A DNA stretch of 44,262 bases from Clostridia bacterium (lineage in GTDB: Bacteria; Bacillota; Clostridia; Oscillospirales; Acutalibacteraceae). The stretch's first letter is position 1. Every line of letters starts with the position of its first letter. The stretch covers positions 1 to 44,262 of the forward strand of contig JAFVIF010000028.1 in NCBI GenBank assembly GCA_017474125.1, in the 5' to 3' direction. The notes beneath the pieces are model-generated. The model had not been told where the DNA came from. It made no database searches and was given only the letters and a program-made list of their open reading frames with translations. Positions 1 through 44,262 of the stretch are shown piece by piece. The position numbers were made by a program, and so were the translations under genes.

Positions 1-2381
1 GGAATCTTAATGGTCTTCATAGTGTAAGCATTAAGACAAGCGGTTAAGTATATGTTACTTCTGTGACCGCTTAAGGGAGTAATGGTGGTGGCAACGTTGG
101 TTTTGCCTGAAACCTTATAATTAAAGGTGATTCTATATACTGCACCGTTTTCAAGCTTTTCGGCAATTTTAAGTATGTGGTCGTTTTGGTTTCCTCTTGT
201 AGCCCAAAGAACGTCCTCGCCTGTGCTTGTATCTGAGGCAGGTCTGTAAATTGCGCTGCCGTCAAACTTCCAATGAGCGGCATAATCGTCGTCTAAACCA
301 ATGCCTTTTTCATTTTCAATATGAACAAGCTTACCGTTATTATCGGTATTGAAGGGATATGTTTTGAAGGAAAGCGGAACGGTAGACCATTTTGCATAAA
401 GCATAAGGTTTTTGCTCGGGCAAACAGCTTCATTAAATTGCTCTGTTAAGGCGGAATCAAGGTACCAGCCCAAGAAATCAGCATTATCGGGGTGCTTTAC
501 AGTGGGGAGCTTGAATTCCTTGCCCTTTAATGCAATTACGCCCTCGTTTTCCTCGCCGTTATTTTTAACTAAGGTTATAAGTGCTTCGGCAGGTGTGGTG
601 AGTGATTCAACCGCAACGTCGTCAATATACATAACAACTTCGGCATTCTCGTCTAAAACAAAGCCGAGGAAAATGCCTTTTCCGTTTTCTGCAACAAAAT
701 TAGTGTTGAAGTTGAAGGAAAACTCTTGCCATTCGTCATTTTCCTTAAGCTCTAAATGATGCTTTTCGGAATAAGCGGCGCTACCGTAAATGTTGTAACG
801 AACCGCTGTTGCCGCATAGAAGGAAATATCGGTTTCAGCCTTAACAACCTTATATTTAAAGGTCATTTTGTATTGATGGAAATTTTCAAGATTTTCGCCC
901 AGAACAACTACGTTAGCGTTACCGTTATACCTTGTAGCGGCATCATAAGCCTCGGGAACGTTTAGGTTTACACCGTCTGCCTTGGAAGTATCCTTTTTCA
1001 TATCGGGATTCCAGTTAAGCTTTACAGCGTAATCGCCGTCAACCTGCTCTTTGCTAAAGCCGTGAGCAAAATAATAAGAGTTGCTTTTGTCCTTAAACGT
1101 AATGCCGCCTGAGGTACGGTCTTTAATTTCCCAAGCGTCTTTTTCGTAATTTTCGAAATCCTGAGTAAGCTCTAAATACTCGGTTTGCCAACGGCTAAAC
1201 AGAGTTATGTTTGCAAAACCGAATTTATTGTCGGTAAATTCAAGACTGTAGCTTTCGTCGGTGTACCAGCCCAAAAACCAAGCCTTGTTTTGAGGGTCAA
1301 GGGGTCTTTCGGGGAAGGTAAGCTCTTCTCCCGCCATACCTTCTATAACGGTAGAAGTGTTGTTGAGTGTATCTTTAAAGGTTACCTTAACGGGCTTGCT
1401 CCAGTTGGAATAAACAGTAGAAACACCCTTTACCATTTTAAAGGATTCTACCTTTTCAGAATAGGTATCGTCGGTAAACCAGCCTAAGAACTTGTGCTTT
1501 GCTTCGGTTGCTCTATCTGATATATCGGGTAAAGTAACGCTTTCTCCAACCTTACCGAACACAACTTCGGTTTTAGAGGAATAATCGTCTTGGAGCAATA
1601 CAGCGCCGGTATTTTCGCCAAGCTTTGTTACCGCTACGTCGTCAACCTCTGCTCTGAAGTTTGTTCTTGTGGTAGCGTAAAAAGCAAGGGCGTGGTCTTT
1701 TTCACCTAAATCGGCAGGGGTGGTAAAGGTATAAATTACGTTTTGCCACTCTGTGCCGCAATCAAGCTGCTTTTTGTTCTTTAAATCGGTGGCTAAGGTA
1801 TATACACCGCTGCCTGCTTTGGTGGAAACAACCTTGACTAATGTTTTTTGCATTGTGCTCAAATAGTTAGTGTCGGTTCCTGTTTTATAGGTGCCGTAGC
1901 CCATTGAAAGATAGCATTCGTGAGCGGTATTGGCAGCATCGGTAAAATCTGAAGAGGAGATTACGCGAACCTTAAGAGATACAACGTACTCTGTGTTAGG
2001 CTCAAGGTTGTAAACCTGGTAACCGCTTTGGGCCTTTTTGTGAAGTCTTACTGCGCCAAAGGTGGGATAGTTTTGTACTTTTGTACTTCCTACGTTGGCA
2101 AGAACGGTATTATCGGCATCGTCCTGCGCTGCAACAAAGGTGTTTGCCCAGCCTAAAATACCCAATCCATTGTCTTCATATTCTTTTACGTTGTCGGCAG
2201 AGATATATTTGCCAATGTTTTCGGTAAAGTCAAAAAGGATTGTTTCTCCTTCTTTGACCTCTATAGGCGTTGCGGCTGCAGTGCTTATTATTACCGGTAC
2301 GTAAACGGCAGTAATAATAAGAATAAGCGCGCAAATAATACCTACGGCTTTTTTGAATAAAAGGTTTAGCTTTTTATTCAT
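1..2381 (-). CDS. Large secreted multidomain protein with InlB-type repeats (3' end outside window)
   Basis: The minus frame stays open from an ATG at 2381 to base 1, giving about 793 residues with no stop in the window. The start has a perfect AAGGAGG ribosome site (2389-2395). The N terminus is a signal peptide: lysines, then a hydrophobic core, then AATPIEV. Three repeats of the Listeria-Bacteroides/InlB B type follow, recognised by the cores FLGWFTDDTYS (near 1490), FLGWYTDESYS (near 1280) and FLGWYLDSALT (near 480). Between them lie beta-sandwich-like modules ending in patterns such as VMYIDDVAVESL, which resemble CBM4/9-type carbohydrate-binding modules. The gene starts 23 bp after the DUF4838 gene stops, so the two probably form an operon. 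A role in binding cell-surface or dietary glycans is an inference. The missing C terminus could hold an anchor or a catalytic domain. Confidence 0.85.
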   Translation of the reverse strand, partial: MNKKLNLLFKKAVGIICALILIITAVYVPVIISTAAATPIEVKEGETILFDFTENIGKYISADNVKEYEDNGLGILGWANTFVAAQDDADNTVLANVGSTKVQNYPTFGAVRLHKKAQSGYQVYNLEPNTEYVVSLKVRVISSSDFTDAANTAHECYLSMGYGTYKTGTDTNYLSTMQKTLVKVVSTKAGSGVYTLATDLKNKKQLDCGTEWQNVIYTFTTPADLGEKDHALAFYATTRTNFRAEVDDVAVTKLGENTGAVLLQDDYSSKTEVVFGKVGESVTLPDISDRATEAKHKFLGWFTDDTYSEKVESFKMVKGVSTVYSNWSKPVKVTFKDTLNNTSTVIEGMAGEELTFPERPLDPQNKAWFLGWYTDESYSLEFTDNKFGFANITLFSRWQTEYLELTQDFENYEKDAWEIKDRTSGGITFKDKSNSYYFAHGFSKEQVDGDYAVKLNWNPDMKKDTSKADGVNLNVPEAYDAATRYNGNANVVVLGENLENFHQYKMTFKYKVVKAETDISFYAATAVRYNIYGSAAYSEKHHLELKENDEWQEFSFNFNTNFVAENGKGIFLGFVLDENAEVVMYIDDVAVESLTTPAEALITLVKNNGEENEGVIALKGKEFKLPTVKHPDNADFLGWYLDSALTEQFNEAVCPSKNLMLYAKWSTVPLSFKTYPFNTDNNGKLVHIENEKGIGLDDDYAAHWKFDGSAIYRPASDTSTGEDVLWATRGNQNDHILKIAEKLENGAVYRITFNYKVSGKTNVATTITPLSGHRSNIYLTACLNAYTMKTIKI

Positions 2382-2404
2382 TTTTGTTCCTCCTTATATA
2401 TGTT

Positions 2405-4288
2405 TTATTGGTTTGCGGGGGTGTGTCTCTTCAGGTATTTGCCGATTATAGAGAAGTTCAGGCCAACATCATCGCATACGCTGTCGATTATCGGCTTAAA
2501 CTCTTGGAGCTTTTCCTTAAATTCCAAAGAATACTTTTTAACCGCTTCTTCGTCACCGTCATATCTTGCCATAAAAACGTCGGCAAAAATGGGAACTAAG
2601 AAGGAGTGTACATAAAGGAATTTCCAATCGTCAGAAGTGTCTTTTAATTCTTCTAAGTATTCTTTTCTGAAATTCAGTGCCGTTTCTTTAAGAAGAGTAT
2701 ATCTTTCCTTTACTTCTTCGGCGGTGAGTTTAGTTTCACCTATAACAAAGGGAAGGCAAGTAAGGTCTGAAAGCTTTTCTAAATATTCCTGAACCAAAGC
2801 CGCTTTTTCATTGAATGCAGTAACTAAATATTCATCCTTAATCTCTTCAAAGGAAAGCTCTTTGTTCCAAAGGGTTTTTGCCATTGTGTACTGAGGAAGT
2901 CCCGTGGGGAATGCGGCGCGCATAGTCTGACAGCTTAACATTCCGTTAAGTCCCATTCTTCCTAAATCCTTCATATCCCTGCTTATAAGCTTTGCAACGT
3001 GATAATAGCCTTGGTCAGCATGATGATTCCAGATAAGCTGATAATCGAACACACAAGAGTCACCCTTATAAATTTCCTGCCATTTTTTAAGATAAGCAAC
3101 GTTTAATTCCACCGTATCGCGCTTCATATCCTGATTATGTATAAAGGGCGCAGTTTCAGGAAGATTATCCAAATCAACCTCGTCATAGGAATGTGCAAAG
3201 GACCTTGCAATAGGGCAGAATTTTAAAACGAAGCGGTCGCTTTCATTTAATTTTTCTTTTATTGGCGCAAACAAGGTATCGGCATAAACCGTAAAGTGAA
3301 TTTTTGTATCAATACCATCTTTGGTAAGCTTTTCGTCAAGCATATTAAGAAGGTCAACGTAATGGTCTGAAGGACGTTTTTTAAGACATTCCTCACATTC
3401 ACAGTGATTTCTGCCGCCGTCTCCTAAAGAAAATGCAAGATAATGAACGTTTTTATGATTTTTGGCATATTCTACGGCAAAATCGGTAACCTTTTCCTTA
3501 ACTCCCGGCTTTGAAAAGCAAAGCTGAGTGCTCATAGGCATATTGTTAAAGAGTTTTCTTTCGCCCTTATAGAGCGCAACCGCGCTTTTAAATTCTTCAC
3601 TTATTTCATTTTCGTATTTACCCCAACCCGTTGCCTCAACACCGTAAGGAGCGGTATTCCAACCGTGACCGATAGCGTGGTAAACAAGGCTTCTTTTGGC
3701 AACTTCGTCTTCAATTGTTTCCATCATAGCAGCTACGTCTTTATCTGTAGTTTTGTCACCGTAATAACGCTGAAAGAAGGTGGTGGGAATAAAGAACTGT
3801 GAATAGTAAGAGTTCATAGCTACTTTCGGCAACCATTCAATAGTATTTAAAACTATCTCATAACTTACCGAGCCTTCAATACAAATACCTCTGTGTCTGT
3901 AGCTTGGAACTTCATCTACGTCTACGGTTAAATCTGAATAGTCAAGAGCTTTTTGAGGAATTTTTTCTCCTTCTTTGCCGGGGTATAAAAAGCGGCAACC
4001 AAGCTCGGTCATAAAACGGTAAGCGGAAAAGAGTACGCTTCGCTCGTTGCTACCGCTGATAATACCCTGACCGTTTTCAACCTTTATGTAAATATGGTCG
4101 TCCTTGGACGCTTCAACAGAACCGTCAAGGCCTATCCATAACACGTTTTCAAGGGAAGTATCCTTTTGTTCGTAGCGTCTTATTTCAAAAATGGAGTTTT
4201 TGTCCATGGCTTTAATAAGACGCGCAATTTCCTTAGAGGCAAAATCAATAGTTTCGTTTTTGCCTATTTGTGCTAAAATTAGTCTCAT
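2405..4288 (-). CDS. DUF4838-family glycoside-hydrolase-like protein
   Basis: A 627-residue protein. Residues 1-115 look like the beta domain found before the barrel in GH67/GH20-type enzymes, including the SGSNERSVLFSAYRF and LGCRFLYPG segment. The rest is barrel-like, with the DUF4838 hallmark CECEEC at residues 296-301 followed by SDHYVDLLN. No signal peptide is visible, so it probably acts in the cytoplasm even though its downstream partner is secreted. The ATG at 4288 has an AAAGGGGG ribosome site. DUF4838 proteins are usually found in polysaccharide-use loci; the substrate is unknown. A uronic-acid or amino-sugar substrate would fit the fold but is not shown. The divergent AraC gene is the likely regulator. 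Confidence 0.8.
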   Translation of the reverse strand: MRLILAQIGKNETIDFASKEIARLIKAMDKNSIFEIRRYEQKDTSLENVLWIGLDGSVEASKDDHIYIKVENGQGIISGSNERSVLFSAYRFMTELGCRFLYPGKEGEKIPQKALDYSDLTVDVDEVPSYRHRGICIEGSVSYEIVLNTIEWLPKVAMNSYYSQFFIPTTFFQRYYGDKTTDKDVAAMMETIEDEVAKRSLVYHAIGHGWNTAPYGVEATGWGKYENEISEEFKSAVALYKGERKLFNNMPMSTQLCFSKPGVKEKVTDFAVEYAKNHKNVHYLAFSLGDGGRNHCECEECLKKRPSDHYVDLLNMLDEKLTKDGIDTKIHFTVYADTLFAPIKEKLNESDRFVLKFCPIARSFAHSYDEVDLDNLPETAPFIHNQDMKRDTVELNVAYLKKWQEIYKGDSCVFDYQLIWNHHADQGYYHVAKLISRDMKDLGRMGLNGMLSCQTMRAAFPTGLPQYTMAKTLWNKELSFEEIKDEYLVTAFNEKAALVQEYLEKLSDLTCLPFVIGETKLTAEEVKERYTLLKETALNFRKEYLEELKDTSDDWKFLYVHSFLVPIFADVFMARYDGDEEAVKKYSLEFKEKLQEFKPIIDSVCDDVGLNFSIIGKYLKRHTPANQ

Positions 4289-4310
4289 TTTTAGTCCCCC
4301 TTTAGGCTAA

Positions 4311-4339
4311 TTGACAAATTTACATTATTAATATATAAT
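4311..4339 (+). promoter_or_regulatory. Consensus sigma-A promoter of the AraC gene
   Basis: TTGACA (4311-4316) and TATAAT (4334-4339) are separated by exactly 17 bp, a perfect consensus match pointing to the AraC gene. Predicted transcription start is near 4346, giving a leader of about 65 nt. The same 123-bp interval must also hold the divergent promoter of the DUF4838 gene, for which I see only AT-rich, weak boxes; that would fit activation by AraC. Confidence 0.8.
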
Positions 4340-4411
4340 AAACACAGAAAAAAATAAATAATTGATTCACTAAATGTGTATGGTATTCGCTAATATTTGA
4401 GGGGGAAATTA

Positions 4412-5158
4412 ATGGAAGACGTACGTTATTTGCCAATTACTAAGTTACAAATAGAAAAAGTAAGCTTTGTAAGCGTAACAAGGAATGGAAACTACATTTT
4501 TGATGTGAAAAAAGGAAAAGAGTTTTATTCCCTTGTTTACATAGAATCAGGAGCAAGCGAGTATAACTTTTCGGGCGGATTTGGAAGATTTACCTTAAAT
4601 AAGGGGGAATTGTTTTTTGCACCGAAAAATATTCCATATAAAGCAACCTATTTAAAGGATAACACCCGTATTAAAATGATTTGCTTTGACGCGCCCAAAG
4701 AAAATCTTTTTAATAACCGGCCCTTTATAAGTAAATCGGTAGAAATAGCAAGAGAGTTTTCGGAAATAAACCGAGAACGAATGCAGGATTATCTGTATTT
4801 GTGCTCGGCTATTTACAGGCTTTTATATATTCTTTCATATAATGAAGTGACTACTCCAAAGCGTTTTAAAAAGATACTTCCCGCCATAAAGGAAATAGAA
4901 GCAAATTATTTTGAAAACTATCCCGTTTCTCATTACGCTAAAATTGCCGATATGTGCGAATCCAATTTCCGCCGTCTTTTTAAGGAATATACCGGAAAGG
5001 GCGTAATAGAATACCGAAACGAAATTCGTATTCGTGAGGTGAATAAAATGCTTATAAGCGGTGAATATAACGTAAACGAAGCGGCTTTTGCCGCAGGCTT
5101 TAACAATATGTCATTCTTTTATGAGGTGTACAGAAAATATGAACAAGGCAAAAAGTAA
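4412..5158 (+). CDS. AraC-family transcriptional regulator
   Basis: A 248-residue protein. Residues 1-95 form a cupin-like ligand domain (segment GRFTLNKGELFFAPKNIPY) and roughly residues 150-245 form the double helix-turn-helix: HYAKIADMCESNFRRLFKEY, then a second motif with NEAAFAAGFNNMSFFYEVY. The ATG at 4412 was chosen over the in-frame TTG at 4397 because GAGGGGG (4399-4405) sits at proper distance before it. It is transcribed away from the DUF4838/secreted-protein operon and probably activates it in response to a sugar. A 17-bp-stem terminator follows. Confidence 0.9.
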   Translation: MEDVRYLPITKLQIEKVSFVSVTRNGNYIFDVKKGKEFYSLVYIESGASEYNFSGGFGRFTLNKGELFFAPKNIPYKATYLKDNTRIKMICFDAPKENLFNNRPFISKSVEIAREFSEINRERMQDYLYLCSAIYRLLYILSYNEVTTPKRFKKILPAIKEIEANYFENYPVSHYAKIADMCESNFRRLFKEYTGKGVIEYRNEIRIREVNKMLISGEYNVNEAAFAAGFNNMSFFYEVYRKYEQGKK

Positions 5159-5200
5159 TATGCCTTAAAATCGGTTAATAATGATTATTATTGGTCATAA

Positions 5201-5253
5201 AAAACACGGAGCTTATAAACTTCCTTATGAGAAGTCTATAAGCTCCGTGTTTT
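5201..5253. terminator. Bidirectional intrinsic terminator
   Basis: A perfect 17-bp stem (5201-5217 with 5237-5253) has an A-run on the left and a T-run on the right. It lies between the convergent AraC gene (+) and kinase gene (-) and can stop both. Confidence 0.85.
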
Positions 5254-5254
5254 T

Positions 5255-5974
5255 TTATAATGCTTTTGCAAGTCTTTCTGCTGTTTGATACCGTTCGTCG
5301 GGGTTAATGCTTGTACTTTTACGAACTATTCTGCCTGCTTTTCCTTTTGCAATTAATTCGCTCGGATGCTTACCTGTCAGCATTACGTTGAGCATTACTC
5401 CAAGGGCGTAAATATCGGTTCTCGCATCACTTCGTGAAATGCCTAATTGCTCGGGAGAGGCATAGCCTACCGTTCCCATAACGACGGTATCCCGCTTGGC
5501 CTTCGACATTTTATTTGAAGCGTTAAAATCAATAAGTACAACCCGTCCGTTTTTGCTTATCATTACGTTTTCGGGCTTTATATCTCGGTGAGTTATGCCC
5601 AAATTATGAATAATGGTAAGGGCGGAGCATACCGACTTTATTATTTTTCGAGCACCCATATAGCGGTATTTTCCTGTTTCCATAATCTGCGCTACGGTTA
5701 TGCCGTCAATGTATTCCTCCAGTACTATTTGACCGTCGGAAAGGGTAACGGTATCATAAATAATGGGAAGATTTTCATTTTTAATCTTATAAAGCTCATC
5801 GTAGGCAGGAACGGGTACAGAAAAGCTTCGTAAAACTAAATCCGTGTTTTTTTGACGGTTTCTGATTCGTATTACCTTGCATCCGTTTTTTTCGCTTAAA
5901 ACAGAAACGATAAGGTAGTGCTCTAAAAGCCTTTTAATGTATTCTTCTCTTGTCATATAACTTAGCCGTTCCAT
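5255..5974 (-). CDS. Ser/Thr protein kinase, kinase domain only, atypical motifs
   Basis: A 239-residue Hanks-type kinase with no transmembrane or PASTA part. The catalytic loop HRDIKPENVM (from residue 129), TVGYASPEQL and RTDIYALGVMLNVMLTG are clear. Three canonical elements differ: there is no GxGxxG loop (SEKNG stands there), the ATP-anchoring Lys position reads LVLR (Arg 49), and the metal motif is DFN (149-151), not DFG. The catalytic Asp, Asn and metal Asp remain, so it may be active with altered nucleotide binding. The ATG at 5974 overlaps the upstream gene; an in-frame ATG at 5956 lies 5 bp after that gene's stop, and neither has a strong ribosome site, which suggests translational coupling. 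It is the last gene of an operon with a zinc-ribbon LRR membrane protein and an HTH protein. Confidence 0.85.
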   Translation of the reverse strand: MERLSYMTREEYIKRLLEHYLIVSVLSEKNGCKVIRIRNRQKNTDLVLRSFSVPVPAYDELYKIKNENLPIIYDTVTLSDGQIVLEEYIDGITVAQIMETGKYRYMGARKIIKSVCSALTIIHNLGITHRDIKPENVMISKNGRVVLIDFNASNKMSKAKRDTVVMGTVGYASPEQLGISRSDARTDIYALGVMLNVMLTGKHPSELIAKGKAGRIVRKSTSINPDERYQTAERLAKAL

Positions 5975-6963
5975 TCTTCATAAGCTGCACCGTTGTAATC
6001 TGCTAAATATTTCCATTTGGTGAAGTTTCGGTTATGACAGGTGGCGGAGCAGTGTATGGTCAGTGTTCCCGTTCGCCTTGAAAGAGGAGCGAAGGGGGCA
6101 TCACCTATATAAAGCGCTTCGCCTTTTATGTATATATCGGTCAGATTGTTACAATAGAAAAAGCCGTAGGACCAAATGGTTTTTATGCTTGCAGGGATAA
6201 TTACTGTTTTTACGGTGTCTTTAATATTGCTTGCGCCGAAAGCGTTTTCCATAATGGCAATGACAGGTTTTCCGTCAATGACGGAGGGTATATTATACAC
6301 CCCGTTTGAAGATGGTGAGGTAACCTTGGTAATAACTATGGCATTTTCGGGTATGGCGGCGTAGGAGTTATAGTCGTCTCCCGCTTTTGCCGCACGGTAC
6401 GTATAACCTGAAGATACCGTTGGCGGGACTTGAGAGGAGGAATCAGAGGAGGTGTCGGAGGGTAAATTAGAAGAAGAGGAATTATCGTCCTTATCGTTTG
6501 AGGAGCTATTGTCGGACGAGTAGGGATTTGATGGTGAAACAACGCTGCTGCCCGAATTGCTTTCTCCCGAACTATTGTCTGACGAATTTTTGTCTGCAGG
6601 CTTGTGGGAATTATCGGCACTGCTGTACGAGTTACCTCCTTGAGAACTGTTTGCAGGAGCAGAGGGGGTTGAATTTAAACCGTTACCGCTTTGCTCCGAT
6701 GATGAAGCATCATCGACAAGGGGGGAGCTTAACGGTTGGGAGGAGGATTGAGAGGAGTTGCCGTTTTGAGTGTTTTTGAGTGCAAAAAAACATATCGTTA
6801 TAATAACGATTATTAAAAAGACCGCAATTAAAATTAGCGGCCATTTTTTATCGCTGTTTATATCGGATTTAATTTCCTTTTTATTTTCAAGTGAAGTCAT
6901 ACAGTAAAGGCAAAAACGGGCATTGTCTTCAATTTCTGCCTTGCAAAAGGGACATTTTTTCAC
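5962..6963 (-). CDS. Zinc-ribbon, single-pass membrane protein with BspA-like LRR ectodomain
   Basis: A 333-residue protein with four visible parts. There is an N-terminal zinc ribbon (Cys 4, 7, 18, 21). A transmembrane helix spans about residues 41-62. A long Ser/Asn/Asp-rich linker runs from about 66 to 185. The C-terminal part resembles LRR_5/BspA repeats (VITKVTSPSSNGVYNIPSVI, then NAFGASNIKDTVKTVIIPAS). The zinc ribbon would be cytoplasmic and the repeats outside. It sits between the HTH gene (4 bp gap) and the kinase gene (overlap). A sensor feeding a cytoplasmic kinase is an attractive inference from context only. Confidence 0.8.
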   Translation of the reverse strand: MKKCPFCKAEIEDNARFCLYCMTSLENKKEIKSDINSDKKWPLILIAVFLIIVIITICFFALKNTQNGNSSQSSSQPLSSPLVDDASSSEQSGNGLNSTPSAPANSSQGGNSYSSADNSHKPADKNSSDNSSGESNSGSSVVSPSNPYSSDNSSSNDKDDNSSSSNLPSDTSSDSSSQVPPTVSSGYTYRAAKAGDDYNSYAAIPENAIVITKVTSPSSNGVYNIPSVIDGKPVIAIMENAFGASNIKDTVKTVIIPASIKTIWSYGFFYCNNLTDIYIKGEALYIGDAPFAPLSRRTGTLTIHCSATCHNRNFTKWKYLADYNGAAYEEWNG

Positions 6964-6967
6964 AATA

Positions 6968-7405
6968 TCACCCCAAGGTTTCTAAGCCGTATTCAAAAAG
7001 TAAGCCGTTAATTTCAATAACGGATAATTTTTTACAAATGCCGTAAAGAATAATGCAGTCAAAGGGAAGCTTTACGTAAAGGGGGGAATAGCCTGCACAT
7101 TTAAGGAGGCGTTGTGTTTCGTCGATGCTTAATCCCATACCTATAATAAGACACAGCAGTTTTTTTCGTTCGGGAATGCGAAGCCCTGAGAAAATTTGGT
7201 AGCCGTAAACCTCTGACATTTCGGAATTTTTGATTATTTCGGCCTTGGTAAGTCCTTTTTCCATAGCAAAATTATTCAGCATTTGTGAAAGCGTTTCCGA
7301 GGCTATATATTCCTTGTTATCGCTGTAAAAGGTTTTGAAATCTGAGCAAAGCTTTAGCTCTTCTACAATTTTTGCCGTATCCTTATTCAAGTCACTCATC
7401 CTCAT
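6968..7405 (-). CDS. XRE-like HTH protein heading the kinase operon
   Basis: A 145-residue soluble protein. The core LTKAEIIKNSEMSEVYGYQI followed by FSGLRIPERKKLLCLIIGMG reads as an XRE-type helix-turn-helix, and SIDETQRLLKCAGYSPLY continues the helical bundle. Either the ATG at 7405 or the one at 7399 may be the start; neither has a Shine-Dalgarno site, and the predicted transcription start is only about 10-16 nt upstream. It is the first gene of the operon with the zinc-ribbon LRR protein and the kinase. It may bind DNA or act as the kinase's target; this is inference. Confidence 0.7.
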   Translation of the reverse strand: MRMSDLNKDTAKIVEELKLCSDFKTFYSDNKEYIASETLSQMLNNFAMEKGLTKAEIIKNSEMSEVYGYQIFSGLRIPERKKLLCLIIGMGLSIDETQRLLKCAGYSPLYVKLPFDCIILYGICKKLSVIEINGLLFEYGLETLG

Positions 7406-7421
7406 TAAAAAACTTTAAATA

Positions 7422-7466
7422 ATTGTATCATATGTAAGAAATTTTTTCAACTATGCTGTCAGCATA
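7422..7466 (-). promoter_or_regulatory. Promoter of the HTH/LRR/kinase operon with an adjacent 15-bp palindrome
   Basis: On the minus strand TTGAAA (7445-7450) and TACAAT (7422-7427) are 17 bp apart. Just upstream of the -35 box is TATGCTGTCAGCATA (7452-7466), a perfect inverted repeat with 7-bp arms around one base. It is a likely operator. The predicted RNA start near 7415 leaves almost no leader. Confidence 0.65.
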
Positions 7467-7517
7467 AGACTTTTGAAAATTTTTTGCATATAATACATAA
7501 TCGGATGAGGGGCGAAA

Positions 7518-7775
7518 TTACAACTCAGCATCCTCCGCTGACAGCAATTCGGAAATGGGGACTTCCAAAGCCTTTGAAAAAATCACTAAATCAATGTCGG
7601 TTACAAACCTCTCACCGTTTTCAACGCGACGTATGAAGTAGTGGTCCACATCAAAGCCAAGCAATTGCATTTTTGCTGCAAGCTTTCGTTGTGATAGTTT
7701 TTTTGATTTCCTTATTGAAGCAATTTTCTTTCCGCAAAGATTATTCGTGCCGTCGGCGGCCTTAATTTTAAACAT
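7518..7775 (-). CDS. Small XRE-family repressor-like protein
   Basis: An 85-residue helix-turn-helix protein. KIASIRKSKKLSQRKLAAKM is a typical XRE first half, and FIRRVENGERFVTDIDLVIF includes the recognition helix and next turn. The ATG at 7775 has GAGGG upstream. It is divergent from the SPFH operon, and 13-bp inverted repeats lie in the shared intergenic region, so it probably represses the SPFH operon, itself, or both. Confidence 0.85.
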   Translation of the reverse strand: MFKIKAADGTNNLCGKKIASIRKSKKLSQRKLAAKMQLLGFDVDHYFIRRVENGERFVTDIDLVIFSKALEVPISELLSAEDAEL

Positions 7776-7789
7776 TTAATCCCTCATTT

Positions 7790-7864
7790 TTTGTTGAATA
7801 CTATTTACTTTTTAATAATTTTATGATAAAATATTTCCAAAAGTGGTGAACAGTATTCAACAAA
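7790..7864. promoter_or_regulatory. Inverted 13-bp operator pair around the SPFH-operon promoter
   Basis: TTTGTTGAATACT (7790-7802) and its exact reverse complement AGTATTCAACAAA (7852-7864) are separated by 49 bp. Between them lies a plus-strand promoter: TTTACT (7804-7809), 17 bp, TAAAAT (7827-7832). One arm abuts the -35 box and the other lies about +13 to +25 from the predicted start, a layout expected for repression. The left arm also lies in the leader of the divergent XRE gene. Confidence 0.7.
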
Positions 7865-7898
7865 GTGGAGGGAATTATTTTTTTGTGGGAGGTTTTTT

Positions 7899-9071
7899 AT
7901 GGCAGGAATGGTACAAATTATAAAGTATGAAGGTGACAACAGCACCTTTGTATGGAAACATCCTTGTGAGGATTTTAATACCACAACCCAGTTGATTGTT
8001 CATGAAAGTCAAGAAGCGGTATTTTTTTTAAATGGCCAAGCACTTGATTTGTTCGGTTCGGGCAGGCATACTCTTGAAACACAAAACATTCCATTATTGC
8101 GCAAGCTGGTCAATATCCCTACAGGCGGAGAAACGCCTTTTCATTGTGAGGTTTATTTTATCAATAAAACCGAGCAAATGGCTATTAAGTGGGGTACCGA
8201 TTCAAGAGTTCAGTATGTTGAGCCTACCTATAAATTTCCTTTATCCATAGGCGCTTCAGGTGAAATGGCGCTTAGCGTTGAGGATTCGCGCAAATTACTT
8301 ATTAAGCTTGTGGGTACTGAGCGTACGCTTGACAGGAGCAGTCTTACTTCGTTTTTCCGCGGCTTATTAATGACAAGAATTAAAACCTACATAGCTCAGG
8401 AAATTAAAGCACGTTCAATTAATATTTTTGAAATTGATGAAAGGCTGGAGGATTTTTCCGACGGCATTCTTTTGCGCTTGCTTGACGACTTTAAGGAGTA
8501 CGGCGTTACTCTAAACAAATTTTTTGTTACAAACGTCGTAAAGCCTGACGGGGATAGACAATACGAAAAGTTTAAAGAATTGCATTTCCGTCAGTATGCT
8601 GATGTAGCTGAAGCAAAGTTAAAGCAACAAACCGAGGTTATTTTTGCTCAAACCGAAGCGGAGAAAACAGTTATAGAATCTCAGGCCTTAGCGCAGAAGC
8701 GGGCTACCGAAGGCTATACCTATCAGCAGGAGAGAGGCTTTGACGTAGCAGAGCAAGCGGCACAAAACGAAGGTGTTGGAGAATTCACTAATATGGGAAT
8801 AGGGCTTGGCGTTATGTCCGGAGTCGGCGGAATGGTAGGCGGTATGGTAGGCGGAGCAGTTAATAATGCTTTTGCAGGTGTTGCCAATGGCCCGCAAAAT
8901 GCCCAAAATGCCTTCTGCGATAATTGCGGTGCAAAATTAACGCCCGGTGCCGCTTTCTGTGATGAATGCGGAACACCACAGTCATCACAGGATATTTGTA
9001 GCAACTGTGGATTTAAGTTTATTAAACCCGGCAAATTCTGCCCTAAGTGCGGAAGTAAAAGGGAGGGTTGA
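7899..9071 (+). CDS. SPFH-domain protein with two C-terminal zinc ribbons (YdjI-like)
   Basis: A 390-residue protein. Residues 1-220 match the SPFH/YdjI ('virion core') type; MAGMVQIIKYEGDNSTFVWK is a characteristic opening. A charged coiled-coil-like stretch (about 225-290), a Gly/Met-rich segment (VGGMVGGMVGGAV) and two zinc ribbons follow (Cys 340/343/354/357 and 367/370/381/384). The ATG has a GGGAGG site. In Bacillus subtilis the related YdjI works with YdjG, YdjH and a PspA protein at the membrane. Here no PspA is present, but the operon encodes three membrane proteins. A role in membrane organisation or stress is inferred from this parallel. Confidence 0.85.
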   Translation: MAGMVQIIKYEGDNSTFVWKHPCEDFNTTTQLIVHESQEAVFFLNGQALDLFGSGRHTLETQNIPLLRKLVNIPTGGETPFHCEVYFINKTEQMAIKWGTDSRVQYVEPTYKFPLSIGASGEMALSVEDSRKLLIKLVGTERTLDRSSLTSFFRGLLMTRIKTYIAQEIKARSINIFEIDERLEDFSDGILLRLLDDFKEYGVTLNKFFVTNVVKPDGDRQYEKFKELHFRQYADVAEAKLKQQTEVIFAQTEAEKTVIESQALAQKRATEGYTYQQERGFDVAEQAAQNEGVGEFTNMGIGLGVMSGVGGMVGGMVGGAVNNAFAGVANGPQNAQNAFCDNCGAKLTPGAAFCDECGTPQSSQDICSNCGFKFIKPGKFCPKCGSKREG

Positions 9072-9074
9072 TAA

Positions 9075-9743
9075 ATGAAGAAAAATAGTGTAATGGCTTA
9101 TGCAGTATTAGCAATATCTTTTGCTCTTTTTAATGTAATTGCTTTTGTAGCACCTACTGCAAAAACGACAACCTTTTGGATTGCGTACGCCTTTAGCGTT
9201 GTAGCTTTTATATTGCAGATATTTATTTGGAATTATGCTTTTAAAGGAGCAAAAACGCTTAAAAGTAAATTCCTCGGAATTTCTCTTATTGCTGTCAGCT
9301 CTATTTACTTCTCGATTCAAATTGCTGTTTTTGTAATCTTTATGGTTTTCCCGACAATAGCAAGTTGGATTGCCGTAATAGTGTGTTCGCTGATTCTTGG
9401 CATTTCTTTGATTTGTCTAATCGGAACTGAGGTGGCCAGAGAAGAAATTGCTCATGTTGAATCTAAAGTAGAAAAGAAAGTCTTTTATATTAAATCGCTT
9501 CAAGTGGATGCTGAAATGTTGGCAAATACAGAAGCCGATCCCGATGTGAAGGCGGCTCTAACAAAACTGGTTGAAGCAATTCGTTTTAGTGATCCAATGA
9601 GCAACCAAGCTCTTGCAGATCTTGAAAAGGAAATTTCAAATAAGTTTGCTGAACTCAAGGTTGCGGAAAATAAAGCGGAAATTATTAAAGTTCTTGATTC
9701 GCTTATTGTTGAGCGTAATAAAAAAGCAAAATTATTAAAGTAA
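9075..9743 (+). CDS. Four-helix membrane protein with cytoplasmic helical tail, unknown function
   Basis: A 222-residue protein. Four hydrophobic segments occupy about residues 7-26, 33-54, 66-90 and 94-116. A charged, helical tail of about 100 residues follows (VEKKVFYIKSLQVDAEMLAN and onward), probably cytoplasmic. I do not recognise the family. The ATG is 3 bp after the SPFH stop, with GGAGGG inside the end of that gene, so the two are translationally coupled. The tail could be the contact to the SPFH protein; this is untested inference. Confidence 0.8.
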   Translation: MKKNSVMAYAVLAISFALFNVIAFVAPTAKTTTFWIAYAFSVVAFILQIFIWNYAFKGAKTLKSKFLGISLIAVSSIYFSIQIAVFVIFMVFPTIASWIAVIVCSLILGISLICLIGTEVAREEIAHVESKVEKKVFYIKSLQVDAEMLANTEADPDVKAALTKLVEAIRFSDPMSNQALADLEKEISNKFAELKVAENKAEIIKVLDSLIVERNKKAKLLK

Positions 9744-9758
9744 GAGGGGTTAAATACT

Positions 9759-11285
9759 ATGAATTTTGATGCGGTTTATACTGTAAAAAAGGAATTTGGT
9801 AAAGAAGAATTTTTAAGAGAGCTTATTATTGAACTTGGATTAAACACAGGTACTCCCGTTGACGTCGTTGATGCTGAGTTTAAAGATGTAAAAGAATCGG
9901 TGAAAGAGGTTATTGTTTGTACGGCTAATGTAGAAGGAACCTGCCGAGCCTCCGTTGGTTACGACCGTCAAGAGCCTTATACCGACTATGAAACCTATAG
10001 AGAAAAAGTTGGTGACAGCTATGTAACCCGTCAACGCGCGGTTACAAAATATAGAACTGTTACAGATTGGCAACCGTATACTGCTCCCTATTCGGGCAAG
10101 GCTACCTGCGCCGCTTATAATTCGGAAGAATATGATGATACCGGAATTGTAGAGGCCATTAAAACGGCTAATAAGGAAAGTATAGTTGAAAAGGGTGAGG
10201 CTGAGGTTGATTCAATAGGCTTGAGTAATGCGATTGCCGCCTGTAAAGCTAACGTCGAAAGCAGTGCCTTAAGGCTTCCGGGAGATCGCCAAAGAGATAC
10301 AGTCTATAGCTCCGAAGCGGAAATTCAGTTGTTGTCCTGCTATAAGCTGCCCTGTTACGAGGTTGTTTATACCTATAAGGGTGAGGAGTATTACGCCTTC
10401 AGTTTCGCTTGCGGAGATATTAATATTTATAGCGAAACTCCCGATAATGACATAGATATAACGTCTGTTGTTAAAGAAAAAACAGAAGGCTTAGAAAAGA
10501 CCAAAAAGCGTTCGTGGATGCTTTTCACCATTTCTATGATTGCTGCTACAATTTTGTGCCTTTCATTTGATTTTCCTTGGCTTTTCCCAATCCCTATTAT
10601 TTTATTGCTAAAGGCTAAAAAAGATAGCGACAGGTATAGCAAGGAATACAGCGAATACTCCGATAGTTTATCGAAAAATATTGCTGAGTCTAAGGTTTCG
10701 GCAATAAAAGCGGCTCTTGAAAAGCACGGCTTCGAGCCATTAAGCAAGAATTACAGTAACTCCTTGGAGGGTAGCTCCGTACCGGGCGCAAAGGAACTGC
10801 CTTCAATAAAAGGACGAGTGGTATTGTCTTGGGTTTTGGTTATAATTCTTACTTTAATATGTATTTTTAAAATAAATTTGATTCGTATTGCAGGCGTGCA
10901 TTCTCCCACTGCGGTTAATATTGACGTAATTGAAAAGCGTGTAGAATATAACCCTGACGTAAGTCCTTATGTTAACGGCTGTTATTACGTTCATTTCGAT
11001 TACGAAATAACTGCTAAAAGGATTGGAGTTGATTATATAGAGCTTAAGATAAACGTGAGTGATAAAAAGGGTGATGAGCTCGGATACATAACCTCGTCCT
11101 TTACAGACGTTAATCTGGACAAAGGCGATAAAAAAACAGTTACCGCTACTCTTGAAGAAAATCAGCCCGAAAATAATGAGTTTTTTACCGAGCTTTACAA
11201 TGCCGATTTTTCCGATTTGAAGTTTGACTGCGATATTCAAACTATTAAATTCAGTAACGGAGAATATTATTACAATCAGGATTAG
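9759..11285 (+). CDS. Membrane protein of the SPFH operon with C-terminal ectodomain, unknown function
   Basis: A 508-residue protein. The first 250 residues look soluble and unfamiliar, with a Tyr/Thr-rich stretch around 70-110. Hydrophobic helices lie near 252-270, 272-286 and 353-371, with a charged linker between 287 and 350. Residues 380-508 look like a beta-rich domain outside the membrane. That domain resembles the C-terminal domain of the next gene: both contain EYN near the start, a mid-domain D-x(2)-G, and an ending with EL-x-N, DL and I-x-F-x(2)-G. The ATG at 9759 has AGAGGGG upstream. No catalytic motif is visible. Confidence 0.8.
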   Translation: MNFDAVYTVKKEFGKEEFLRELIIELGLNTGTPVDVVDAEFKDVKESVKEVIVCTANVEGTCRASVGYDRQEPYTDYETYREKVGDSYVTRQRAVTKYRTVTDWQPYTAPYSGKATCAAYNSEEYDDTGIVEAIKTANKESIVEKGEAEVDSIGLSNAIAACKANVESSALRLPGDRQRDTVYSSEAEIQLLSCYKLPCYEVVYTYKGEEYYAFSFACGDINIYSETPDNDIDITSVVKEKTEGLEKTKKRSWMLFTISMIAATILCLSFDFPWLFPIPIILLLKAKKDSDRYSKEYSEYSDSLSKNIAESKVSAIKAALEKHGFEPLSKNYSNSLEGSSVPGAKELPSIKGRVVLSWVLVIILTLICIFKINLIRIAGVHSPTAVNIDVIEKRVEYNPDVSPYVNGCYYVHFDYEITAKRIGVDYIELKINVSDKKGDELGYITSSFTDVNLDKGDKKTVTATLEENQPENNEFFTELYNADFSDLKFDCDIQTIKFSNGEYYYNQD

Positions 11286-11324
11286 GAAAATTAAAGGCAA
11301 TGTGCCGCAGAAGGTAGATACATT

Positions 11325-12665
11325 ATGGTAATAAAATGCAAGTTGTGCGGTGGTAATTTAAATTTTGAAGGCGAGCTGGTTTCGGCAAAGTGCGATTCTT
11401 GCGGCATTGGTCAATTTATTTTTGATTATCTTGATAAAGAATCGGAAGATTACGACGAGCAGGCTGAAAGAATAAAGGTTGAAAAGGAAAATTTTGAAAA
11501 GTCATATTTAAGTTTTGCCGACGATATTTTAAACGCTGATAGTTACTGCCTTAAAGCGCATGATTTTAAAAAGGCTATTGATTTTTTTGAAAAATGCGGA
11601 GATTACAAAGAGGCTCCGCAATTATTAAAGCTTGCAAAAAAATATTTTATAGGAAAGGTTGCTTGTTTTGAGGATTGCCTTTTGGCTATTAAATATATTG
11701 ATGAAGCAGAAGACGTATCAAACGAAGAAAAGCAACAGAGCCAAAAAGAAGTGTCCGATTTGGCCGTATCCTTTAAGGTCATAGAGCTTGATGAAAAAGG
11801 CTTTTTGGCGATTTTGCCTACCAACCCTACGGCTGAAAACGTTTTTTTGGTAATGGAAAAAATCAAAAGCGCTAAAAACAAGGATATAAAGCTGTTGAGC
11901 GATTTTGAAAAAAATATTGTTTTTATAGCTTATGATAATGCAGCCCAATATATTGAAAAAAATACTGCTTCGGCGGTAAAAGAATGCGCCGATATTGCTT
12001 TAATTAACGACATTGGCGAAATGATACCCGTTATAAGGACTGCACTTGACGGTGTACAGCTTAGCGGTATAGAAGAAATTATTAATAACAGGCTTAACGA
12101 GCTTGCCGAGCAAAGCCGTGCCGAGGAGCAACGGAGGCTTGATGAGGAAAAACGGCATAAAAAGGAAAAAAAGTCGGAACGAATTCGTGTTATTGCCGTT
12201 ATCCTGAGCATCATTCTTTTAATTGCCTGCTTTATTGGCTACAGGGAAATGGGTTACTCGGCAAATAATTTAAGGGTTGAGGTTACACAAAAAACCAATC
12301 TTGAATACAACGAAAATTTGGCTGACGGATACGTAGGCGCAGGATATTTTTATTTGTTCAACCTTGAGCTTACCAATAAAAGCAATAACGCTATTGAGCT
12401 TGTTTGCGGACAACTTGAAATATTGAACAGTGATGGAGCAACGCTTTCCTCTTCTTACGTAGAGATGTACTGCAACCTTGACGGTAAAGCTTCCGAAACT
12501 CATAACCTTAGGCTAAACGTAAGCAAAGGACAATCCGCCCGTGAATTGTGGAATTCAGAGTTAAAGGATTTAACCATAAAATTCAAAATTAAAGCAATTC
12601 ACTTTAAAGACGGAACAAATAAGAGTTATCCAAATGCCAAAAACAAAATAATATATAAGCATTAA
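11325..12665 (+). CDS. Zinc-ribbon, helical-repeat, single-pass membrane protein with ectodomain
   Basis: A 446-residue protein. It has an N-terminal zinc ribbon (Cys 5, 8, 23, 26). A helical, TPR-like region follows (HDFKKAIDFFEKCGDYKEAP, residues 79-98). A basic charged helix runs about 262-286. A transmembrane segment spans about 287-305, and a C-terminal domain covers 312-446. The zinc ribbon end should be cytoplasmic and the last 135 residues external. The C-terminal domain resembles that of the preceding gene, so the two may have arisen by duplication and may pair. The arrangement recalls B. subtilis YdjG (zinc ribbon plus membrane helix in the ydjFGHI operon), but homology cannot be settled by eye. 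Confidence 0.8.
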   Translation: MVIKCKLCGGNLNFEGELVSAKCDSCGIGQFIFDYLDKESEDYDEQAERIKVEKENFEKSYLSFADDILNADSYCLKAHDFKKAIDFFEKCGDYKEAPQLLKLAKKYFIGKVACFEDCLLAIKYIDEAEDVSNEEKQQSQKEVSDLAVSFKVIELDEKGFLAILPTNPTAENVFLVMEKIKSAKNKDIKLLSDFEKNIVFIAYDNAAQYIEKNTASAVKECADIALINDIGEMIPVIRTALDGVQLSGIEEIINNRLNELAEQSRAEEQRRLDEEKRHKKEKKSERIRVIAVILSIILLIACFIGYREMGYSANNLRVEVTQKTNLEYNENLADGYVGAGYFYLFNLELTNKSNNAIELVCGQLEILNSDGATLSSSYVEMYCNLDGKASETHNLRLNVSKGQSARELWNSELKDLTIKFKIKAIHFKDGTNKSYPNAKNKIIYKH

Positions 12666-12716
12666 TGCTTTAAATAAAACAAGAAGACAAAAATTGAATT
12701 AAAAGGAGATAAAAAA

Positions 12717-13136
12717 ATGGGATTTTTTGATAAAGTAAAAGCGGCTATAAACCGTATTAAAGAAGACAATAAATATATGGCAAGAACTACTGCTCGTATT
12801 AACAGCGGCAATTTGTACGGTTGGGTAAACTTCAAAACCGGCAAAATGGATCCTAACGACGATTTCAGAGCAGGCAGCTACGTTAACGTAGAAAACGGAA
12901 AGGGTATTATTTATAACACCGGTGACGAAGATTATAACTTCGAACCCGGCGATATCGTTTCCTTTAAGCACATTGGTGACGGTCATCCGCTTAACGGCGG
13001 CAATGACAGGGCTACCGGTCAAAGAATTTCTCTTCCCACTTGGAGATTTGCAGCAGAATTTAAAGACGGTAAAAAGACTAATATGGACATCAACATCAAG
13101 AAGCTTGATGCTTTCAAGTCTATTTTCCAGCTTTAA
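12717..13136 (+). CDS. Small soluble protein ending the SPFH operon, unknown
   Basis: A 139-residue protein with a strong ribosome site (AAAAGGAGAT) before the ATG at 12717. It starts with an amphipathic helix, MGFFDKVKAAINRIKEDN, of the kind PspA uses to touch membranes. The rest is a polar, Gly/Asp-rich domain with no Cys and no membrane segment (segments NFEPGDIVSFKHIGDG, LPTWRFAAEF). I do not recognise the family. It follows the zinc-ribbon gene by 51 bp and precedes a terminator, so it is probably the last gene of the operon. Confidence 0.75.
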   Translation: MGFFDKVKAAINRIKEDNKYMARTTARINSGNLYGWVNFKTGKMDPNDDFRAGSYVNVENGKGIIYNTGDEDYNFEPGDIVSFKHIGDGHPLNGGNDRATGQRISLPTWRFAAEFKDGKKTNMDINIKKLDAFKSIFQL

Positions 13137-13197
13137 TAAGCAAAGCTTAAATATTATTTATGTTCTTCTTGTTTTTAGTATAATAGGCAAAAACAAA

Positions 13198-13236
13198 TGC
13201 ACCTCACGGGTCAAACCGTTAAGAGGTGCATTTTTT
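13198..13236. terminator. Bidirectional terminator between SPFH operon and nagA
   Basis: TGCACCTC (13198-13205) pairs with GAGGTGCA (13223-13230), and an inner ACGG/CCGT pair extends the hairpin. T-runs on the right and an A-rich left flank allow use from both strands. Confidence 0.75.
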
Positions 13237-13246
13237 AGTGTTAATT

Positions 13247-14362
13247 TTACTTTCCGTCTTTAAATACCCTTATAATGTTAAAGTCGGTGTCGGCTATAAC
13301 TATATCGGCGCATTTGCCTTTTTTAAGCGAGCCTACGGTATCGTTAATGCCGAGCATTGTTGCAGGGTTTAGGGAGGCCGCCTTAATTACTTCGTGAAGC
13401 GGAATACTGCTGTTTTTAACTACGTTATTAATTCCTGTGTTAAGGTCGATTACACTGCCTGCAATGGTGCCGTCGGGAAGCTTGCATTCAACACCCTTTT
13501 TGGTAACCGTGAAGCCGCCTTGCTCGTATACTCCGTCGGGCATTCCTGCAGGACGAATAGAGTCGGTTATAAGAATAAGCTTATCCTTTTTAAGGTTATA
13601 AACCATATCGTAAAGGGCGGGGTGAATGTGGAATTTATCGCAAATAAGCTCGGTATAAATTCTGTCGTCGGTAAGCACCGCACCGGGAAGTCCCGGCTCT
13701 CTGTGAGACAGGGGAGAGGTTGCGTTAAATAAATGGGTGGTGTCGGTGGCACCCGCATTAATGCCGGCTTTTGTCTGCTCGTAGGTTGCATTACTGTGGC
13801 CGAGAGCAACCCTTACGCCTTCCTTGGTAACCGCTTTAATAAAGTCGATGGCGCCGTCAAGCTCGGGAGCGCAAATGGTAAGCTTAATAATATCCTTATT
13901 ATTTATAACAAGCTCGGCTTTTGGGAGCTGAAGCCAATCCTCTCGGTGAGCGCCGCGCTTTACCTTGCTTAAGAAAATGCCCTCTAAATGCAGTCCTATT
14001 ATTTTAGCGCCGTTGTTTTGGCCTTTAGCTTCTCTTACGGCATTTAATATTTTCTCTATTCTGTTTTCTTCAACTGTTGCAAGGGAAGGACACCAGCTCG
14101 TTACACCTGTAGTAAGCAGATAATTGCTCATTTTATTTAAATCATCTACATTGCCGTCCTCGGTGTCACAGCCGTTTACACCGTGAATATGAATGCTTAT
14201 AAAGCCGGGGCAAACGAAATTACCCTTTGCATCAATAATTTCGGCATTTTTCGGAATACCTTGGTTTTCGCAAATATCGATTATTTTTTTATCGAAAACA
14301 ATAGCCTTGTTTTCTAATACGCCGTTTTCGGTAATGATTTTTCCGTTAATTATACATTTCAT
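13247..14362 (-). CDS. nagA: N-acetylglucosamine-6-phosphate deacetylase
   Basis: A 371-residue amidohydrolase that removes acetate from GlcNAc-6-phosphate, giving glucosamine-6-phosphate. Visible family motifs are the metal-binding SIHIHGVNG, ALGHSNATYEQ, THLFNATSPLSHREPG, and the catalytic-Asp segment LITDSIRPAGMPDG. The ATG at 14362 (MKCIINGK) is preferred over the GTG at 14377, because that GTG lies inside the GAGGTG ribosome site. No nagB or transporter is adjacent. It links amino-sugar or peptidoglycan recycling to glycolysis. Confidence 0.93.
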   Translation of the reverse strand: MKCIINGKIITENGVLENKAIVFDKKIIDICENQGIPKNAEIIDAKGNFVCPGFISIHIHGVNGCDTEDGNVDDLNKMSNYLLTTGVTSWCPSLATVEENRIEKILNAVREAKGQNNGAKIIGLHLEGIFLSKVKRGAHREDWLQLPKAELVINNKDIIKLTICAPELDGAIDFIKAVTKEGVRVALGHSNATYEQTKAGINAGATDTTHLFNATSPLSHREPGLPGAVLTDDRIYTELICDKFHIHPALYDMVYNLKKDKLILITDSIRPAGMPDGVYEQGGFTVTKKGVECKLPDGTIAGSVIDLNTGINNVVKNSSIPLHEVIKAASLNPATMLGINDTVGSLKKGKCADIVIADTDFNIIRVFKDGK

Positions 14363-14389
14363 AAAAAAACACCTCACTATTATATAAAA

Positions 14390-14418
14390 ATTATAACACC
14401 GCAGAATAAAAAAGTCTA
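14390..14418 (-). promoter_or_regulatory. nagA promoter
   Basis: On the minus strand TAGACT (14413-14418) and TATAAT (14390-14395) are 17 bp apart. It is back to back with the pduL promoter, whose -35 box starts 9 bp away. Confidence 0.55.
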
Positions 14419-14426
14419 TATTTTAC

Positions 14427-14454
14427 TTGAAACTCATAAAAAATATGATACAAT
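14427..14454 (+). promoter_or_regulatory. Promoter of the pduL-hemW-phosphatase operon
   Basis: TTGAAA (14427-14432), 16 bp, TACAAT (14449-14454), ending 37 bp before the ATG at 14492. Confidence 0.65.
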
Positions 14455-14491
14455 ATAATTGTAAAAAATACATAACAAAGGAAGTATTGTG

Positions 14492-15067
14492 ATGAAAAAG
14501 ACAGTATTGGTTGAAATTTCCGCTCACCACGTTCACGTAAGTGAAAAGGACCTTGAAATCCTTTTTGGTAAAGGTCATCAGCTTACTAACAAGAAGGACC
14601 TTTCTCAGCCCGGTCAGTTTGCTTGCGAAGAGAGAGTAACCGTAGTCGGCCCCAAGAGAGAGATTAAGGGTGTATCCATTTTAGGACCCTGCCGTCCTCA
14701 GACTCAGGTTGAAATTTCTTTAACCGAAGCCAGAAGCATCGGTGTTTCTGCTCCTATTCGTGAGTCGGGTGACCTTGCAGGCAGCCCCGGCTGTAAGCTC
14801 GTTGGCCCCTGCGGAGAGGTTGAAATTACCGAGGGTGTTATTGCCGCTAAGCGTCATATTCATATGACTCCCGAGGATGCTGAAAAGTACGGCATTGTTG
14901 ATAAGCAGATTGTATCGGTTAAGATTCCTACCGAGGGCAGAGCTCTTATTTTCGACGACGTTGTTGCCAGAGTAAGCAAGAACTATGCGTTAGCTATGCA
15001 TCTTGATACCGACGAGGCTAACGCAGCCGCTATCCCCGGTTCCTGCGAGGGCGAAATAATTGGTTAA
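14492..15067 (+). CDS. pduL: PduL-type phosphate acyltransferase (phosphotransacylase)
   Basis: A 191-residue protein made of two PduL beta-barrel halves. Metal-binding HHVHVSEKDLE near the N terminus and AKRHIHMTPEDAEKYG in the second half are diagnostic, as are LGPCRPQTQVEIS and GSPGCKLVGPCG. It exchanges CoA and phosphate on acetyl- or propionyl-CoA, so that an acyl kinase can make ATP. No microcompartment genes are nearby and there is no encapsulation-peptide-like N-terminal extension, so it is probably the soluble housekeeping form. The ATG at 14492 is favoured over the GTG at 14489 by spacing to AAAGGAAG. Confidence 0.9.
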   Translation: MKKTVLVEISAHHVHVSEKDLEILFGKGHQLTNKKDLSQPGQFACEERVTVVGPKREIKGVSILGPCRPQTQVEISLTEARSIGVSAPIRESGDLAGSPGCKLVGPCGEVEITEGVIAAKRHIHMTPEDAEKYGIVDKQIVSVKIPTEGRALIFDDVVARVSKNYALAMHLDTDEANAAAIPGSCEGEIIG

Positions 15068-16187
15068 GCCTATTGGGGTTTATCTTCATATTCCTTTTTG
15101 CCGAAAAAGGTGCGCCTACTGTGATTTTTATACAGCTATGTGTCACGGTCAGGTTATGAACGACTATATATTAAGGCTTAAGGACGAAATTTATCGGTGG
15201 GGTGGGGCTTTGTCGCGCCCTGCCGATACTGTATATTTTGGCGGAGGTACACCGTCTACGCTTGGCGCAGAGGCCTTAACGGAGCTGCTTGCCGCCGTTA
15301 AAGACGCATTTTGTGTGTCCGACGGCGCCGAAATCACCCTTGAAATTAATCCTGAGGATGCAACCGAGGAGCTTTTAAGCACGGTAAAGCGTGCAGGCTT
15401 TAACCGACTGTCAATGGGTGTACAGTCTGCATTTGACCAAAGCCTTAAGGCATTGGGTAGGCGCCACAGCTTTAATGATGCGGTTAATGCCTTTAATTTG
15501 GCGAGAGAGTGCGGCTTTGATAATATTACCGTTGATTTAATGCTTGGGCTGCCTGACGGCAGTATGGAGCAAAGTCTTAATTCTGCAAAGCGCTTAATAG
15601 AATTATCCCCCGAGCATATTTCCTGCTATATGCTTATTTTAGAGGAAAAGACTGCATTATTTGCAAAACGCAATCAGCTTACCTTTCCAAGTGAGGATGC
15701 CGTAGGGGATGAATATTTGGCAATTATAAGGCTTTTGGAGGAAAAAGGATATAAGCATTATGAAATATCCAATTTTGCGAAAAAAGGGAAGGAAAGCCGC
15801 CATAATTTAAAGTATTGGCACGCCGAGGAATATATTGGCATAGGCCCGTCGGCTTATTCCTTTATTGACGGCAAGCGTTTTCATTACCCTGCCGATTTAA
15901 AAGGCTTTATACGTTGTCCCAAAACCGAAGGTGACGGGGAGGGCGGCGATTTTTACGAATATATTATGCTTGCTCTTCGTCTGAAGGAAGGTATAAGGGA
16001 AGAAAGGCTAAAGGCGCTTTACGGTAAAGTCTTTTCTAAGTTCTTTTACGAAAAGGCGGCTATTTTAAAAGAAAACGGACTAATTGAATTTAATGAAGAC
16101 AGGCTTAATTTAACCGATAAGGGTATGCTTGTTTCAAACTTAGTTATTTGTGAATTAACCGAGGAGGAATTGTATGAAAACCTATAA
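15060..16187 (+). CDS. hemW: Radical SAM coproporphyrinogen oxidase-like protein / heme chaperone HemW
   Basis: A 375-residue radical SAM protein. The cluster motif CRKRCAYCDFY (CxxxCxxC) near residue 16, YFGGGTPSTL, ITLEINPED, MGVQSAFDQSLKALGRRH and GIGPSAYSF are typical of HemW. The length matches HemW better than the longer HemN. The start is a TTG at 15060, overlapping the pduL stop by 8 bp, with a GAGGG site upstream; translation is probably coupled. HemW proteins carry heme rather than oxidise coproporphyrinogen; the exact role here is not decided by sequence. Confidence 0.9.
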   Translation: MVKPIGVYLHIPFCRKRCAYCDFYTAMCHGQVMNDYILRLKDEIYRWGGALSRPADTVYFGGGTPSTLGAEALTELLAAVKDAFCVSDGAEITLEINPEDATEELLSTVKRAGFNRLSMGVQSAFDQSLKALGRRHSFNDAVNAFNLARECGFDNITVDLMLGLPDGSMEQSLNSAKRLIELSPEHISCYMLILEEKTALFAKRNQLTFPSEDAVGDEYLAIIRLLEEKGYKHYEISNFAKKGKESRHNLKYWHAEEYIGIGPSAYSFIDGKRFHYPADLKGFIRCPKTEGDGEGGDFYEYIMLALRLKEGIREERLKALYGKVFSKFFYEKAAILKENGLIEFNEDRLNLTDKGMLVSNLVICELTEEELYENL

Positions 16188-16776
16188 GCTTTATTTGATT
16201 CGCCACGGTGCCACCGACGGTAATGCAAGAGGTGAGTATATAGGTGTAACCGACCTTGCTCTTTCCTTAAGCGGTGCGGCGGCTCTTGCTAATTTGAAGG
16301 AAAAAATTGATTATCCTCAGGTTGAAAAGGTTTATACAAGCCCCTTGCTTCGTTGCCGCCAGACGGCAAATATACTTTATCCCGATATACCCGCTGAAAA
16401 CGTAAACGACCTTATGGAATACGATTTCGGTGAGTTTGAGGGCAAAACCGCTCTTCAGCTTGAAAGCAATCCCGACTTTTATAAATGGACCTCGGGACAG
16501 ATTGCTTCTCCTCCCGGCGGTGAGGATTCCACCGAGTTTGCCAAAAGAATATGCGTAGGTTTCCACAGCGTTGTCGAGGATATGATGGCAAACGGTATTT
16601 ATAAGGCGGCTGTTATTATGCACGGCGGCGCTATAATGACACTGCTTTCCTGCTGTGCCCTTCCGCGCAGGAGAAGTCTTGAATGGACGAGTGAGTTTGG
16701 CCGCGGCTTTGAGGTTATAGTTACCCCAAGCCTTTATCACAGCAGCGGTGTAATAGAAGTTAAGGATGAAATATAG
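16174..16776 (+). CDS. Histidine phosphatase family protein
   Basis: A 200-residue phosphoglycerate-mutase-like phosphatase. LYLIRHGATDGNA carries the phosphorylated His in RHG; SPLLRCRQTA, EYDFGEFEGKTA and the second His in IMHGGAIMTLL complete the active site. The substrate cannot be told; alpha-ribazole phosphatase (CobC) and general sugar phosphatases share these motifs. The gene overlaps hemW by 14 bp, has GAGGAGG before its ATG, and ends the operon. Confidence 0.88.
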   Translation: MKTYKLYLIRHGATDGNARGEYIGVTDLALSLSGAAALANLKEKIDYPQVEKVYTSPLLRCRQTANILYPDIPAENVNDLMEYDFGEFEGKTALQLESNPDFYKWTSGQIASPPGGEDSTEFAKRICVGFHSVVEDMMANGIYKAAVIMHGGAIMTLLSCCALPRRRSLEWTSEFGRGFEVIVTPSLYHSSGVIEVKDEI

Positions 16777-16815
16777 TAAAAACACAGATGATATTTCATC
16801 TGCGTTTTTACTATA
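16772..16815. terminator. Terminator hairpin with 20-bp arms
   Basis: Arms 16772-16791 and 16796-16815 pair over 20 bp with one mismatch, around a TATT loop. The arms end in A-rich and T-rich tracts, so the hairpin works in either direction; the left arm overlaps the stop of the phosphatase gene. Confidence 0.75.
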
Positions 16816-16818
16816 GCA

Positions 16819-16842
16819 CGAGCCCCGCTTTTGCGGGGCTCG
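16819..16842. other. GC-rich hairpin without T-run
   Basis: CGAGCCCCGC (16819-16828) and GCGGGGCTCG (16833-16842) form a perfect 10-bp stem with a TTTT loop. No T-run follows on either strand, so alone it is not a classic terminator. It lies 7 bp past the stop of the 65-residue gene on the minus strand and may protect that RNA's 3' end. Confidence 0.6.
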
Positions 16843-16849
16843 GAAAGGT

Positions 16850-17047
16850 TTATGAGCGTTGATGCTTTTCTGCTTTTTTCTGCTTTTTTGCCAGCCCTTG
16901 CGCAATAGTCGGATACTTATTTTCGGTATCGGCTGTAGGCTGGATTTCATAGGTTCCGTATTTGTTAATAAGCTCCGATACGTTTTCGGGCATATCTGCA
17001 ATGGGAACTGCTGAAAAAGCAGTTGGAAATTTCTCTTTTTTATTCAT
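16850..17047 (-). CDS. Small 65-residue protein, unknown function
   Basis: It starts at an ATG (17047) with a strong AAAGGTGAG ribosome site 4 bases before it. The protein has a short basic N terminus (MNKKEKFP), a polar middle with the striking segment NKYGTYEIQPTADTENKYP, then TIAQGLAKKQKKAEKHQR. There is no membrane segment, signal peptide or Cys. I believe similar small proteins with a 'Y-x-IQPTA-x-TEN' core occur in other Clostridia, but the function is unknown to me. It lies 32 bp after the CPBP protease gene, on the same strand. Confidence 0.7.
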   Translation of the reverse strand: MNKKEKFPTAFSAVPIADMPENVSELINKYGTYEIQPTADTENKYPTIAQGLAKKQKKAEKHQRS

Positions 17048-17079
17048 CTGACTCACCTTTCACCGTTATTATAGGCAAC

Positions 17080-18042
17080 TCAGCGAAATATATTCAGGGC
17101 AAATTCTACCAAAACGGTAACGGTAAACAATATCATTCCAAGGTTAACGCAGGAATATAAAAAGGCTTTGTTTTTTGGCATATCGTAAGCGTTTTTTAAA
17201 AAATAAATTTTGTTTATCGCTTTAGAAAACTTAACAAGTCCGATAATGGAAAAAGCCAAAAGCGTTAAGGTTAATGCAAAATACATTCCCGTAAAGGCAA
17301 ATCTGGTAATTTTTGTTAATTTGTCGCTTTGCATAAGTCCGAATACGGTTTGCATTAAAACCGAGGTGCAGTTTAAGGCACAATGCAAAATTACGGGATA
17401 CTTAAGGCTTTTTGTTCTTACGTAAATAAAGGCGAAGAGCATACCCAGTGCGGCGGCATAAAATAATTGGTAAAAATTTCCGTGGAACATACCGAAGGTA
17501 ATGCCCGAAAACAGCACCGCCGTCACTTCTCCGTAGGGGCGAATTCGGTCGATTATAAAGCGCCTGAAAATAAGCTCTTCTATTACGGGGCCTATGATTC
17601 CCACGATGATAAAAACTATTATAGGATTGCTTTTGCTGACAAGCTCGGCTACGTTGTTGCTTATTTCCTTGCCGAGAGTTTTTGAAATAGCGTTATTCAG
17701 TGCATTTCCTATAAGATTACCGCTGTAAGCCAGCCCCTGACAAATCAGAAAGGCTGTAAAAAGCTTGCCTGCGCCCATTTTTTCGGCAGGGTACTTATAA
17801 ATGGGTAAGCCCTTTAGGGTGAAATATATAACGGGAAAGCCGATCAAATATTGGCATAGAATAATTCTGAACCAAACGTAATAGTCACTGCCGTAATGAA
17901 TGGGTAAAAATCTTGAAAAAGCAAAATCTAATAAAAATACCGAAAGGTAGCTGACTATAAAGTATAGGAAAAGAGAAAGGCCTATTCGCGAAAAAACCTT
18001 TCTCGGATGAGGAATGTTTTTAATCATATGGGTTTCTGTCAT
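17080..18042 (-). CDS. CPBP-family intramembrane metalloprotease
   Basis: A 320-residue, very hydrophobic protein with about eight membrane segments. The catalytic pattern is EELIFRRFIIDR (EExxxR) followed by GITFGMFHGNFYQLFYA, with the second-motif His in FGMFH. This is the CAAX-protease/bacteriocin-processing (Abi) family; in bacteria it often protects from or processes peptides. The ATG at 18042 (MTETHMIK) was chosen because AAGGAG lies just upstream; a longer reading from 18093 has no site. The leader contains the hairpin cluster at 18084-18154. Confidence 0.85.
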   Translation of the reverse strand: MTETHMIKNIPHPRKVFSRIGLSLFLYFIVSYLSVFLLDFAFSRFLPIHYGSDYYVWFRIILCQYLIGFPVIYFTLKGLPIYKYPAEKMGAGKLFTAFLICQGLAYSGNLIGNALNNAISKTLGKEISNNVAELVSKSNPIIVFIIVGIIGPVIEELIFRRFIIDRIRPYGEVTAVLFSGITFGMFHGNFYQLFYAAALGMLFAFIYVRTKSLKYPVILHCALNCTSVLMQTVFGLMQSDKLTKITRFAFTGMYFALTLTLLAFSIIGLVKFSKAINKIYFLKNAYDMPKNKAFLYSCVNLGMILFTVTVLVEFALNIFR

Positions 18043-18083
18043 TGTTTTCTCCTTAAACTCAAAATTATAATGACTATGTTGAT

Positions 18084-18154
18084 GTCGAAACATGGCAAAG
18101 CCTTATTTCGACTGCGAATTCTTTGAATTCGCAAACAATTACCAAGGGTAATTG
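18084..18154. repeat. Three consecutive inverted repeats (structured intergenic element)
   Basis: Three perfect hairpins lie almost end to end. GTCGAAA/TTTCGAC (18084-18112) contains an inner GGC-AAA-GCC. TGCGAATTC-TTT-GAATTCGCA spans 18113-18133. CAATTACC-AAG-GGTAATTG spans 18136-18154. They fill most of the 122-bp gap between rluA-like and CPBP genes. No T-run follows, so the cluster is not an ordinary terminator. It could be a structured leader, a processing site or a small mobile repeat. Confidence 0.7.
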
Positions 18155-18164
18155 AACATATTCA

Positions 18165-19127
18165 TTATAATGTATAACCGAATAGCTGTTCTGCAAACCA
18201 TACCTTTTTAACGGTAAAGGTTTTTCCGTTAAGGTAGGAAAGAATACCTGCATCGCTTTCAAAGCTAAAGGTGAGCTTATAAGAATAAAGCGCCTGCTTT
18301 GTAAAGCCTAATTTTTTATCCTCCTTGAGGCGGCCGTATTTACCGTCCCCAAGTAAGGGATGACCTATAGAGGATAAATGGGCGCGTATTTGATGGGTGC
18401 GTCCTGTAAACAATTCGATTTCAAGTAATGATAAACCTCCCTTGCTTTTAAGGGTACGGTAATAGGTTTTTATACTAAGGTTATTTTCGGTTTTATTTTT
18501 TTGCAAATAAACCTTGTTTTTGTCACTGTTCTTTTCAAGGAAGCCTTCCAGCAGGGCTTCTTTTTCTTTAGGGGTTCCGTGGACAACCGTTAAATAGCGC
18601 TTGTCAATTTCCCTTGATTTTATTTTGTCGCATAAAATTCTTAAGGCTTCGGCGTTTTTGGCGGCAATAACTATACCGCCCGTGTTGCGGTCAATTCGGT
18701 TAGCAAGGGAAGGCTTAAAGGAGTTTTCGGCCTCGGGGTCGTATTCACCCTTGTTGTAAAGATATTTTTGTATACGTGTTATAAGGGTGTCGTTATATTC
18801 GGTTTCATCGGGGTGGGACAAAATGCCCTGAGGCTTGTCGGCAAGGATAATATTTTCATCCTCGTATACTATATTAAGGCTGTCGGATGCCGATAAAAAG
18901 TCGTACCGCGGCTTTTTATTTACGAAAAACTCATCGGAAATATAGGCGGTAATTTTGTCGCCTATCTGAAGCTTTACGCTTATATCACCCTTTTTGCCGT
19001 TTAGCTTTATATGCTTTGTGCGTATAAATTTGTACATTAACGCCTTAGGCAGAGCAGGCATAGCTTTTTGTATGAACTTGTCCAGCCGCTGTCCGGCATC
19101 ATTTTGTGAAATAATGAATTCCTTCAT
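18165..19127 (-). CDS. RluA-family pseudouridine synthase
   Basis: A 320-residue protein. An S4-like RNA-binding N-terminal part (AGQRLDKFIQKAMPALPKAL) precedes the catalytic domain with NRIDRNTGGIVIAAKN (catalytic Asp) and TGRTHQIRAHLSSIGHPLLG. It converts uridines in 23S rRNA or tRNA to pseudouridine; the exact site (RluC/RluD type) cannot be read off. The ATG at 19127 is favoured by AAGGTG nine bases upstream over the GTG at 19139, which lies in that site. Confidence 0.9.
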   Translation of the reverse strand: MKEFIISQNDAGQRLDKFIQKAMPALPKALMYKFIRTKHIKLNGKKGDISVKLQIGDKITAYISDEFFVNKKPRYDFLSASDSLNIVYEDENIILADKPQGILSHPDETEYNDTLITRIQKYLYNKGEYDPEAENSFKPSLANRIDRNTGGIVIAAKNAEALRILCDKIKSREIDKRYLTVVHGTPKEKEALLEGFLEKNSDKNKVYLQKNKTENNLSIKTYYRTLKSKGGLSLLEIELFTGRTHQIRAHLSSIGHPLLGDGKYGRLKEDKKLGFTKQALYSYKLTFSFESDAGILSYLNGKTFTVKKVWFAEQLFGYTL

Positions 19128-19140
19128 AATTAAATACACC

Positions 19141-19169
19141 TTGAAATATAAGTAAAATGGTAGTAGAAT
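19141..19169 (+). promoter_or_regulatory. radC promoter
   Basis: TTGAAA (19141-19146), 17 bp, TAGAAT (19164-19169). The predicted start near 19176 gives a 25-nt leader containing GAGG. Confidence 0.65.
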
Positions 19170-19200
19170 AGATAAAGAATATTTTAGAACGAGGTTTAAA

Positions 19201-19890
19201 ATGGGTATACACGACGGACACAGAAAAAGGGTATTTGAAAAGTTTGCAAGGAGCGGCTTTGTGGGGCTTAATGAACATGAAAAGCTTGAAATTATACTAT
19301 TCTTTTCTATTCCCCGCCCCGATACAAACGAAATAGCCCATAAGCTTTTAGATAAGTATAAAACAATAGCAAACGTTATGGATGCTCCCGTTTACGAGCT
19401 GGAAAAATTCCCTCACGTAACTAACCGTACAGCCTATCTTTTTAAAATGATTAAAGAAACTGCAAGTCTTTATGAAATTGAAAAGTGTCTTGATAAAAAA
19501 TATATGACCGTGCCTGAGGAATTCGGCACCTTTTTCCAGCTTAGTCTTGCAAATTCGACGGTTGAAAAGATGATGGCAATAACCCTTGACAGCAGGGGAA
19601 GGGTTCGCGATAGCGGTATTATAATAAGTGAGGGCGACGTTAGCGGAGTAGGAGTTAACGCACGGGCGCTTATGGAGCTTGTGCTACGTTCAAAGGCTAC
19701 CGAGGTTGTTATAGCGCATAACCACCCCGGCAATATAGCTTTCCCATCTAAGGATGATATTGAGGTTACACGTAAGATAAAAGAAATTTTAGCCAGCGTT
19801 GGCGTTATCCTTAAGGACCATTTTATAGTTACCGATGACGATTATTGTTCAATGGCAAGCGTTGATGGACTAAATAAGCTTTTTGAATAA
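19201..19890 (+). CDS. radC: RadC-family JAB-domain protein
   Basis: A 229-residue protein of normal RadC length. The N-terminal half is a helix-hairpin-helix-like region. The C-terminal half has the metalloprotease-like motif AHNHPGNIAFPSKDD (HxH...S..D) and HFIVTDDDYCSM. Despite its name, a DNA-repair role for RadC is not established. Its stop directly abuts the stop of the convergent AlaX-type gene, with no terminator between them. Confidence 0.9.
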   Translation: MGIHDGHRKRVFEKFARSGFVGLNEHEKLEIILFFSIPRPDTNEIAHKLLDKYKTIANVMDAPVYELEKFPHVTNRTAYLFKMIKETASLYEIEKCLDKKYMTVPEEFGTFFQLSLANSTVEKMMAITLDSRGRVRDSGIIISEGDVSGVGVNARALMELVLRSKATEVVIAHNHPGNIAFPSKDDIEVTRKIKEILASVGVILKDHFIVTDDDYCSMASVDGLNKLFE

Positions 19891-21048
19891 TTAAAGCTCA
19901 AAGAATAACGAACCGTCGAAAAATGCTTTTATTTCTTCTTTGGTTGCCTTAACACTGCCCTGTACCATTGGCGGTTTTCCTCCGCCGCGACCGTTAAGCT
20001 TTTCGCCTAAGGCCTTGGCAAGAGAGCAAACGTCGACCGTAAGGCTATAAGCAATAAAGGAATAACCGTCGGTATCGTTACCACTGAAAGCGGCACAAAG
20101 GGAGCCGCTTTTTTCTTTTGCCTTATTTACAAGCTCGCGCAGGGCCTTTGTGTCAACGCAGGTGAATATTACAATGCTTTTGTCGGTTTTGCCTATTTTT
20201 TCTATTTTGGCTTCGTTAAGCTGTGTGGAAAGCTGATTTGCTCTGTAGGCTTCTGCCTTTAGGTTATTAATAAGTCTTTCAACACCGCTTGCACATTCAT
20301 AGGGCTTTGCAGCAAGAAGAGCGGATACGCTTTTAATCTGGTCGTGCTTTAAGGAATAATCCGTAAAAGCATCAAGTCCGCAGGCAATAAAAAGCCTTAC
20401 ACCGCCGCGAAGTCTCATGGTTGACAGTATTTTAATTACGCCGACCTCGCTACTGAGCCTTACGTGTGGGGCACAGCAGGCACAGCAGTCAACGTCACCG
20501 ATAGTAACAATACGAATGGCACTGTCTATTTCCTTTTTACTGCGGTAGTTTATTTTACTAAGCTCGTCCGTGCTCGGATAGCAGGCCGTAACGGGAAGAC
20601 AGCGGTAAACAGCCTTGTTTGCCTCCACTTCAATGGTTTTGATTTGTTCTTCATTAAGCTCAATATCATAGTCGCAGGTGACCTCGTCGTCGCCTAAATG
20701 AAAGCCAACGTTTTCACCGCCGTAAAGGGAGTGTACAAGGCCCGATATAATATGCTCGCCCGTATGCTCCTGCATATTGCGAAAACGCCTTTCAAAGTCG
20801 ATTTTACCAATTACGTCACCGCTTACAGCATTAGAGCAATAGTGCACAATTTCGCCGTCTTCAAGCTGTACGTCAAAAACGGTTGCATCGTTTAAAATGC
20901 CCTTGTCACTGTACTGACCGCCCTCCTCGGGGAAAAATGCGGTTTTATTAAGGATAACCTTGTAAAATCCGTCTGCTTTTTCGCAGGAAACCACTGTAGC
21001 GGTAAATTCCTTTAAATATGAATCAAAATCATAAAGCTTTTCTGTCAA
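19891..21048 (-). CDS. Alanyl-tRNA editing protein (AlaX type) with DHHA1 domain
   Basis: A 385-residue protein. The editing zinc site is seen as HTGEHI (HxxxH) and CACCAPH (CxxxH). The C-terminal DHHA1-like domain ends with LNGRGGGKPPMVQGS. It removes mischarged Ser or Gly from tRNA-Ala. I place the start at TTG 21048, giving MTEKLYDFDSYLKEF, the usual opening of this family, 6 bases after AGGTG. A GTG at 21057 is in frame and would be almost leaderless from the promoter at 21065-21093. Confidence 0.87.
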   Translation of the reverse strand: MTEKLYDFDSYLKEFTATVVSCEKADGFYKVILNKTAFFPEEGGQYSDKGILNDATVFDVQLEDGEIVHYCSNAVSGDVIGKIDFERRFRNMQEHTGEHIISGLVHSLYGGENVGFHLGDDEVTCDYDIELNEEQIKTIEVEANKAVYRCLPVTACYPSTDELSKINYRSKKEIDSAIRIVTIGDVDCCACCAPHVRLSSEVGVIKILSTMRLRGGVRLFIACGLDAFTDYSLKHDQIKSVSALLAAKPYECASGVERLINNLKAEAYRANQLSTQLNEAKIEKIGKTDKSIVIFTCVDTKALRELVNKAKEKSGSLCAAFSGNDTDGYSFIAYSLTVDVCSLAKALGEKLNGRGGGKPPMVQGSVKATKEEIKAFFDGSLFFEL

Positions 21049-21064
21049 TTTAATCACCTAAAAA

Positions 21065-21093
21065 AGTATAACACAGTTTTCATTTGTTGGCAA
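21065..21093 (-). promoter_or_regulatory. Promoter of the AlaX-type gene
   Basis: On the minus strand TTGCCA (21088-21093), 17 bp, TATACT (21065-21070). The predicted start near 21058 leaves about 10 nt before the TTG start. Confidence 0.65.
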
Positions 21094-21094
21094 C

Positions 21095-21126
21095 AAAAAA
21101 CCTCTGAGATTTTCTCAGAGGTTTTT
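21095..21126 (-). terminator. Terminator of the oad operon
   Basis: CCTCTGAGA/TCTCAGAGG around a TTT loop, flanked by A- and T-runs, lies 19 bp past the oadA stop. Confidence 0.85.
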
Positions 21127-21144
21127 ATACGTCGGAACCTACCG

Positions 21145-22557
21145 TTAAGAAAGGTCTTCAACTATAAGGGTGCGTACTCCGTTTTCATCTACGGGAGCGG
21201 CAGGAGCTTCTTCCTTTTTGCCGTATTTGGCTTCAAGGAACTTAGCGGCTACTTGGGGGAAGAGCGCATAGCTTAACACGTCTTCCTCGCACTTGGCAAG
21301 CTCGCCTGCTTCTTCTCTGTACTTATCGAGCTCGGGCTCAATAAGGTCGGCAGGACGGCAGGTAATAACCTCGTCGTCGCCTATGCACTTTTTACGTACC
21401 TCTTCGTTAACGGGAGCAGGAAGAGTACCGTATTCACCGCGGAGAAGACCCTTAGATTCCTTGGGAACCATTTTATAGGGCTCGCCTGCAATAACGTTCA
21501 TAACAGCCTGTGTTCCTACGATCTGACTGGTAGGAGTAACAAGGGGAGGATAACCGAAGTCTTTTCTAACCTTCGGAACCTCAGCAAGAACGTCGTAGTA
21601 CTTATCCTCCTTGCCGGCCTGCTTTAGCTGACCGAGCATATTGGAAAGCATACCGCCGGGAACCTGATAAATAAGGGTTTTGGTGTCAACGCTTAATACC
21701 TTGGGGTCAAGGGTACCGTCAGCCTTCATCTTGTCTGCAACGCCTCTGAAGTGGGCAGCAACGTCGGCAAGAGCATCAAGGTCAAGACCTGTATCACGCT
21801 CGGTTCCCTTAAGGGTGGCAACAAGTGCCTCGGTAGCAGGGTTAGCAGTACCGTTACCGAAGGGAGAAAGGGCGGTGTCAACAATGTCAACGCCTGCCTG
21901 AGCGGCCATAAGGTATGTCATATCACCTGTACCTGTTGTGTTGTGGGTGTGAAGATGAATGGGGCACTTAACGGCTTCCTTAAGCTTTTTAACAAGTGAA
22001 TATGCATCGTAAGGAAGTAAAAGGTTAGCCATATCCTTAATACAAATAACGTCTGCACCCATTTTTTCAAGGGTTTTTGCAAGCTCTACAAAATATTCCT
22101 CGTTATGAACGGGGCTTATTGTATAGCTCATTGCGGCTTCGCAGATACCGCCGTACTTTTTACAGGACTTCATTGCCTGCTCCATATTACGGGGGTCGTT
22201 AAGAGCGTCGAAAATACGGATAACGTCAATACCGTTTTCAATAGACTTTTTAACGAAGGCGTCAACAACGTCGTCGGCATAGTGCTTGTAGCCTAAAATG
22301 TTCTGGCCGCGAAGAAGCATCTGCAGCTTTGTGTTGGGCATAGCCTTCTTGATGGTACGAAGTCTCTCCCAGGGGTCCTCGTTTAAGAAACGCATACATA
22401 CGTCGAAGGTAGCACCGCCCCAGCATTCAACCGACCAGTAGCCTAACTTGTCGAGCTTTTCGAGTGCAGGGAGCATATCTTCGATACGCATACGAGTAGC
22501 GGCCTGAGACTGATGGGCGTCACGGAGTATAGTATCGGTAATATTTAATTTAGTCAT
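21145..22557 (-). CDS. oadA: Oxaloacetate decarboxylase alpha subunit (carboxyltransferase, no biotin domain)
   Basis: A 470-residue protein of the pyruvate carboxylase carboxyltransferase family. The opening TDTILRDAHQSQAATRMR, VECWGGATFDVCMRFL and the metal-binding HLHTHNTTGTGDM are diagnostic. It transfers the carboxyl group of oxaloacetate to biotin on the carrier protein. The usual C-terminal biotin domain is missing; a separate carrier is encoded two genes upstream. The short tail after LEAKYGKKEEAPAAP may be the fission point. Pyruvate carboxylase subunit B is an alternative name, but the adjacent beta and gamma subunits favour the Na+ pump. Confidence 0.92.
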   Translation of the reverse strand: MTKLNITDTILRDAHQSQAATRMRIEDMLPALEKLDKLGYWSVECWGGATFDVCMRFLNEDPWERLRTIKKAMPNTKLQMLLRGQNILGYKHYADDVVDAFVKKSIENGIDVIRIFDALNDPRNMEQAMKSCKKYGGICEAAMSYTISPVHNEEYFVELAKTLEKMGADVICIKDMANLLLPYDAYSLVKKLKEAVKCPIHLHTHNTTGTGDMTYLMAAQAGVDIVDTALSPFGNGTANPATEALVATLKGTERDTGLDLDALADVAAHFRGVADKMKADGTLDPKVLSVDTKTLIYQVPGGMLSNMLGQLKQAGKEDKYYDVLAEVPKVRKDFGYPPLVTPTSQIVGTQAVMNVIAGEPYKMVPKESKGLLRGEYGTLPAPVNEEVRKKCIGDDEVITCRPADLIEPELDKYREEAGELAKCEEDVLSYALFPQVAAKFLEAKYGKKEEAPAAPVDENGVRTLIVEDLS

Positions 22558-22571
22558 AATTTATACCTCCA

Positions 22572-24071
22572 TTAACCGAACAGTGCAAGGAGCACGCCTG
22601 CGGCAATAGCCGAGCCGATAACACCTGCAACGTTGGGTCCCATAGCGTGCATTAAAAGGAAGTTCTTGGGGTTTTCTTTCTGACCAACGGTCTGAGAAAC
22701 TCTTGCGGCCATAGGAACAGCAGAAACACCTGCAGAACCGATAAGGGGGTTAATTTTGTTCTTTAAGAACAGATTCATAAACTTAGCGAGTAATACGCCG
22801 CCTGCGCTACCTACTGCAAAAGCAACAACACCGATAATGATAATCTTTATTGTGTCTATGGATAAGAAGGTTTTTGCGGTAGCGGTTGCACCAACGGTAA
22901 CGCCAAGGAAAATAGTAACGATATTCATAAGCTCGTTCTGTGCAGTCTTGGAGAGACGGTCGGCAACTCCGCTTTCCTTAAAGAGGTTACCAAGCATTAA
23001 GCAGCCGATAAGGGGTGCGGCAGAAGGAACGAGGAAGGCAACGAATACGGTGACGGCAATGGGGAAAATAATCTTTTCCTTTTTAGAAACCTCTCTTAAG
23101 GGCTTCATAACTCTCATACGTTCCTTTTTGGTGGTAAGAGCCTTCATAATGGGAGGCTGAATTACGGGAACCAATGCCATATAAGAGTAAGCGGCAACGG
23201 CGATAGGTCCTAAAAGATGAGGAGCTAATTTACTGGTTACGAAAATAGCGGTAGGACCGTCGGCACCACCGATAATACCGATAGAGCTTGCTTCGAGAGA
23301 GTCGAAGCCAAGGAAATTTATTGCAACAGCGTAGGTGGCAAAAATGCCGAGCTGTGCTGCGGCGCCTAAAAGAAGGCTCTTGGGGTTGGCGATAAGGGGA
23401 CCGAAGTCGGTCATAGCACCTACGCCCATAAAGATAAGGCAGGGGTAAATACCAAGCTTAACACCGAGATAAAGGTAGTCAAGAAGACCGGCGCTAATAG
23501 TTTCGCCTACGGTAAGAGTGCTTAAAACCGATTCGGCAACGCCGTCTGCGCGAAGAGTTTCGATAAACTCTGAGGTAACTTCGGCTCCGCCGAATAAATC
23601 CCAGTGTACGTGGCCGCCTGCATAAAGAATTTCGTGGAACATATCAGAGCCGGGAAGGTTGGTAAGAAGCATACCAAAAGCAATGGGGAGAAGGAGCAAC
23701 GGTTCAAAGCCCTTTCCTATAGCAAGATACATAAGGACAAAGGAGATAAGAATCATTACGAGATATCCGTAATTGTTGGTAAATTCGTCAAGATTCTTTG
23801 CACCGTTTAAAAGGCCGCCGAAGGTAGCCTTAAAGCCTGTTTGTCCAAGGAAGTTCTTAATAGCTTCCTTAGGCTCAATTTTCTCCGACGCCTCTTGACC
23901 GTCGGTCTTTTCGGCGCCGCTGTCGGTAGCAACTAAAATAGGATCGGTTGTACCTGTCTCCTCGGTAGCGGGAGTGGCAAATACGTTAAAGCCCGCAATA
24001 ATAAGGGCAAAAGCCAATATAGCTACACAAAGAGACTTAATAAATTTTTGGTTAATAAGTCTTTTGTTCAT
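22572..24071 (-). CDS. oadB: Na+-translocating decarboxylase beta subunit with N-terminal extension
   Basis: A 499-residue polytopic membrane protein that moves Na+ while decarboxylating carboxybiotin. IGIIGGADGPTAIFVTSK carries the key Asp, and NPLIGSAGVSAVPMAARVSQ carries the conserved Asn, Gly, Ser and Arg. It is longer than typical OadB (about 375-430). The first 32 residues look like a signal peptide or first helix, followed by an acidic Thr/Glu-rich loop (about 33-75) before the usual first membrane segments. The extension is absent from the second OadB at 28461. The operon order is gamma, biotin carrier, beta, alpha. Confidence 0.92.
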   Translation of the reverse strand: MNKRLINQKFIKSLCVAILAFALIIAGFNVFATPATEETGTTDPILVATDSGAEKTDGQEASEKIEPKEAIKNFLGQTGFKATFGGLLNGAKNLDEFTNNYGYLVMILISFVLMYLAIGKGFEPLLLLPIAFGMLLTNLPGSDMFHEILYAGGHVHWDLFGGAEVTSEFIETLRADGVAESVLSTLTVGETISAGLLDYLYLGVKLGIYPCLIFMGVGAMTDFGPLIANPKSLLLGAAAQLGIFATYAVAINFLGFDSLEASSIGIIGGADGPTAIFVTSKLAPHLLGPIAVAAYSYMALVPVIQPPIMKALTTKKERMRVMKPLREVSKKEKIIFPIAVTVFVAFLVPSAAPLIGCLMLGNLFKESGVADRLSKTAQNELMNIVTIFLGVTVGATATAKTFLSIDTIKIIIIGVVAFAVGSAGGVLLAKFMNLFLKNKINPLIGSAGVSAVPMAARVSQTVGQKENPKNFLLMHAMGPNVAGVIGSAIAAGVLLALFG

Positions 24072-24093
24072 CAGTCTATCCTCCGAAAAAAGA

Positions 24094-24477
24094 TTAACCG
24101 ATTACGCAGAGAAGAGTTCCTGTCTCAACGGTAGAACCTTTCTGAACGTTAAGGGAAACGATTTTTCCGTCAACGCCTGCCATGATTTCGTTTTCCATCT
24201 TCATAGCTTCAAGAATCATAAGAACTTGTCCGGCCTTTACGGTATCACCAACGTTTACGTTAACTGCAAGGATGTTACCGGGCATAGGGCTGTTAACCTG
24301 CTCGCCTTCTGCGGGAGCGGAAGCTACGGGTGCGGGAGCGGGTGCAGGAGCGGCCTCTGCTACAGGTGCAGCAGGTGCTGCAGGAGCAGCGGCAGGAGCG
24401 GCTACGTCAGCACTGTCAATAACTTCTAAAGTGATTTCATATTCTGTACCGTTTACGTTTACTTTATACTTTTTCAT
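24094..24477 (-). CDS. Biotin carrier protein of the decarboxylase
   Basis: A 127-residue protein. Residues 1-25 form a small beta domain, then an Ala/Pro-rich flexible linker (about 30-60), then a biotinyl domain with the biotinylated Lys in LEAMKMENEI. It swings carboxybiotin between the alpha subunit and the membrane beta subunit. It replaces the biotin domain missing from oadA. The spacing to neighbours (26 and 22 bp) indicates a single operon. Confidence 0.93.
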   Translation of the reverse strand: MKKYKVNVNGTEYEITLEVIDSADVAAPAAAPAAPAAPVAEAAPAPAPAPVASAPAEGEQVNSPMPGNILAVNVNVGDTVKAGQVLMILEAMKMENEIMAGVDGKIVSLNVQKGSTVETGTLLCVIG

Positions 24478-24503
24478 TTTTGTTCACCTTTCTTGGGTTT
24501 GAA

Positions 24504-24776
24504 TTAAAGTTTTTTAAAGGATATGATACGCAGTGCTGAAACATCAGTACCGAGCTCTTCGGCTATGGCTGCCGATACAGCGGCAATAAGGCGCTGTTTG
24601 TCAGGGATTTGTGTTACTTGTGCAGCGGGTACGGAAGTGTCAGCTGCCTTTTCGGCAGGCTTTTTTTCCGTAAGACGTATTATGCTGCTGACTATATTAC
24701 ATACGATTATGATGCATATCAGACCAACAAATACGGTGCCTATGCCCATTAAGCACACGAATAATGTATCGCTCAT
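24504..24776 (-). CDS. oadG: Oxaloacetate decarboxylase gamma-like subunit
   Basis: A 90-residue protein with one membrane helix (residues 5-30, FVCLMGIGTVFVGLICIIIV), a Pro/Ala-containing linker and a C-terminal helix LIAAVSAAIAEELG ending in IISFKKL. This is the OadG family layout; gamma anchors alpha and carrier to beta. The ATG has AGGAGG (24786-24791). It is the first gene of the operon. Confidence 0.88.
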   Translation of the reverse strand: MSDTLFVCLMGIGTVFVGLICIIIVCNIVSSIIRLTEKKPAEKAADTSVPAAQVTQIPDKQRLIAAVSAAIAEELGTDVSALRIISFKKL

Positions 24777-24846
24777 ACTCGATTACCTCCTATTTATACT
24801 AAGTTAACAGTAAATAACTAAAAGTACGTACAAATTAACCCATATT

Positions 24847-24875
24847 ATTATACTAAAAATGCTTCCAATAAACAA
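24847..24875 (-). promoter_or_regulatory. oad operon promoter
   Basis: On the minus strand TTGTTT (24870-24875), 17 bp, TATAAT (24847-24852). The leader is about 64 nt. Further upstream, TTTGTTAACAAA (24941-24952) is a perfect 12-bp palindrome that could be an operator. Nothing else is evident in the gap up to the feoB stop. Confidence 0.65.
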
Positions 24876-24963
24876 TAGTAATTTTGCCACTTTTAGTAAA
24901 TTTATCAAAATACTCAAAATTAAATAAAAATATTAGTCATTTTGTTAACAAATTAACTATTAA

Positions 24964-26757
24964 CTATATAAGCTTTACAAGGTTAAGGGATGAACAAAGT
25001 ATAATTCCTGCTAAAAGGGGGATTAAAACTGCAAGAAGGGTATATTTAATGCTTTCGGTTTCCTTATTTATTGTGAGCAGGGTGGTGGCGCAGGGCCAAT
25101 GGAAAAATGAAAAAAGTATAACGCTCAGACAAGTTATACCGCTCCAGCCGTTTGCTAAAAGAAGCTTTATTATTCTGCCGTTGTCAGCTTCGGCAAGGGT
25201 AGAGGCACCGCTGTATATCATAACGGCCACGGGGAGCACCGTTTCGTTGGCAGGAAAGCCTAAAATAAAGGCGGTGAGTATAACTCCGTCCATACACAAA
25301 ATGCGGCCTACGGGATTTAAAAAATCGGTTATAAGCAATAAAACCGACCTGCCGTTAATGCTTAAAGAGTTAATAAGCCATAAAACAGCACCTGACGGAG
25401 CGGCTACAATAATCGCCCTAATAAGTCCTTTAACCGTTTTGTTAATAAAGGTGTCGATTAAGGTTTTTATAACGTCGGGGCGTTTAAAGGAGGGAAGCTC
25501 TATGACGGGTGCGACACCTTCCTCCTTAAAGAAAACGGATAGAATAAAGGTTATAAGCAGGGTTAAAATAACCGAAATAACAATAAAAAGGGTCAATAGC
25601 ATTGCACCGTAAAGGTGGGTATAGGCGCTTCCCAGCATTACCGAAATTAAAAGAATAACGGTAGGGAATCTGCCGTTGCAGGGAATAAGGCTGTTTGTAA
25701 GTATGGCAATGAGACGACCTTTTTTCGTAGGAATAATTCGGGAGTTCATAACCCCCACAGCGTTACAGCCAAGCCCCATACACATTGTAAGGGCCTGCTT
25801 GCCGGTGCCTCCGCATTTTTTCAGCGCAGGATCAAGGTTATAGGCTATACGGGGTAAAATTCCGCTTTCCTCAAGTAAAGCAAAAAGCGGAAAGAAAATT
25901 GCCATAGGCGGCAGCATTACCGAAATAACGAGTGACAGCACGTTGTAGGCACCGTCAATTAATATGCCCTTTAAATAAAACGGCATATTAATGTAATCAG
26001 CAAAAAGACTCAGCTTATTGCCTAAAAAAATAAAGGCACGGGATAAAAGCTGTGACGGATAGTTTGCCCCCATTACCGTAAGCCACAAAATAATGAGTAA
26101 GAAAAACAGCATAACGGGATAACGGGTATATTTTCCGCAAAGAATTTTATCGATTTTTTTATCACGAGCGTATAGCTTATTCTCACCGTATTTAACGTAT
26201 TTTTTTATAAGCTCGTCTCGGTAAGGCAAAACGGGTACGGTGTTCGGGAGCTTATCTATATACCCGAGAGCTTCCTTAACCTCGTCTGCGCTTCTTTTAA
26301 AAACACCGCCTGTTACGGGAATACAAAGCGCCTTACTAAGCCCTTCTGTATCAATGGTTATGCCTCGCCTTTTTGCCTCATCAAGCATATTAATACAAAG
26401 AATTGCTTTCGGGCAAATCTCAATAACCTCTAACGCAAGCTTTAAATTACGGTATAAATCGGTAGCATCGCAAATTATAAGTACGGCATCGTATTGCTCA
26501 TTTATTAAATAATCCTTGGCTATTTTTTCTTCGGGGGAATTGAAATTCAGGGAATAAATACCGGGTAAATCAACAATACGGTAGCGCTTTTCCTTGGCTT
26601 TATAAATGCCCGTAGCGGTTTCAACGGTTTTGCCCGCCCAGTTTCCCGTATGCTGCCGTTTGCCTGTCAGCTTGTTAAAAAGGGTGCTTTTTCCAACGTT
26701 TGGATTACCCATAAGTATTATTTTTTGTTCGTTCACCTTTTTCACTCTCTTTTGCAC
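24964..26757 (-). CDS. feoB: FeoB-type ferrous iron transporter (short form)
   Basis: A 597-residue protein. The N-terminal G domain shows GNPNVGKSTLFNKLTG (G1), IVDLPGIYSLNFNSPEEKIA (G3) and INMLDEAKRRG (G4). The membrane part has the gate motif GLGCNAVGVMNSRIIPTKKG. It couples GTP hydrolysis to Fe2+ uptake. It is shorter than the usual 650-770 residues, and no feoA is adjacent. The segment after G1 reads QHTGNWAGKTVE where many FeoB have GNWPGVTVE. The start is GTG at 26757; a GTG at 26736 is also possible. It has no obvious promoter and no terminator between it and the oad promoter. Confidence 0.88.
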   Translation of the reverse strand: MQKRVKKVNEQKIILMGNPNVGKSTLFNKLTGKRQHTGNWAGKTVETATGIYKAKEKRYRIVDLPGIYSLNFNSPEEKIAKDYLINEQYDAVLIICDATDLYRNLKLALEVIEICPKAILCINMLDEAKRRGITIDTEGLSKALCIPVTGGVFKRSADEVKEALGYIDKLPNTVPVLPYRDELIKKYVKYGENKLYARDKKIDKILCGKYTRYPVMLFFLLIILWLTVMGANYPSQLLSRAFIFLGNKLSLFADYINMPFYLKGILIDGAYNVLSLVISVMLPPMAIFFPLFALLEESGILPRIAYNLDPALKKCGGTGKQALTMCMGLGCNAVGVMNSRIIPTKKGRLIAILTNSLIPCNGRFPTVILLISVMLGSAYTHLYGAMLLTLFIVISVILTLLITFILSVFFKEEGVAPVIELPSFKRPDVIKTLIDTFINKTVKGLIRAIIVAAPSGAVLWLINSLSINGRSVLLLITDFLNPVGRILCMDGVILTAFILGFPANETVLPVAVMIYSGASTLAEADNGRIIKLLLANGWSGITCLSVILFSFFHWPCATTLLTINKETESIKYTLLAVLIPLLAGIILCSSLNLVKLI

Positions 26758-26803
26758 TTAATATCTTCTTTTACATACTATTCATAAGGATTGTGAACGA
26801 CAC

Positions 26804-26829
26804 AAAAAACGGCTCAAAAGAGCCGTTTT
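26804..26829 (-). terminator. Terminator of the pyruvate kinase gene
   Basis: AAAACGGCTC/GAGCCGTTTT around an AAAA loop, followed by a T-run on the minus strand, 4 bp past the pyk stop. Confidence 0.85.
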
Positions 26830-26832
26830 GAA

Positions 26833-28245
26833 TTAAATGGTATCAATTTTTATGGTGTCGGTATTTCCCGTAGAGCCGTTGGTTATTCCGCCCGTTATAA
26901 TTATTTTATCGCCGTTATTAAGGGATAAAATGCTTTTTGCAGTACGGTTTGCGTTAAAGAAAAGCACGTCGGTGGAATTATAAACCTCGCATTTAGCGGG
27001 AATAACACCCCAAGAAAGGGCAAGCTTTCGGTAGGTTTTTTCGTTGGTGGTAAGACCGATAATATCAACGGGGGAGCGGAAGCGTGATACCATACGTGCA
27101 GTACCTCCCGAAAGGGTGCAGGCCACGATAGCTTTTGCGTTAATATCAATCGCCATAGTGCAGGTGGCATGGGAAACAGCGTCTACCGTGTTACGTATTT
27201 CAAAGGAGCTGTTTTTAAAGCGCTTTGAGTAGTGAATGTTGTTTTCGGTATGCTCGGCAATATCCGACATGGTTTTTACCGTTAACACAGGGTATTTGCC
27301 TGCGGCGGTTTCACCCGACAGCATTATGGCGCTTGTGCCGTCGTAAACTGCGTTTGCAACGTCGGAGATTTCGGCTCTTGTTGGTCGGGGACTGCTTATC
27401 ATAGATTCCAGCATTTCGGTGGCGGTGATTATCCTTTTACCCAACAGTCGGCATTTTGTAATAAGCCTTTTTTGAATGGCAGGCAAGGATTCAAAGGGAA
27501 TTTCCACACCCATATCGCCTCGGCCTATCATAATGCCCTCGCACTCACTGCAGATTTCTTCAATATTATCTATTCCTGCCTGATTTTCTATTTTTGCAAT
27601 AATGCCTATATTATCGCCGCCGTTGGCATTTATAAACTCTTTAACGTCCAACAGATCCTGCTTGCAGGAAACAAACGAGCAGGAAATAAAATCAATATCA
27701 TTATTAATGCCGAAAAGAATATCGCTTTTATCCTGCTCGCTTAAATAAATTTGCTTTAAAACCTTACCGGGGAAGCTCATGCTTTTACGGTCGGAAAGTA
27801 TGCCGCCGATAACCGTTTCGCAAATGGCATCGGTTTCGGTAAGCTCTGTAACACGGAAGGATAAAAGTCCGTTGTTAAGCAGAATTTTATCGCCTACCGA
27901 TAAATCCTTTATAAGGCCCTTATAGGTTACGCTTACTCTTTTTTCGTTTCCTATTATTTCATCGGTGGTAAAGGAAAAAAGGTCGCCGTCCTTAAGCTCT
28001 ATTTTTCCTTTCTCAAAGGTTTTAATGCGGTATTCGGGACCTTTTGTATCAAGCATTATTGCAATTGGTAAATCCATTTCCGTTCTTATTTTTTTAATAA
28101 GGTCAATGCGTTGCTTATGGTCGTCGTAGGTGCCGTGGGAAAAGTTTAGACGGGCAACGTTCATACCGGCTTTACACATTTCCTTTAAAACGCTTTCGTC
28201 GGTGCAGGCAGGGCCTATGGTACAAATGATTTTGGTTTTTCGCAT
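26833..28245 (-). CDS. pyk: Pyruvate kinase
   Basis: A 470-residue enzyme making ATP and pyruvate from phosphoenolpyruvate. MRKTKIICTIGPACTDE, MNVARLNFSHGTYDDH, MIGRGDMGVEIPFE and TATEMLESMI are family signatures. It is the short form without the extra C-terminal domain common in Bacilli. The ATG at 28245 was chosen over 28254, because AAGGA overlaps the latter and sits 8 bases before the former. A terminator hairpin ends only about 9-18 bases before the start codon, so expression may depend on read-through. Confidence 0.95.
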   Translation of the reverse strand: MRKTKIICTIGPACTDESVLKEMCKAGMNVARLNFSHGTYDDHKQRIDLIKKIRTEMDLPIAIMLDTKGPEYRIKTFEKGKIELKDGDLFSFTTDEIIGNEKRVSVTYKGLIKDLSVGDKILLNNGLLSFRVTELTETDAICETVIGGILSDRKSMSFPGKVLKQIYLSEQDKSDILFGINNDIDFISCSFVSCKQDLLDVKEFINANGGDNIGIIAKIENQAGIDNIEEICSECEGIMIGRGDMGVEIPFESLPAIQKRLITKCRLLGKRIITATEMLESMISSPRPTRAEISDVANAVYDGTSAIMLSGETAAGKYPVLTVKTMSDIAEHTENNIHYSKRFKNSSFEIRNTVDAVSHATCTMAIDINAKAIVACTLSGGTARMVSRFRSPVDIIGLTTNEKTYRKLALSWGVIPAKCEVYNSTDVLFFNANRTAKSILSLNNGDKIIITGGITNGSTGNTDTIKIDTI

Positions 28246-28262
28246 AACAGTCATCCTTTTTT

Positions 28263-28301
28263 TAAAAAACTAAGCCGACGGAAATTATTTCCATCGGCTC
28301 A
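28263..28301 (-). terminator. Terminator or attenuator between the oadB2 unit and pyk
   Basis: AGCCGA-c-GGAAA (28273-28284) pairs with TTTCC-a-TCGGCT (to 28299) with one mismatch. On the minus strand the stem runs into TTAGTTTTTTAAA. The T-run is followed at once by the pyk ribosome site, with no room for a promoter. Confidence 0.7.
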
Positions 28302-28306
28302 TCGTT

Positions 28307-28447
28307 TTATTTCTTTTTGCTTTCAATATTGTTTATAAGCTTATTAAGTCCGCCGGTAACAAGAATAATAATTCCTATTACGATTATTATTGCCAGCATA
28401 CCCTTTCCCATATACGGGAGATATTTTACAAAGTTCATCCAATTCAT
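28307..28447 (-). CDS. 46-residue single-pass membrane protein, gamma-like partner of the second OadB
   Basis: A short frame with an excellent GGAGG site (28457-28461) overlapping the oadB2 stop. The product begins MNWMNFVKYLPYMGKG, has one strongly hydrophobic helix (about residues 18-31, AIIIVIGIIILV) and ends in a basic tail, NNIESKKK. Its size, topology and position fit a minimal gamma subunit or small stabilising subunit of the decarboxylase pump, although it lacks the long linker and C-terminal helix of the OadG at 24504. The assignment is inferred from context. Confidence 0.75.
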   Translation of the reverse strand: MNWMNFVKYLPYMGKGMLAIIIVIGIIILVTGGLNKLINNIESKKK

Positions 28448-28460
28448 ATTTTGTTACCTC

Positions 28461-29594
28461 CTAATGCATAAAGAAGTTGAGGATAAGCGCGCCTGCAATA
28501 ACAGAGGCTATCTGACCCGAAACGTTTACACCTATAGAATGCATAAGCAGGAAGTTCTGAGGATCTTCCTTTAAGCCCATTTTGTGAACGATTCTGCCTG
28601 ACATGGGGAATGCCGAAATACCGGCCGCACCAATCATCGGGTTCATCTTTTCCTTTAAGAAAAGATTTAAGAACTTGGCGAAAAGAACGCCGCCTGCGGT
28701 GTCAACGATAAATGCAATAAGTCCGAGACCGAGAATAAGAAGGGTTTCCTTTTTGAGGAACTTTTCTGCAACCATCTGAGAAGCAACGCTTATTCCGAGG
28801 AAAATGGTAATAAGGTTTGCAAGTACGTTTTGTGCAGTATCGGAAAGGGAATCGAGCACTCCGCATTCTCTGATAAGGTTACCGAACATAAGCGAACCGA
28901 TAAGGGAAGCAGCAGAGGGAGCGATAACGCAGGAAATAAGGGTAACAACAATGGGGAAGAGTATCTTAGTGGTTTTAGAAACGTTTGCAGGCTTATAGGG
29001 CATACGAATCATACGTTCCTTCTTGGTTGTTAAAGCCTTAATAACAGGAGGCTGAATAATGGGAACGAGAGCCATATAGGAATATGCCGCAACCATTATA
29101 GCGCCCTTATAGTTAGAGTCAAGCTTTTCGGCAACAACTATAGAGGTAGGACCGTCAGCCGCACCGATAATAGCAATAGAAGCGGCGTCGTTCTCCGCAA
29201 AGAATACGCTTGCGAGACAAAGGGTAAAGAAAATACCAAACTGTGCCGCGGCACCGAAAAGCATTAATTTAGGATTGCTCAGCACGGGGCCGAAGTCAAT
29301 CATAGCGCCGATGCCTATAAAGAGAAGCAGGGGGAAAAGCTCGTTAGAGATACCTGCATTAAAAAGCGTGGTTAAAAAGCCCGGCTCTGCGGCTTCACCG
29401 ATAGCTGCAGAATGAGGAAAGTTAACAAGAATGGTACCGAAGCCCATAGGGAGAAGCAGAGTAGGCTCCATTTCCTTCTTGATAGCGAGGAAAACGAGGG
29501 TGCCGCCTATAATCCACATAACAATTTGCTGCCAGGTTATCTGACTTGCAAATTCCCAAAGAAATCCGAAGGTATTTACTAAGAAATCCAACAA
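28461..29594 (-). CDS. Second Na+-translocating decarboxylase beta subunit
   Basis: A 377-residue polytopic protein of the OadB family and of normal length. IAIIGAADGPTSIVVAEK carries the key Asp, and NPMIGAAGISAFPMSGR keeps the Asn, Gly, Ser and Arg that line the Na+ path. It differs widely from the OadB at 22572 and lacks the N-terminal extension. No alpha subunit or biotin carrier is adjacent, so it must borrow them or serve another decarboxylase (such as glutaconyl-CoA or methylmalonyl-CoA decarboxylase). The start is TTG at 29594, 6 bases after AAGGAG. Confidence 0.9.
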   Translation of the reverse strand: MLDFLVNTFGFLWEFASQITWQQIVMWIIGGTLVFLAIKKEMEPTLLLPMGFGTILVNFPHSAAIGEAAEPGFLTTLFNAGISNELFPLLLFIGIGAMIDFGPVLSNPKLMLFGAAAQFGIFFTLCLASVFFAENDAASIAIIGAADGPTSIVVAEKLDSNYKGAIMVAAYSYMALVPIIQPPVIKALTTKKERMIRMPYKPANVSKTTKILFPIVVTLISCVIAPSAASLIGSLMFGNLIRECGVLDSLSDTAQNVLANLITIFLGISVASQMVAEKFLKKETLLILGLGLIAFIVDTAGGVLFAKFLNLFLKEKMNPMIGAAGISAFPMSGRIVHKMGLKEDPQNFLLMHSIGVNVSGQIASVIAGALILNFFMH

Positions 29595-29627
29595 AAGTCA
29601 CTCCTTAAATAGTTTTTGACTTTACAT

Positions 29628-29656
29628 ATTTTAATATAGGTAAGGGATTTTGTCAA
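29628..29656 (-). promoter_or_regulatory. Promoter of the oadB2 unit
   Basis: On the minus strand TTGACA (29651-29656), 17 bp, TAAAAT (29628-29633), directly after the preceding terminator. Confidence 0.75.
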
Positions 29657-29659
29657 TGT

Positions 29660-29697
29660 AAAAAGCTTGTTTTCATGGAGAAAACAAGCTTTTTTTG
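29660..29697 (-). terminator. Terminator of the DUF5107/TPR gene
   Basis: A stem of about 15 bp (29660-29674 with 29680-29694), with T-rich 3' arm on both strands, lies 15 bp past the stop. Confidence 0.85.
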
Positions 29698-29711
29698 GTA
29701 ATATTTTAATA

Positions 29712-32700
29712 TTACTTCATAAAGCGGTGGGTGCCGTTTAACACCTTGGCACCTTCGTTTATGAGAGCGTTATAGTATTTTGCGCGGGCAACCTCTGCTT
29801 TTTCGGGATAGGAAATAAAGAAGGGGGTTGCACTGAAGTATCCCGAATCAACACGTGCCTTTTCGGTATTCCAAACAGCCATATATTTATTCATATAAGA
29901 ATAGGCTTCGGCAGTCATACCTATATTCAGCATAGAAAGAGCCTGATAGCAGGGAAGAGAGGGAAGGTGCATATTAGAGAAGAAGTCGATATCAAGACCG
30001 ATTATATAGTCGAAAATCTCCTTAGCCTCATCAGCCTTTCCTAAGTGAATAAGACAAAGAGCCTCGTTGTACTTAGAAGGAATAATGGGGCCTACCTGCC
30101 ATAGTCCTGCGCCAAGGTTATCGGGAATAACCTGAGCGGTGCGGAATTCCTTAATTGCTTCGGCAAAATTGCCTTCCTCATAAAGGCGATTACCAATACC
30201 GTAATGTGCGGCGATGTGCTGCTTGGCAACTATGGTTTCTCCGCCCTCGCAGGGTATAAAGTCGTGATTATTAATAAGGTAAAGTGCCTTTTCGTAATCA
30301 CCTGCGCGGTTAGCGGCAATAGCCCATTCGGTAACAATGTCGTCACGTGCCGCCTTAAGGTCGGGTACAAGTGCGGCAATGGTCTTAACCGATTCTTCTG
30401 CATCGGCACCGGTAAGGTTTAAGAGATAAGCAAGCTCGTAAACGAGCTGTTCACAATCGGAATTTAACTCAGCGGCCTTTTTAAGAGCTTCAATTGCTCC
30501 GCTTGTGTCACCGTTTTTCCAAAGAGAAACAGCGTTTGCTCTTACAGCCTGCCAACCGTTACAGGTTTTCCAAAGCTGCTCAGCCTTAGTATAACGCTTT
30601 TGAGCAAAATGCAGACAACCGAGCAAATAACGGAAGTCGTTTTCGTTTTCGTATGCATTAAGAGCGGCAATTTCTTCAAAACGGAAGGGGAAGGTGCGAT
30701 GAGCAAAGCTTGCAGCTTCAGGCTTGCCTATATAGCATGCAAGGGAAGGAGCAACATCCTTTGTGTACAGAGGAACAGCGCTTAGAAGCTCCATTGCTTC
30801 GGCAGTGTAGCCGGCGGCGGTAAGGTCGAAGGCTAAATCCATACAGGTTTGGCTCATAGAAGACTTAAGTGCGCCGTAGAATTCATCCTTGCTGATTTTT
30901 CCGAGAATTACGGCAACGTAGCGTGCAAGGTGGTTAAGAGGATCACGCTTTAACAGGGCATCAATTCTCTTTTCAGCCATTTCTGTATTTCCGAGCTTTA
31001 ATTCTGCAAGTGCGGCAATGGGAGCGGCAAGAGGATTGCGATCGCCCTTGTCAAGAGCCTTGTCGGCACAGAAAATACTGCCTTCAAAGTCACCCTTTTT
31101 GGCATCAAGGAGAGCGGCTCTGGTCATAGCACAGGAAATGCTGTCGTTATTCCAAGCCGCTTTTCTGAAGTGGTTATAAGCCTCCTCGTCATAGCCGAGC
31201 ATAGATTTTGCATAACCTAAAAGATAATGGATTTTTCCGCTTTCCATTTCGGTGTTGTATTTTGTGTGAGCAGTTGCGGCCTTGGTAAGGTATTCAATAG
31301 CCTCGGCAAAATCATTTCTTCTGCAGGCGGTTTCGCCTAAAGCTGTAAGAGAAGGAATGTGGTTTTCGTCAATTTCCAAAGCGCGCTTAAAATAAGCATC
31401 GGGGTCGGCAATTGGGTCGCGGAACTGCATATAGTGGAGTCCTGCAAGATAAAGTCCCTGAGCGGTATTAAGCTCGTTAGGCATTTCAACCTCGGGGAAT
31501 AATTCGGGTAACTGCTTTTTAACGTGGGGAGCGTAATCGTAGCTAAGAATACCTTCAACCTCTACCGAGTAGCAGTCGGCGGTAAAGTCGCCGGTTAAGG
31601 TTAAAACCTCGCCTGCAATAAGATCGGCCGTGGTGTCAAGAACAAGCTTTTCGCCGTTCTTAACAGTTATGCGGCAAGCCTTTTTGTCGCAGGTGGGCTG
31701 AATTTTAAGAACGCCGTCCTCCATACGGATTGCACCGTTAAGGTTAGCGTAGGAGGGCACACCCAAGGCGGCAAGAGGATACCAGAACTGGGAGAACTGC
31801 TTAACCTCGTAAGGCTCAAGCCAAGAAAAGTCAGGCTGGTTATCGGAATAAGAGCCTGCCATAAGCTCGGCATAAGCGCCGTCGGTATCGGTAAGGGCTC
31901 TTTCCCAGGACTCGGAAAGCTGGTTGTAGCCCCAAGTAAACATTTTTTTGCCAACTGCGGTATGGTGGTCGCCGATATGTACTACACCACAGCCTATGCC
32001 GTTATCAAAGCCGCCGAAATAATCGTGCTTAGATGCGGCTGAGAAGTAAGAGGTTGCAGGCTTAGTATTAAAATGCTTGCTTATGTCAACGCCGCCCTTT
32101 TCAAATACGAAGCCGTTAAAGCTTCCCTTTGCAATGGGGTAGCTTGTAGCACTTCTTCTGTAGTGGAAGCGAACGAAGTCAACGTCGTCGGGGAAGAATA
32201 TTTCGTAATCCTTATTTACGGGAACAGCGGTGTTTTCCCACCATAAAAAGCTCTTTCTGAGGGCTGTACGGTTGGCAACAACCATTCTTGTTTCAAAGTA
32301 AGATTTATCGGGCTCTACGCAAATACCCACCATACCCTTCATACGGTCAATGGGGTCGTGCTCGGAAAGCCATACTATAACGCCGCCGGTAGCGGTGCGT
32401 TCAATGTAATGGTCAACGGGCATAAAGGTAGAGGGACGATGATGGTAGGGCCAGTTAAATTCAACGCCGCCTGAAATCCAAGAACCAAGCGCACCTATAA
32501 GAGCAGGCTTAATTACGTGCTGCTTATAGAAGAAATCATAACCGGTGATTTTATCCTTTGCAGAATAAATTCTACCGCCGATTTCGGGGAGAATAACAAG
32601 CTCAATATACTTGTTCTGAATTTTAATTGCCTTGTATTCCTTGGCGTATTTAACCTTGCTTCTTGTTTTAATAACTACCTTATTTGGGTAGGGGTTACCG

Positions 32701-32816
32701 CTGGAACGCTGATGAACTCGGCTGTCGGCAAACATAGGTAATTCTTCACAGGGGGATTCATCGTAGGTGTCTATAACTATAGGTTCTTCGACACAGAGAA
32801 CTTTTTCGAAACTCAT
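29712..32816 (-). CDS. DUF5107 and TPR-repeat protein, probable glycan enzyme
   Basis: A 1034-residue protein without signal peptide. The N-terminal part (about residues 55-370) matches DUF5107: VILPEIGGRIYSAKDKITGY, GGVEFNWPYHHRPSTFMPVD and SGGVEFNW-type beta-galactosidase-small-domain-like segments. The rest (about 450-1020) is a long array of TPR-like helical repeats such as AIEYLTKAATAHTKYN and AIKEFRTAQVIPDN. Proteins of this architecture occur in carbohydrate-use loci and are predicted to bind or cleave sugars; the activity is not known to me. The ATG has AAGGAG. The divergent regulator at 32947 probably controls it. Confidence 0.85.
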   Translation of the reverse strand: MSFEKVLCVEEPIVIDTYDESPCEELPMFADSRVHQRSSGNPYPNKVVIKTRSKVKYAKEYKAIKIQNKYIELVILPEIGGRIYSAKDKITGYDFFYKQHVIKPALIGALGSWISGGVEFNWPYHHRPSTFMPVDHYIERTATGGVIVWLSEHDPIDRMKGMVGICVEPDKSYFETRMVVANRTALRKSFLWWENTAVPVNKDYEIFFPDDVDFVRFHYRRSATSYPIAKGSFNGFVFEKGGVDISKHFNTKPATSYFSAASKHDYFGGFDNGIGCGVVHIGDHHTAVGKKMFTWGYNQLSESWERALTDTDGAYAELMAGSYSDNQPDFSWLEPYEVKQFSQFWYPLAALGVPSYANLNGAIRMEDGVLKIQPTCDKKACRITVKNGEKLVLDTTADLIAGEVLTLTGDFTADCYSVEVEGILSYDYAPHVKKQLPELFPEVEMPNELNTAQGLYLAGLHYMQFRDPIADPDAYFKRALEIDENHIPSLTALGETACRRNDFAEAIEYLTKAATAHTKYNTEMESGKIHYLLGYAKSMLGYDEEAYNHFRKAAWNNDSISCAMTRAALLDAKKGDFEGSIFCADKALDKGDRNPLAAPIAALAELKLGNTEMAEKRIDALLKRDPLNHLARYVAVILGKISKDEFYGALKSSMSQTCMDLAFDLTAAGYTAEAMELLSAVPLYTKDVAPSLACYIGKPEAASFAHRTFPFRFEEIAALNAYENENDFRYLLGCLHFAQKRYTKAEQLWKTCNGWQAVRANAVSLWKNGDTSGAIEALKKAAELNSDCEQLVYELAYLLNLTGADAEESVKTIAALVPDLKAARDDIVTEWAIAANRAGDYEKALYLINNHDFIPCEGGETIVAKQHIAAHYGIGNRLYEEGNFAEAIKEFRTAQVIPDNLGAGLWQVGPIIPSKYNEALCLIHLGKADEAKEIFDYIIGLDIDFFSNMHLPSLPCYQALSMLNIGMTAEAYSYMNKYMAVWNTEKARVDSGYFSATPFFISYPEKAEVARAKYYNALINEGAKVLNGTHRFMK

Positions 32817-32848
32817 ATGCTTTAACTCCTTTTAAAGATTATGCTTTT

Positions 32849-32877
32849 ATTGTAAAATATCATTCAGTAATTCACAA
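32849..32877 (-). promoter_or_regulatory. Promoter of the DUF5107/TPR gene
   Basis: On the minus strand TTGTGA (32872-32877), 17 bp, TACAAT (32849-32854). The opposing promoter for the regulator is not clear; TATTTT near 32930 is a weak candidate. Confidence 0.6.
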
Positions 32878-32946
32878 CACAATAATTAAAAGAAAAAATA
32901 CTTTTATTTTTGGGTGAAGTATGGTATTTTAAAATTGGTGATTAAA

Positions 32947-34044
32947 ATGAAGGTATACGTATATATTGACCCCGAGTATAACGGCTCGGTGTGGTGCTCG
33001 CAAACGCTTAAGGGCTTAAGCAGTGAGGCGGCAAAGCGCCATTACGGGGTTTACTTTTTGGAAAACGAGGATATTCTTTCGGTAAATCTCGATAAGGTTT
33101 ACGGTGAAGAGGAACGAAGAGTGCTTATAGTTCTTACCACCCGTGTTATAACCGACGGCCGTTTCTACGACCATTTTGCAAAAAACGGCGTTTCGCTTCT
33201 TTTTGTCAATCATCAAAGTGATTTGTCGGCCGATAACTATTCGAATATTCTTGTGGACTACCGCGAAGGTATGGCGGAGGTAATCAGGTATCTTTCTGCC
33301 TGTAATAAGGAGAGTACCGCTCTTTTTGCCATTAACCCGGCTTCCTCCACCGACCAAATCAAAAAGGAATACTTTTTATCGGTGGCATTAAAAAGTGAAA
33401 ACGATATTATTTATAATAACGGCTCCCTTGATGAGTGCTGTGAGAAATTCGGAAAGGGCGAAAAGTACGATTCGGTTATATGCGCCAATGATGTTGCAGC
33501 ATACTGCCTTATGAATTATTTAAGAAAAAAAGGGATTAGTATACCGGGTGATATTTACGTGGTATCCTTCGGAGATTCACTTTTGTCACAGCTCGGTTCT
33601 CCCTCTCTTACGACTATTTCGGTAGACCATACCCGCCTTGGCCGTCAAGCGCTTCACGCCTATTCATATTTATATAAAAGAAGCAACGGAATAAGGACAA
33701 GTGTTTACGTTACACCCGTGCTGAACGTAAGGGAAAGCACCGACAATAGAAAGGTGAGCCTTAAGGAGCGCGTCACCGTAGGCACCACTGTTAACGACCC
33801 AATGTACAGCGATGCTACCGCAAAGCGCATTTTAAACCTTGAAACAATGCTTGCCTCCTGCGATGAAAACGATTTTAAAATACTAAAAAGCATAAACGAG
33901 GGGAAAACCTATTCCACAATTTCGGAAGAACTTTTTATGTCGGAAAAAACCGTTTCCTACCGCGTTTCCTGTATGCGCAGTATTTTGGGCTGCTCCACTA
34001 AGGAGGAGCTTTGTGAAATAGTATCGGAGCATATAAATTTATAA
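32947..34044 (+). CDS. Regulator with LacI-like sensor domain and C-terminal LuxR-type HTH
   Basis: A 365-residue protein. Residues 1-270 look like the periplasmic-binding-protein fold of LacI regulators: VICANDVAAYCLMNYLRKKG, then ISIPGDIYVVSFGDS and SLTTISVDHTRLGRQA. The C terminus (about 300-365) holds a LuxR-type helix-turn-helix, EGKTYSTISEELFMSEKTVS then YRVSCMRSILGCSTKEEL. LacI proteins carry their HTH at the N terminus, so the order is reversed. The ATG at 32947 (MKVYVYID) has GGTGAT upstream; an earlier in-frame start at 32914 has none. It is divergent from the DUF5107 gene and likely senses a sugar. Confidence 0.85.
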   Translation: MKVYVYIDPEYNGSVWCSQTLKGLSSEAAKRHYGVYFLENEDILSVNLDKVYGEEERRVLIVLTTRVITDGRFYDHFAKNGVSLLFVNHQSDLSADNYSNILVDYREGMAEVIRYLSACNKESTALFAINPASSTDQIKKEYFLSVALKSENDIIYNNGSLDECCEKFGKGEKYDSVICANDVAAYCLMNYLRKKGISIPGDIYVVSFGDSLLSQLGSPSLTTISVDHTRLGRQALHAYSYLYKRSNGIRTSVYVTPVLNVRESTDNRKVSLKERVTVGTTVNDPMYSDATAKRILNLETMLASCDENDFKILKSINEGKTYSTISEELFMSEKTVSYRVSCMRSILGCSTKEELCEIVSEHINL

Positions 34045-34061
34045 AGTGTAGCTAAAAAAAT

Positions 34062-34098
34062 AAACAGGGAGCTTTCAAAGGAGAAGGCTTCCTGTTTT
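34062..34098. terminator. Bidirectional terminator, regulator / gtrA-like
   Basis: AAACAGGGAGC (34062-34072) and GCTTCCTGTTT (34087-34097) form a stem with one mismatch, flanked by A- and T-runs, between convergent genes. Confidence 0.7.
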
Positions 34099-34101
34099 GC
34101 T

Positions 34102-34536
34102 TTAAGTGTTATTATGTCTCGATTTCTTTTCTCCAAAGGCAAACACCTTAAGGAATAAGAAGGTTACGGGTGTGCCGAGCAGGGCGGCAACTATATATGC
34201 AATAACGTGATGAACGTTTATAATGTTGAAGAATATAAATGTAACAATATTCTGAATTATAAAATTAGGAATATAGGAAATACAAAACTTACTGTAACGC
34301 AAAAAAGAAAGTTTACGCTTAAAATTGAAAAGGCTGTTACATATATAAGATATTGTAAGGCTTATCATATATCCTATGGCAAAGGCAAGGTTTTCCTGTA
34401 CGCGGGCAAGCTCAAGCAAGGTTGAGAAAACAACACAGTTGAAGGTGTTAAAGCTTCCAATCAGTGTGTATATTAAAAACCTTTTGCTGAAGAAAAAGAA
34501 GAAAACCTTTTTGAAATTCTCGTTAAACTTCGTCAT
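34102..34536 (-). CDS. GtrA-like membrane protein
   Basis: A 144-residue protein with four membrane segments in the GtrA pattern: FLIYTLIGSFNTFNCVVF, then AFAIGYMISLTISYICNSLFNF followed by RKLSF, and two more helices before FLFLKVFAFG. GtrA-like proteins are thought to help move lipid-linked sugars across the membrane. The ATG at 34536 has GGAG six bases upstream; the start at 34548 has no site. Confidence 0.87.
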   Translation of the reverse strand: MTKFNENFKKVFFFFFSKRFLIYTLIGSFNTFNCVVFSTLLELARVQENLAFAIGYMISLTISYICNSLFNFKRKLSFLRYSKFCISYIPNFIIQNIVTFIFFNIINVHHVIAYIVAALLGTPVTFLFLKVFAFGEKKSRHNNT

Positions 34537-34578
34537 ATTTTTCTCCAAACCGAAAAAATCAGATGTTCATTTAAACCT

Positions 34579-34607
34579 ATTATACACGTTTTGGCTTTAA
34601 ATTTCAA
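34579..34607 (-). promoter_or_regulatory. gtrA-like gene promoter
   Basis: On the minus strand TTGAAA (34602-34607), 17 bp, TATAAT (34579-34584). It lies back to back with the yceD promoter. Confidence 0.75.
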
Positions 34608-34643
34608 CTGTAATATATTTTATGGCTGTGAGCAAATTGGGTA

Positions 34644-34672
34644 TTGACAAAAGAAACGCTTTTGTATATAAT
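34644..34672 (+). promoter_or_regulatory. Consensus promoter of yceD-rpmF
   Basis: TTGACA (34644-34649), 17 bp, TATAAT (34667-34672): a perfect sigma-A match. The RNA should start near 34679, which excludes any start codon before that point and supports the GTG at 34700. Confidence 0.85.
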
Positions 34673-34699
34673 ATTATGGCAACGATGGGGGGAAACTGT

Positions 34700-35203
34700 G
34701 TGATTCTTGATTTAAAGAAGCTTTTTATAACCGAGAATTATGCCCTTCCTATCGAATACTCTGTTAATCTTTCCGACGTTGAGTACATGGGTGAATATCC
34801 GCTCAAAAAGCCTGTTACGGTAACGGGAAAGGTAACGAACAGAGCCGGACTGGTAACGCTGTCAATCAGTATGGTGTATGTCTTTTCGGCCCCTTGTGAC
34901 AGGTGCGGGCTACCAACCGAAATCCGACATGAGGTGACGCTTGAAAAGTCCTTGGCTCCCGAAATCGCCGGAAGCGATAGCGATGAAATTATTTTGGTAG
35001 AGGATTACAAGCTTGATTTAGATGAGCTTATTTTTACCGAGGTAATTATTTCACTTCCGATGAAACACCTATGCCAAAAGGAATGCAAGGGAATTTGTGC
35101 ATCCTGCGGCAAAAACCTGAACGACGGAAAATGTAACTGTAACACAAAACAGATAGATCCACGTCTGCAAGCTCTGGCAGATCTTTTAAAAGACGAAAAT
35201 TAA
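34700..35203 (+). CDS. YceD family protein (DUF177)
   Basis: A 167-residue protein. The middle part has the metal-binding-like APCDRCGLP and the end has CQKECKGICASCGKNLN with CNCN, typical of YceD proteins of Firmicutes. YceD genes nearly always precede rpmF, as here, and the protein is linked to ribosome or rRNA maturation. A longer frame opens at 34622, but the promoter lies inside it. The GTG at 34700, with a G-run site before it, is therefore the real start. Confidence 0.88.
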   Translation: MILDLKKLFITENYALPIEYSVNLSDVEYMGEYPLKKPVTVTGKVTNRAGLVTLSISMVYVFSAPCDRCGLPTEIRHEVTLEKSLAPEIAGSDSDEIILVEDYKLDLDELIFTEVIISLPMKHLCQKECKGICASCGKNLNDGKCNCNTKQIDPRLQALADLLKDEN

Positions 35204-35235
35204 CTTTTTAGTATTATTAAGGAGTTGTATTTAAA

Positions 35236-35418
35236 ATGGCAGTACCTAAGAGAAAAACATCTAAAGCAAGAAGAGACAAGAGACGTAATAACTTATGGAA
35301 GATTACCGCTCCCGCACTGGTTAAATGTCCCCGTTGCGGCGAGTATAAGCGTCCTCATCGCCTTTGTGCAGCTTGCGGCTACTACGGTGACCGTCAGGTA
35401 GTTAAGGTAGAGGATTAA
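35236..35418 (+). CDS. rpmF: 50S ribosomal protein L32
   Basis: A 60-residue protein starting MAVPKRKTSKARRDKRR, with zinc-binding CPRCGEYKRPHRLCAACGYY (four Cys). This is the Cys-containing form of L32, with no zinc-free paralogue in the window. The ATG has AAGGAG, and the gene follows yceD by 32 bp. Confidence 0.97.
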   Translation: MAVPKRKTSKARRDKRRNNLWKITAPALVKCPRCGEYKRPHRLCAACGYYGDRQVVKVED

Positions 35419-35439
35419 TCTTAAATCTTTGAATTAAGG

Positions 35440-35469
35440 GGCAGAGGGGGATATCTCTCTGCCTTTTTT
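35440..35469 (+). terminator. Terminator of yceD-rpmF
   Basis: GGCAGAG (35440-35446) pairs with CTCTGCC (35457-35463), followed by TTTTTT. Confidence 0.8.
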
Positions 35470-35494
35470 CTTGTAAATGAAGGCAGGTGGAAGT

Positions 35495-36805
35495 ATGGCG
35501 GTTAAAATTGATTCTGTTACTCCTTTTTCAGTAGCGGATAAAAAGGGAATAAAGGGCGGCGATAAAATTCTTACCATAAACGGCAACGAAATTATCGACG
35601 TGTTAGACTACCGTTTTTATCAGGATGAAAAGCGTTTGAAAATTGAAATAGAGTCAAAGGAAGGCAAGGTTAAAGCTATTCGCATAAATAAGGGCGAGTA
35701 CGAGGAATTAGGCCTTGAATTTGATTCCTACCTTATGGATGAACAGCGCTCCTGTAAAAATAAGTGTATTTTCTGCTTTATTGACCAGCTTCCGAAGGGG
35801 ATGCGCGACACCCTTTATTTTAAGGATGACGATTCCCGCCTTTCCTTTCTTTTCGGTAATTATATTACCCTTACTAATCTAACCGAGCACGAAATAAACC
35901 GAATTATTAAAATGCACATAAGCCCCGTTAACGTTTCGGTGCACACCACTAATCCGTCCCTTCGCTGTAAAATGATGAATAATCGCTTTGCAGGGGAGTG
36001 CCTTGAAATTTTAAATCGCTTTAATGAAGCGGGTATCGCAATGAACTGTCAGCTTGTGCTGTGCCCCGGCTATAACGACGGTGAGGAGCTCCGCCGAAGC
36101 CTTGCCGATTTAACGGCTATGGAAAGCGTGCAATCGGTTGCCTGCGTTCCCGTCGGTCTTACTAAATTCAGAGAGGGCCTTGCAAAAATTGAGCCCTACA
36201 ATAATAAAACCGCCCTTGAGGTGCTGAAAATTGTAGATGAATTCGGGCAGGAGTGTATAGAAAAATACGGTGTCAGAAAGGTTTACGCTTCCGATGAATT
36301 TTATTTGAAGGCTGAAAAGGAAATCCCCGAGTATGATTATTACGGTGATTTTGACCAGCTTGATAACGGAGTCGGTATGTGGGCGCTCCTTAAAGGTGAA
36401 GCGCTTGATGCAATAGAGCTTTGCAACCAAAAGCCCGACGGCAAAAAGAAAACCATAGCAACCGGAATGGCGGCATATCCGCTTATAAGCGAAATTGTTG
36501 AAAGGGCAAAGGCAAAATGGCCAAGCCTTGACTGTAGCGTAATTGGTATTAAGAATGAGTTTTTCGGTGAGCAAATAACCGTTTCGGGACTTATTACGGG
36601 TGGGGATATAATTAAACAGCTTAGTGGCAGGGATATTGGCGAGCAGCTTTTAATTCCCGCTTCAATGCTTCGCTTTGAAAATGATATGTTCCTTGACGAC
36701 GTAACCGTTGTCGAAATGGAAAGGGCCTTAGGTGTAAAGGCCGTAATAACCGAAAACGACGGTTATAATTTAATTGATAATATTTTAGGAATTGAGGTGG
36801 TTTAA
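35495..36805 (+). CDS. DUF512 radical SAM protein with PDZ-like N terminus
   Basis: A 436-residue protein. Residues 1-65 resemble a PDZ domain (IKGGDKILTINGNEIIDVLD). The radical SAM cluster motif is CKNKCIFCFIDQLPKGMR (CxxxCxxC). The C-terminal DUF512 domain contains GVRKVYASDEFYLKAEKEIP and a final GGDIIKQL segment. The reaction is unknown. It directly precedes der, a common arrangement in Clostridia. The ATG at 35495 has AGGTGG upstream; the ATG at 35477 has no site. Confidence 0.88.
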   Translation: MAVKIDSVTPFSVADKKGIKGGDKILTINGNEIIDVLDYRFYQDEKRLKIEIESKEGKVKAIRINKGEYEELGLEFDSYLMDEQRSCKNKCIFCFIDQLPKGMRDTLYFKDDDSRLSFLFGNYITLTNLTEHEINRIIKMHISPVNVSVHTTNPSLRCKMMNNRFAGECLEILNRFNEAGIAMNCQLVLCPGYNDGEELRRSLADLTAMESVQSVACVPVGLTKFREGLAKIEPYNNKTALEVLKIVDEFGQECIEKYGVRKVYASDEFYLKAEKEIPEYDYYGDFDQLDNGVGMWALLKGEALDAIELCNQKPDGKKKTIATGMAAYPLISEIVERAKAKWPSLDCSVIGIKNEFFGEQITVSGLITGGDIIKQLSGRDIGEQLLIPASMLRFENDMFLDDVTVVEMERALGVKAVITENDGYNLIDNILGIEVV

Positions 36806-38134
36806 ATGGCAAAACCTGTTGTTGCAGTAGTAGGCAGACCTAACGTTGGTAAATCTACGCTGTTTAATAAGCTCATCGGTCAGCGCCTTTCAATAGTAGA
36901 TGACACCCCGGGTGTAACGAGAGACCGTATTTACGGCGACTGTGAATGGTGTAACCGTAAAATAATGCTTGTGGATACGGGCGGTATTGAGCCTAAAACC
37001 GATGATATAATTTTAAAATCTATGCGCGCGCAGGCAAACCTTGCTATTGAAACCGCAAGCGTTATAGTATTTGTAACCGATTTAACCTCGGGTGTTACTG
37101 CCGCCGATAGCGATATTGCGGCTATGCTGCTTAAAAGCGGTAAGCCTGTTGTGCTTTGTGTTAATAAGTGCGACAGCCTTGGTAAAACTCCTATGGAGTT
37201 TTACGAGTTTTATAATTTAGGCCTTGGCGACCCTATTGCCGTTTCGTCGGTACACGGACACGGCACCGGTGATTTGCTTGACGCTGTTTTTGAATATCTT
37301 CCGACGGAAGAAAACGAGGACGGTGACGAGGAGGTAATAAACGTAGCGGTTATAGGTAAGCCTAACGCAGGTAAATCCTCGCTTATTAACTGCGTATCGG
37401 GTGAGGAGCGCTCTATTGTTTCCGATATTGCAGGCACCACGAGAGACGCTATTGACACCCGAATAATAAAGGACAACGCTGTCTATAATTTTATTGATAC
37501 GGCAGGACTTCGCCGTAAAAGTAAGGTTGAGGAGCAGATTGAAAAGTACAGTGTGCTCCGCGCTCAAATGGCTGTTGAAAGAAGCGACGTTTGTGTTATA
37601 ATGATAGATGCAGTTGAGGGCTTCACCGAGCAGGACTCTAAGGTTGCAGGCCTTGCAATGGAGCAGGGAAAGGCTTGTATTATCGCCGTTAATAAGTGGG
37701 ATGCCGTTGATAAGGACAGCAACACTATGGATGCATACAGAAAAAAGCTTATGGTTGATTTTTCCTTTATGCCCTATGCCCCCATTATTTTTATTTCGGC
37801 AAAAACGGGTCAACGAGTTGACCGCCTTTTCGAGCTTATTCATTTTGTGTACGAGCAGAACAATATGCGTATTTCCACAGGCAAGCTTAACGATATTCTT
37901 GCCGATGCAACGGCGCGCGTTCAGCCCCCCAGCGATAAGGGTAAGCGACTTAAAATTTATTATATGACACAGGCTTCAACCGCGCCACCCACCTTTGTTT
38001 GCTTCTGCAATAATAAGGAACTGTTCCATTTTTCCTATCAACGTTATTTAGAAAACCAAATAAGATCAATTTTCGGTCTTGAGGGCACACCTGTTCGTTT
38101 TGTTATCAGAGAAAGAGGAGACGATAAAAAATGA
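36806..38134 (+). CDS. der: Ribosome-associated GTPase Der (EngA)
   Basis: A 442-residue protein with two tandem G domains. The first has VGRPNVGKSTLFNKL, DTGG and NKCD. The second has IGKPNAGKSSLINCV, DTAGLRRKSKVEEQIE and NKWD, followed by the KH-like C-terminal domain (PPTFVCFCN). It is essential for 50S subunit assembly. The ATG follows the DUF512 stop with no gap. Confidence 0.96.
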   Translation: MAKPVVAVVGRPNVGKSTLFNKLIGQRLSIVDDTPGVTRDRIYGDCEWCNRKIMLVDTGGIEPKTDDIILKSMRAQANLAIETASVIVFVTDLTSGVTAADSDIAAMLLKSGKPVVLCVNKCDSLGKTPMEFYEFYNLGLGDPIAVSSVHGHGTGDLLDAVFEYLPTEENEDGDEEVINVAVIGKPNAGKSSLINCVSGEERSIVSDIAGTTRDAIDTRIIKDNAVYNFIDTAGLRRKSKVEEQIEKYSVLRAQMAVERSDVCVIMIDAVEGFTEQDSKVAGLAMEQGKACIIAVNKWDAVDKDSNTMDAYRKKLMVDFSFMPYAPIIFISAKTGQRVDRLFELIHFVYEQNNMRISTGKLNDILADATARVQPPSDKGKRLKIYYMTQASTAPPTFVCFCNNKELFHFSYQRYLENQIRSIFGLEGTPVRFVIRERGDDKK

Positions 38135-38775
38135 TTGCTCTTGCCATACTGGCACCTGTTTGCGCCTACCTTATCGGTAGTATCAGCTTTGCGGTAATAT
38201 TCACTAAAGTATTCTCAAAAACCGACGTCAGAGAGCACGGAAGCGGTAATGCAGGCACGACCAACGTGTTGCGTGTTGCAGGAAAAACCGCAGGTATTCT
38301 AACCTTTTTGTGCGATGCCTTAAAGGGCGCCGCCGCCGCGCTTCTCGGTATGCTTGTTTATAAATACGCTTTTAACGACAGTGCCACTATGGTTACCTAC
38401 GGAAAATACCTTTGCGGCATTGCCTGTATGATAGGTCACGCTTTTCCTATATGGTTCGGCTTTAAGGGCGGAAAATGTGCGGCAACAAGCGTTGGGATTT
38501 TTGCGGTTTGCTGTCCTATAGGAATAGGCGCAGGACTTATAGGCTATGCCGTAAATATGGCAATCACCCGAATAGTTTCCCTCAGTACTCTTATTGCAAC
38601 CGTGCTTGTTGTAGGCTTTTCTATCGGTATAAACGGCTTTGGCGGAATAACCGAGCCCGATTTTGTTGTTATAGCTTTAAGCTTGCTTGGCGGTGTAATA
38701 GTGTTCTGGCGCCATAAGGATAATATTAAACGCCTTATAAAAGGTGAAGAGAAAAAACTAAGAATTAAAAAATAG
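38131..38775 (+). CDS. plsY: Acyl-phosphate:glycerol-3-phosphate acyltransferase
   Basis: A 214-residue membrane protein. YLIGSISFAVIFTKVF, the phosphate-binding HGSGNAGTTNVLRVAG and GHAFPIWFGFKGGKCAATS are PlsY signatures. It makes lysophosphatidic acid for phospholipid synthesis. The ATG overlaps the der stop by 4 bp, so translation is coupled. The C-terminal tail is strongly basic. Confidence 0.95.
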   Translation: MIALAILAPVCAYLIGSISFAVIFTKVFSKTDVREHGSGNAGTTNVLRVAGKTAGILTFLCDALKGAAAALLGMLVYKYAFNDSATMVTYGKYLCGIACMIGHAFPIWFGFKGGKCAATSVGIFAVCCPIGIGAGLIGYAVNMAITRIVSLSTLIATVLVVGFSIGINGFGGITEPDFVVIALSLLGGVIVFWRHKDNIKRLIKGEEKKLRIKK

Positions 38776-38784
38776 AATAACATT

Positions 38785-38823
38785 AAAACGTTGACGCTGA
38801 GATGAATTGGCGTCAACGTTTTT
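38785..38823 (+). terminator. Terminator after plsY
   Basis: AAAACGTTGACGC pairs with GCGTCAACGTTTT around a 12-nt loop, ending in a T-run. Confidence 0.85.
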
Positions 38824-38861
38824 AATTTGAAAATTTTTTTCGCTTTGCAAATAAAAATATG

Positions 38862-38890
38862 TTGATTTTTTAACAATCTCGTGATAAAAT
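38862..38890 (+). promoter_or_regulatory. hppA promoter
   Basis: TTGATT (38862-38867), 17 bp, TAAAAT (38885-38890), about 31 bp before the start codon. Confidence 0.65.
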
Positions 38891-38921
38891 TATTTTTACA
38901 CTCTAAATTTGGGAGGAATCT

Positions 38922-41015
38922 ATGATGGCAAGTTATCTTGCAATATTTACCTTTATAGGTGCAGCAGTTGCCCTTTTATTTGCTGTACTTATGGCCAAAA
39001 AGGTATTGAAGTTCTCCGAGGGAACTGAAAAAATGAAAAAAATTTCCGCTTCTATAAGGCAAGGTGCAAATGCTTATTTAAAGCGTCAGTATATGGTAGT
39101 GCTGGTGTTTTTCGGAGTAATGTTCCTTGTTCTCGGCGGAATGGCTGTTGCAAAGCTGCTTACTCCTTACGTGCCCTTTGCGTTTATAACGGGTGGCTTT
39201 TTCTCCGCTCTTTCGGGCTTTATAGGAATGAAGATAGCAACTGCATCCAATGCCAGAACCGCCAATGCCTGCCGCGAGGGACTTAATAGGGGCCTGCGCG
39301 TAGCCTTTTCAGCAGGCAGCGTTATGGGCTTTACCGTAGTAGGCCTCGGCCTTTTGGATATTGCTCTTTGGTTTAGTCTTTTAAAGTTTGTGTTTAAGCT
39401 TAGTGAGAGTGAAATCACAAGCGCTATGCTTACCTTCGGTATGGGCGCTTCCTCAATGGCGTTGTTTGCCAGAGTAGGCGGCGGTATATTTACCAAGGCG
39501 GCCGACGTAGGTGCTGACCTTGTAGGTAAGGTTGAAGCAGGTATTCCCGAGGATGACCCTCGTAACCCCGCTGTTATCGCCGATAACGTAGGTGATAACG
39601 TTGGCGACGTTGCGGGTATGGGCGCTGACCTTTATGAATCCTATGTAGGTTCGGTAATTTCTGCTTGTGCTTTAGGTGTTTCCGCCTTTAAGGATAACGG
39701 TATAAGTGCAATGGCGTTACCTTTGCTTATTTCGGTAATCGGTGTTATCTGCTCCATTGTGGGAACATTCTTTATTAAAACAAAAGAGGGCGCATCTCAA
39801 AAGCAGCTTTTAGGCGCTCTTTCGCGCGGCACCAACTTCTCGGCAATAGTAATTGCGTTAGCATCCTTCCCCCTCGTTTGGTACGTTTTACCTCAGGGTA
39901 ACTGGAAAATGTATTTCGCCATTCTTGCAGGTCTTGTTGCAGGTGTGCTTATCGGTCAGGCTACCGAGTACTATACCTCTGACAGCTACAAGCCTACAAA
40001 GAATCTTGCCGCTACCAGTGAAACCGGTACCGCAACCATTATTATAGGCGGTCTTTCGGTTGGTATGATGTCAACCCTTCTTCCTATAGTAATTATTGCA
40101 ATTTGCATTCTTATTGCATACTTCGTAGCAGGTGGCGCAGGTAATCCCTCTTTAGGCCTTTACGGTATTTCCCTTGCAGCCGTTGGTATGCTTTCCACCT
40201 TGGGTATTACCCTTGCAACCGATGCTTACGGCCCCGTTGCCGATAACGCAGGCGGTATTGCTCAAATGGCGGGCCTTGAGGAGCAGGTCAGAGAAAGAAC
40301 AGATGCCCTTGATTCTCTCGGTAACACTACCGCCGCAACGGGTAAGGGCTTTGCTATCGGCTCGGCCGCACTTACCGCGCTTGCCCTTATGGCTTCCTAT
40401 GTTGATAAGGTTAAGTCTATTGAAGGCGGCGCAGAGCAAATTGCCGACCTGAGCATTACAAGACCAACCGTTCTTATAGGTATGTTTATCGGTGCTTGCT
40501 TACCCTTCATTTTTGCCGCTCTTACAATGAATGCTGTTGGCAGAGCCGCACAAAGCGTTGTTAAAGAGGTTCGCCGTCAGTTTAAGGAAATTGTAGGCCT
40601 TATGGACGGTAATGCTGATGCGGACTACGCTTCCTGCGTTGACCTTTGTACCAAGGCAAGCCTTAAGGAAATGATTGTTCCTACTATCGTTGCCGTAATA
40701 GTGCCCATTATCGTAGGTATTGTTTTAGGCTGTACGGGTGTTGTAGGTATGCTTGCAGGCGCTACTGCTTCGGGCTTCTTAATGGCTGTGTTTATGTCTA
40801 ACTCGGGCGGCGCTTGGGATAACGCTAAAAAGTATATTGAAAGTGGCGTGCACGGCGGTAAGGGTAGTGAAAACCACAAGGCCGCAGTTGTAGGCGATAC
40901 TGTCGGTGACCCCTTCAAGGATACCGCAGGCCCTTCCATCAATATTCTCATTAAGCTTCTCTCTATGGTTTCCATAGTATTTGCCGCAGTTGTTGTAGGC
41001 TTCTCAATTCTTTAA
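38922..41015 (+). CDS. hppA: Membrane-bound ion-pumping pyrophosphatase
   Basis: A 697-residue polytopic protein that uses pyrophosphate hydrolysis to pump Na+ or H+. Signatures are [52 protein letters not shown] and [15 protein letters not shown]. The segment [13 protein letters not shown] has Ala where K+-independent enzymes have Lys, so it belongs to the K+-dependent group, which contains the Na+ pumps as well as H+ pumps. The ion cannot be fixed by eye. GGGAGG precedes two adjacent ATG codons. Confidence 0.95.
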
Positions 41016-41023
41016 AAAAAGCT

Positions 41024-41066
41024 AAAAAACAGGTGCATTTCCAAAAGCGGAAATGCACCTGTTTTT
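41024..41066. terminator. Bidirectional terminator, hppA / dnaC-like
   Basis: A perfect stem of about 17 bp (AACAGGTGCATTTCC with its complement) around AAAAGC, with A-run left and T-run right; it overlaps the end of the convergent gene. Confidence 0.85.
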
Positions 41067-42012
41067 ATTTTTGTTCTTTTGCCTTTTTCAGCACCCTTAT
41101 ATCGTTTCCGACAAAGGTTTTTAGTGAATACTCACCTATAAAGCGTGAAGCAATTCTCGGTGTGTAGCGTGCTTTAAGCTCTTCAAAGGAAAGGTTAGTG
41201 CTTATAATGGTGGGCAGCTTTTTAAGCAGTCGTGAATTAACGATATCGTAGAAAAGGGATTGCACGTAGTTGGTCATAAATTCGGTTCCCAAATCATCAA
41301 TGACAAGAAGGTCGGCCTCCATAATTTCGTCAAGCTTTTCGGTATCACCCGAATAGCTGAAGCGTTCCTTTTCGGCGGCGGTGAAAAGGCTTTGAGCAGG
41401 TCCGTAAATAACCTTGAAGCCTTTTTTTGTAACCTCCTTTACAATAGACAGGGAAAGGTGGGTTTTGCCTAAACCGCTTTTGCCTGTAAATAAAAGGTTT
41501 TCACTGTTTTTGGAAAAGCTGTCGGCATAGGAAATGCAGTAGGAAAGTATTTTTTGCATTTTTTCCTTCGCTTCGTCGGGGTAGTAGCTTATATCAAATT
41601 TATCAAAGCCTGAGCCTTCAAGGGGCATAATGTCGTTAAGCTCTTTAACGGCAAGCTCCCTTGCAACCGATTTAACGCATTCGCAAAGCCTTCCCGAAAC
41701 GTAGCCCGTATCCTCGCAAGCCTTGCAAAAAACGGCTTTTTCCCGAACCTGCGCCTTGCTTAAAAGCTCGGCCTTCTCCTTAGACAGTGCTTCGCTTTTT
41801 TTACGGCATTCCTCAATAGCGGCAAGGTCGCCCTTTATTGAATAACCTAAAAGGGAGGTGCCTATTGCGGCAAGCTCCGTATCAATTTCGCGTATTCTCG
41901 GATTTTTGGCTATAGCCGCTTTTAAATCCGTTTCATAGCGGTGTTCTTCTTTTTTTACCGTCTGCTCTTTAAGATAAAGAGCCTTTTGCACGGTTTCGCT
42001 TGAAAGTGCCAT
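41065..42012 (-). CDS. DnaC/DnaI-type helicase-loader ATPase
   Basis: A 315-residue AAA+ protein. A coiled, charged N-terminal part leads to the zinc-binding CKACEDTGYVSGRLCEC, as in DnaI. Then come Walker A FTGKSGLGKTHLSL, Walker B ADLLVIDDLGTE and the Arg-containing ARYTPRIASRFIGEY. It probably loads the replicative helicase. The upstream DnaD-like gene ends 2 bp before its start, making a two-gene primosome unit. Confidence 0.9.
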   Translation of the reverse strand: MALSSETVQKALYLKEQTVKKEEHRYETDLKAAIAKNPRIREIDTELAAIGTSLLGYSIKGDLAAIEECRKKSEALSKEKAELLSKAQVREKAVFCKACEDTGYVSGRLCECVKSVARELAVKELNDIMPLEGSGFDKFDISYYPDEAKEKMQKILSYCISYADSFSKNSENLLFTGKSGLGKTHLSLSIVKEVTKKGFKVIYGPAQSLFTAAEKERFSYSGDTEKLDEIMEADLLVIDDLGTEFMTNYVQSLFYDIVNSRLLKKLPTIISTNLSFEELKARYTPRIASRFIGEYSLKTFVGNDIRVLKKAKEQK

Positions 42013-42014
42013 AT

Positions 42015-42923
42015 TTAATCCTCCGAATTAATGATTTTCTTAATAAGCTCGTCCTCCAAAGAGTCATCGTCCTTTTGCTCTTTTTGCTGTAACGCATCGA
42101 TATCCTCAAGGGCCTTGACTCCGAGACTGTGCCATTTTTCAAGTATAACCTTGATATAGGGAATAGAAAACTTACCCGTTGCATCAACGCATATTTCGTA
42201 AGCCTTTACGAGTATTGCGCGGTCAAACTTCCATTCGTTAACCCATTTGAAGGATAGCTCCTTTTCGTTTTTGCTGGGCTTGCGCTTTTCAATACCGAAG
42301 GCGGCACATACCAGCTTCCAGCATTGGTCGTAAAGCAGCTCCTCGGTCATTTTTGCTTCGGCATCTGCAAGGGTTTCAACCCCGCTGTCAATCCAATTAA
42401 TGGCGGTGTTTTCAATATAGCGAAGGTTGATTTTATTTTCTTTTTTAGCAAGTCGTAAAAGCATAAGAATAACCGAAGCTTCCATACCCTCGTCGGAATA
42501 CAGCCAAGCAATAAGGGATGCCTCGTTCTGTTTTAAACCGCGGCAGAATATGCTTTGCGCCTCGCGGTATAAAAACTGAAGAGTCTCATCGGTGTCGGCA
42601 AGGCGGGCAACCTCTTCACGTGTAGGCTTTTCGCTTTGCATACGCGCCTTTTTGGTGGTGGCTTTTGGGTTTGCCACAGCCTTGGTGGGCGCATTAAAAA
42701 AGCCTGCGCCTGCCCAATAGCCTATAGCGTCCTCAACCTCTTCGGTGTGAAGTGAAAGGGCAGAGGCTATTTGCTCGGTTGATAATTCCTCGTTGCTGTT
42801 GCGAAAAATATAAAGTAAAACCTTAAGCTGAGCTGCGGTGGCAATCTTAAGGTGGTTGTCCACAACGCCGCTTGGCAGCGCAAAGGTGGCGGAAAAAACG
42901 CCGGGGTTTATAATACTGTTCAT
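42015..42923 (-). CDS. DnaD-domain replication protein
   Basis: A 302-residue protein. The N-terminal winged-helix-like part (QLKVLLYIFRNSNEELSTEQ) is followed by DnaD-type helical domains, ending in AYEICVDATGKFSIPYIKVI then LEKWHSLGVKALEDI, the typical C-terminal signature. It helps open and remodel DNA for helicase loading. The ATG at 42923 has GGAG upstream; a start at 42947 has no site and overlaps the galE promoter. Confidence 0.9.
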   Translation of the reverse strand: MNSIINPGVFSATFALPSGVVDNHLKIATAAQLKVLLYIFRNSNEELSTEQIASALSLHTEEVEDAIGYWAGAGFFNAPTKAVANPKATTKKARMQSEKPTREEVARLADTDETLQFLYREAQSIFCRGLKQNEASLIAWLYSDEGMEASVILMLLRLAKKENKINLRYIENTAINWIDSGVETLADAEAKMTEELLYDQCWKLVCAAFGIEKRKPSKNEKELSFKWVNEWKFDRAILVKAYEICVDATGKFSIPYIKVILEKWHSLGVKALEDIDALQQKEQKDDDSLEDELIKKIINSED

Positions 42924-42941
42924 AAAACTCTCCAAAAACTC

Positions 42942-42970
42942 TTGCATTTTTTAAAAGCAATAAGTATAAT
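42942..42970 (+). promoter_or_regulatory. galE promoter
   Basis: TTGCAT (42942-42947), 17 bp, TATAAT (42965-42970). Downstream, 42969-42991 is rich in TATACT/AGTATA inverted repeats that may be an operator or the divergent -10 region. Confidence 0.65.
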
Positions 42971-43037
42971 ATACTAAGTATATTAAGTATAGCATATAAA
43001 AAGTAATTTTACAATTATTATTTCGGAGTTGATTTAA

Positions 43038-44051
43038 ATGGCAGTTTTAGTAACAGGCGGCGCAGGTTACATAGGCTCTCATACTTGTATTGAAATGCTT
43101 AATGCAGGGTACGAGGTTGTTGTAGTTGATAACCTTGACAACAGTAACGAGGAATCTCTTGTACGCGTTCAGGACATTGCAGGTAAAAGCGTAAAGTTTT
43201 ATAAAGAGGACGTTCGTAATAAGGATGCTTTAAGAAATATCTTTAAGGAAAATAAGATTGAAGCAGTTATTCATTTTGCAGGCCTTAAGGCTGTTGGTGA
43301 ATCGGTTGCGAAGCCCGTTGAATATTACGACAATAACCTTATAAGCACTCTTGTGCTTTTAGAGGTTATGCGTGAGTTTGACGTTAAAAAAATCGTATTC
43401 TCCTCTTCTGCTACCGTTTACGGTGTTGCTAAGGAAATGCCCCTTAAGGAGGGTATGCCTCTTGGCGCTATTAACCCCTACGGCAGAACAAAGCTGTTTA
43501 TCGAAGAAATGCTCCGCGATTTATACGTTAGTGATAATTCCTGGTGCATTGCTCTTCTTCGTTACTTTAATCCTATCGGCGCACATGAAAGCGGCCGAAT
43601 AGGTGAGGACCCCAAGGGTATTCCCAATAACCTTATGCCTTATATTTCTCAGGTTGCCGTTGGCAGACTTGAAAAATTAAACGTTTTCGGTAACGACTAT
43701 AACACGGTAGACGGCACGGGTGTAAGAGACTATATTCACGTTGTAGACCTTGCTAAGGGTCACGTTGCCGCTGTAAACTGGGCACTTAAAAATGAGTCCT
43801 GCGAAGCCTTTAACCTTGGTACGGGTAACGGTGTATCGGTGCTTCAGCTTAAGGATGCCTTCGGTAAGGCTGCCAATATGGAAATTCCCTTCGTTATTGC
43901 TCCGCGTCGCCCCGGTGACCCTGATGAGGTTTATGCCGATGCTTCTAAGGCAAAGGAAATTTTAGGCTGGGAAGCAGAGTTAGATATTGAAAGAATGTGT
44001 ATCGATACCTGGCGCTGGCAGAAGAATAATCCTAACGGTTACAGAGATTAA
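43038..44051 (+). CDS. galE: UDP-glucose 4-epimerase
   Basis: A 337-residue SDR enzyme that interconverts UDP-glucose and UDP-galactose. The NAD-binding [17 protein letters not shown] opens the protein; SSSATVYG holds the catalytic Ser, and [12 protein letters not shown] holds the catalytic Tyr and Lys. [15 protein letters not shown] is also typical. Length is normal. The ATG has GGAG upstream, and it is the only gene in its unit. Confidence 0.95.
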
Positions 44052-44059
44052 TAAAAAAT

Positions 44060-44085
44060 ATCCCGTGCGCTTCAGCGCACGGGAT
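44060..44085. terminator. GC-rich hairpin after galE
   Basis: ATCCCGTGCGC (44060-44070) pairs with GCGCACGGGAT (44075-44085) around TTCA. On the plus strand no T-run follows; on the minus strand TATTTTTTATT follows. It is a strong stem but a poor plus-strand terminator. Confidence 0.55.
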
Positions 44086-44091
44086 GTATAT

Positions 44092-44134
44092 GCCCACATA
44101 GTTCAACGGATAGAATAAGGTCCTCCTAAGGTTA
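44092..44134 (+). pseudogene. 5' half of a tRNA-Arg(CCU), 3' half missing
   Basis: The first 43 positions align with a tRNA: acceptor strand GCCCACA, TA, D arm GTTC/GAAT around AACGGATA, then anticodon loop CTCCTAA with anticodon CCT (44125-44127). The anticodon stem AGGTC/GGTTA is weakened by G-T pairs and an A-A mismatch. No T arm and no TGTGGGC acceptor partner follow; an unrelated 9-bp hairpin (44145-44167) is there instead. Confidence 0.65.
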
Positions 44135-44144
44135 TACTAAATCA

Positions 44145-44167
44145 CTCGCCTTTGCTCAAAAGGCGAG
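44145..44167. other. 9-bp hairpin between tRNA fragments
   Basis: CTCGCCTTT (44145-44153) and AAAGGCGAG (44159-44167) form a perfect stem around GCTCA. No T-run follows. TTGCTC (44152-44157) and TATAGA (44174-44179) could be a weak promoter for the tRNA. Confidence 0.5.
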
Positions 44168-44194
44168 CGATAATATAGATAAAATTTCATACAC

Positions 44195-44262
44195 GTCTCT
44201 GTACCTCAGCAGGATAGAGGGTCCGCCTCCTAAGCGGAACGCCCCCGGTTCGAATCCGGGCA
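44195..44262 (+). tRNA. tRNA-Arg(CCU), 3' end outside window
   Basis: Acceptor strand GTCTCTG (44195-44201), D arm CCTC/GAGG, anticodon stem TCCGC/GCGGA with loop CTCCTAA (anticodon CCT at 44229-44231, reading AGG), T arm CCCGG-TTCGAAT-CCGGG (44244-44260). The last two bases, CA, begin the expected CAGAGAC acceptor partner. Confidence 0.92.

Follow-up and report, generated by a model that had tools for sequence, protein, structure and literature searches.

The window analyzed here, a 44,262-nucleotide stretch of a Clostridia bacterium genome, contains a five-gene operon that we read as one instance of a modular, probably mobile membrane system. Comparison of related loci gives good support to an architecture in which a constant core is followed by a zinc-ribbon slot holding exchanged cargo. 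Judging from sequence, we lean slightly toward reading the system as a membrane platform, probably with a role in biological conflict, that would tether sensors or effectors exchanged through their zinc ribbons.

The operon and its conserved core

An earlier note on this DNA described an XRE gene facing a five-gene operon, and all six open reading frames (ORFs) are found where it placed them.

7518..7775, minus strand: XRE-type regulator (HTH_3 match, 8.4e-6), divergent from the SPFH gene
7899..9071, plus strand: SPFH protein, 390 aa, with Band_7_1 (PF13421, E value 2.7e-36) and a C-terminal DZR match (E value 5.1e-9); conserved core
9075..9743, plus strand: g222, 222 aa, predicted membrane protein with three to four transmembrane (TM) segments, then a soluble tail at the C terminus
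9759..11285, plus strand: g508, 508 aa, cargo-slot protein with predicted TM segments; near copy only in locus L009
11325..12665, plus strand: g446, 446 aa, zinc-ribbon cargo (zinc ribbon, charged region, predicted TM segment at residues 287-305, C-terminal domain)
12717..13136, plus strand: g139, 139 aa, small, last in the operon

The intergenic gaps within the operon are 3, 15, 39, and 51 bp. For the SPFH protein, no TM segment is predicted, and the two zinc ribbons reported previously are borne out by the C-terminal DZR match, with CxxC motifs at residues 340, 354, 367, and 381. As for the four helices ascribed to g222, three TM segments stand out strongly in the hydropathy profile of the window protein, and the average over 57 aligned sequences (56 relatives of 215 to 240 aa plus the g222 of the window) shows an extra broad hydrophobic stretch from about residue 67 and is compatible with four. 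An SDPxS motif is near-invariant in the soluble tail. As the note had it, g222, g508, g446, and g139 belong to unnamed families, in that none has a Pfam family above cutoff; the last three also lack NCBIfam matches above the curated cutoff and give nothing at an E value of 0.01 in PADLOC or PHROGs.

To delimit the conserved part of this operon, 80 of 423 SPFH relatives were kept for locus comparison. The gene for g222 was found by tblastn in 74 of the 80 SPFH loci; among the 77 loci left after simple ORF picking lost the SPFH ORF in 3, it was one of the first three ORFs following SPFH in 72, with a modal gap of 3 bp. In the reverse direction, a g222 profile run on 391 genomes of the class retrieved 35 places besides that of the window, of which 29 were fetched; an SPFH gene was inside the fetched stretch in 27 and directly adjacent in 26. 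SPFH median pairwise identity is 70% over 60 loci, and g222 is fused to a DUF6273 domain, with a weak TPR match as well, in two loci (L096 and L097). By co-conservation, the core is SPFH plus g222. The proposal that the five genes and the XRE gene form one conserved unit was abandoned, as g508, g446, and g139 are not kept with SPFH-g222 among the 80 relatives. Scattering of the genes in related genomes had been named as the outcome that would count against a coherent system; the last three genes are indeed exchanged, but the first two stay together.

One of the two later membrane proteins had been credited with an N-terminal zinc ribbon, and this is g446, with CxxC motifs at residues 5 and 23 and about 140 residues C-terminal to its single TM segment. 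The other, g508, is without a zinc ribbon and has a hydrophobic region at about residues 254-283 and a predicted TM segment at 354-372. From these predictions, the C-terminal parts of both proteins would lie outside the cell; a comparison of the two C-terminal domains gives a weak relation (57% probability with single sequences). Residues 57-109 of g508 resemble slot proteins of L012, L013, and L073, and its near copy in L009 is partial (66% identity over 196 aligned residues), with the contig end cutting that locus. The small protein g139 has no relative among the 80 loci. A candidate resemblance to the small slot protein L021_8 was dropped when hhalign aligned only 10 residues at 1.8% probability, and the amphipathic helix said to open g139 is unremarkable, with a moment of 0.38 that is reached by 18% of 5000 residue shuffles.

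The cargo slot and its effector domains

In relatives, the slot after the core is marked by an N-terminal zinc ribbon. For the slot analysis, 8 of the 80 loci were without g222 and 6 without a usable next ORF. N-terminal paired CxxC motifs occur in 61 of the 66 filled slots and in 31 of 691 other ORFs, a contrast that is somewhat flattered because slots were scored per locus (one ORF with the motif, 150 aa or longer and with its start no more than 900 bp away, sufficed for a positive) and the background per ORF. Of the five slots lacking the motif, one has a zinc-ribbon-TIR gene one place further on (L042), three have such a gene upstream of SPFH (L060, L064, and L074), and one ends in a g508 relative (L009). 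The N terminus of g446 aligns with those of the zinc-ribbon-TIR cargoes (hhalign probability 96.5%, E value 7.8e-10), and a single slot protein, L036_11, resembles g446 over the zinc ribbon as well as the C-terminal region (E value 2.5e-8).

Beyond the zinc ribbon, the cargo is exchanged. Across 117 pairs of loci with SPFH proteins at least 80% identical, median cargo identity is 72% over the first 60 residues and 31% beyond. Loci L003 and L008, for instance, share 95% identity in SPFH, 86% in g222, and 72% in the zinc ribbon, as against 4% in the rest of the cargo; the two cargo rests are unrelated, with no blastp match at an E value of 1.

Effector domains were sought in a set of 93 slot-region proteins, comprising g446 and 92 of 127 slot-region ORFs, with later or doubtful ORFs left out by hand. 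Pfam matches in this set include TIR_2 (9 proteins), DUF6273 (6), and the HEPN family pEK499_p136 (2), with single matches to SduA_C, Peptidase_C14, and RNase_T. Individual loci carry a Shedu-type SduA gene after the cargo (L016, E value 5.1e-91), a SIR2_2 protein with a ThsA-type match (L025, chosen by hand), a caspase (L072), and a RES domain (L005). The TIR domain belongs to the same polypeptide as the cargo zinc ribbon, whereas the Shedu, caspase, HEPN, RES, and SIR2 domains are in separate genes after the slot and are not fusions. These counts are raw, with no background rate for other island genes, and adjacency in mobile islands can be chance; the named effectors other than TIR amount to one or two cases each among the 93 hand-chosen proteins. 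A 548-aa gene in L155, judged AbiH-like by eye, had no Pfam match and was left uncounted. In 9 of the 10 proteins with the TIR motif, a TM segment is predicted C-terminal to it, and DUF6273 forms the C-terminal module of several zinc-ribbon-TIR cargoes.

Because the cargo and next genes of relatives carry TIR, Shedu, caspase, HEPN, SIR2-like, RES, and exonuclease domains, biological conflict is the most likely business of the system taken as a whole, and immunity to phage is the leading candidate role. We infer a mechanism in which g222 would anchor an oligomer of the SPFH protein on the inner side of the membrane, by analogy with what YdjG and YdjH do for YdjI. The third, exchangeable gene would provide the cargo, docking via its N-terminal zinc ribbon. 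Some cargoes, including nearly all of the TIR cluster, would span the membrane, with the effector in the cytosol and the C-terminal domain probably outside. The cargo would then be released or activated by a change at the membrane or surface, brought about by a surface ligand, a phage, or an element of a rival.

Comparison with known membrane and defense systems

The closest known relative of this arrangement is PspA-YdjGHI of Bacillus subtilis, as described by Scholz et al. 2021 (PMC8581546) and Ravi et al. 2024 (PMC11237479), and the likeness to YdjI drawn in the earlier note holds up: the SPFH protein has Band_7_1, a C-terminal zinc ribbon, no TM segment, and membrane partners encoded alongside. 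In both systems, one partner has N-terminal zinc ribbon(s) and a TM segment, the latter predicted in the case of g446. YdjG is described as having two zinc ribbons, an NTF2-like domain, and a TM segment (PMC11237479); g446, a possible counterpart, has one zinc-ribbon motif, one predicted TM segment, and a C-terminal domain without a Pfam name. Deletion of ydjG or ydjH is reported to abolish membrane recruitment of YdjI (PMC8581546). This likeness, together with a window copy that carries no recognized effector, is what could be expected of an envelope-stress platform, in which a ydjGHI relative lacking PspA senses and buffers membrane damage, with slot diversity reflecting envelope ligands and the effector-like neighbors being passengers. 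We regard this as unlikely, though it is the alternative that deserves the most weight. PspA is indeed missing, as had been remarked: PF04012 has no match in the organism's own genome (86% complete), with 9 of 14 control genomes positive. YdjH is described as having a TPM domain (PMC11237479), but g222, g508, and g446 gave no Pfam match to that domain at an E value of 1. The B. subtilis system as described has a sigma-W promoter, whereas the present loci have XRE or recombinase neighbors instead. Exchanged cargo in a hypervariable third slot, patchiness, and recombinase neighbors (see below) would be odd for a housekeeping stress response, and in relatives the TIR domain sits in the cargo polypeptide. 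Given the immune-type effectors in relatives, the likeliest role shifts from envelope repair toward biological conflict.

For a cargo tethered until needed, the nearest functional precedent, by analogy, is a CBASS cyclase of B. subtilis that is kept at the PspA membrane complex until infection (PMC11153139). There, however, Cap2 covalently conjugates the cyclase to chromosomal PspA, and the four-gene operon described in that source includes no SPFH gene. The modular conflict systems of Kaur et al. 2020 (eLife, PMC7159879) likewise combine a conserved core with variable effector-like components, some with zinc ribbons and TM parts, but their cores are NTPases, and in the text of that article SPFH and band-7 appear only in the reference list. 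A conserved core, exchanged cargo, and patchy distribution, all traits of modular conflict systems, are found here. Relatives have, as cargo or in the gene after it, domains of the kinds known from Thoeris (TIR/SIR2), Shedu, and AbiH; the window copy has none. In PADLOC-DB 2.0.0, the SPFH protein, g222, g446, and g139 have no match at an E value of 1, g508 matches only PDC-M02B (E value 0.063), and the XRE protein matches generic control-protein and HTH models. Among the matches listed from the open PMC literature, there was no description of an SPFH-g222 cassette with exchangeable cargo.

The cargoes that are predicted TM proteins also raise the prospect of contact or surface recognition, in which their external domains bind neighbor-cell ligands or host glycans and signal via the platform or a kinase, for self/non-self or niche sensing and not for phage defense. 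Zinc-ribbon-TIR cargoes such as that of L042, in which a TM segment precedes DUF6273, would suit such a role, as would the znLRR protein described below, in which a TM segment precedes the LRR-like part; DUF6273 is described as holding the variable regions of target proteins of diversity-generating retroelements (DGRs) in Faecalibacterium prophages (PMC11792537). In the most frequent cargo cluster (cluster 2), 50 of 60 proteins have no predicted TM segment, the LRR cargo of L021 included, so that only some of the family would suit a membrane-receptor reading. Intracellular immune effectors are also found repeatedly in the slot and the genes after it, and we consider surface recognition as the main role distinctly improbable.

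Mobility, regulation, and the neighboring kinase module

The operon lies in a block that is absent from a matching site, and its other features are as follows.

5159..13246, no strand: whole block, 8.1 kb, absent at the matching AraC-nagA junction of a same-genus genome (G596)
5255..5974, minus strand: Ser/Thr protein kinase, 239 aa (Pkinase, 2.4e-30), without a TM segment
5962..6963, minus strand: znLRR, with an N-terminal zinc-ribbon motif, a predicted TM segment at residues 43-61, a long linker, and a C-terminal BspA-like LRR stretch
6968..7405, minus strand: hth145, 145 aa, of a family usually beside kinases; neighboring module, not core
7790..7864, no strand: candidate operator, a 13-bp perfect inverted repeat around a promoter-like site

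Within the class, g222 is patchily distributed, being present in 32 of 391 genomes (that of the window included) and in 1 of 3 genomes of the genus. The gene names AraC, nagA, rplJ, rplL, pduL, and hemN were assigned by eye. The GC content of the block (38.9%, with flanks at 39.7% and 43.3%) is uninformative, and the direct repeat that bounds the block (at 5146 and 13185) was rejected as an insertion scar because, at 9 bp, it is too short. Resolvases occur just upstream in 3 of 74 loci, and a scan of 64 upstream proteins (the XRE protein and 63 of 99 upstream ORFs, mostly short ones having been left out by hand) gave Phage_integrase in 15. In all 12 cases of one recombinase family, the gene lies 290-392 bp upstream and in the same orientation. 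An SPFH protein close to that of the window was found in only 1 of 72,556 plasmid records and, barring one distant match, in no phage record. Integrases or resolvases just upstream in 18 of the 74 loci, a divergent HTH gene, 58-191 bp away on the upstream side, in 14 of them, and the occurrence of the cassette on one plasmid and two IMG/VR viral contigs might suggest that it serves maintenance of the carrying element or superinfection exclusion, to the benefit of the element over the host cell, but we consider this very unlikely as a separate explanation: 56 of the 74 loci lack every counted recombinase over a distance of 450 bp, no such gene was seen in the nine-gene block, and the idea overlaps the conflict reading because element-borne defense often serves both host and element.

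In the window, the gap between the XRE and SPFH genes contains a promoter-like site (TTTACT-17-TAAAAT, 7804-7832) bracketed by the 13-bp inverted repeat, which includes exact copies of TTGTTGAATACT at 7791-7802 (plus strand) and 7852-7863 (minus strand). An inverted repeat of at least 12 bp arose in 73 of 20,000 dinucleotide shuffles of this gap. With one inverted repeat at one locus as its basis, our proposal is that the divergent XRE protein probably represses the operon at this repeat. XRE relatives occupy the same position in L010, L021, and L044 (E values 2.7e-13 to 8.1e-12), and these three loci have in common a repeat different from that of the window.

On the opposite strand, a kinase/zinc-ribbon/hth145 operon (5255-7405), absent from the earlier note, adjoins the XRE gene. 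The kinase matched many kinase models in PADLOC-DB 2.0.0; in znLRR, the zinc ribbon and LRR both fall under the Pfam cutoff, and relatives of it are in L009 and L062. We considered this operon as part of the core and placed it outside, because hth145 is widespread (128 of 391 class genomes) and its fetched loci mostly have a kinase without SPFH, with a kinase match in 24 of 29 fetched hth145 loci. The hth145 gene is beside SPFH in the window, L009, L062, and G193 (L171), and an RNase_T-BRCT protein in L060 ends in an hth145-like region. The module may be coupled to the SPFH platform in a subset of loci.

In the window copy, the slot is occupied by g508 and g446, both predicted TM proteins with C-terminal domains, together with g139. 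As Pfam, NCBIfam, PADLOC, and PHROGs reveal no effector in these three proteins, the copy may be a sensor or holder with an unrecognized output, or a partner of the adjacent kinase. A fuller version of the conflict reading, which we put forward tentatively and at somewhat less than even confidence, is that Clostridia and some other bacteria possess a mobile immune platform, made of an SPFH scaffold with a dedicated membrane anchor and interchangeable zinc-ribbon sensors or effectors. It would include a class of TM cargo with a cytosolic TIR domain and an external ligand-binding domain, comparable in layout, as a bacterial analogue, to TIR receptors that sense at the surface, and in the window the effector would have been replaced by two sensors with C-terminal domains that may signal to the kinase.

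SPFH (stomatin/flotillin-type) proteins are widespread, and their uses in bacteria are largely open. If the conflict reading is right, the two-gene SPFH platform, with its constant core and its exchanged zinc-ribbon cargo, would have a concrete and testable job, namely to keep sensors or immune enzymes at the membrane pending a trigger. The zinc ribbon would offer a tag for genome searches after further unnamed effectors.

An SPFH-g222 core with a swappable zinc-ribbon slot

The block studied (about 5159-13246) holds two operons that are transcribed in opposite directions and a regulatory gene:

5255-7405, minus strand: kinase operon, comprising a kinase, znLRR (zinc-ribbon motif, TM segment, LRR-like region) and hth145
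7518-7775, minus strand: XRE gene, divergent from the SPFH operon
7899-9071, plus strand: SPFH gene, followed by g222, g508 and g446 (named by protein length in amino acids)
12717-13136, plus strand: g139, the small protein closing the SPFH operon

All six open reading frames (ORFs) of the SPFH region lie where the earlier note had placed them, the small closing protein included, and most of its gene-level descriptions hold. The XRE gene carries an HTH_3 domain, the SPFH protein, which lacks TM segments, combines a Band_7_1 family match with a double zinc ribbon at its C terminus, and the proposed four-helix protein, g222, is a multi-TM protein. The two proteins to which it gave external domains, g508 and g446, have TM segments followed by C-terminal domains, and the N-terminal zinc-ribbon motif occurs in g446 only. 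As the earlier note had indicated, four families lack names; g222, g508, g446 and g139 fall below the curated cut-offs of Pfam and NCBIfam, and neither PADLOC nor PHROGs matched any of them convincingly.

SPFH and g222 form a conserved pair. SPFH relatives were collected by a scan of GTDB contigs, of which the best 80 of 423 were kept, mostly from records titled Clostridia or their families. Within these 80 loci, g222 was present in 74 by tblastn and lay no more than three ORFs after SPFH in 72 of the 77 with a recovered SPFH ORF, most commonly at a spacing of 3 bp. In the reverse direction, 29 of 35 further g222 places were fetched; SPFH was found in the stretch in 27 of these and directly adjacent in 26. 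The protein encoded in the slot after g222 is called the cargo here. Across 60 loci, median pairwise identity was 70% for SPFH, 37% for both g222 and the initial 60 cargo residues, and 20% for the cargo remainder.

The slot is marked by a zinc ribbon, and its cargo is exchanged. Of the 66 loci in which the ORF after g222 was usable, 61 encode there a protein with an N-terminal pair of CxxC motifs, versus 31 of 691 other ORFs; outside this count lie 8 loci showing no g222 and 6 without an ORF or at a contig end. Among the five exceptions, L042, L060, L064, and L074 (L-numbers denote fetched loci) carry a zinc ribbon-TIR gene one place later or upstream of SPFH; the remaining one, L009, ends with a g508 relative. 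Loci L003 and L008 share 95% identity in SPFH, 86% in g222, 72% in the zinc ribbon and 4% in the cargo remainder, for which blastp gave no match at E 1. The window SPFH is 88% identical to that of L003, whose cargo is nevertheless different. L096 and L097 encode fusions of g222 itself to DUF6273, with weak matches to TPR; elsewhere this module forms the C terminus of several zinc ribbon-TIR cargoes.

Cargo domains in relatives and in the window

Among 93 slot-region proteins scanned, the domains recognized were the CFI-box C-terminal domain (18 proteins), TIR_2 (9), DUF6273 (6) and HEPN pEK499_p136 (2), with one each of SduA_C, Peptidase_C14, RNase_T, LRR_5, DUF6591 and DUF5050; TIR_2 also occurs in 3 of 64 proteins upstream of SPFH.

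Domains recognized in individual loci
L016: Shedu SduA (PADLOC, E 5.1e-91)
L072: caspase
L003: HEPN
L005: RES
L025: SIR2_2 with ThsA-type matches; AbiH under the Pfam cut-off
L060, L084: RNase_T-BRCT

TIR and zinc ribbon share one polypeptide; Shedu, caspase, HEPN, RES and SIR2 are encoded by separate downstream genes. A TM segment lies C-terminal to the TIR motif in 9 of 10 TIR-motif proteins, and the commonest cargo cluster has a predicted TM segment in just 10 of 60 members. The RNase_T-BRCT protein immediately follows SPFH-g222 (L060:5721-7427 and L084:2268-3698), and its C-terminal region in L060 (457-566) resembles hth145 (E 1.6e-6). DUF6273 is found at cargo or fusion C termini in L042:8897-11422, L156:11145-13610 and L097:1483-3132; a report on DGR targets in Faecalibacterium prophages places their variable regions in this domain (PMC11792537).

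In the window cargo, no effector domain was recognized. g446 aligns to the zinc ribbon-TIR N terminus (hhalign probability, 96.5%; E 7.8e-10) and matches the slot protein L036_11 over two stretches. The C terminus of L036_11 is also hit by a profile built from two sequences, the C termini of g508 and g446 (E 3.9e-9). The C-terminal domains of g508 and g446 show a weak likeness to each other (hhalign, 57%), and residues 57-109 of g508 are shared with the clustered cargo proteins of L012, L013 and L073 (hhalign, 89.8%).

Regulation, neighboring genes and locus history

In the 123-bp XRE/SPFH gap, TTGTTGAATACT occurs twice as an exact copy, in opposite orientations (7791-7802 and 7852-7863), with no further exact copies anywhere in the window. 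The two copies belong to a 13-bp perfect inverted repeat; when the gap was dinucleotide-shuffled 20,000 times, an inverted repeat of at least 12 bp arose in 73 shuffles. Between the copies lies a promoter-like site (7804-7832; TTTACT-17-TAAAAT, TG ahead of the second hexamer), of a kind frequent by chance (28 found versus 22.6 expected in the scanned region). Of 74 relatives with sufficient upstream sequence, 14 have a divergent HTH gene that precedes SPFH by 58-191 bp; these genes fall in four sequence clusters. In three of the loci (L010, L021, and L044) the HTH gene is related to the window XRE; their gaps share a different repeat, and thus the candidate operator itself is not conserved.

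The kinase-hth145 pair is a separate, common module, since hth145 occurs in 128 of 391 class genomes and a kinase match in 24 of 29 fetched hth145 loci. The kinase, zinc-ribbon and hth145 arrangement (window 5255-7405; L169:3179-5411) is common by itself in Clostridia. At L172:4393-5238, a zinc-ribbon motif is fused straight onto the kinase (281 aa) with hth145 adjacent, a hint that the kinase and the zinc ribbon of znLRR act together. The module adjoins SPFH in the window, L009 and L062 and, arranged otherwise, in genome G193 (hth145, SPFH, two N-terminal-CxxC proteins and g222 on one strand; kinase divergent). A functional tie to the SPFH cassette is plausible in a subset.

The cassette is patchily distributed. 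Of 391 class genomes, 32, the window's own included, gave a match to the g222 profile; the family occurs in one of three genus genomes and in none of eight other same-family genomes among those listed in the class search. In the same-genus genome G596, where a g222 search was negative, the AraC-like and nagA-like flanks lie 35 bp apart, versus 8.1 kb in the window. Insertion of the block in the window is the simpler reading, and deletion in G596 is the alternative. G596 has its own kinase-hth145 copy about 6 kb from this junction, beside rplJ/rplL-like genes; in G595, also of this genus, the nagA side is present and the AraC side has no match. A 35-40 bp sequence at window 18061-18100 has further copies, 96-100% identical, on two contigs of G596 and on nine other contigs of the window's own genome.

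Of 74 loci, 15 have an integrase 109-392 bp upstream of SPFH in the same orientation, and 3 have a resolvase; in 56, neither lies within 450 bp. In L012, L013, L023 and L036, cluster 15/16 genes (about 380 aa) occur upstream of SPFH, in some preceding a recombinase. The cassette is borne by two IMG/VR contigs, one of which also carries HEPN and zinc ribbon-TIR, and by Butyrivibrio fibrisolvens D1 plasmid pNP21, the only close match among eight matching plasmid records; among phage records there was a single, distant match to SPFH. On pNP21, g222 (L157:7883-8649) is two ORFs of 109 and 145 aa between the SPFH and zinc-ribbon cargo genes. A Bacteroides finegoldii plasmid record (L158:4935-7546) has a distant SPFH (35%) and, after it, a protein of 251 aa and one with a zinc ribbon, with yidD adjoining, possibly a Bacteroidota counterpart.

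Comparison with known systems and a possible mechanism

SPFH proteins build oligomeric assemblies associated with membranes. The nearest described system is pspA-ydjGHI. Two of its defining features were looked for and not found, PspA in the 86%-complete genome and a TPM domain in g222, g508 and g446, and the cassette is therefore not classed as a member. Bacillus subtilis YdjI, a TM-less zinc-finger SPFH protein, depends on YdjG and YdjH to reach the membrane (PMC8581546). A CBASS cyclase held by PspA is proposed to be released upon infection, and YdjI was detected in a band of the membrane fraction of that preparation (PMC11153139). SPFH/zinc-ribbon platforms and core-plus-variable-effector systems are already known separately; neither their combination nor an SPFH-g222-zinc-ribbon cassette was found in the literature searched, as far as the retrieved texts extend.

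The earlier note had proposed a regulated membrane platform. The sequence comparisons directly show the SPFH-g222 pairing, the zinc-ribbon slot, the exchange of cargo and the patchy distribution. By analogy with the known systems, g222 would anchor SPFH, and cargo would dock through the zinc ribbons and be released when the membrane or surface changes. The topology and a role for the cassette in defense are likewise inferred.
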